Assembly (NCBI GenBank): GCA_003153495.1
Contig: PLYU01000183.1
Location: forward strand, 1-34,797
Reading direction: 5' to 3'
Length of the DNA stretch: 34,797 nt
From: Myxococcales bacterium
Lineage (GTDB): Bacteria; Myxococcota_A; Polyangia; Polyangiales; Polyangiaceae
The position numbers and the translations under genes are program-made. Positions within the stretch are counted from its first letter, which is position 1. Each line of letters begins with the position of its first letter. The notes under the pieces were generated by a model. That model worked only from the letters and a program-made list of their open reading frames with translations, was not told where the DNA came from and did no database searches. Positions 1-34,797 of the stretch are shown one piece after another.

Positions 1-863
<863 letters not shown>

Positions 864-874
864 CCGGTGCCCTG

Positions 875-903
875 AAGGGGTAAGGGGGTACGACGCACCC
901 CTT
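875..903 (+). terminator. Possible hairpin after the OmpA gene
   Basis: AAGGGGT (875-881) and ACCCCTT (897-903) form a 7-bp inverted repeat with a 15-nt loop, 11 nt after the OmpA stop codon. No T-run follows, so this is at best a weak or factor-dependent terminator or an mRNA-stabilising stem. A second G-run inside the loop (AAGGGGGT) could pair with the same right arm. Confidence 0.25.
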
Positions 904-962
904 GCACGAGCCACGCGTCGTTTGCGTATGGCCGTCGCGTTCGGGCGCGCAAGTCGCGGTCA

Positions 963-2207
963 ATGCAGGGCTTTCGGTGGCACCTTGCGCGGCACGGGGG
1001 CTGCATCGCGGTGACGATCGTCATGGACGCTCGACTCGAGCCAGGAGCGATGTGGGTCGCGGTGGGGCCACCTGCTTCGCGGGTGGCGGACGTCGCCGCG
1101 GCCATGGTCGCGTCGGTCATCGTCCTCGTCCACGGCGGCCCTGCCGCGTGGGCGGCGGTCGCTTCGGTCGTGGCCATGGTCACGCTGGCCTGCGCCGCGC
1201 CGCGCCTCCAGCGGCTCCCCGTCGCGCGCGACGTGCTCATCGTGGGGACAGGGGCCCTCGGGCGCATCACCGGCAACGAAATGCTCCAGGGCAGCGGTCC
1301 CCCGAGGGTGATCGGCCACCTGCGCTTCCCGGACGAGGGCCCGAACCGGCGCCTCCACGCCCCGGTCCTGGGGACGGTAGACGCGCTCGAATCGATCCTC
1401 CGCGACAGGCCCGTCGACGAGGTGTACCTGGCGTCGGTCGAGGTCGCGCACCGACCGAGCGTCCAGGCCGCGATCCGCACGTGCGAGTGCCTCGGTCTGC
1501 CCTTCGCGCTACCCTCGTGCGGCTTCCGGCTCGCGCGGGCCCGGCCCGTCCACGAAGAGGCGTTCGCGGACGGCTACATCCACTACTGCAGCGTGCCGGT
1601 CAAACCGGTGCAGAGCGCCTTCAAGAGGCTGCTCGACATCGTGGCGTCGGGTGTGGCGCTGGTGCTGCTCTCGCCGCTCCTCGCCGGCGTCGCCTTCGCC
1701 GTGAAGGCGACCTCACCGGGGCCCGTGCTGTTCCGGCAGGAGCGCGTCGGGCTGCGCGGGCACCGTTTCGCCATGCTCAAGTTCCGCTCCATGGTCGCGG
1801 ATGCCGAGGGCCTGCGCGCGCGGCTCATCGCCCAGAACGAGCAGTCCGGCCCCGTGTTCAAGATCCGCAGCGATCCGCGGATCACTCCCCTGGGCCGCTT
1901 CATCCGTAAGTACAGCATCGACGAGCTGCCCCAGCTGTTCAATGTCCTCCTGGGCGACATGTCGATCGTCGGTCCCCGGCCGCCCTTGCCCAGCGAGGTC
2001 GCACGCTACGCGGCCTGGCAGGTCCGCCGTCTGTCGGTGCGGCCGGGCCTCACGTGCGTGTGGCAGGTGAGCGGGCGCAATCAGATCCCGTTCGAAGAGT
2101 GGATGATGCTGGATCTCGGCTACGTCGATCACTGGAACCTGGCGGCCGACCTCGCCCTGATAGCGAGGACGGTGCCCGTCGTCATCACCGGTCGCGGGGC
2201 GAGCTGA
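963..2207 (+). CDS. Exopolysaccharide polyprenyl-phosphate sugar transferase (PHPT, Bac_transf)
   Basis: It is predicted to transfer a sugar-1-phosphate from a nucleotide sugar to undecaprenyl phosphate, the first membrane step of exopolysaccharide or O-antigen repeat synthesis. The N-terminal ~80 residues contain two hydrophobic segments. A nucleotide-binding-like middle domain follows (LIVGTGALGRI, about residue 90). The C-terminal catalytic domain (about 215-405) has a membrane helix after FKRLLDI and the signatures SIDELPQLFNVLLGDMSIVG, PRPP and TCVWQVSGRN. Family members such as WbaP and WcaJ usually have four or five N-terminal helices, so this one has a short membrane region. The start is uncertain: ATG 963 has no good ribosome site, and ATG 1023 or 1050 (preceded by AGGAG) are alternatives. 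No other polysaccharide gene is in the window. The 3' end overlaps the convergent sco gene by 23 nt. Confidence 0.92.
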   Translation: MQGFRWHLARHGGCIAVTIVMDARLEPGAMWVAVGPPASRVADVAAAMVASVIVLVHGGPAAWAAVASVVAMVTLACAAPRLQRLPVARDVLIVGTGALGRITGNEMLQGSGPPRVIGHLRFPDEGPNRRLHAPVLGTVDALESILRDRPVDEVYLASVEVAHRPSVQAAIRTCECLGLPFALPSCGFRLARARPVHEEAFADGYIHYCSVPVKPVQSAFKRLLDIVASGVALVLLSPLLAGVAFAVKATSPGPVLFRQERVGLRGHRFAMLKFRSMVADAEGLRARLIAQNEQSGPVFKIRSDPRITPLGRFIRKYSIDELPQLFNVLLGDMSIVGPRPPLPSEVARYAAWQVRRLSVRPGLTCVWQVSGRNQIPFEEWMMLDLGYVDHWNLAADLALIARTVPVVITGRGAS

Positions 2208-2853
2208 GCCCTTGCGCGCCCTCTTTGGCGAGCGCCTCGGCGCGCGCGGCGAGGGGCTCGACCGGCTCGCCGAGGTCGTCGATGCGGGCGTCGATGACGC
2301 CGGACGGGTCCAGGAGCACGAGGCTCGAGGTGTGGCTGAAGTTGCCGTCCGGCAAGCGCCGGTACCGGATGCCGAGCAGCGCCGCGAGCTCGCGAGCCTC
2401 GTCCTCCGGCGCGCTCGCGAGCGTCCAGCTGGCGTCGAGCCCGCGACGCGCGGCGATGCCCTTGAGAGCGTCCGGCGTGTCCCGGGCCGGATCGAAGCTG
2501 ACGAGCAGCACGTGCACCCTGGTCCTGGCGCCGCCGTCGAGCCCGGACATGAGGCGCTTGATGGTCGAGATCAGGAGTGGGCACGCGCTCGGACAGGTCC
2601 CGTAGAACATGCCGACGAACACCGGATCGCCCCGGTAGGCGTCGAGGCCGATCTTCTTCCCGTTCTGATCGGTGAGCGCCATCGACAGCGCGTAGATCGA
2701 CCGGTCACCGCGGGGAGTGGGCGAGCCGTCTTCGCGTGGCGCGGACGATGCGGACGCCGCAGGGGGCGGCGACGGGACAGCCTCGGGCTTCCGGTCGCGG
2801 CACGCCAGCAGGCAGGCGGCCATGAGCAGGGGGACGAGAGCCGAGCGCGTCAT
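2185..2853 (-). CDS. SCO1/SenC-family copper-binding lipoprotein
   Basis: This 222-residue protein has a lipoprotein signal (LLAC, Cys18), a low-complexity Pro/Ala/Ser linker, and a thioredoxin-fold SCO domain. The CxxxC copper motif is at C87/C91 (TCPSAC) and the conserved downstream His is H174 (NFSHTSS). SCO proteins deliver copper or control thiol redox state for cuproenzymes, classically the CuA site of cytochrome oxidase. Its ATG overlaps the nirV stop (ATGA), so it is translationally coupled to nirK-nirV. The inference is that it helps metallate the copper nitrite reductase in the periplasm. It converges on the sugar-transferase gene with a 23-nt overlap, leaving no room for a separate terminator. 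Confidence 0.93.
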   Translation of the reverse strand: MTRSALVPLLMAACLLACRDRKPEAVPSPPPAASASSAPREDGSPTPRGDRSIYALSMALTDQNGKKIGLDAYRGDPVFVGMFYGTCPSACPLLISTIKRLMSGLDGGARTRVHVLLVSFDPARDTPDALKGIAARRGLDASWTLASAPEDEARELAALLGIRYRRLPDGNFSHTSSLVLLDPSGVIDARIDDLGEPVEPLAARAEALAKEGAQGLSSPRDR

Positions 2854-3662
2854 CGATCGCCCCGGACGTCGTCGGCCGCGCAGCGGAAACCGAGGTTGTT
2901 GGTGGTGTAGTCAGCGCGCAGCGAGCTGCGGAAGGCGACCCGCATGAAGCTGGGGTAGTCCTCCTTGTCGGTCGCGTTGATCGCGCCGCCGCCGCAGAAG
3001 GTGAGGCGGTCCCTGTCGCCCGCCCTCCGAGCGTCCGTGTTCACCATCGTGCTGTTGAAGTCGAGCACCCACTCCCAGACGACGCCCTGCAGGTCGCGCA
3101 CGCCCCAGTAGTTCGGGGGCGTCGTGCCGACGCGCGGCAGGCGCGGGGGGTTGGGCCGCGAGTACCAGGCGAGGATCTGCTCGCGCCAGGCCGGGTCGCC
3201 GCGTCCGTCCGGGCGCGTGCGGCTCGCGGACGCCGCCAGCTCCCACTCGGCCTCCGTCGGAAGGCGCGCGCCTCGAGCGGCGCAGTAGGTCTTGGCGGCG
3301 AACCAGCTCACGCGAACGACGGGTTGCTCCTGGTCCACGTCGGCCCCGAGGTCCGCCGCCGACGCCCAGTGAGACAGGTAACCCTCGTCGGCAAAGACGC
3401 CCGGCACCCGGTCGCGCCTCCATTCCGGGTGCGCGAGGGCGAACGCGAGGAACGCTGCGTTGGTGACGGGCAACCGGTCGAGCAGGAAGGCCTTCACGGG
3501 CACCTCCGCCTCGGCCGCCGACGGAGGGTACAAGGGACGGTAGGCACCGGGGCCGACCCGCGCCATCGTGCTCGCCGCCTCCGGGGCCGGCGCCTGGCCG
3601 CGGGCCGACAGGGCGACCGAGGTCACGGCGAGCATCCATCCACCGAGGATCTGCCAGCGCAC
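2850..3662 (-). CDS. nirV: NirV-like SUMF1/formylglycine-generating-enzyme-fold protein
   Basis: A 270-residue exported protein with a signal peptide over about residues 1-22. The rest is an FGE/SUMF1 fold, with the typical phrases RLPTEAEWELAA, GVRDLQGVVWEW and NNLGFRCA. Such a protein, NirV, is commonly encoded beside copper nitrite reductase; its biochemical role in denitrification is not settled. I do not see the paired catalytic cysteines expected of a true formylglycine-generating enzyme, so sulfatase activation is unlikely. It starts 9 nt after the nirK stop and overlaps sco by 4 nt, placing it in the middle of the operon. The symbol rests on fold plus neighbourhood. Confidence 0.88.
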   Translation of the reverse strand: MRWQILGGWMLAVTSVALSARGQAPAPEAASTMARVGPGAYRPLYPPSAAEAEVPVKAFLLDRLPVTNAAFLAFALAHPEWRRDRVPGVFADEGYLSHWASAADLGADVDQEQPVVRVSWFAAKTYCAARGARLPTEAEWELAASASRTRPDGRGDPAWREQILAWYSRPNPPRLPRVGTTPPNYWGVRDLQGVVWEWVLDFNSTMVNTDARRAGDRDRLTFCGGGAINATDKEDYPSFMRVAFRSSLRADYTTNNLGFRCAADDVRGDR

Positions 3663-3671
3663 CTGGTGCCC

Positions 3672-5138
3672 TCAGCGCGCCGCGCCGGGCGGACGGGGCG
3701 TCGAGCTTCGCACGGCACTCACCTCGTCTCGCGTGACCGCGGCGCCCGTGTTCCCCCACGAGTTTCGCACGAACGTGAGGATGTTGGCGATGTCGTCGTC
3801 CGGCAGCTGGCTCAGCGGAGGCATCACCGAGTTGAGCTCCTTGCCGTTCACCGTGATCGGCCCCGTCTTGCCGTTGAGGACGATGCCGATCGAGCGCTGC
3901 TTGTCGGCCATCAGGAAGTCGCTCTTGGCGAGGGGGGGAAACGCGCCCAGCACTCCCTGCCCCTCCAGCTGGTGACAGGGCGAGCACGTCCCGAGGAAGA
4001 GCTGCCGGCCAGCCGCGATCTGGTCCTCTCTCGTGAGGGCGCCCTTCGCGGCGTTCTCCGCCGCCGTCTGCATGGCGCCCGTGGCCGTCGCCTTGTCGCC
4101 CAGGTAGACCGAGTCGATCTCGCGCCCGGAGTAGATCTCCTTCTGCTCCGGCCCGTCCACCTTGAGCATCCCGAGGGCGCCCTTGTTGAAGGCGCGGAAG
4201 AGGGCGTGGTCCACCAGGATGTAGGTGCCGGGCACCTGCACGGTCAGCTCGACGATCGCCGCGCCGCCGGGCGGAACCACGGTCGTCTGGACGTTCTCGC
4301 TGAAGCTGGTCCCCGCCTCGCCGTAGACGCGGTCGAAGATCTCGCCGATGAGGTGGAAGCTCGAGATCAGGTTCGGCCCGCCGTTGCCGACGAAGATGCG
4401 GATCTTCTCGCCGACCTTCGCCCGGAGCGCGTTGTCGCCGATGAGCGATCCCTCGCTGCCGTTGAAGACCACGTACGTGGCGTTCTCCTCGATGGCCTTC
4501 TGCATGTCGAAGGGCTGCAGGCCCTTCTCGCGGTACTTGCCGACGGTGTAGAAGTCGCCCTGCATCACGTAGAATTCGTGATCGACGGGCGGCAGCGGCT
4601 GCGTCGGCTCGACGTAGATCAGGCCGTACATCCCGTTCGCCACGTGCATCCCGACCGGCGCGGTCGCGCAGTGATACACGTAGAGGCCCGAGTTGAGGGC
4701 CCTGAACGTGAACTGCGTCTGGTGACCCGGCGCGGTGAAGGTGCTCGCCGCGCCGCCACCCGGCCCGGTGACTGCGTGCAGGTCGATGTTGTGGGGCATC
4801 TTGTTGTCGGGGTGGTTCTGCAGGTGCAGCTCGACGGTGTCGCCCTGCCGGACGCGAATGAACCGGCCGGGCACCTGACCCCCGAACGTCCAGAACGTGT
4901 ACTTGACGCCGTCGGCGAGCTCGCGGACGACCTCCTTCACCTCGAGGTCGACGACCACCTTCGCCGGCCGATCGCGGCCGGTCGGGGGCGGTACGGCGGG
5001 CGCGTGCGTCGGCTCGGCCTTCACGGTCTCCTCGGCCGCCGCCGCGCTGGTCGCTGGCGCGGGAGAGCTCTTCCTGGCTTCACTGCAGCCGGTCGCGAGC
5101 AAGAGGGCGACGAGGAGGGTGGCCTGTCGGGAGTGCAT
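3672..5138 (-). CDS. nirK: Copper nitrite reductase with fused C-terminal cytochrome c
   Basis: This 488-residue lipoprotein (ATGC lipobox, Cys18) is predicted to reduce nitrite to nitric oxide in the periplasm. Two cupredoxin domains span about 60-330. By motif alignment to known NirK, type 1 Cu ligands are H116, C157, H165 and M170 (MPHN, YHCATAP, MHVANGM). Type 2 ligands are H121, H156 and H311. The catalytic Asp and His are D119 and H262 (FHLIG). A cytochrome c domain follows (about 370-465), with heme motif CSPCH (C385, C388, H389) and probable axial Met439 (VMPPL). This makes a three-domain NirK that can accept electrons through its own heme. A short Pro/Ser tail ends the protein. A GGGG tract 7 nt upstream may serve as the ribosome site. 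It heads the nirK-nirV-sco operon. Confidence 0.96.
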
Positions 5139-5150
5139 TCACGACCCCAG

Positions 5151-5166
5151 TGCAAGGCCCGTGCGA
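5151..5166 (-). promoter_or_regulatory. Sigma-54-like -24/-12 element upstream of nirK
   Basis: On the minus strand the sequence is TCGCACG-N4-TTGCA. It matches the sigma-54 consensus TGGCACG-N4-TTGCA except for C in place of the first G of the -24 GG, and spacing is exact. The -12 GC lies only about 12 nt from the nirK ATG, which would leave almost no leader. That and the -24 mismatch keep confidence low. No FNR/NNR-type TTGAT-N4-ATCAA site is visible in this gap. Confidence 0.25.
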
Positions 5167-5199
5167 CCCGGCAAACCGCCATCGCTCGTGCTCCTGCCG

Positions 5200-5247
5200 G
5201 CGTCAGGCGCGAAATGTCCGCGCCCCCCGGCAAGAAGTGCGTCAGGC
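5200..5247 (-). repeat. Paired GCCTGACGC direct repeats upstream of nirK
   Basis: The 9-bp sequence GCGTCAGGC (plus strand) occurs at 5200-5208 and again at 5239-5247, 39 bp apart. Both copies lie in the short gap between the Cys-rich small gene and nirK. They could be paired binding sites for an activator of nirK, or chance in GC-rich DNA. Confidence 0.3.
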
Positions 5248-5424
5248 TCAGCGCCCCAGCAGACGATCGAGCCAGGAGGCCGGGGTCTTCTCGCCGGAAG
5301 CCGACGCCTCGCGGCAGCGGCACCGCGCCTCGAGCGGCACGTCACCGAGCACTTGCTCCACGTGACGTCCGCAACCGGCGTAGGTGGGCTTGCCGCACTT
5401 CGAACACTGCACGCGCTGACACAT
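5248..5424 (-). CDS. Small Cys-rich probable zinc-binding protein (MCQR type)
   Basis: A 58-residue protein; the ORF track shows it inside a longer frame starting at 5511. ATG 5424 is chosen because a strong ribosome site (GAGGAGG) sits about 7 nt upstream. From this ATG the protein matches a small uncharacterised family I recall, with the same MCQR..CSKCGKPTYAGCG opening. Candidate metal ligands are C2, C7, C10, C18, H21, C35 and C37 (RCRCR). A polar segment ends in a short helix (SWLDRLLGR). The function is unknown; it is likely a small zinc-binding cytoplasmic protein. It lies between osmC and nirK on the same strand. Confidence 0.8.
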   Translation of the reverse strand: MCQRVQCSKCGKPTYAGCGRHVEQVLGDVPLEARCRCREASASGEKTPASWLDRLLGR

Positions 5425-5473
5425 CGTGGAGCCTCCTCTCGACCATCCCTTCGACCCACACCCGCGCTCGAAC

Positions 5474-5914
5474 CTACGCCGTGCTCGGCGCGGCTGCCCC
5501 TGCGCCCCCACGCGCGCCTGCTTCGAGGGTCGTGCGGACCGCGACCTCGGGTGGCCGCGCCAGCACCTTCTTGACCTTGCACCCCTCGGCCGCCCGGATG
5601 ACCGAGTCGCGATACTTCTCCGGGAACGTCGCCGGCAAGACGATCTCGAGGTCCACGCGTTCGAGCCGGTGAGTCACGGGGTCCGTCTGATCGTGCTGGA
5701 CCAGCCGTATCCCCTCGGTGGCGATGCCTCGCGCCTGACAGAAACCGAGCACATAGATGCCCGCGCACGTCGCCAGGGACGCGAGGAAGAGGTCGAACGG
5801 GGCCGGCGCTGCCCCCGCGCCGCCCAGCGCGACCGGCTGATCCGTATGGACGACGTGCGAACCGAACGCTGCGTCGACTCTCTTGCCTCCCGGGAACGAG
5901 ATCTCGATGTCCAT
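5474..5914 (-). CDS. OsmC/Ohr-family thiol peroxidase-like protein
   Basis: 146 residues from ATG 5914. This start is preferred over the track's 6079 because GGAGAGG lies 5-6 nt upstream and the OsmC domain begins at once (MDIEISFPGG). OsmC-family enzymes reduce organic hydroperoxides with two conserved cysteines. Here the likely pair is C50 (SLATCAG, on the long helix) and C112 (AEGCKVKK). Another Cys, C59, lies on the same helix. The last ~15 residues are low-complexity Gly/Ala. The gene is 49 nt upstream of the small Cys-rich gene and may be co-transcribed with it. Substrate is not predictable. Confidence 0.9.
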   Translation of the reverse strand: MDIEISFPGGKRVDAAFGSHVVHTDQPVALGGAGAAPAPFDLFLASLATCAGIYVLGFCQARGIATEGIRLVQHDQTDPVTHRLERVDLEIVLPATFPEKYRDSVIRAAEGCKVKKVLARPPEVAVRTTLEAGARGGAGAAAPSTA

Positions 5915-5959
5915 GGCAACCTCTCCGTTGGCTATCCAGCTCGTTGGAGCCAGAAGAGT

Positions 5960-5976
5960 GCAAGAAGGGTTCTTGC
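5960..5976. promoter_or_regulatory. Perfect inverted repeat upstream of osmC
   Basis: GCAAGAA (5960-5966) and TTCTTGC (5970-5976) flank GGG. The 17-bp element is centred about 54 nt upstream of the osmC ATG, in the 185-nt gap below the M50 protease gene. It could be an operator for osmC or the stem of a terminator for the upstream transcript; on the minus strand a weak T-rich stretch, ACTCTTCT, follows. Apart from this I see nothing convincing in the gap. Confidence 0.4.
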
Positions 5977-6099
5977 CCGGTTCACCATCGTCGGATGCCG
6001 TCCCTCCGCCCCGTGATACCTGCGCTTCGGCGCAACTCGTGCGCCCCGACGACGCATGCCGTTGCAAGCATGACGTCACACCCGGACGTGAGCTCCTTC

Positions 6100-7287
6100 T
6101 TACAGCCCGCCATGGGCCAGGGTTGCTCGCGTTCGCTCCCGCACTTGCAGCAAGTAGGCGACGTTCTCGACGGGCAGCATCCCCACCAGCGCGCCGTCGC
6201 GCACGACCGGGATGCTGCGCCTGCCGCTCTCCTGCAGCTTCTCCAGCGCCTCATCCAGGGAGTCGGTTTCCCGCACGGACGGCACGTCGCGAGCCATCAG
6301 CGAAGACACGGCGGCGCCGGGGTCGCCGTCGATGGTGGCCTTGAGGACTTCTCCGCGCCCCACCACGCCCACGAGGACCCCGCCCTCGACGACCGGGATG
6401 TCGTCCTGAAAGCCGGCGAGCATGTGCCGGGCGACGCTCGACACGGGCTCGTCGGGCGACGCGGCCACGACGCTCGAGATCATCGCTCGCGACACGGGTA
6501 TCTCCGAGAGCGACGCCCGCACGTGGGCCGCTCTCGCCTCGTGCTGCGCCCCGACCCAGACGAAGAGGGCGATGAGGACGAGCATCGGATTGGAGAAGAG
6601 CCCGACGAAGCCGAACGCGATCGCGACGACCTGACCCACCGACGCCGCGATGTCGGTCGCCCGCACGTAGTCCGTGCGCAGCGCGACCAGCGCTCGGAGC
6701 ACGCGTCCCCCGTCCATCGGGAACGCGGGGATCAAGTTGAAGACCGCGAGACCGATGTTCGTCCACATCAGCTTGGCCACGAACGGGCCGCCGATCAGGT
6801 TCAACCGTGTCACGTCGCTCGCGGCTCCCAGGACGGTCAGAGCTCCCCAGAGCAGGGCCGCCAGCGCGACGTTGACCGCGGGCCCCGCGATGGCCACGAG
6901 CAGCTCTTCCGAGGGTCTGGTCGGCATCCGCTCGAGCCTGGAAACGCCGCCGATCGGCAGGAGGGTGATGTCGCGGGTGGCGATCCCGAAGCGCCGCGCA
7001 GCCAGGGCGTGTCCGAGCTCGTGGAGCACGACGATGGCGAAGACCGCGACGACGTACGCCACACCCGCGACGGCCGTCACTACGTCGTTGCCGTGCATGA
7101 GGTGGCTGAGCGCTACCCATGCCAGGAGCACGAGGAACGTCGGGTGAACGCGCACTTCGATGCCGAATAGCCGCCCGAGGTGCCACGACCACCCGCGGCG
7201 TTCGGCAGGGGGGGCAAACCGTCCGGTCGCGACCGGAGCGACCGGGGGTTCAGGTCCTTGCGGCGTCATGGTGACCAGCGTCGCCAT
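6100..7287 (-). CDS. Site-2-protease-like M50 zinc metalloprotease with CBS domains
   Basis: A 395-residue polytopic membrane protein. A hydrophobic core (about 50-235) carries the zinc motif HELGH (H89, E90, H93) and the third-ligand region NLIPAFPMDGGR (D192). A pair of CBS domains follows (about 262-385: IPVSRAMI, DDIPVVEGGVLVGVVGR, RSIPVVRDGALVGMLP). M50 proteases of this class cleave transmembrane segments of regulators, and CBS domains bind adenosyl nucleotides and gate activity. The substrate is unknown. The gene follows the FHA gene by 28 nt, suggesting co-transcription. ATG 7269 (MTPQ) is an alternative start six codons in. Confidence 0.93.
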   Translation of the reverse strand: MATLVTMTPQGPEPPVAPVATGRFAPPAERRGWSWHLGRLFGIEVRVHPTFLVLLAWVALSHLMHGNDVVTAVAGVAYVVAVFAIVVLHELGHALAARRFGIATRDITLLPIGGVSRLERMPTRPSEELLVAIAGPAVNVALAALLWGALTVLGAASDVTRLNLIGGPFVAKLMWTNIGLAVFNLIPAFPMDGGRVLRALVALRTDYVRATDIAASVGQVVAIAFGFVGLFSNPMLVLIALFVWVGAQHEARAAHVRASLSEIPVSRAMISSVVAASPDEPVSSVARHMLAGFQDDIPVVEGGVLVGVVGRGEVLKATIDGDPGAAVSSLMARDVPSVRETDSLDEALEKLQESGRRSIPVVRDGALVGMLPVENVAYLLQVRERTRATLAHGGL

Positions 7288-7315
7288 CCGTTTCCGTGCC
7301 GGGCGCCCCGGGGCC

Positions 7316-8737
7316 TCACGGGGCCTGTTTCTGGGCGAGCGCCGCGCGCGCCTGCTGCACGCAGGTCTTGTCGCCCAGGTCTTTGCAGGTGCTGATGAGG
7401 AGGCGGATCTCGGTATCCGAGGCCTTCCCGCCGCGGAGGCGTTGCTCGATCTGCTGCTTGAGGAGCATCTTCGAATCGGTCGTGCCCTGCAGGGCGAGCT
7501 GACGCTCGCGCTCGTCCGCGCTGGTGCCGGCGGTCTTGGCTGCGGGCGCGGCCGGGGGCGGGGAAGGGCTGGCAGCGAACGCAGCCGTCTCTGCCGGCCG
7601 TGGCGCGGCCTCGACGGCGACCGCCGCGGTCTTGTGGCTCGTTTCCGGGCGGGCCGTGGGGGTCGGTTCGATGGCGTCCCACCCGGCCTTCCCGGCCGTC
7701 ACCGTGATCGGGCTCGGGGCGTCCGGCGCCGTCGCGGCGCCGGCGTCCGAGGCTCGTGCCTCATCGGCTGCCCTTTGCGGAATGACCGCCTCCGAGGACG
7801 CCGTCGGGGCCTTGCCGGCCATGTCGGCTGCCGCCTGGGCCGGCGACGATGCCGTCGTCACGGCCGTCGGCCGTGATGCGTGCGGGTGCGTGTACATCCA
7901 GCCGGCCACGGCACCTCCGGCGACCACGGCGGCGAAGACCGCTATGGGCAGCGCATTGGATCCGCCCCGGCTACCGAGGAGCTCGCTCGCGGTGCGGTGC
8001 CCGATCGCCGCGAGCCGCTGGCTCTCGGTGGGCACGAATATCTGGCCCGCTCCGACGAACTTGAACTTGACGTCGCCGAGCTCGATGACGTCCCCGGCTT
8101 CGACGATGCCCCGGCGCAGGTCCGCGCCGTTGACGCGGACGCCGTTGCTCGACCCCTTGTCGACCACCTCGAAGCGTCCGTCGTCGAGGGCGTGGACTTC
8201 GCAGTGCAGCCGGGACACCGAGTTGTGGTTCACCGAGATGTTCGCGTCGTCGGCCCGTCCGATCGTGATTCTCTCGCGGCCCAGGGGATACTCGGTGCCG
8301 GGGGTCGGGCCGGCCAGCATGACCAGGCGGTTCGGGCGGTCCAGCAGCGCTGCGGCCATCGCGGAGGGAGCGCCGGGGACCGTCTTCTTGAGGTCCTCCC
8401 CTGCGTCCGCCGTGGTCGCCTCCGACAGCGACTCGTCCTGCAGGACGATGCGGTAGTCACCGATCTGGACGAGATCGCCGTGCGCGAGGTCCCGCGCGTG
8501 CGTGACCCGCAGGCCGTTGACGAAGATGCCGTTATAGCTGGTCAGATCTTCGAGAACGAACTTGCCCTTGTCGGGGGCCCCGCCGTTCTTGGTGTAGAGG
8601 CGGGCGTGCTCCCGCGAGACGTTGCGCTCCGTCAGCCGGATGGCGGCCCCCTCCTTCCGGCCGATCGTGTACTGGTCGCGCGACAGCGGTACGATAGTCC
8701 GCTTCCCTTCGTCGTCTTCGATGACCAGCTTCCACAT
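7316..8737 (-). CDS. Tandem FHA-domain membrane-anchored protein
   Basis: 473 residues. FHA1 (about 22-98) and FHA2 (about 150-228) each keep phosphothreonine-binding signatures: GR26-27 with SREH and SYNG in the first, and GR160-161 with SRLH and SSNG in the second. One transmembrane helix follows (about 262-282). A long Ala/Pro/Thr-rich linker then leads to a charged C-terminal helical region with a pair of cysteines (STCKDLGDKTC). FHA domains bind phosphothreonine on partners of Ser/Thr kinases, which are abundant in myxobacteria, but no such kinase is in this window. By positive-inside reasoning the FHA domains are cytoplasmic and the linker periplasmic. The promoter probably lies in the divergent region shared with the ribbon-helix-helix gene. 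Confidence 0.93.
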   Translation of the reverse strand: MWKLVIEDDEGKRTIVPLSRDQYTIGRKEGAAIRLTERNVSREHARLYTKNGGAPDKGKFVLEDLTSYNGIFVNGLRVTHARDLAHGDLVQIGDYRIVLQDESLSEATTADAGEDLKKTVPGAPSAMAAALLDRPNRLVMLAGPTPGTEYPLGRERITIGRADDANISVNHNSVSRLHCEVHALDDGRFEVVDKGSSNGVRVNGADLRRGIVEAGDVIELGDVKFKFVGAGQIFVPTESQRLAAIGHRTASELLGSRGGSNALPIAVFAAVVAGGAVAGWMYTHPHASRPTAVTTASSPAQAAADMAGKAPTASSEAVIPQRAADEARASDAGAATAPDAPSPITVTAGKAGWDAIEPTPTARPETSHKTAAVAVEAAPRPAETAAFAASPSPPPAAPAAKTAGTSADERERQLALQGTTDSKMLLKQQIEQRLRGGKASDTEIRLLISTCKDLGDKTCVQQARAALAQKQAP

Positions 8738-8788
8738 GGGCGATCCGCTTGCGCTTTATGGGAACGCGTGGCCAGGGGCGCGAGGGGG

Positions 8789-8794
8789 AGTGTA
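8789..8794 (-). promoter_or_regulatory. Candidate -10 hexamer for the FHA gene
   Basis: TACACT on the minus strand, 52 nt upstream of the FHA ATG. The same hexamer, or close variants, precedes several other genes here (19104, 22485; TACGCT at 10127 and 26032). No convincing -35 was found. Confidence 0.3.
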
Positions 8795-8835
8795 CCTAGC
8801 TCGCGTCTCCCGATGCAACGATGGCCCCTTGACGT

Positions 8836-8861
8836 GTGATACGTCCGGACGTACGTATCAC
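8836..8861. promoter_or_regulatory. Palindromic operator-like site upstream of the ribbon-helix-helix gene
   Basis: GTGATACGT (8836-8844) and ACGTATCAC (8853-8861) are perfect 9-bp inverted arms around an 8-bp spacer. A 12-bp perfect palindrome, ACGTCCGGACGT (8841-8852), is nested in it and overlaps the left arm. The site lies in the 166-nt divergent gap, about 43 nt before the GTG start of the ribbon-helix-helix gene. Ribbon-helix-helix repressors usually bind short palindromes at their own promoters, so autoregulation is the natural inference. Confidence 0.55.
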
Positions 8862-8903
8862 GTCGTGACACATACAACCGATGCAGAACAGGAACCGGCT
8901 TCC

Positions 8904-9326
8904 GTGACGTCAGAAGAGGGCAAGGACGGGAAGAAGGAGCGCGTATTGCACACTCGCGTTCCTGCCGTCCTCGAGCGCGAGCTGAAGCGATTCGCCGAGA
9001 ACCTCCGGGTTCCCGTCTCGAATCTCGTGCGGACGATCCTCGAGGACGCCGTGTCGGTCGCAGACGCCGCCACGGAGACCGTCGAGGAGCGCCTGCGAGG
9101 GGCTGTCCGGACGCTCGAGAAGGAGCGCGAGAGGCTGAAGAAGCGGATCGAGCACGACCCGCTCCAGGGGATCGTGGCGTTCCAGGACGTGACGCTCGCG
9201 GTGTCCACCGCCTGCGCGCGGTGCGAGCGCGACCTGCCCCGTGGCACGCGGGCCCTGCTGGGCATCAGCGACGCCCCCGACGCGCCTCGCGTCTTCATCT
9301 GCGAGACGTGCCGCCCGAAGACCTGA
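8904..9326 (+). CDS. Ribbon-helix-helix-like protein with coiled coil and C-terminal zinc knuckle
   Basis: 140 residues from GTG 8904. The track start (TTG 8622) would run back through the divergent FHA gene and is rejected; AGGAA lies about 9 nt before 8904. Residues 12-52 look like an Arc/MetJ ribbon-helix-helix: a beta strand (ERVLHTRVP), a helix (AVLERELKRFAENL), then VPVSNLVRTILEDAV. A charged coiled coil follows (about 57-84). The C-terminal ~40 residues hold CARC (C104/C107) and CETC (C133/C136), a probable zinc-binding treble-clef or ribbon. The likely role is a dimeric DNA-binding regulator. The DNA-binding call is inferred from pattern, not a certain family match. The gene ends 2 nt before the convergent cinA-like gene. 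Confidence 0.78.
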   Translation: MTSEEGKDGKKERVLHTRVPAVLERELKRFAENLRVPVSNLVRTILEDAVSVADAATETVEERLRGAVRTLEKERERLKKRIEHDPLQGIVAFQDVTLAVSTACARCERDLPRGTRALLGISDAPDAPRVFICETCRPKT

Positions 9327-9328
9327 CC

Positions 9329-10066
9329 CTACTCGACTTTCTGGGGCTCGCCTGCGGGGAGCAGCGCGACGAAGGCGTCGCGGGCCGCGAGCACGCGGGC
9401 CTCGTCGAGGCCGTCGAAGGTGAGCTTGGTCTTGTAGCTCGCATCGAACCACTTGGGATAGGAGCCGACCGCCACCTCGGGATGGGCGGCGACCACGCCA
9501 TCGAGCAGCGGCTTGAGCACCCCTTCGTCCATCTTCACATAGACCGCACGGGACACGAACGCGCGTCCGCCCCGCAGCCGGGCGACGACGACCGGGAGCT
9601 TCATCCGGAACACCTCCGGGATGCCGGGCAGGAGCCACGTGTTCTCGAACCGGATGGTGGGCCACGTGATCTCGTCCGTCACTTCGAGCGCGGCCCCCTC
9701 GGGGATGAGCGCCATCCTCAGATGGCCCTCGGTGCATCGCTCCCGGTAGTGAGCGCGAAGCATGGCTTCCATCTCGGGAGAAGACACGACCCGCACGCCG
9801 AACGCCTGGGCAACCGCCTCGACCGTCACGTCGTCGTGCGTCGGACCGACGCCGCCGCTGGTGAACAGCCAGTCGTGCGTCCGGGAGAGGTCGCGGACCT
9901 CCCGCGCGATCGTCTCGGCGTTGTCTTTCACGACGACGACGCGCCGGAGCTCCACGCCCAGACCGCGCAGAGTGCGCGCGAGCACGGCGAGGTTCGCTTC
10001 CTCGACCTTGCCGGAGAGAATCTCGTCGCCGATGACGAGCGCGGCGGCCGAGGGCGGGTGGTCCAT
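9329..10066 (-). CDS. CinA/MoaB-type molybdopterin-binding-domain protein
   Basis: 245 residues from ATG 10066. This start follows GGAGG by about 7 nt; the track's long extension to 11005 is a shadow of cheA. The fold is the MoCF_biosynth domain of COG1058: VIGDEILSGKVEEAN near the start and TSGGVGPTHDDVT around residue 75. The family includes the N-terminal part of CinA, which acts as a nucleotide (ADP-ribose/FAD-type) pyrophosphatase. The C-terminal NMN deamidase domain of full CinA is absent. Function could be nucleotide repair or molybdopterin-related; no molybdenum-cofactor genes are nearby. It is divergent from the chemosensory operon. Confidence 0.88.
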   Translation of the reverse strand: MDHPPSAAALVIGDEILSGKVEEANLAVLARTLRGLGVELRRVVVVKDNAETIAREVRDLSRTHDWLFTSGGVGPTHDDVTVEAVAQAFGVRVVSSPEMEAMLRAHYRERCTEGHLRMALIPEGAALEVTDEITWPTIRFENTWLLPGIPEVFRMKLPVVVARLRGGRAFVSRAVYVKMDEGVLKPLLDGVVAAHPEVAVGSYPKWFDASYKTKLTFDGLDEARVLAARDAFVALLPAGEPQKVE

Positions 10067-10126
10067 GGCAGACCTCCGCAACGGTACACCGATACAGTGA
10101 GTTCGGCACTGCTCTGCCCGTCGTAG

Positions 10127-10132
10127 TACGCT
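10127..10132 (+). promoter_or_regulatory. Candidate -10 for the chemosensory operon
   Basis: TACGCT, followed by 12 nt and the cheY ATG. Transcription would start about 5 nt before the ATG, and no Shine-Dalgarno is present, so the first message may be nearly leaderless. No good -35 is visible. Confidence 0.35.
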
Positions 10133-10144
10133 TCCCTGGCCGGC

Positions 10145-10579
10145 ATGCGCAGCGTCTTGGTCGTGGAGGACTCCGTCTCGGCCCGGGCGTTCGTCCGGGC
10201 GGTGCTCGAGTCTCCGGAGTTCGCGGCGAAGAACGGGGGCTGCGAGGTGCTCGAGGCGACCTCCGGCTTCGACGCCATGCGGATGCTGCCGCGCGGCCCC
10301 TACGACCTCATCATCACGGACATCAACATGTCCGACATCAACGGGCTCGAGCTGGTCCACTTCATCCGCAAGTCGGCGCATCACGCGAAGACGCCGCTGC
10401 TCATCATCTCGAGCCTGGGGGCTCCCGAGGACGTCGCCCGCGGCCTGGCGCTCGGAGCGGACGTCTACCTCGCCAAGCCGTTCACGTCTGTCCAGCTCGC
10501 GGACGCTTGCGCGCGCCTGCTCGATGCGGCGCGCCGGCACGCCGCTCACCCCAGCGAACCGCCGTCCAGCGGGGCATAG
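10145..10579 (+). CDS. CheY-like single-domain response regulator
   Basis: 144 residues, a stand-alone receiver domain. It has the acidic pocket VVEDS at the N-terminus, the phospho-acceptor Asp in LIITDINMSD, and the conserved Lys in YLAKPF. There is no output domain; a short Ala/Ser/Pro tail ends the protein. It opens the chemosensory operon, 4 nt ahead of cheA, and is the natural phosphorylation target of that kinase. The lack of a DNA-binding domain points to protein-protein output, but motility versus another target cannot be told. Confidence 0.93.
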   Translation: MRSVLVVEDSVSARAFVRAVLESPEFAAKNGGCEVLEATSGFDAMRMLPRGPYDLIITDINMSDINGLELVHFIRKSAHHAKTPLLIISSLGAPEDVARGLALGADVYLAKPFTSVQLADACARLLDAARRHAAHPSEPPSSGA

Positions 10580-10583
10580 CGCC

Positions 10584-12752
10584 ATGGTCGAGGGCGGCGG
10601 CGGTCGCATTGACCCTGGTGACAAGGCGCGAGACGAGTTCCTCAGCGAAGCGCAGGAGCTCGTCGATGGCCTCGGGCGCGATCTGCTCAAGCTCGACGAG
10701 ACGGTGAAGAAAGGCCAGCTCGATCCGGAGCTCGTCAACGACCTGTTCCGCGCCGTGCACACGCTCAAGGGGCTCTCCGGCCTCTTCGGGGTGACGCGGA
10801 TGGCGGGCCTCTCGCACCAGCTCGAGGACGTCCTCGACGACCTCCGCCTCGGTCGGGTGGAGCTCGGCACTCCCGTCCTCGACCTCCTCTTTCGAGCCGT
10901 CTCCGCGTATGGCCGCATCCTCGCTGCGGAGAAAGGACAGCTCGAGGAGCCGGCGCAGGAGGTCGAGCAGCTTCTCCTTTTGCTGGGCCAGGTGGCGATG
11001 CGCAAGACGGGCGGAGTCGCCGGGCCCGCGGCGCTCTATGACCTCGACCCGGGGCTCTTCGGGGTCTTGACCGAATACGAAGAGCACCGGCTCCGGAGCA
11101 ACGTGCAGCAAGGGCTCGCGCTCTACCGGATCCGCGCTCGCTTCTCCCTGCTGACGATCGACAGCGCGCTCGACGAGCTGAAGGCGGCCGCGAGGCCCCA
11201 CGGGGAAATCATCACGTACCTGCCCACCGGGTCCGGCGCGGACGCCGACGCGATCGAGCTGGAGATTCTCATGGCCAGCCGCGCCTCGATCGACGTGCTC
11301 CGGACCGCCGTCGAGCGGCCGGACGTCACGCTCGAGGTCGTGCGTCGCCGGGAGGCGCCCGGCCCCGTCTCGCTTCCGCCCTCGCCCGCGACGATCCGGC
11401 CGACGACCCCGCCCCTGGCCGAGGCGCCGCTGCGAGCCTCGCTCTCGCGGAGGCCCCCGGTCGGCGGCGAAGGAGTGGAGATGTCGCTCCGTTCGGTCAC
11501 GCAGACGGTCAGGGTCGACATCCGCAAGCTGGACCGGCTCATGACGATCGTCGGCGAGCTGGCGATCGTGAAGACGGCCATCGCCAAGCTCACCGAGCGC
11601 GCGCGCCGCCGCTCGACGGGCCCGCGCGAGCTCGCCGTCGAGCTGCAGCGCCTGAACCGCACCTTCGAGCGGCATCTCGCCCAGATGCAGGGGGGGATCC
11701 TCGAGGTCCGGATGGTGCCTCTCGGCCAGGTGTTCGACAAGCTGGCCCGCGTCGTTCGCCAGATCTCGCGCGAGCACGACCGCGAGGTGAACCTCGTCGT
11801 GACGGGCGCGGAGACCGAGATCGACAAGCTCATCGTGGAGGAGCTGAGCGATCCGCTCATGCACATGATCCGCAACGCGATCGGTCACGGGATCGAGAGC
11901 CGCGACGAGCGGCTGACGGCGGGCAAGCCGGCGGTCGGGACCATCGCGCTCAATGCCTTCCAGAAGGGGAACCATGTCGTCATCGAAATCGAGGACGATG
12001 GCGCCGGAATGAACCCCGAGGCGATCATCGCGGCGGCAATCCGGCGCGGGATCGTCACCGGCGACGAGGCGCGGGCGCTGACCACGCGCGAGGTCCTGGC
12101 TCTGGTCTTCATGCCGGGGTTCACGACGACGGAGACCGCCACCGACCTGAGCGGCCGGGGCATGGGGCTGGACGTCGTGAAGACCAACATGGGGAAGCTC
12201 GGCGGTGTCGTCGACATTGCGAGCGAGCTCGGCATCGGCACGAAGATGACGATCACTCTGCCGATCACCCTGGCGATCATCAACGTGCTGCTCGTGGAGG
12301 TCCGCGGGCGACTGTTCGCGGTACCCCTCGCCAACGTCGAGGAGGCCATCGCTCTCGACGCCGCCCAGGTTCGAACGATCGAGTCGCGTGAGGTGCTGAG
12401 CGTGCGAGGCACGTCGATCCCTCTCTGTCGGCTGGGCCACCTCTTCGATCTGACTCGCGAGGAAAGCTCCAGGGGGCGCGCGTTCGTCGTCATCGCAAGG
12501 ATCGCGAACCGCCGTCTGGGCTTCGTCGTCGACGAGCTGGTCGGCCAGCAGGACATCGTGATCAAGCCGCTCGGTCGGTCGCTTCACGCGGTGCGCGGCT
12601 TCGCCGGAGCCACCGAGCTCGGTGACCAGCGCGTCGCGCTCGTGCTCGACGTCGGGGCTCTCACCGAGGAGGTGCTCATCCCGGTGGAGAATCGCTTCTT
12701 CGCGACGGTCGACGATCCGGGCCGTCGCTTCGCGCGTATCGGAGGAGAGTGA
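10584..12752 (+). CDS. cheA: Chemosensory histidine kinase CheA
   Basis: 722 residues from ATG 10584. The track start at 10524 lies inside cheY in another frame. Domains in order: Hpt (about 15-125) with phosphorylatable H59 in RAVHTLKG; a middle domain (about 145-255, LYDLDPGLFGVLTEYEEHRL) in the place of P2, which probably docks regulators; a dimerisation helix pair (from about 311, DIRKLDRLMTIVGELA); an ATPase domain with N-box HMIRNAIGHGIE and G-boxes EDDGAGMN and GRGMGLDVV; and a CheW-like regulatory domain (about 565-705). It autophosphorylates and passes phosphate to CheY and CheB. Gaps of 3-4 nt on both sides show it is co-transcribed. No receiver domain is fused, unlike FrzE. Confidence 0.97.
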   Translation: MVEGGGGRIDPGDKARDEFLSEAQELVDGLGRDLLKLDETVKKGQLDPELVNDLFRAVHTLKGLSGLFGVTRMAGLSHQLEDVLDDLRLGRVELGTPVLDLLFRAVSAYGRILAAEKGQLEEPAQEVEQLLLLLGQVAMRKTGGVAGPAALYDLDPGLFGVLTEYEEHRLRSNVQQGLALYRIRARFSLLTIDSALDELKAAARPHGEIITYLPTGSGADADAIELEILMASRASIDVLRTAVERPDVTLEVVRRREAPGPVSLPPSPATIRPTTPPLAEAPLRASLSRRPPVGGEGVEMSLRSVTQTVRVDIRKLDRLMTIVGELAIVKTAIAKLTERARRRSTGPRELAVELQRLNRTFERHLAQMQGGILEVRMVPLGQVFDKLARVVRQISREHDREVNLVVTGAETEIDKLIVEELSDPLMHMIRNAIGHGIESRDERLTAGKPAVGTIALNAFQKGNHVVIEIEDDGAGMNPEAIIAAAIRRGIVTGDEARALTTREVLALVFMPGFTTTETATDLSGRGMGLDVVKTNMGKLGGVVDIASELGIGTKMTITLPITLAIINVLLVEVRGRLFAVPLANVEEAIALDAAQVRTIESREVLSVRGTSIPLCRLGHLFDLTREESSRGRAFVVIARIANRRLGFVVDELVGQQDIVIKPLGRSLHAVRGFAGATELGDQRVALVLDVGALTEEVLIPVENRFFATVDDPGRRFARIGGE

Positions 12753-12755
12753 CGC

Positions 12756-13268
12756 ATGGGAGTGCCCGTCCATACGCGTACCGAGAGGCGCGCAGCGCGG
12801 CGCGCAGGCGAGGGCGGCAGGCGGATCGAGTATCTCGCGTTCCGTCTCGCCGGTGAGTCCTACGCGGTCCAGATCGCCGATCTCGCGGAGATCCTGAAGC
12901 CGCCGCCGATCACGGAGGTCCCGCGTGCTCCCTGGGCGGTGCTCGGTCTCGTCAGCGTCCGGGGCCGCCTCGTGACGGTCATCGACCTCCGGCGGCGGCT
13001 CCACATCGCCAGAGCGTCGGGCGACAGCGTGGCGGCGCTCGACCCCAAGGCGCGCATCTTGCTCACGGACGTCGGGAGCGGCGAGCAGATCGGGCTCCTG
13101 GTCGACGAGGTGCAAGAAGTGTGGAGGCTGGCCCCCGAGCAGATCGAGTCGCCCGACGCCCTGGGCGGGGTGGAGCCCGGGCACATCGCGGGGATCGGGC
13201 GTCCGGCGGGGGTCGACGGCCCGATCTTGATCCTGCTCGACCTCCGGCCGCTGCTGGCGGCGCCCTGA
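12756..13268 (+). CDS. cheW: CheW-family coupling protein (first)
   Basis: 170 residues. After an Arg-rich 22-residue leader comes a full CheW domain (EYLAFRLAGESYAVQI, GLVSVRGRLVTVIDLRRRL, LLTDVGSGEQIGLLVDEV). CheW links CheA to receptors in signalling arrays. It starts 3 nt after cheA, with a strong ribosome site (GGAGGAGA) overlapping the cheA stop region. The basic leader is unusual for CheW. Confidence 0.95.
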   Translation: MGVPVHTRTERRAARRAGEGGRRIEYLAFRLAGESYAVQIADLAEILKPPPITEVPRAPWAVLGLVSVRGRLVTVIDLRRRLHIARASGDSVAALDPKARILLTDVGSGEQIGLLVDEVQEVWRLAPEQIESPDALGGVEPGHIAGIGRPAGVDGPILILLDLRPLLAAP

Positions 13269-13284
13269 ATCGAGGAGGCAGGGA

Positions 13285-13803
13285 ATGGAGCACCGCCTGC
13301 GCCACGATCCGTCGAAGAACCTCGTAGGCTTCGTCGTCGACGACGTCAACTACGCGGTCCCCATCGCGCGCGTGAAGGAGATCGCGAACCCGGGCCAGAT
13401 GGTCGCCCTCCCCGACCCCCCCCACGGTGTCGTCGGGGTAGCCGACTACCGCGGCGAGGTGATCCCGGTGCTCGATCTGCGGGCACGATTCGGGCTGCCG
13501 ACCGCCGTCGCCACGCGTAGAACGAAGTGGATCGTCGTGGACGCCGCAGGCAGGCTCATGGCGGTGGTCGTCGACGCGGCCACCGAGGTCTTCGGCACCG
13601 GCGGGGTGGACCTTCGCCCACCGCCGTCGCTCGCCCGCGGCGACGACCTCCGCGGGATCGGCGGCGTGGCCACGCACAACGGCGAGCTGGTGTTCGTCCT
13701 GGATACCGCGAGGCTGCGGGACATCGTCGAACCGCTCGCCGCCGTCGGCCACATCGGGCAGGGTACCCGCGTGACCAGCTTGCCACCGGGAACGCCGACG
13801 TGA
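13285..13803 (+). CDS. cheW: CheW-family coupling protein (second)
   Basis: 172 residues, another complete CheW domain (LVGFVVDDVNYAVPIARV, GVVGVADYRGEVIPVLDLR, LMAVVVDAATEVFG) clearly divergent from the first. A GAGGAGG ribosome site precedes the ATG. Its stop overlaps the start of the HEAT-repeat gene (GTGA). Two non-identical coupling proteins in one operon suggest that one serves receptors and the other a different partner, perhaps the adjacent HEAT protein. Confidence 0.94.
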   Translation: MEHRLRHDPSKNLVGFVVDDVNYAVPIARVKEIANPGQMVALPDPPHGVVGVADYRGEVIPVLDLRARFGLPTAVATRRTKWIVVDAAGRLMAVVVDAATEVFGTGGVDLRPPPSLARGDDLRGIGGVATHNGELVFVLDTARLRDIVEPLAAVGHIGQGTRVTSLPPGTPT

Positions 13804-15926
13804 ACGAGGAAGCCTCCGCCGTAGGCCGGTTGCTGGATGAAGCCGAGCCCGAGGCACGGCGCGTCGCCGTGGGAAGGATCGCCGCCATGAGCGGGCGTGA
13901 GGCGCCCGACCTGCTCCTGCGCGCCCTGGGGGACGACGACTGGCGCGTGCGCAAGGAGGCCACGGGCGTGGCGCCGGCTCTCCAGCCGCGCGAGGAGGTC
14001 GTCGCTGCGCTGGTCGCCGCGCTGGAGGACACGGTCAACATCGGTCTGCGCAACGCGGCGGTGGACGCGCTGATCGAGATCGGGTCCGACGCGGTAGCCA
14101 CGGTGATCGGGGCGCTCGTGCGGTTCGACGCAGACGCGCGCAAGCTTGCGGTGGAGGTCCTCGGCGGCGCGTCGGACCCTCGCGCGATCGACGCCGTGGT
14201 GCGGTCGCTCGACGACGAAGACGCGAACGTGCGCGTCGCGGCGGCCGAGGCGCTGGGCAACGCGGCCATCGCCGGCGCCCCGGCGCGTGTCCGGGCGACG
14301 GAGGCGCTGGTGGCAGCGCTCGCCACCAACGATACGTTCGTCAAGATCGCCGCGCTCGAGTCGCTCTCTCGCCTGGAGGCCCGCCTGCCGTGGAAGGTCT
14401 TCGAGCCGCACGCGACCGATCCGCTGCTCCGGCGATACTCGATCGCCGCGGCCTCCGGCTCGCGGGAGATCGACGCGGTGCGTGCGCTGGCGAGGGCTGC
14501 CGCCGACGAGTCGGCGACCGTTGCGCGAGAGGCGCTCGTGGCGCTGGGGGACATGATCGCCGCGGAGCCAGCCGATGAAGCGCTCCTCGGCTGCGTGAGC
14601 GAGGCTCTCGCCGCGTCCGCGGCCGGGCGCGCGAGCGCCAGGCGGGCCGCTCGCGAGTGGGACGACACTCGCAAGCGAAGCGGCGCGCTGCTCGTGCTCG
14701 GCCTGCTCGGGGCAACCGAGGACGTCTCGGTCCTCGTCGAGGCGCTGGGGGAGGACGACGTCGCCGAGCGCGCGGACCTCGCTCTCCGCCTCTTCGGCAA
14801 GGGCGCGGTCAAGCCTCTGCTGGCTGCCGCCCGGGACTCGAAGCCTTCGCTGCGGGCCGCGGCGCTTGCGCTGGCCGCATCCATGGTCGGGGGTAGCTCG
14901 CCGCCGAGCGAGAGAACCGACCTGGCGCAGGTCCGCGCAGCCCTCCGGAACGTGCTGGAGGACGCCTCGCCCGAGGTGCTCTCGAGCGCGCTCGAGGCCC
15001 TCGGGCAGCTGGGTGACGCCCGCGACCTCAAGCGCGTCGCGGCTCTCACGAACCACACCGACGAGCGCGTGGCGGCGGCGGCGACGAACGCCGTGTCCGA
15101 GCTGGCCGCGCGCCATGTGACGGCCGCGCGCACGCTGCTGAGGGCGGCACGCAAGGAGCGGGATCCGCTCGTGCTCGTGTGCGTCTTGCTCGGGGCGATC
15201 GGTCCCGTCCAGAAGCTCCGCGAGGACGACGTGCACGTCCTGCAGCTCGCGCTCGCGCACGACAGCCCGCGCGTACGTCGTGCGGCGATCGAGGCGCTGG
15301 CGCATTCGCGGAGCGACACGGCTGCCGACGCCGTCGTCTTCGCGCTCGCCGACGAGGAGCACCAAGTGCAGCTCGCGGCCGTGAGGGCTCTCGGTCGCCT
15401 CGGGCGGACGGAGCCACTCGTGGGCGTGACGGCGTCCTCCGGCGACCCCGTTCTCGCTGCCGCCGCCCTCCGCGCTCTGAGCGAAGCCGATCCCGAGCGT
15501 GCTCTCGCCGCGGCCGCACCTCTCGTCGGGCACGCCGACGCCGCGATCGCCTGCGCGGCGGTCGAGGCGCTCGGTCGGCTCCGGGCCTCGACCTCGGCGG
15601 GCATCGTCGCCACCTGCGAGCGGGCCCTCCTTGCCGCGCTCGACCACGGCGAGGCAGAAGTCGTCAAGCTGGCCCTGTCCTTCATCGGCGAGAGGGCCGC
15701 GGCGGCCACCTTCGCGCGGGTCGGCCTCTGCCTCGATCACCGCTGGTGGGATGTTCGCCGCGCCGCAGCGGAGCTGCTCGGCCGCGACCGCACGCCTCGC
15801 GCCGAGTCCATCCTTCGCGCGCGCTACGGGCGCGAGACGGACCCGGTGGTGCGCGACGCCATCGCCGAGGCGCTGAGTCTGCGGACGCCCGAGGAGACCA
15901 GCGAGGGCAGCGAGGAAGGGACGTAG
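13800..15926 (+). CDS. HEAT-repeat protein of the chemosensory operon
   Basis: 708 residues from GTG 13800, which overlaps the cheW stop; the track start at 13527 lies inside cheW in another frame. The whole protein is a solenoid of ~30-residue PBS-lyase/HEAT-type repeats of the form L..AL.D.D..VR..A..ALG. Examples are DDDWRVRKEATGVAPAL, DEDANVRVAAAEALGNAA, HDSPRVRRAAIEALAHS, DEEHQVQLAAVRALGRLG and HRWWDVRRAAAELLGRD. No catalytic domain is visible. Such solenoids are scaffolds or partners for other proteins. From memory, the M. xanthus Che7 system has a HEAT-repeat partner (Cpc7) that works with its CheW; this gene may be an analogue. Its stop overlaps the cheR start by one base. Confidence 0.93.
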   Translation: MNEEASAVGRLLDEAEPEARRVAVGRIAAMSGREAPDLLLRALGDDDWRVRKEATGVAPALQPREEVVAALVAALEDTVNIGLRNAAVDALIEIGSDAVATVIGALVRFDADARKLAVEVLGGASDPRAIDAVVRSLDDEDANVRVAAAEALGNAAIAGAPARVRATEALVAALATNDTFVKIAALESLSRLEARLPWKVFEPHATDPLLRRYSIAAASGSREIDAVRALARAAADESATVAREALVALGDMIAAEPADEALLGCVSEALAASAAGRASARRAAREWDDTRKRSGALLVLGLLGATEDVSVLVEALGEDDVAERADLALRLFGKGAVKPLLAAARDSKPSLRAAALALAASMVGGSSPPSERTDLAQVRAALRNVLEDASPEVLSSALEALGQLGDARDLKRVAALTNHTDERVAAAATNAVSELAARHVTAARTLLRAARKERDPLVLVCVLLGAIGPVQKLREDDVHVLQLALAHDSPRVRRAAIEALAHSRSDTAADAVVFALADEEHQVQLAAVRALGRLGRTEPLVGVTASSGDPVLAAAALRALSEADPERALAAAAPLVGHADAAIACAAVEALGRLRASTSAGIVATCERALLAALDHGEAEVVKLALSFIGERAAAATFARVGLCLDHRWWDVRRAAAELLGRDRTPRAESILRARYGRETDPVVRDAIAEALSLRTPEETSEGSEEGT

Positions 15927-16858
15927 TGCGCCGCTCGCCCCGCCCTGGCGACGGCATCGCGTTGAAACCCGACGAGTTTCGGCTGCTGCGGGATCTGTTC
16001 GCCTCCAGGACGGGCCTCCACTTCGGGCCAGAGTCGCGCTTCACGCTCGAGAGGCGCCTCCGCGAACGTCTGAGCGTCCTCGAGCTCGCGAGCTTCGCCG
16101 AGTACCACCACTACCTGCGCTTCGGCGCCAGCGCGGCCGACGAATGGGACGCGGCTGTGGACCTGTTGACGACGAATGAGACTTACTTCTTTCGCGAGGA
16201 GCGGCAGCTCCGCGCGGTGGAGAACGAAGTGTTTCCGATGCTCCGGGACGCCACCCTCCTCCGCCGCCGGCTCGTCATCTGGAGCGCCGGGTGCTCCACG
16301 GGCGAGGAGGCGTACACGATCGCGATCCTGCTCCACCAGTCAGGCCTGTTTCCCCGTCGCGCCACGGCCGCGAGCCCCGACCGCTGGGACGTCCGCGTCC
16401 ACGGCATCGACATCTCGCACCGCTGCGTGTCGGCGGCCCGTCGAGGTGCTTACGGAGAGCGGAGCTTCCGGGCTACCCCCAGCGAGGCGCGCGCGGCCTT
16501 CTTCCAGCAGCGCGAGGGGGGATGGCACGTGACGGACACGATCCGCCAGCTCTGCACGTTCAGCCAGATGAACCTCCTCGACGCTGACCGCTCTCGCGTT
16601 CTGCGCAACGCCGACGCCATATTCTGCAGGAACGTGCTGATCTACCTCGACGCGCGCGCGAGGAAGGCCGCCATCGAGCTACTCTACGAGCACCTCAGCC
16701 CCGGAGGGATCCTGCTCTTGGGCCATTCCGAGTCCTTGCTGAACGTCTCGACTGCGTTCGAGCTACTACACTTGCGCGACGATCTCGTGTACCGAAAGCC
16801 CATCTCGGCACCGGCCCTCGACGTACGGCCCCGCACGGACGTGGACCCATCTCCATGA
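15926..16858 (+). CDS. cheR: Chemoreceptor glutamate methyltransferase CheR
   Basis: 310 residues from GTG 15926 (TAGTG overlap), with AGGAAGGG just upstream; the longer track frame is a shadow. An N-terminal helical domain (LKPDEFRLLRDLFASRTG) is followed by a SAM-dependent methyltransferase domain with motif I WSAGCSTGEEAYT, the conserved TTNETYFFREE, and FCRNVLIYLD. It methylates glutamates on chemoreceptors. No TPR or other fusion is present. Its presence implies that receptors are encoded elsewhere, since none is in this window. Confidence 0.96.
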   Translation: MRRSPRPGDGIALKPDEFRLLRDLFASRTGLHFGPESRFTLERRLRERLSVLELASFAEYHHYLRFGASAADEWDAAVDLLTTNETYFFREERQLRAVENEVFPMLRDATLLRRRLVIWSAGCSTGEEAYTIAILLHQSGLFPRRATAASPDRWDVRVHGIDISHRCVSAARRGAYGERSFRATPSEARAAFFQQREGGWHVTDTIRQLCTFSQMNLLDADRSRVLRNADAIFCRNVLIYLDARARKAAIELLYEHLSPGGILLLGHSESLLNVSTAFELLHLRDDLVYRKPISAPALDVRPRTDVDPSP

Positions 16859-17946
16859 CCACTCCCGCCGCCCCTGCCGTCCCGCCCATCCGGCTCCTCG
16901 TCGTCGATGATTCCGCCTACAACCGGCGGAACATCGCGGAGGTCTTCGCGGCCCATCCGGAGGTCGAGGTCGTCGGCAAGGCGGCCGACGGCGAGGAGGC
17001 GCTCAAGCTGGTGACCCTCCTCAGGCCCGACGTCATCACGCTCGACCTGGAGATGCCGCGCATGGACGGCTTCACCTTCCTGCGGATTCTGATGGCCAAG
17101 GCGCCCACGCCTGTCATCGTCGTGAGCAGCTACTCGCAGCGCGAGAACGTGTTCAAGGCCCTGGAGCTCGGCGCGCTGGACTTCGTTCCGAAGCCGGACA
17201 GAGTCGGGCCCGACTCGCCGGACTTGCGCGAAGAGATCCTCCAGAAGGTGCTCCTGGTGCGGTCGCTGCGTCCGTCGTTCGTCCCATCGATGCTGATCCG
17301 CAAGCAGGTCAGCGGCTCGTTCTCGCCGGAGGGCGAGCCGACCGGCTTCGACGGCGCCCAGCCCGGGCCGACCCCCTATCGCCCGCCGCGCATCGTCGTC
17401 GCCATTGCGAGCTCGACGGGGGGGCCGAGCGCGTTGCTCCAACTCTTCGGGAAGCTCACGGCGACCACCGGAGCGGCGTTCCTCGTAGCGCAGCACATGC
17501 CCGACAAGTTCACGCGGACCTTCGCCGAGCGGCTCGACAAGCGGGGCCCCGTGCGGACCCTCGAGGCGAGTGACGGAGACGTCCTGGCGCCGGCGACCGG
17601 GTTCGTCTGTCCAGGGCGGAGGTGCATGGAGCTGGTGATCCGGGGAGCGGAGCTCAAGCTCCTCGTCGGCCCGGCCGCTGCGGGCGACAAGTACGTGCCG
17701 AGCGCCGACAGGCTCTTCAAGAGTGTGGCCCCCCTGGGCGCACGCTGCGTCGGCGTGATCCTGACCGGGATGGGAGACGACGGGGTGGAGGGGGCGAGAT
17801 CGATCCGCCAGGCGGGGGGCGTCGTCATCGCCGAGTCCAAGGAAACAGCCATCGTCAACGGGATGCCCGGGGCGGCTGTGAGGGCTGGGGTCGCGAGCGA
17901 GGTTCTCCCGCTGCCCGCGATCGGCGACTACCTCGCGAAGCTGTGA
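16855..17946 (+). CDS. cheB: Chemotaxis response regulator and methylesterase CheB
   Basis: 363 residues; the ATG overlaps the cheR stop (ATGA). The receiver domain spans about 12-125 with phospho-acceptor D64 (VITLDLEMP) and Lys in VPKPD. A ~60-residue linker precedes the methylesterase domain, whose catalytic triad is S187 (SSTGG), H214 (AQHMP) and D308 (GMGDDG). When phosphorylated it demethylates or deamidates chemoreceptors, opposing CheR. This gives the system a full adaptation module. Confidence 0.97.
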
Positions 17947-19025
17947 TGGCGAAGCGTCAACCACCCCCGGCTCCGGACGCCGCCGCTCGCGCGGTCGACG
18001 CGTCGGAGCACGGCGACGACGGTCTCGTCGACCGAACCCTTCGTCCCCGGACGTTCGACGACTACGTCGGCCAGACCAAGCACAAGGACAACCTTCGCGT
18101 GTTCGTCGAGGCCGCGAAGCGGCGCGGCGAGCCGCTGGACCACGTGCTGCTGTCCGGGCCTCCTGGCCTCGGCAAGACGACGCTCGCGCACATCCTCGCG
18201 CACGAGATGGGGACGCAGCTCGTTTCGACGAGCGGTCCGGTGATCGAGCACAAAGGGGCGCTCGCTGCGCTGCTCACGACGAAGCTCCAGAAGAACGACA
18301 TCCTGTTCGTCGACGAGATTCACCGTCTGAATCCCGTGGTCGAGGAGAGCCTGTACCCCGCGCTCGACGAGTCTGTCTTCGACGTCATGACCGGCGAGGG
18401 GGCGTTCGCGAGCGCGGTGCGCATCACGCTCCAGCCGTTCACGCTCGTCGGCGCCACGACTCGGACCGGCTTGCTCACGGCCCCGCTCCTCTCGCGCTTC
18501 GGGCACGTCGTCCGGCTCGACTTCTACCCGCCCGAGGACCTCGCGCAGATCGTCCTTCGCAGCGCGAAGCTTCTGGGCGTCGCCATCGAGCAGGAGGCCG
18601 CCCACGAGATCGCCCGCCGATCGCGCGGCACTCCGCGCGTCGCGAACCGCCTGCTGAGGCGCGTACGCGACTTCGCGGAGGTCCTGGGAACCGGCCGGAT
18701 CGACCTCGCGAGGGTGCGTCATGCCTGCGAGAGGCTCGAGGTGGACGTGGCGGGCCTGGACGACATGGACCGTCGCTACCTCTCGGTGGTGATCGACCAC
18801 TACGACGGTGGCCCCGTCGGCGTCGACGCGCTCGCCGCGGCCCTGGCAGAGCCGCGGGACACCCTCGAGGACGTCGTGGAGCCGTTCCTCCTCCAGCAAG
18901 GCTACGTGGGCCGCACGCCCAGGGGGCGGGTGGCCAACCGCAAGGCGTACGAGGCGCTCGGCAAGTCGCCGCCGGCGGGCGGCGGCGGGCGTCCGCCCCA
19001 GGCAGACCTCTTCGACGAGGAATGA
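17946..19025 (+). CDS. ruvB: Holliday-junction branch-migration helicase RuvB
   Basis: 359 residues from ATG 17946, which shares its first base with the cheB stop (TGATG). It has the full RuvB plan: [11 protein letters not shown], Walker [10 protein letters not shown] (K77), Walker B FVDEIHRL, the sensor and arginine-finger region [18 protein letters not shown], and the C-terminal winged helix ending in [21 protein letters not shown]. RuvB is the AAA+ motor that works with RuvA on Holliday junctions. No ruvA or ruvC is adjacent, and placement at the end of a chemosensory operon is unusual. An acidic tail (LFDEE) ends it. The family call is firm. Confidence 0.96.
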
Positions 19026-19079
19026 CCGGCCCCCCGCGTCGCCGTTTTGACTAGGTGCGTCGTAATATTGGGGCATCGG

Positions 19080-19109
19080 TTGCCCGCTCCGGCTGCGGGC
19101 GCGTACACT
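19080..19109 (+). promoter_or_regulatory. Candidate promoter for the REC-GAF-PAS-HisKA gene
   Basis: TTGCCC (19080-19085), 18 bp, then TACACT (19104-19109), each matching sigma-70 boxes at four of six positions. Seven nt separate the -10 from the GTG start, so the transcript would be leaderless. A 6-bp inverted repeat, GCCCGC-N7-GCGGGC (19082-19100), fills the spacer and could be an operator or a terminator stem for ruvB. Confidence 0.4.
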
Positions 19110-19116
19110 TTGAGGC

Positions 19117-21165
19117 GTGCTGGGCGGTCCCGTCCTAGTGGTCGATGACGACTCTGTCAGTCGGCACGTCCTGATCCAGGCGCTCGCCAACGCGGGGCTC
19201 CCGCACGTCGCCGTCGGGTCGGGCACCGAGGCGCTCGAGCAGATCGACAGGGTGAGCCCGTCGATCGTCCTGCTCGATCTGGTGATGCCCCAGCCGGACG
19301 GCTACCAGATCCTCCGCATCCTCCGGTCGCGGCCCTCGACGCGAGATCTCCCCGTCGTCGTGCTCACGGCGCTGGAGGCCGACGAGGAGATCGCCAAGGT
19401 GTTCGAAGCCGGCGCCGACGACTTCGTCCGCAAGCCGTTCAAGCCGGTCGAGCTCGTGGCTCGCATCCGGGGCCAGCTGCGGGTCCGCGGCTTCGTCGAA
19501 GCCCTCGAGAAGAAGGAGCAGGACGCCCGGCTCGTGCTCGAGCTCACGCAGGCTCTCGCCTCCAACCTGGACTTTCGGGGGATTCTGTTCGCGGTGGTGC
19601 AGCGAATCGCGGACGTCGCCAAGGTCGATCGCGTGAGCATCGTCCTCGTCCGCGAAGCCGGGGACGTGGGCTACGTCGTCGCGGCGAGCGACGACGAACA
19701 GCTCCGCGATTTGCCGATCAGCCTCCCCAAGTACCCCGAGATCCAGCAGGTTCTGTCGAGCCGACAGCCTCTCGTCATCGCCGACGTGGCGACGCACCCG
19801 CTGCTCGAAATCGTGCGCCTCGAAGGACACAAGAGCGCGTTCAGCTCCCTCGCGATACTCCCGATCCTCTACGAGGGCCGCCCGATGGGCGTACTCTTCC
19901 TGCGCGCGAAGCACGCCTTCACCTTCGGGGACCGCGAGCTCGCGCTGTGCGGCACCGTGTCGAACGCCATGGCGATCGCGCTGCGCAACGCGCGCGTCAT
20001 GCAGACGCTGCGCGATCAGACCCAGCAGGTGACGGTCGCGCGTTTCGAGGCCGAGAGGCGGCTGCGCAACCTGCAGCGCTACGCCGACTTCTTCGAGAGC
20101 GCCGCCGACGGCATCGTCGTCATCGACGTGGAGGGGCGGCTGCTCTTCGCGAACCCGCGCGCCCAGGCCATCACGGAGTACACGGAGGCCGATCTCCAGG
20201 GCCGCCGCGTGGGTGACGTCTTCGTCGCCGAACAGGCGAGCCAGGCCCACGAGCTCCGCATGGGGTTCACCCAGGGCCGCTACCCCCAGAACGTCGACGT
20301 CCGCATTCGCAAGAAGACCGGGGCGGGCGCCATCCTCAGCGTGAACATCAATCCGGTGCTCCGCGAGGAGGGCGTGATCCTGTGCACGTTCCGCGACGTC
20401 ACCGCCGAGCGCGCCGTCGAGCACGAGCTCGTCCGCACGAAGGACTTCCTCCAGCGCGTCATCGACTCGTCGGTCGATGCGATCGTCAGCGCCGATTCGA
20501 AGGGGCGCATCCTGCTCGCCAACCCCGCCGCCGAGCGGATCTACGGAATCCCGACGTCGGAGCTTCTCGGGAGCGACGTGCGCAAGCGGTATCCGGAGGG
20601 TGTCGCGCGCGAGATCATGCGCCTCATCCGGGCCGGCGGCGGCCGCGTGCAAGGGCTTCGCACGGAACTCGCCAACGCGCACGGGGAGGCGGTGCCCGTC
20701 TCTCTGTCGGCCGCGCTCCTCTACGAGGGGGGCGAGTGGATCGGCACCGTCGGGATCTTCACCGACCTGCGCGAGAAGGTGCAGATGGAGCAGAGGCTCG
20801 CCCACGCGCAGGAGCAGCTCCTGGCTCAGGAGCGACAGGCGATCGTGGCCGAGCTTGCCGGGGCAACCGCCCACGAGCTCAACCAGCCGCTCACCAGCGT
20901 CATGGGCTACTCGGAGCTGCTGAAGCGGCGCCTCGAGCGGGGGAGCGGGGCTTACTCGGCAGCGGAGGTGATCTTCAACGAAGCCGAGCGGATGGCGGAG
21001 ATCGTTCGCAAGATTGGCCGGATCACGCGGTACGAGACGAAGTCGTACGTCGGGCACGCGCGAATCCTCGACCTGGAGCGATCGGCCCCGTCGTCGAGCT
21101 CGCGTGTCCCCGATGCTCCGCCTCCCGCCGGAGAGCCCGGTCCCAAGCCGCCGGCGAACGAGTAG
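19117..21165 (+). CDS. REC-GAF-PAS-PAS-HisKA protein lacking an ATPase domain
   Basis: 682 residues from GTG 19117; this start is needed for the first beta strand (GPVLVVDDD). Domains in order: a receiver with D54 (IVLLDLVMP) and RKPF; a GAF domain (about 140-290); a PAS domain (about 320-430, YADFFESAADGIVVID); a second PAS (about 445-560, RVIDSSVDAIVSAD); and a HisKA dimerisation domain with candidate phospho-His H586 (TAHELNQPLTSVMGYSELL). The protein then ends in a Pro/Ser tail. No HATPase_c domain (N, G1, G2 boxes) is present, so it cannot autophosphorylate alone. The next gene, 9 nt on, encodes a kinase with an ATPase domain, and phosphorylation in trans or heterodimerisation is plausible. 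Confidence 0.93.
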   Translation: MLGGPVLVVDDDSVSRHVLIQALANAGLPHVAVGSGTEALEQIDRVSPSIVLLDLVMPQPDGYQILRILRSRPSTRDLPVVVLTALEADEEIAKVFEAGADDFVRKPFKPVELVARIRGQLRVRGFVEALEKKEQDARLVLELTQALASNLDFRGILFAVVQRIADVAKVDRVSIVLVREAGDVGYVVAASDDEQLRDLPISLPKYPEIQQVLSSRQPLVIADVATHPLLEIVRLEGHKSAFSSLAILPILYEGRPMGVLFLRAKHAFTFGDRELALCGTVSNAMAIALRNARVMQTLRDQTQQVTVARFEAERRLRNLQRYADFFESAADGIVVIDVEGRLLFANPRAQAITEYTEADLQGRRVGDVFVAEQASQAHELRMGFTQGRYPQNVDVRIRKKTGAGAILSVNINPVLREEGVILCTFRDVTAERAVEHELVRTKDFLQRVIDSSVDAIVSADSKGRILLANPAAERIYGIPTSELLGSDVRKRYPEGVAREIMRLIRAGGGRVQGLRTELANAHGEAVPVSLSAALLYEGGEWIGTVGIFTDLREKVQMEQRLAHAQEQLLAQERQAIVAELAGATAHELNQPLTSVMGYSELLKRRLERGSGAYSAAEVIFNEAERMAEIVRKIGRITRYETKSYVGHARILDLERSAPSSSSRVPDAPPPAGEPGPKPPANE

Positions 21166-21174
21166 GGGCCGGCG

Positions 21175-22470
21175 ATGATCAAAGGACCGATGCCGACGGA
21201 CCCGGGCGACGAGAGCGCCATCGGCGTGGCCCGTCCCAGCGGGGTGGCTCCCCTCGGCGACTACGAGAACTCCTCGTCACGCCCGTGCCTTCCCGGCGCC
21301 GTGCCCGTCGGCTGGCTGGATCGTCTGCTGCTGGCCGTGCTGGATCTGCCTCTGTCGGCGGGGGAGCGCGCGGTCGCGGAGGCGATTGTCGACGCGGTAG
21401 CTGGGAGCCTCCCCGGGTACGCGGTCGGTGCCTGTCTGGTGACCGACTTCGACGGTGGCTCGAGCGAGCAGATCTCCGTGAAGAGACTGCCTCAGGGCAT
21501 GGCCGAGCGGATCGCTCCCGGCGTCGACCCTACCCGGCTGTTCCCCAGCCTTCCGCACGAGTACGTCGCGCACATCCCCGGCGTCGCCGCGGGTTCCACG
21601 CTGCATCTCGGCTCGGACGGCCCGGAGCTCGAGCGCGACGGAGCCCCGCAGATCCACCTCCTCGAGCGCGCGGCGATGGTCCTGGGCCGGGCGTTGCCAG
21701 CCGCCAGGGCCACAGTCCTCGCGGGCCGGCAGCGGAGCGGAACGGCGCTCGAGCAGCGGATGATCCAGGCCGACAAGCTCGCGACGTTCGGCCAGATCGC
21801 GGCGGGCTTCGTTCACGAGCTCAATAACCCGCTCACCTCCATCATCGCCTACTCCGACTACCTCGCCCGCAAGGCGGCGGACGGGCGGGAGCGGGATCCC
21901 GAGGACGTGGAGAGGCTGCGCCGCATCAGCGAGTCGGCCAACCGGATCCTGCGTTTCACCAGGGAGCTGGTGAGCTATGCGCGCCCCTCGCGCGGGGCGG
22001 TCGAGCCGGTCATGCTGCACACGGCGATCGATCAGGCGGTCGCGTTCTGCGAGCACGTGCTCTCGGCCTCGAACGTACGGGTCGTACGGGCCTACGGGGC
22101 CGAGGTGCAGACCGTGCGCGGAGCCAGCGAGCAGCTCGTCCAGGTGTTCGTGAATCTTCTGACGAACGCCTGCCAGGCTGCGCCCGCGACGGGCGGGCGC
22201 GTCGTCGTCACCACGTCGTGCCCGCCCGGGCCGGTGGAAAGGGTCGTCATCGTGGTCGAGGACGACGGCAGCGGCATCGCCCCCGACCACCTGGCGCAGG
22301 TGTTCGTGCCGTTCTTCACGACCAGGGGTGACAAGCACGGCACCGGGCTGGGGCTGTCGATCGTGAAGAGCATCGTCGACGCCCACTACGGAGAGATCCG
22401 CGTCGACAGCCAGTGCGGCCGCGGAACGCGCTTCGTGATCGAGCTCCCCGTCGGCTCGAAGCAAGAATAG
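21175..22470 (+). CDS. Sensor histidine kinase (HisKA-HATPase_c)
   Basis: 431 residues. ATG 21175 has AGGGG about 7 nt upstream; ATG 21190 is an alternative. The N-terminal ~195 residues form a GAF-like sensory region with no recognisable ligand motif. HisKA follows, with H214 (GFVHELNNPLTSIIAYSDYL). The ATPase domain has N-box VNLLTNACQAA, G1 EDDGSGIAP and G2 GTGLGLSIVKSIVDAHYGEI. There are no membrane segments, so it is cytoplasmic. It lies 9 nt after the HisKA-only protein, whose HELNQPLTS motif resembles its own HELNNPLTS. No cognate DNA-binding regulator is adjacent. Confidence 0.94.
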   Translation: MIKGPMPTDPGDESAIGVARPSGVAPLGDYENSSSRPCLPGAVPVGWLDRLLLAVLDLPLSAGERAVAEAIVDAVAGSLPGYAVGACLVTDFDGGSSEQISVKRLPQGMAERIAPGVDPTRLFPSLPHEYVAHIPGVAAGSTLHLGSDGPELERDGAPQIHLLERAAMVLGRALPAARATVLAGRQRSGTALEQRMIQADKLATFGQIAAGFVHELNNPLTSIIAYSDYLARKAADGRERDPEDVERLRRISESANRILRFTRELVSYARPSRGAVEPVMLHTAIDQAVAFCEHVLSASNVRVVRAYGAEVQTVRGASEQLVQVFVNLLTNACQAAPATGGRVVVTTSCPPGPVERVVIVVEDDGSGIAPDHLAQVFVPFFTTRGDKHGTGLGLSIVKSIVDAHYGEIRVDSQCGRGTRFVIELPVGSKQE

Positions 22471-22484
22471 CGTTTACACTTCCT

Positions 22485-22490
22485 TTCGGC
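22485..22490 (+). promoter_or_regulatory. Candidate -10 hexamer before the cupredoxin-like gene
   Basis: TACACT in the 49-nt gap after the kinase gene, 29 nt before ATG 22520. It matches the hexamer upstream of 19117 and of the FHA gene. No clear -35 is present. Confidence 0.3.
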
Positions 22491-22519
22491 GTCAGCTACC
22501 GTTTTGCTCCGGGCTGCCA

Positions 22520-23287
22520 ATGTCGGACGCGAAGCGAAGAGCCTGGGCGCGCCGACCGACCCCTGCCGTCTACGCGGCGACCGTGCTCGTCTGGACCCTG
22601 GCGAGCGGGACGCTGCTAGCTGGCCCTTACGCGGCCGCCCCGTCGTCGGGGGTGAAGGGGCGGGTCGCCGGCTGGGAGAAGCTCGTTCCCCAAGTCTACG
22701 CCGACGCCGCCAAGGGCGACTCCCACCATTACACGTGGCGTGAGCCGTCCCCGACGGTGAAGCAGGAGTTCCGGCGGCTCTCGGCCGACGTCGCGCGCGA
22801 CCTGTGCGTCGTGGCGATCGGCGGCGGCGCTGGTGCCGCGGCGCCTCCCCACGAGCCTCTGAGCGTGAAGGTCACGGGAGGCCGCGCCAGCCATTCGACG
22901 ATCGTCCTGTCCCCGGGATCCCGCCTGAGCTTCAAGAACGTGGACCCCTTCTCCCACGCGCTCTACGAGGTCGGCAACCCGCAGTGGGTCCCCAGCCAGA
23001 TCGCCGCGGGATCGACGCGCGAGTGGGCGGCCAGCGCTCCGGGGCTTCACCAGATCCGTGATCAGCTCTTCCCGAGCTTCGTCGTGTACGTCGTGGTCGA
23101 CCCGGCCGCGGTCGAGCTGGCCTTTCCGGACCACGAGGGCTCCTTTGCCATGGCGCTGCCGCAGGGCGAGTACGCCATCAAGGCGTACTTCGACGGCAAG
23201 CCCGTAGGGAAGAACAGCGTGCATGTCGGCGAGAGAGGCCTCGAGATGAAAGAACCGCTTGCCGTCGGAGGCGGGGAACCGAAGTGA
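22520..23287 (+). CDS. Membrane-anchored protein with cupredoxin-like and beta-sandwich domains
   Basis: 255 residues; I do not recognise a named family. A signal anchor spans about 17-36 (VYAATVLVWTLASGTLLAG). A plastocyanin-like region (about 110-190) contains STIVLSPGSRLSFKNVD, DPFSHALYEV and APGLHQIRDQLFP. It has histidines but lacks the cysteine of a type 1 copper site, so copper binding is doubtful. A small beta-sandwich resembling carboxypeptidase-regulatory domains follows (LPQGEYAIKAYFDGKPVG). It overlaps the next gene by the stop/start codons, so the two are probably co-translated and work together in the periplasm. No clear ribosome site precedes the ATG. Confidence 0.75.
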   Translation: MSDAKRRAWARRPTPAVYAATVLVWTLASGTLLAGPYAAAPSSGVKGRVAGWEKLVPQVYADAAKGDSHHYTWREPSPTVKQEFRRLSADVARDLCVVAIGGGAGAAAPPHEPLSVKVTGGRASHSTIVLSPGSRLSFKNVDPFSHALYEVGNPQWVPSQIAAGSTREWAASAPGLHQIRDQLFPSFVVYVVVDPAAVELAFPDHEGSFAMALPQGEYAIKAYFDGKPVGKNSVHVGERGLEMKEPLAVGGGEPK

Positions 23288-25020
23288 TGATCCTCTCGCG
23301 CGTCTGGTACGTGCTCCTCGGGCTCGCCGTCGCCGTCGCCCTCTATGTCGTCTACGTCGCGGTAGGGCAGCACAATCGCCGGGGCACGCTCGCCCTCAAG
23401 GAAGGCCTCGCTTCCGACAGTCAGACCGTCGAGTGGGCACTCAAGATCGACGCCCGGCGCCGCCTCGATGCCCTGCTGCCGGGGAGCGTCGACGCCGCCC
23501 TCCAGCAGGCCCTCGTGGGCGCCAACGGGGCGAAAGACGGCAAGCTGCCCGACAAGGCGAAGGCGGACGCAAGGAAGGCGCTGGCGACCATCCACGACGC
23601 CATCCCGGCCGACTGGAGGTGCGACGCGCTCTTCGCCGTCGACCGCGAAGGCCGGGTCGTCGCCGAGGTGGGGTACGAGGCGGCCGCCACCAACGACGAC
23701 TTCGAGCTCGGCGGCTATCCGGCCGTCAACGACGCGCTCCACGGCTGGCTGAGGGACGACGTCTGGGTGCTCGGCGGCAAGATGTACGTCATCGCCGCGC
23801 GCCCCGTCGAATACGACGTGACGCAGCGTCCGGCCGGGGCGATCGTCGGCTTGAACGAGGTCAGCCGCAAGCTCGCGGACGACCTGGCGAAGCGCACTCG
23901 CACCAACATCGCTTTCTTCGCGTCGGGGCAGCGTGTCGCCGGGGGAGTCGGGGTCGAGGGCTTCGACCCGGAGAAGCTCGACGCAGTCGCGAACGACCTG
24001 AAGAGCATCGACGACAGGACCTACGGGGCCGCGGGGCGATCGGACGTGCGGATGATCTCGGATGAGCTGGGCGCCATGTACGCCCGCCTGCCGGGTGACG
24101 CCTGGGCGCTCGGGGGCGGGTTCGCGGTGGCGCGCAGCGGAGCCGTGCTCGCCAGCCCGCTCGGGTTCCTGAGCAGCGCTGACGACAAGGACAAAGCGAA
24201 CGTGCCCTGGCTCTTGCTGGCCGGCGCGGTCCTCGCGGCAGCGCTCGTCGGCATCGGTCTCACGGTGCTCGAGCACTCCCAGCCCCTGGGCGAGCTGGTC
24301 ATGCAGGCGGATCGGCTCAAGAGGGGCGCCATGGAGGGGCTGCAGGTGGCGCGGTTTCGAGGCGCGTACCGGCTCGCGGCGCAGAGCATCAACGAGGGGA
24401 TCGAGCGCGCAATCGAGCGGGCTGGCGGGGTGACGCGGAAGCCCGCAGACCTCGAGTCGATCCTCGGACCGGCGCCGGCGCAGCCTTCGATGAGCGCCTT
24501 CTCCTTCCCGACCGCGGACGGTGCTCCCTCGGCGCCTTCGTCGGGGTCGGCGTCCTCTCCGGGAGTGCACCCGTCGTGGATGAGCGCACCCACGGCCCCG
24601 AGGATGAACAATCCGCTCGCGGGAGCGGGTGTCTCGGGCCCCAGGCCGCCGTTTCCTTCCCCGGGGAACCGCCCGGCGCCTCCGCCCCCTGCTCCGAGGC
24701 CCTTCACTGCGGCTCCGAACGACGACGACGAGGCGACGACGGTGGGGGCCGTTCCTGCCGAGCTCATGGCCGAGGCGGCGGGTGGCAACAGGGCCGCCGC
24801 CGAGGATGCAGCCGAATGGCCGTCCGTCTACGAGGCCTTCACGCGCACCAGGCAGCAGTGCGGCGAATCGATCGAGGGGCTGACGTTCGAGAAGTTCTGC
24901 CACACGCTGCGCAAGCATCGCGACGCTCTCGTCGTGCGCCACGGGTGCAAGCGCGTGAAGTTCAACGTATCCGTGAAGGACGGCAAAGCTTCCCTGAAGG
25001 CCATGCCCATCAAGGATTGA
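23287..25020 (+). CDS. Periplasmic-sensor membrane protein with MXAN_5187-like C-terminal domain
   Basis: 577 residues from ATG 23287; GTG one codon earlier is an alternative. A first membrane helix (about 5-25) is followed by a ~270-residue extracytoplasmic domain resembling a double-Cache or PAS-like sensor (DALFAVDREGRVVAEVG, WVLGGKMYVIAARPV). A second helix (VPWLLLAGAVLAAALVGIGL) leads to a HAMP-like stretch (QPLGELVMQADRLKRG). A long Pro/Ser/Ala-rich linker connects to a compact C-terminal domain of about 65 residues (YEAFTRTRQQCGESIEGLTF, KRVKFNVSVKDGKASLKAMP). From memory this last domain is one named after M. xanthus MXAN_5187. No kinase or MCP domain is present, so output is unknown. 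Confidence 0.8.
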   Translation: MILSRVWYVLLGLAVAVALYVVYVAVGQHNRRGTLALKEGLASDSQTVEWALKIDARRRLDALLPGSVDAALQQALVGANGAKDGKLPDKAKADARKALATIHDAIPADWRCDALFAVDREGRVVAEVGYEAAATNDDFELGGYPAVNDALHGWLRDDVWVLGGKMYVIAARPVEYDVTQRPAGAIVGLNEVSRKLADDLAKRTRTNIAFFASGQRVAGGVGVEGFDPEKLDAVANDLKSIDDRTYGAAGRSDVRMISDELGAMYARLPGDAWALGGGFAVARSGAVLASPLGFLSSADDKDKANVPWLLLAGAVLAAALVGIGLTVLEHSQPLGELVMQADRLKRGAMEGLQVARFRGAYRLAAQSINEGIERAIERAGGVTRKPADLESILGPAPAQPSMSAFSFPTADGAPSAPSSGSASSPGVHPSWMSAPTAPRMNNPLAGAGVSGPRPPFPSPGNRPAPPPPAPRPFTAAPNDDDEATTVGAVPAELMAEAAGGNRAAAEDAAEWPSVYEAFTRTRQQCGESIEGLTFEKFCHTLRKHRDALVVRHGCKRVKFNVSVKDGKASLKAMPIKD

Positions 25021-25034
25021 TCTGCGAGGAGCTC

Positions 25035-26006
25035 ATGAGCAGCGAAGAAGTCCGCAAGGTGATCATCATCGGGTCGGGCCCCGCCGGGCACACGGCCGCG
25101 ATCTACGCCGCGAGGGCCAATCTCCGGCCCCTGATGTTCGAGGGGCTGGCGCGAGGCGGCATTCCCGGCGGCCAGCTCATGATCACCAACGACGTCGAGA
25201 ACTACCCCGGCTTCCCGGAGAAGATCACCGGCCCGGACCTGATGAAGGCGTTCCGCGACCAGTCCGCCGCGCAAGGGGTCGAGATCGTCACCGACGACGT
25301 GAACAAGGTAGACCTGAGCGAGCGGCCCTTCACCGTCTGGGCAGGCGACGACAACCAACCGCATCGGGCGCGCACCCTCGTCATCGCCACCGGCGCGCAG
25401 GCGAAGTGGCTCGGGCTCGAGAGCGAAGCGGCGCTGCAGGGCAAGGGCGTGAGCGCGTGCGCCGTCTGCGACGGCGCCTTCTTCCGCAACCAGGACGTCA
25501 TGATCGTCGGCGGCGGCGACACGGCGATGGAGGAGGCGACCTACCTGTCGGGCCTGTGCAGGACGGTGACGCTCGTCCACCGGCGGGGCGAGCTGCGCGC
25601 GAGCAAGACGATGCAAGACCGTGTCCTTTCGAACCCGAAGATCAAGGTGCTCTACGACTCGATGGTCGAGGAGGTGCTCGACGTCACGAAGGGCGAGGTG
25701 ACCGGGGCGCGCGTTCGCAACGCGAAGACCAATGAGACCTCGGTCGTCGCCGTCACGGGGCTCTTCGTGGCGATCGGCCACACGCCGAACACGGACCTGT
25801 TCCGGGGCCAGCTCGAGCTCCACGACAACGGCTACATCAAGACGAAGCCGGGCAGCTCGTACACGAGCGTCGCCGGGGTCTTCGCTTGCGGCGACGTGCA
25901 AGACTTCACCTACAGGCAGGCAGTGACCGCGGCCGGCAGCGGCTGCATGGCCGCGCTCGATGCCGAGCGGTGGATGGGGCAAACGGAGCACGGCGGTCCG
26001 CACTGA
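25035..26006 (+). CDS. trxB: Thioredoxin reductase
   Basis: 323 residues from ATG 25035, with GAGGAG just upstream; the longer track frame is a shadow. It has the FAD motif GSGPAGHTAAIYAARA, the redox-active CAVC (C142/C145), the NADPH motif VGGGDTAMEEATYL, and the C-terminal FAD motif VFACGDVQDFTYRQAVTAAG. It uses NADPH to reduce thioredoxin. Length and plan are standard for the low-molecular-weight type. It sits 14 nt after the sensor gene and is likely co-transcribed with it. Confidence 0.97.
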   Translation: MSSEEVRKVIIIGSGPAGHTAAIYAARANLRPLMFEGLARGGIPGGQLMITNDVENYPGFPEKITGPDLMKAFRDQSAAQGVEIVTDDVNKVDLSERPFTVWAGDDNQPHRARTLVIATGAQAKWLGLESEAALQGKGVSACAVCDGAFFRNQDVMIVGGGDTAMEEATYLSGLCRTVTLVHRRGELRASKTMQDRVLSNPKIKVLYDSMVEEVLDVTKGEVTGARVRNAKTNETSVVAVTGLFVAIGHTPNTDLFRGQLELHDNGYIKTKPGSSYTSVAGVFACGDVQDFTYRQAVTAAGSGCMAALDAERWMGQTEHGGPH

Positions 26007-26084
26007 GTGGACCGCCTCGGCCCGGTCGTCGTACGCTCGGGCGTCCCCGTGCCCGCTACGTCCCCGGCCACGCTCGCCGCGCCG

Positions 26085-26549
26085 ATGACTGAACGCGAGG
26101 AGCAGCTCGCGCGCGTGCCGTTCTTCGACGGGCTCACGCGGGAGGGGCTCACGCTCATCGCCCAGGCCACGGCGGAGGAGACTCACGCGACGGGAACCAA
26201 GATCTTCCAGTTCGGAGACATGGGCGACAAGCTCTTCATCATCGTGGAGGGCAAAGTGCGGATCTCGCGGGAGGTCCCCGGGATGGGCGAAGAGGCCCTC
26301 GCCGTGCTCGGGCCGGGCGAGGTCTTCGGCGAGATGGCGTTGATCGACGAGGCGCCGCGCTCGGCGGACGCGCGTGTCCACGAGCGCTGCCGCTTGCTCG
26401 TCATCACGAAGGAGACCTTCGATGACCTCCTCTTCCTGCACAAGGATCTGGCTTACGAGGTGCTCTGGACGTGCGTACGGCTTCTGTCCACGCGCCTGCG
26501 CGAGACCAACGAGAAGCTGACGTTTCTCACGGCGAGCGCGAAGTTCTGA
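26085..26549 (+). CDS. Cyclic-nucleotide-binding-domain protein
   Basis: 154 residues from ATG 26085. The track's GTG 26007 abuts the trxB stop and adds 26 residues of atypical sequence. I prefer 26085 because the domain begins there (MTEREEQLARVPFFDGL) and a -10-like TACGCT lies at 26032-26037. It is a single cNMP-binding beta-barrel (DKLFIIVEGKVRIS, phosphate-binding cassette GEVFGEMALIDEAPRSADAR) plus a C-terminal helix. No helix-turn-helix follows, so it is not a CRP-type activator. It probably regulates a partner by binding cAMP or a related nucleotide. Neighbours are trxB and lexA. Confidence 0.9.
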   Translation: MTEREEQLARVPFFDGLTREGLTLIAQATAEETHATGTKIFQFGDMGDKLFIIVEGKVRISREVPGMGEEALAVLGPGEVFGEMALIDEAPRSADARVHERCRLLVITKETFDDLLFLHKDLAYEVLWTCVRLLSTRLRETNEKLTFLTASAKF

Positions 26550-26624
26550 GCTTGCGCAGGGCCTGGACCGCCCACGTGGGAATGGAGATGAAGCTCCTGG
26601 ACAGGTGGGGAAAGAGCGCCTTTC

Positions 26625-26653
26625 TTGACGATAGAACGCGCGTTCAGTAGCCT
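26625..26653 (+). promoter_or_regulatory. lexA promoter
   Basis: TTGACG (26625-26630), 17 bp, then TAGCCT (26648-26653). The LexA box lies inside the spacer, so LexA would block polymerase at its own promoter. The -10 ends 9 nt before the ATG, giving a very short leader. Confidence 0.6.
26634..26645. promoter_or_regulatory. LexA operator (SOS box)
   Basis: GAACGCGCGTTC is a perfect 12-bp palindrome of the GAAC-N4-GTTC type, known for Bacillus and several other LexA groups. It lies between the -35 and -10 of lexA. The position and type strongly suggest autoregulation. Confidence 0.75.
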
Positions 26654-26662
26654 TCGGGGCAC

Positions 26663-27325
26663 ATGCAAGGGCTCACGCAGCGTCAGCAGATGGTTCTCGA
26701 TTTCATCCGCGAGTCGATCCAGGACCGAGGCTACCCGCCGACGCTCCGTGAGATCGGCGCGCGCATGGGCATCCGGTCGACCAACGGCGTGAACGACCAC
26801 CTGCGGGCCCTCGAGCGCAAGGGGTACCTCACTCGCGAAGACATGAAGTCGCGTGCGCTGCGGCCGACGAGCCTCGGTACGCCGGTCCTGGGAGAGGCGG
26901 GCGCGCTCCCCGAGCCGGCCAACGACGTCGACCTCGTCGAGATCCAGGTCCTCGGCCGCGTGGCGGCGGGCCTGCCCCTGCTCGCCGAGGAGCACGTCAT
27001 CGACACCGTCCGCATCGACCGCACCCTCGTCAAGGGCGGGCGCGACGTCTTCGGGCTCAAGGTGCACGGCGATTCGATGATCGACGCCGGAATCCTCAGC
27101 GGCGACTACATCTTCGTGAAGAAGCAGCTCACGGCGAGCCGCGGGGAGATCGTCGTGGCGCTCATCGGCGACGAGGCCACCGTCAAGTACTACTTCCCCG
27201 AGAAGGACCACGTACGGTTCCAGCCCGCCAACAGGACCATGGCGCCCATCTACGTGAGGGCGGCGGATTTCAAGCCCACGATGCTGCTGGGAGTCGTGGT
27301 GGGAGTCTTCCGGCGCATCGGCTGA
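26663..27325 (+). CDS. lexA: SOS repressor LexA
   Basis: 220 residues. The N-terminal winged helix (QRQQMVLDFIRESIQDRGY, PTLREIGARMGIRSTNGVNDH) binds operators. The C-terminal S24 protease domain has the self-cleavage site A102-G103 (RVAAGLP) and the catalytic dyad S138 (HGDSMIDAG) and K175 (ATVKYYF). RecA filaments trigger cleavage after DNA damage and derepress SOS genes. The ruvB gene in this window has no LexA box next to it. A ~20-residue linker (GTPVLGEAGALPEPANDVD) makes it a little longer than E. coli LexA. Confidence 0.97.
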   Translation: MQGLTQRQQMVLDFIRESIQDRGYPPTLREIGARMGIRSTNGVNDHLRALERKGYLTREDMKSRALRPTSLGTPVLGEAGALPEPANDVDLVEIQVLGRVAAGLPLLAEEHVIDTVRIDRTLVKGGRDVFGLKVHGDSMIDAGILSGDYIFVKKQLTASRGEIVVALIGDEATVKYYFPEKDHVRFQPANRTMAPIYVRAADFKPTMLLGVVVGVFRRIG

Positions 27326-27346
27326 AGACGGGCGGGTGAAGGGCGC

Positions 27347-27376
27347 TTGACCGTTCGTTCGCGCGGACGGTACCGT
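27347..27376 (+). promoter_or_regulatory. Candidate promoter for the envelope cluster
   Basis: TTGACC (27347-27352), 18 bp, then TACCGT (27371-27376), 12 nt before ATG 27389. It lies in the gap after lexA. The track's TTG start at 27347 coincides with this -35, which argues against that start. Confidence 0.4.
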
Positions 27377-27388
27377 CTGGCGCGAGCG

Positions 27389-27685
27389 ATGCGGATCGCG
27401 ACTCTGGCCCTGATCTCTGCGTTGAGCGGCGCCATCGGGTGCGGGGGTGTTCAGTACTCCATCACCGCGAGCGCGGCGTCGTCGCGCGTGGCAGAAGCAA
27501 AGGCGCTGGGGGCTGAGCAGCTCGCGCCCTACGAGTACTACTTCGCCAAGGAGCATCTGGAGCAGGCGCAGCTCGAAGCGTCCGAGGCGAGCTACTCGGA
27601 CGCGACGAACCTCGCCGAGGAGGCGGAGGAGCACGCGTCCACCGCCATCGAGCTCACCCAGAAGGCTCGCCGCGCGCGGCCATGA
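27389..27685 (+). CDS. DUF4398-type envelope lipoprotein
   Basis: 98 residues from ATG 27389, where a lipoprotein signal begins (RIATLALISALSGAIGC). The mature part is one alpha-helical DUF4398 hairpin (RVAEAKALGAEQLAPYEYY, AKEHLEQAQLEASEASYSDA). Such proteins often sit beside OmpA genes in envelope clusters. Its stop overlaps the next ATG (ATGA), so it is coupled to the TSP3/OmpA lipoprotein, which has a similar helical N-terminal region. No ribosome site is evident. Confidence 0.85.
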   Translation: MRIATLALISALSGAIGCGGVQYSITASAASSRVAEAKALGAEQLAPYEYYFAKEHLEQAQLEASEASYSDATNLAEEAEEHASTAIELTQKARRARP

Positions 27686-28704
27686 CGTCCCGCGCCGGAA
27701 GCCTGCTGGGGGCGGTCTTGCTACTCGCCACGGCCTGCGCACAAGGCCCGGCCCTGCGGGGCCGTATCCTCGGGTTGACGGCCACAGTGAGCGACGCCGA
27801 GAAGAACGGCGCGATGACCTGTGCGCCGCGCGAGCTCGCGGTCGCGAAGTCTCAGCTCGAGTTCGCACGCATCGACCTGGACCAGGGGCAGTTCTCCAAC
27901 GCCGAAGCACATCTCGCGAAGGCAGAGCCGAACGCCCAGGCGGCGCTCTCGTTGAGCCCCGCCGACCGATGCACCTCTCGCGAGTTCGTGGAGGTCGCCT
28001 CGAAGCCCGTCGACAAGGACACCGACGGAGACGGGATCCCCGACTCCAGGGACCAGTGCCTTCTCGAGCCGGAAGACAAGGACGGTTACCTCGACGACGA
28101 CGGGTGTCCGGACGTCGACAACGACGCCGACGGGATCCCCGACGACAAGGACAAGTGCCCGAACGACCCCGAAGACTTCGACGGCTACCAGGACGACGAC
28201 GGGTGCCCCGATCCGGACAACGACGGCGACTCGGTCCTCGACGTGGACGACTTCTGCCCGAACACCCCGGGCGTACCCGGCGGCGACAAGCCCGGCTGTC
28301 CGAAGAAGAACTCGCTCGTCGTCGTGACCGAGAGGGAGATCCGCATCTCCCAGCAGATCCAGTTCGAGTTCAACAAGGCCGTCATCAAGCCCGGCATCAG
28401 CTACAAGATCCTCGACGAGGTCGCGGGCGTGCTTCAGGACAACCCGAAGATCACGATCGATGTGCAGGGGCACACCGACAACGTCGGCGCGGACGCCTAC
28501 AACATGAAGCTCTCCCAGGCCCGGGCCGACGCCGTGCGGGCGTACCTGGTGGCCCACGGCGTGCCGCCGTCGCGCCTCGACTCGAAGGGATACGGGTTCC
28601 ATCAGCCGCTCGTGCCCAACTCGAGCGACGCGAACAGGGCGCTGAACCGTCGGGTACAATTCATACGCACCGAGTCCGGGCGGACGTCGCCGTCGGATCC
28701 TTGA
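27682..28704 (+). CDS. OmpA-family lipoprotein with DUF4398-like region and TSP3 repeats
   Basis: 340 residues. A lipoprotein signal (LLATAC) is followed by a helical DUF4398-like segment (AVAKSQLEFARIDLDQGQF). About three Asp-rich TSP3 repeats with a 33-residue period come next (TDGDGIPDSRDQC, CPDVDNDADGIPDDKDKC). The C-terminal OmpA domain has the peptidoglycan-binding pattern GHTDNVGADAYN and MKLSQARADAV. It likely tethers the outer membrane to peptidoglycan. It resembles the partial gene at the window start and forms a two-gene unit with the small lipoprotein upstream. Confidence 0.95.
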   Translation: MTSRAGSLLGAVLLLATACAQGPALRGRILGLTATVSDAEKNGAMTCAPRELAVAKSQLEFARIDLDQGQFSNAEAHLAKAEPNAQAALSLSPADRCTSREFVEVASKPVDKDTDGDGIPDSRDQCLLEPEDKDGYLDDDGCPDVDNDADGIPDDKDKCPNDPEDFDGYQDDDGCPDPDNDGDSVLDVDDFCPNTPGVPGGDKPGCPKKNSLVVVTEREIRISQQIQFEFNKAVIKPGISYKILDEVAGVLQDNPKITIDVQGHTDNVGADAYNMKLSQARADAVRAYLVAHGVPPSRLDSKGYGFHQPLVPNSSDANRALNRRVQFIRTESGRTSPSDP

Positions 28705-28815
28705 CGTCGCCAGGGGGGGAGGACGCCACTCTCGGCCCTGCGCGGGGAGCGCCCGGCAGTATTGCGAGCGCGTCTCCGAGCGCGATTCCCCCTACCGGGG
28801 GGCGCATCCTGCGCC

Positions 28816-28821
28816 TATGCT
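28816..28821 (+). promoter_or_regulatory. Candidate -10 for the Cys-rich barrel gene
   Basis: TATGCT in the 141-nt gap after the OmpA gene. A GGAGGA ribosome site and GTG 28846 follow at normal distances. No convincing -35 was found; a short C/G stem (CCCCC-TACC-GGGGG) lies just upstream. Confidence 0.35.
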
Positions 28822-28845
28822 CGCCGCCCGCCGGAGGAATACGAC

Positions 28846-30672
28846 GTGCAACGAAACGTTTTCGCCACCACTGCTCGACGGTCCGCGTGGTGGCTCGTCC
28901 TGGTCATCACGACCCTGATCGCCGCGCCCGCGCTCGCGGCGGACGCCAAAGTCGAGAAGGCCGCGCAGGCGCTCCAGAAGAAGGCCATCGAGGAAGACAA
29001 CCTCAACCTCGCCTACCCCGCGGCGATCAAGAAGCTCGAATCGGCGGTGTCGAAGTGCGGCGCCAGCAAGTGCGGGGCGTCGCTGAAGGCCTCCTTGCTT
29101 CGCGATCTGGGCGCGATGCAGGTTCTCGGCGGGAGCGCGGACGAGGGGAAGGCCAACTTCGCGCAAGCGCTCGGGCTCGATGCCTCCATCGATCTCGACC
29201 CGGCCTACAAGAACCCGACGCTCCAGGGTGTCTGGAACGAGGTGAAGAAGAAGGGCGGCGGCGGCGGTTCCGCCGGAGCGAGCGTCCCGGCAGGCCCGCA
29301 GCCGTCGGGGGACTTCGTGCATACGCCCCCGACCGAGGCGCTCGTCCGCACGCCCGTGCCCATCTACGTCGAGTACCCCGGCACCGAGGACATCGCGAAG
29401 GTCGTCGCCAAGTACAAGGGCTCGGGCATGACCGAGTGGAAGTCACTCGAGCTTCAGAAGATGGACACCGGCTTCGGCGCTCTCGTTCCCTGCAAAGACG
29501 TGCCGCAGGGGCTGATGCAGTACTACGTCCAGGGCTTCAACGACCGGGACGATCCCGTTGCGACCTCCGGCAGCCGCAACAAGCCGTTCAGCGTCTCGGT
29601 GAAGGCGCAGATCGACGGCTCGCCGTCCAGCCTGCCCGGTCAGGAGCCGCCAACCCAGTGCGCGGACGTTGCCGGGACGGGGTCCGAATGTCCCCCGGAT
29701 TTCCCCGGCTGCGGCGGCGGGCCGAAGAAGGAGGCCGGCGAGGATTGCGAGAAGAGCGACGAGTGCAAGAGCGAGTCGTGCTCCGAGGGCAGGTGCCTGG
29801 AGAAGAAGGCCGGCGGCGAGGGTTGCCAGGCGGACAGCGACTGCAGCAGCGGCAGCTGCTCGGGCGGGAAATGCACCGGCAAGAAGGCCGAAGGGGAGGA
29901 CTGCGAGTCGGACGACGAGTGCGACAGCGGCCGCTGCAAGACGAACAAGTGCACCAGCGCGTCGGGGAGCGGCAAGGCACCCAAGGTCTGGCTGGGCGTG
30001 GGGCTGCAGCTCGACGTCTACTCGCTGCCGAGCGCCACCGACGTCTGCGTGCTGAATCAATCGGGGAAGGGCCCGGTCACGCCGAACAACGCCGCGGGGT
30101 ACAGCTGCGTCAACTCGTCCAACAAGAACTTCCCGGGGTCTGACTCGGCGACGAACGCGTTGATTGCGCACACGTCTGTCGGCGCCGGCGATCAGGTCCA
30201 GGGCGGGTTCAAGCTCGGCAACCTGCGCATCCTGGCGAGCCTCGACTACGCGCTCGGGGGCAACGTCATGCTCGGCGCGCGCGCGGGGTACGTGCTGTTC
30301 ACCGACCCCGCGACCGCAAGCCCAGGGGCCGCGTTCGCGCCCATCCACCTGGAGGCGCGGCTCACGTATCTGCTCGGCAAGGGGGCGGTCTCCAAGAAGG
30401 GAATGTCCCCGATGTTCTTCGCCGGTCTCGGCGCCGGTGAGTTCGATGCCTACGTGCCGGTCAAGGTCTACTCGACCAGCGGGGAAATGAAGGCGGAGAA
30501 CGCGTGGCTCACCGCCGGACCGGTGTTCCTCAGCGGCGGAGGCGGTCTGCGCTACCTGCTCGGGAAGAAGACGGCGTTCACCGCTGCGCTCCGGCTCGAA
30601 GGGGCCCTCGGCGGCGCCGCCGGGTTTCTGTTCGGGGTCGCGCCCGAGGCGGGGCTCCAGTTCGGCCTGTGA
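28846..30672 (+). CDS. Exported Cys-rich protein with C-terminal beta-barrel-like domain
   Basis: 608 residues from GTG 28846, chosen for GGAGGA about 8 nt upstream; the track start at 28762 is earlier. A signal peptide (WWLVLVITTLIAAPALA) is followed by a helical, TPR-like region (about 30-130) and a beta-rich domain (about 155-250). Then come three ~24-residue Cys-rich units (about 297-372), each with four cysteines, as in CEKSDECKSESCSEGRC and CQADSDCSSGSCSGGKC. The last ~230 residues are alternating beta strands (KVWLGVGLQLDVYSLP, FKLGNLRILASLDYALGG) ending in a hydrophobic-aromatic Leu, typical of an outer-membrane barrel. The fusion suggests a surface or periplasmic module anchored by a barrel. 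Function is unknown. Confidence 0.85.
   Translation: MQRNVFATTARRSAWWLVLVITTLIAAPALAADAKVEKAAQALQKKAIEEDNLNLAYPAAIKKLESAVSKCGASKCGASLKASLLRDLGAMQVLGGSADEGKANFAQALGLDASIDLDPAYKNPTLQGVWNEVKKKGGGGGSAGASVPAGPQPSGDFVHTPPTEALVRTPVPIYVEYPGTEDIAKVVAKYKGSGMTEWKSLELQKMDTGFGALVPCKDVPQGLMQYYVQGFNDRDDPVATSGSRNKPFSVSVKAQIDGSPSSLPGQEPPTQCADVAGTGSECPPDFPGCGGGPKKEAGEDCEKSDECKSESCSEGRCLEKKAGGEGCQADSDCSSGSCSGGKCTGKKAEGEDCESDDECDSGRCKTNKCTSASGSGKAPKVWLGVGLQLDVYSLPSATDVCVLNQSGKGPVTPNNAAGYSCVNSSNKNFPGSDSATNALIAHTSVGAGDQVQGGFKLGNLRILASLDYALGGNVMLGARAGYVLFTDPATASPGAAFAPIHLEARLTYLLGKGAVSKKGMSPMFFAGLGAGEFDAYVPVKVYSTSGEMKAENAWLTAGPVFLSGGGGLRYLLGKKTAFTAALRLEGALGGAAGFLFGVAPEAGLQFGL
29733..29958 (+). repeat. Three Cys-rich coding repeats
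   Basis: Three in-frame units of about 72-75 bp each encode a GE-C-x5-C-x4/5-C-x4-C pattern ending in Lys-rich spacers (EKKAG, GKKAE). They lie inside the barrel protein and probably form disulfide-bonded knots in the periplasm. Confidence 0.75.
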
Positions 30673-30679
30673 ACGGCGA

Positions 30680-30706
30680 GGCGTTCGTGCAAGTGGCACG
30701 AACGCC
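30680..30706 (+). terminator. Strong hairpin after the barrel gene
   Basis: GGCGTTCGTGC (30680-30690) and GCACGAACGCC (30696-30706) are perfect 11-bp arms around a 5-nt loop, starting 7 nt after the stop codon. No T-run follows, as is common in GC-rich genomes, so it acts either as an I-shaped terminator or to protect the mRNA end. Confidence 0.55.
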
Positions 30707-30786
30707 ATCGCGAAGCCCTCGCGCGCTGACCCTCGGTCCGGCCAGCAGCCGCCGGGAGGGCCGTACCCCTTCGAACGACCAACTGT

Positions 30787-30806
30787 AAAGCGTCGATTGA
30801 CGCTTT
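30787..30806. promoter_or_regulatory. Perfect inverted repeat upstream of the reductase operon
   Basis: AAAGCGTC (30787-30794) and GACGCTTT (30799-30806) flank GATT. A -35-like TTGACG (30797-30802) overlaps the right arm. It probably is an operator for the reductase-MerR-diiron operon, perhaps bound by its own MerR protein. A short terminator hairpin is the alternative. Confidence 0.5.
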
Positions 30807-30834
30807 GCCATTCGTCCGTCACTCTGGGTGGACC

Positions 30835-31977
30835 TTGCTGTCGTCGCTCCGCGCTCTCAAACGCGATCTCGCCGCGATCGCGACCACCCTGGGCGCGAGC
30901 CGCCCGTCGCCCGTCGTCCAGACCACCAGGCCGGTCCCTGCGCGTGCCCACCGTCGCCTCCGCGTCGCGTCCATCGTCCGCGAGACCGCCGACGCAGTCA
31001 CCCTCGTCCTGGAGGATCCCGCCGGCGCCCCGATCCGTTTCTCGCCGGGCCAGTTCTTCACCCTGGTCGTGCCCCTCGAGGGCGAGGTCATCAAGCGGGC
31101 CTACTCTGCGTCGAGCAGCGCCGCCGATGGTCAGCGAGTGGCCGTCACGATCAAGCGCACGCCCGACGGCCGCGTGTCGAAGTACCTCGTCGAGAAAGCC
31201 CGCGCCGGAGACTCCTTCGAGGTGCTCGGTCCTTCCGGCTCCTTCACCCCGGTGCCGGCCACCCACGAGCGCCTGCTGGTCCTCGTCGGCGGAGGGAGCG
31301 GGATCACGCCGCTGCTCTCCATCACCCGGACCCTCCTCGCCACCGAGCCGGCGACGCGCATCGCCCTCGTCTACGGAAACCGCGCCCGGGAAGACGTCAT
31401 CTTCTGGGATGCCCTCGAGAGCCTCGCCACGACCCACGGCCCTCGCTTCCGGATCCGTCACGTCCTCGAGCAGCCCTCTGCCGGCTGGGCCGACCCGGCC
31501 GGTCGGCTCGACGGCGAAGCCCTCGCGCGAGAGCTCGACGCGCTCGGCGAACCGGACGGGCCCACCACCGACTATTTCCTGTGTGGCCCCGAGCCGATGA
31601 TGCGAGCCGCCCGCGCCTGCCTGGAGGGGCGCGGCGTCGCCGCGGCGCGCGTACATCAGGAGTCCTTCGCCGCTGCCCACGCCAGCGCCGCGTCGGCGCC
31701 GACCTCGCCGCAGCTCGTGACGGTGCTGATTCGCGGAGATCAGAAGCAGTTCGTGGTCGCTCCTCCGCGCACGGTGCTCGAGACGGCTCTCGACGCCGGG
31801 ATCGACATGCCCTTCTCGTGCACCGTCGGCGGCTGCGGCACGTGTCGCGTGCGGCTCGTGGAGGGGCACGTGGCCATGGAAGAGCCCAACTGTCTCACGG
31901 CCGACGAGCGCACCCAGGGCTACGTGCTGGCGTGCGTCGCGCGCCCGGCCTCGCCGTGCACCTTCGAGGTGCCGTGA
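30835..31977 (+). CDS. FAD- and 2Fe-2S-containing NAD(P)H oxidoreductase
   Basis: 380 residues from TTG 30835. The track's TTG 30805 lies inside the inverted repeat and is less likely, but the start remains uncertain. It has a ferredoxin-reductase plan: FAD motif RAYSASSS, NAD(P)-binding GGGSGITPLLS, and CGPEPMM. A C-terminal plant-type 2Fe-2S domain carries the C-x4-C-x2-C motif CTVGGCGTC and a later Cys (VLACVAR). Such PaaE/Hmp-like reductases pass electrons from NAD(P)H to an oxygenase. The diiron protein two genes on is the obvious acceptor. Its stop overlaps the MerR start (TGATG). Confidence 0.93.
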   Translation: MLSSLRALKRDLAAIATTLGASRPSPVVQTTRPVPARAHRRLRVASIVRETADAVTLVLEDPAGAPIRFSPGQFFTLVVPLEGEVIKRAYSASSSAADGQRVAVTIKRTPDGRVSKYLVEKARAGDSFEVLGPSGSFTPVPATHERLLVLVGGGSGITPLLSITRTLLATEPATRIALVYGNRAREDVIFWDALESLATTHGPRFRIRHVLEQPSAGWADPAGRLDGEALARELDALGEPDGPTTDYFLCGPEPMMRAARACLEGRGVAAARVHQESFAAAHASAASAPTSPQLVTVLIRGDQKQFVVAPPRTVLETALDAGIDMPFSCTVGGCGTCRVRLVEGHVAMEEPNCLTADERTQGYVLACVARPASPCTFEVP

Positions 31978-32723
31978 TGGGCGCCGCGATCGCGGTCCCC
32001 GTCCCGGTCGACGAGTGGCCGTACAAGATGCGGGACCTGTGTCGTCTGGCCGGGATGCCGAGGCAGGCGATCCACTTCTACATCCAGCAGGGGCTCATCC
32101 CGCCCGGCCACAAGACCGGCCGCAACACGGCCCGCTACGGAGCCGTGCACGTCGAGCGCATCCGCGTCGTCAGGGAGCTCCAGAGCGAGCGGTTCATGCC
32201 CCTGAAGGCAATCCGTGCGGTGCTCGACGGCCGCGACGACGTATTCACCCCGAGCCAGCGCGCGCTCCTCCTCGAGGTCAAAGGGCGGCTCGCGTCGACC
32301 CTCGCCAGGCCCGCGGCCGGCCGACCCGGCGCCGACGCGCGCGCCCTGCTCGTGCGTCACGGCCTCGATCGACGCGACCTCGACGACCTGATCGGCGCGC
32401 GCGTCATCGAGGTCGAGCGGACCGCCCGCGGCAAGCTCCGCGTCCGCGCCGACGACGAGTGGGCCTTCGAGCTGCTGGGCAAGGTCCGGCGCGCCGGCTT
32501 CTCGCGAACGCTCGGCTTCGACGCGAAGCTGCTGCGCATCTACGCGCGCGCCGTCGCCTCGCTCGTCGACCGCGAGAAGCGCGTCATCACCGAGCGACTC
32601 GTCGGCGTCGCCCCCGAGCAGGTCGCCGGTATGCTCGAGAAGGCGATGCCGCTCGTCGACGAGTTCTTCGCCCGGTACCACGCCAACCTGGTCCGCGATT
32701 TCTTCGCCTCGATGGAGAACTGA
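31977..32723 (+). CDS. MerR-family transcriptional regulator
   Basis: 248 residues from ATG 31977, overlapping the reductase stop; the track's 30828 start is a shadow. The N-terminal winged helix is MerR-like (MRDLCRLAGMPRQAIHFYIQ, QGLIPPGHKTGRN, TARYGAVHVERIRVVREL). The C-terminal ~160 residues are helical, without the cysteines of metal-sensing MerR proteins, and probably bind an organic ligand. Being inside the operon it probably controls, it may act on the inverted repeat at 30787-30806. The next gene begins 6 nt after its stop. Confidence 0.9.
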   Translation: MGAAIAVPVPVDEWPYKMRDLCRLAGMPRQAIHFYIQQGLIPPGHKTGRNTARYGAVHVERIRVVRELQSERFMPLKAIRAVLDGRDDVFTPSQRALLLEVKGRLASTLARPAAGRPGADARALLVRHGLDRRDLDDLIGARVIEVERTARGKLRVRADDEWAFELLGKVRRAGFSRTLGFDAKLLRIYARAVASLVDREKRVITERLVGVAPEQVAGMLEKAMPLVDEFFARYHANLVRDFFASMEN

Positions 32724-32729
32724 CCGCCC

Positions 32730-33917
32730 ATGCTCGATCTCGACAAGCTCGCACACATGCTCCCGCCCCGCGTCCGGAACGCCCTCGACGCCCAGATCGA
32801 GGCACTCGGCGTCCTGACCGAGATCCGCGACCCGCGGGTGCTCGCGTCGCTCGCGCCTTCCGGAGTTCGCGGTCTGCTCCTTCATCGCGGCAAGCAAGGC
32901 GTCCCGACGCGCATCCGCGCGTCGCATTACGCGCATTTCGACTGGACGTACCCCACCGACTTCCCCGAGATGCGGATGCTCTACGATCGCGCGAAGAGCG
33001 GACAGTGGGACTCGGCGTCCCTCCCGTGGTCGACGGACGTCGACCCGATGAACCCCGAAATCCCGATCGCGCCGGACTACTTCCTCGACTTCTCGGCGCT
33101 CGAGGGGATGGGCGTGACGCTCGACGCGCGCGAGCGCCTCCAGCTCTCGCACAGCATCATCGCGTGGATGCTCTCGCAGTTCCTGCACGGCGAGCAGGGG
33201 GCGCTCTTCGCCGCCGCTCAGGTGACCGAGGCCGTGCAGTTCTTCGACGGGAAGCTCTACGGGGCCACCCAGGTCATGGACGAGGGCCGGCACGTCGAGG
33301 TGTTCCACCGGTACGTGACCGAGAAGCTCGGGAAGCTCTACCAGATCAACGACAACCTCTTCGTGATCATCGACGCGCTGATGAGCGACGGGCGCTGGGA
33401 CATGAAGTTTCTGGGCATGCAGATCATGGTCGAGGGCCTGGCCCTCGGCGCCTTCGGCACCATCTACCGGGGCACCAAGGAGCCGCTGCTCCGCCAGCTG
33501 CTCAAGATGGTCATCCAGGACGAGGCCCGCCACGTGCATTACGGCGTCCTCGCCCTGCGCGAGCACATCACCAAGTCGCTGAGCGAGAAGGAGCGCTGCG
33601 AGCGGGAGGACTGGGCCTTCGAGGTCGCGCTGCTCATGCGAAACCGGTTTCTCATGTACGAGCTCTACGAGGAGTGGTTCGAGGGGCGTATCACGCGCGC
33701 GCAGTGGCGAGAGCTCGTCCTCGGCTCACCGGGCCTCCGGGAGTTCCGCGACGTCATGTTCACCCGGCTCATGCCCAACCTCCGCGAGATCGGCCTGCTC
33801 TCTCCGCGCATCGTGCCTCACTACGAGCGCGCGGAGCTCATGAAGTACTCCGCCGGGGCCGCAGCGAACGAGCTCACCGGCGAGCAGATGATCAGCGATC
33901 TCGACCGGGTGGCGTGA
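32730..33917 (+). CDS. Ferritin-like diiron oxygenase
   Basis: 395 residues, cytoplasmic, helical. Candidate diiron ligands come from the helices HGEQGAL, MDEGRHVEVFHRY, IMVEGLALG and IQDEARHVHYG. The two ExxH motifs (EGRH and EARH) plus two isolated Glu are the classic four-helix diiron set. I infer an O2-activating monooxygenase, desaturase or N-oxygenase (AurF-like or ribonucleotide-reductase-R2-like); the substrate is unknown. It shares an operon with an FAD/2Fe-2S reductase that can supply electrons. The 3' end overlaps the convergent lipoprotein gene by 26 nt. Confidence 0.9.
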   Translation: MLDLDKLAHMLPPRVRNALDAQIEALGVLTEIRDPRVLASLAPSGVRGLLLHRGKQGVPTRIRASHYAHFDWTYPTDFPEMRMLYDRAKSGQWDSASLPWSTDVDPMNPEIPIAPDYFLDFSALEGMGVTLDARERLQLSHSIIAWMLSQFLHGEQGALFAAAQVTEAVQFFDGKLYGATQVMDEGRHVEVFHRYVTEKLGKLYQINDNLFVIIDALMSDGRWDMKFLGMQIMVEGLALGAFGTIYRGTKEPLLRQLLKMVIQDEARHVHYGVLALREHITKSLSEKERCEREDWAFEVALLMRNRFLMYELYEEWFEGRITRAQWRELVLGSPGLREFRDVMFTRLMPNLREIGLLSPRIVPHYERAELMKYSAGAAANELTGEQMISDLDRVA

Positions 33918-34254
33918 CGAGCACGCACAGCCGCGCGGCCTGATCGCACGCCACGCTGCGCTCATCGAGCACGACGTACATCTCGCAGAGCGGGTGGGGA
34001 TCGGCGCACGCGGCCGACGCCGCGTAGGCGTCCTTCTGCGCGACGGCGACGGCCTCTCTCCAGCCGTTGTGGCAGCAGCCGGCGCGCGCCACCGCCGTAC
34101 AGCCGGCGTCGGCGGTGCACGCACGGAAGGCAGCCGGGACCGCGGTCGCAGGGCTCGCCGTGGGCGGCGGCGGCGCGGGCAGAGGCCCGGACGCGCTGGC
34201 GCACCCCGTCGACGTCAGAGCGGCCAGGACGACGAACCGGATGGAGGCGAGCAT
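33892..34254 (-). CDS. Small Cys-rich lipoprotein
   Basis: 120 residues with a lipoprotein signal (VVLAALTSTGC, Cys18), a Pro/Ala linker, and a ~75-residue domain with eight cysteines (FRACTADAGC, ARAGCCHNGW, DPHPLCEMY, ARLCVL). Disulfide bonding in the periplasm is likely. I do not recognise a named family; similar short Cys-rich lipoproteins are common in myxobacteria. It lies 43 nt downstream of the RNA methyltransferase gene on the same strand and overlaps the convergent diiron gene by 26 nt. Confidence 0.75.
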   Translation of the reverse strand: MLASIRFVVLAALTSTGCASASGPLPAPPPPTASPATAVPAAFRACTADAGCTAVARAGCCHNGWREAVAVAQKDAYAASAACADPHPLCEMYVVLDERSVACDQAARLCVLVTPPGRDR

Positions 34255-34297
34255 GGCAGACGGCGTATATAGCCCGAGGAGGCCGACATGCGAGAGG

Positions 34298-34797
34298 TCA
34301 GCGCATCTCGTAGACGAGGAGCCTGCACTCGATGGGGCCGTTGTGCAGGATCCACCAGCGGTCCGGGGGCCGCCTCATGGCTCTCTCGACCTCGGGCCCT
34401 CCAGCCAGGATCGCCGCGGTGTGGCCGTTCATGGCGCGCAAGGCGCGCGCGAGCGCGCCGTAGAGCTCCCGATCGGCCTGGAGGCGCTCGCCGTACGGAG
34501 GGTTCGTGACGACGAAGCCCGGCGGCACGAGCGGCGCGAGCTCTCGGACGTCGCGCTTCTCGACGATGATCTCGACGCCCGCGGCGCGCGCGTTCTCGCG
34601 CGTCCGGTCCAGCGCCAGCGGGTCGGTGTCGCTCGCGCGCACCGGCGGCCCGTCCTTGCGCGCCGCGGCGCGAGCCCGCTCGCGGAGCTCGCGCATTCCG
34701 GCGCGCGCGGCGTCGCCGTGGTCGGCCCACCGCTCGAAGCCGAACCGGGCGCGCGACAGCCCCGGTGCGAGGCGGCGCGACCAGGCCGCCGCTTCGA
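34298..34797 (-). CDS. RlmL/RlmK-type RNA methyltransferase (5' end outside window)
   Basis: The C-terminal ~165 residues of a class I SAM-dependent methyltransferase of COG0116 (23S rRNA m2G type). The frame continues past the track's Met at 34696 to the window edge and reads EAAAWSRRLAPGL and FGFERW there, typical of this family after its GSGT motif. Further on are ASDTDPLALDRTRENA, the N6/N2-methyltransferase motif NPPYGER, and a C-terminal ECRLLVYEM. The THUMP domain and first SAM motif lie outside the window. It modifies a guanine in 23S rRNA by analogy with RlmL. Confidence 0.9.
   Translation of the reverse strand, partial: EAAAWSRRLAPGLSRARFGFERWADHGDAARAGMRELRERARAAARKDGPPVRASDTDPLALDRTRENARAAGVEIIVEKRDVRELAPLVPPGFVVTNPPYGERLQADRELYGALARALRAMNGHTAAILAGGPEVERAMRRPPDRWWILHNGPIECRLLVYEMR

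Follow-up and report, generated by a model that had tools for sequence, protein, structure and literature searches.

Repressors of the Arc, CopG and MetJ type read DNA with a beta-strand of alternating base-reading residues that is followed by two helices, and their dimers bind cooperatively to short phased operators. CdbA, a short ribbon-helix-helix (RHH) protein of Myxococcus xanthus, binds c-di-GMP and acts globally on the nucleoid (PMC7156744). In Rhodococcus jostii, the regulator MLDSR is encoded in one operon with the major lipid-droplet protein MLDS; it binds the operator and promoter of this operon, represses it and is sequestered by the droplets (PMC5504291). MLDSR has a predicted XRE-type helix-turn-helix and the box GNT(T/A)GCTNNTGCTANC (PMC5504291). 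In the PhaR-PhaP1 system of Ralstonia eutropha, the repressor has several sites around the -35 and -10 regions of the phasin gene (PMC12849132).

The DNA analysed here (the window, 34,797 nucleotides from a Myxococcales bacterium, genome G000) encodes a predicted RHH regulator whose family was found in 82 of 284 sampled genomes across Myxococcota, the phylum to which CdbA also belongs. As in MLDSR-MLDS, the regulator and a helix protein are encoded in one operon in the main clade of the family, and several candidate sites surround the -35 and -10 regions, which is reminiscent of PhaR. Unlike MLDSR, the family joins an RHH to a zinc-finger-like domain and has GTGAYAC arrays; no XRE or HTH match for the window protein was found in Pfam, the sequence pattern being that of an RHH. 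PhaR differs in its DNA-binding fold. PHB_acc was matched neither by the window protein nor in the 25 most frequent families of the 84 family members, and the family did not co-occur with PHA synthase (p 0.6). In comparison with Arc, CopG and MetJ, a long helix and a C-terminal Cys4 domain are added.

The first-pass annotation could not assign this architecture to a named family, in agreement with the lack of any Pfam, NCBIfam or PDB family match at cut-off for the window protein. No paper on the family was found in the literature searched; to judge from this literature, neither the family nor its operator code has been described, nor have the operon partner and its loss in the window.

Start codon, promoter and candidate operator array

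The regulator gene occupies positions 8865..9326 on the forward strand (GTG start at 8865, stop at 9324-9326). The window protein, with its RHH signature and CxxC...CxxC pattern, had been read from the frame 8904-9326 as 140 residues beginning 43 nt after a palindrome. Homologues are present in 30 of 58 relatives and mostly start farther 5', at the GTG within GTGACAC; many of them have no alternative in-frame start between the promoter and the RHH. Since the window has an in-frame GTG at 8865, 13 codons 5' of 8904, the protein is taken to have 153 residues (MTHTTDAEQ...RPKT), and the palindrome ends 3 nt upstream of its gene. Judged by this conservation, GTG 8865 is most probably the start codon. 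GTG 8904 is preceded by AGGA and is not conserved; it could conceivably serve as an internal start.

A conserved sigma70-like promoter, TTGACG-N17-TACGTA, precedes the gene on the same strand. Its -35 box TTGACG lies at 8829..8834 and its -10-like TACGTA, 17 nt downstream, at 8852..8857. TTGAC occurs in the promoters of 50 of the 89 family loci examined, and the aligned promoters have A at offset 24 in 27/39 and T at offset 27 in 25/39. The first T of TTGAC is 36 nt 5' of the start codon in the window. In the whole family, 41 of the 48 loci scored have a distance of 34-40 nt and lack a Shine-Dalgarno sequence, as opposed to a group (L084, L086-L089) that starts at +54 and has one; this difference argues for a leaderless mRNA in most members. 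Because the last array element includes the GTG start codon, the mRNA of the window regulator is probably leaderless as well. No known RNA element was found at the promoter at gathering scores.

Comparison among relatives places a candidate operator array on this promoter. Element 1 (GTGATAC, 8836..8842) and element 2 (GTATCAC, 8855..8861) form the left and right arms of the palindrome and lie on the forward strand at +7 and +26 from TTGAC, positions shared by the same seven relatives (L002, L004, L005, L006, L009, L032 and L034; element 1 is GTGACAC in L005 and GTGTCAC in L009). Element 3 (GTGACAC, 8865..8871, forward strand) includes the start codon at 8865-8867 and forms with element 2 the composite GTRTCACNNNGTGAYAC at 8855-8871; both element 3 and the promoter were omitted from the earlier reading. 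Across the family, the 7-bp elements GTGAYAC/GTRTCAC overlie the promoter at offsets near 7, 17, 26-28 and 35-38, with a spacing of about 10 or 19-20 bp.

The palindrome itself, GTGATACGT-N8-ACGTATCAC, had been noted before the gene and was recovered at 8836-8861 as GTGATACGTCCGGACGTACGTATCAC; with up to 3 mismatches allowed, it has one copy in the window against a shuffle mean of 0.01. The first-pass annotation would have given it up if relatives keeping the gene lacked it. Its arms are kept, as GTGATAC-N12-GTATCAC or in other arrays of these elements, before nearly every homologue of the window clade. The 12-bp palindrome ACGTCCGGACGT described as nested inside it fared differently: the outer arms are conserved, but the spacer between them varies among relatives and ACGTCCGGACGT is limited to the window genome among the genomes compared, so that the inner palindrome appears incidental.

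The site is rare. The composite GTRTCACNNNGTGAYAC was matched in 14 of the 56 genomes, with one or two copies in each, and stands at the RHH regulator gene in 12 of these 14; a reversed control pattern matched in two genomes. In the window genome, the composite and the spaced pair GTGAYAC-N10-14-GTRTCAC each occur once, at the regulator gene; a genome scan for the motif had been suggested at first pass. Composites away from the regulator were found at gyrB in G029, in the promoter of an alpha/beta-hydrolase gene in G018 and in a small-ORF promoter in G009. The copy in G029 lies inside gyrB and was rejected as an operator, being a chance match.

Control of the divergent gene from the same site had also been suggested. 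This gene (7316..8737, reverse strand) encodes a double-FHA protein (Pfam FHA 1.2e-34, in two stretches), and a two-way operator would be conceivable given that the array is 99 nt from the FHA start and that the divergent neighbour is also present in G001, G002, G012 and G028. The FHA gene adjoins the regulator in some close relatives only, however, and the array, which overlays the regulator's own -35 and -10, keeps a fixed position on the RHH promoter and is equally present where no FHA gene is adjacent. Dual control is therefore very improbable, and the FHA gene is probably not part of the system. Elsewhere in the window, a single ORF at 3672-5138 (reverse strand) joins multicopper-oxidase domains to a cytochrome c domain.

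Regulator domains and covariation of residue 29 with the candidate operator

The RHH DNA-binding region covers residues 24-63 (8934..9053, forward strand), as delimited by alignment A2 and the AlphaFold helices. It consists of a putative beta-strand carrying H29 and R31 and of helices at residues 34-47 and from 51 onward; K24, R31, S52 and R56 are invariant in the alignment. In the model, built with an 84-row alignment, an extended strand region leads into two helices (34-47 and 51-96), a pattern that fits the RHH superfamily and agrees with the fold proposed at first pass. In the single chain the ribbon region has no assigned strand and pTM is 0.44, as is expected when the modelled chain is the separated half of a dimer. 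Family members match Pfam RHH_3 (6.3e-5), RHH_5 (4.4e-4) and NikA-like (1.3e-4) models; the window protein alone reaches 0.05, with all its Pfam RHH matches below cut-off. By sequence, no convincing solved relatives were found, and the family profile matched no solved RHH chain.

In an alignment made by hand, residue 29 corresponds to the base-contacting Asn11 of Arc. Of the 84 members, 67 have His and 15 have Gln at this position. The promoters of His29 members (17.4 kb) contain 162 elements of the GTGAYAC type and 6 of the GT[ACT]ATAC type, as against 4 of the GTGAYAC type in a comparable stretch of coding DNA from the same members. The promoters of Gln29 members hold none of the former and 17 of the latter in 3.9 kb, the GT[ACT]ATAC class having been defined post hoc, after the promoters were read. 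The coding control gave 5 elements in total in about 25 kb. The third base of the element thus covaries with RHH residue 29 in these sequences. As the Gln29 set is one clade (support 100/98), the covariation counts as one evolutionary event. Two genomes (G072 and G250) contain both kinds of paralogue, each with its own operator type, which indicates that the operator type follows the protein. The comparison supports the first-pass view of a protein with RHH, coiled helix and Cys4 domain and a candidate operator of its own.

Two loci, L114 and L131, are exceptions to the residue-29 rule: they have His29, yet GTATAC-type repeats (cgtatacgacatgtataca) replace GTGAYAC ahead of the gene. In the Gln29 clade (L115, L119, L120, L125, L126, L127, L135), the regulator adjoins a small conserved protein, MTDxKxLxELVEDAVDxGATSVEEIHKxIADLPL..., for which no Pfam or NCBIfam match was found in the members scanned. 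The neighbours of the divergent clade repeatedly include ABC1 kinases; these, a lipase-like hydrolase and another small helical protein gave no clear function.

The long helix (residues 51-96, 9015..9152, forward strand, pLDDT about 92) is modelled as the second RHH helix, probably running on into a coiled coil. It is followed by a beta-rich zinc-finger-like domain (residues 103-153, 9171..9323, forward strand, pLDDT about 97) with Cys codons at 9213, 9222, 9300 and 9309. In Foldseek, zf-PARP and C1 domains were the best matches of this domain, at weak E-values of 0.07-0.8 and 10-22% identity, and none fell below 0.001. The CxxC start is shared with these domains; the ligand set is C4 here as against CCHC in zf-PARP, and the window protein matches neither zf-PARP nor C1 in Pfam.

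The four-Cys knuckle of the first reading is present in the window protein and is complete in 56 of the 84 family members; several clades have lost some or most of the ligands. This loss makes zinc doubtful as a defining principle, and zinc sensing was rejected as a general core of the system. Cys117 (9213-9215) is kept in all 84 members, including ten without the other three cysteines; one more keeps a single other.

Operon partner, its loss in the window and other candidate targets

In the window clade, the regulator is accompanied by a small protein of about 80-100 aa with the consensus GxxWARYGLxxGxxAL..A.TL. Its gene adjoins the regulator in 48 of 52 rows, usually downstream and often with an ATGA overlap, and the co-occurrence of the two in relatives is strong (25/4/3/24; Fisher p 2e-8, with kinship ignored). 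The partner is predicted as one helix (residues 14-66). Its hydrophobic moment of 0.35-0.48 at 97-100 degrees exceeds that of shuffled sequences in each of the 16 members tested. A long amphipathic helix with a strong hydrophobic moment is a feature of phasins, and the prediction gives the partner the same feature. No phasin model was matched above cut-off, the phasin-related NF047773 reaching E 0.085 in one member.

The rows without an adjacent partner are the window, L010 (G009), L029 (G056) and L073 (G109). In the window, only 2 nt (9327..9328) separate the regulator stop from the stop of a convergent CinA-like gene (MoCF_biosynth and FLAD1_M; 9329..10117, reverse strand, predicted start). 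G001, G002, G012 and G028 share the order FHA, RHH, CinA, CheA and have the partner between RHH and CinA. The partner was not found in the window genome; as this genome is 78% complete, it may have a copy at another place. This comparison of gene orders indicates that the window genome has lost the partner gene at this locus and kept the regulator.

A third candidate target is the alpha/beta-hydrolase gene. Its orthologues are preceded by elements in 8 of the 14 genomes that also have the regulator, and in none of the 4 that lack the regulator (one-sided p 0.07); no elements were found upstream of the copy in the window genome (L171). In G009, where the partner is not beside the regulator, the sole other composite precedes a weakly similar partner-like ORF.

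Several further arrangements were seen. At L066 (G009:C26, 5668-6481), five operator elements stand before a series of small helical ORFs, which has a leaderless-looking GTGACACAC start and a weakly partner-like first ORF (E 0.011), and before a CoA-transferase III gene. In L096, L099 and L100 the module is rearranged: the partner comes first, then the regulator, then a lipase-like alpha/beta-hydrolase. Partner-like proteins also occur at L163 (G005) and L164 (G021), two genomes in which the search gave no homologue of the regulator.

Proposed regulation and alternative explanations

Judging from the array and its position, the RHH regulator very probably binds DNA and regulates its own gene, and very probably also controls the partner gene where this is present. 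A dimeric regulator would repress its own promoter, with a dimer on every 7-bp element (GTGAYAC), itself nearly palindromic; adjacent dimers may cooperate along the array, phased at about 10 bp, so as to cover the -35, the -10 and the start of transcription and translation. The second gene of the operon in the main clade would encode the small amphipathic-helix protein, and the alpha/beta-hydrolase would be a third target in some genomes. We moderately favour an autorepressor of an operon for regulator and surface-helix protein, with the logic of MLDSR/MLDS or PhaR/PhaP in unrelated sequences.

The signal may, tentatively and by analogy, be a lipid or granule surface. On the appearance of a hydrophobic inclusion, such as a lipid droplet or a similar granule, the repressor would be drawn onto it by its long helix and C-terminal domain; this titration would allow the coat-like helix protein and the regulator itself to be made. 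Titration is proposed because of the amphipathic partner, the hydrolase in the putative regulon and a gene logic shared with MLDSR-MLDS and PhaR-PhaP1. Against titration, PHA synthase is not associated with the family, and co-occurrence of the regulator with WS/DGAT is weak (p 0.017, uncorrected, for one of two enzymes tried and with kinship ignored). The window genome, with no partner found and no elements at its hydrolase, counts against the reading as a whole, as does the lack of a phasin match above cut-off for the partner.

Other readings of the module were weighed against this autorepressor. Gene order, the ATGA overlap and the array operator would fit a type II toxin-antitoxin-like module in which an RHH antitoxin precedes the toxin and the pair autoregulates, and 30 of the 84 members are weakly similar to Pfam CopG_antitoxin (best 3.4e-4). 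The partner, however, is a predicted amphipathic helix for which no match to a bacterial toxin family was found in Pfam, NCBIfam or PADLOC; close relatives have a single copy of the module, which is distributed across an order and beyond; several genomes have a third target gene; and the window regulator persists without its partner. These points make a toxin-antitoxin pair unlikely, and no defence system was found. Switching of DNA binding by Zn(II) at the Cys4 site draws on the compact predicted C-terminal domain and on the 56 members with a complete site, but eleven members keep C117 alone or with one other Cys. Since several Cys-poor members (e.g. L021, L095, L132) retain upstream elements, a metal is not the general switch, and no metal-transport or storage gene was found among the targets; a metal sensor is quite improbable. 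A nucleoid-organising or global role would bring the family close to CdbA, which has the RHH fold and comes from the same phylum. The composite sites, once or a few per genome, stand against the global binding of CdbA (PMC7156744), and the family profile matches no solved RHH chain, which leaves such a role highly improbable.

The autorepressor reading can be extended to a Myxococcota-wide switch in which a lipid or polyester surface strips the repressor off a leaderless array promoter and releases a coat protein and, in some species, a hydrolase. This extension is more speculative still. If true, the MLDSR/PhaR logic would have arisen independently for a third time, and the window would present a regulator that has outlived its coat protein.

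The comparison defines an unnamed regulator family that extends across a phylum noted for its lipid bodies and its development, together with a candidate operator code and an operon partner. A near-unique operator, the covariation of residue and base and a start codon within an element would recommend it as a compact system in which to study RHH specificity and leaderless autoregulation. The lipid step, if true, would give a handle on how myxobacteria control their storage inclusions.
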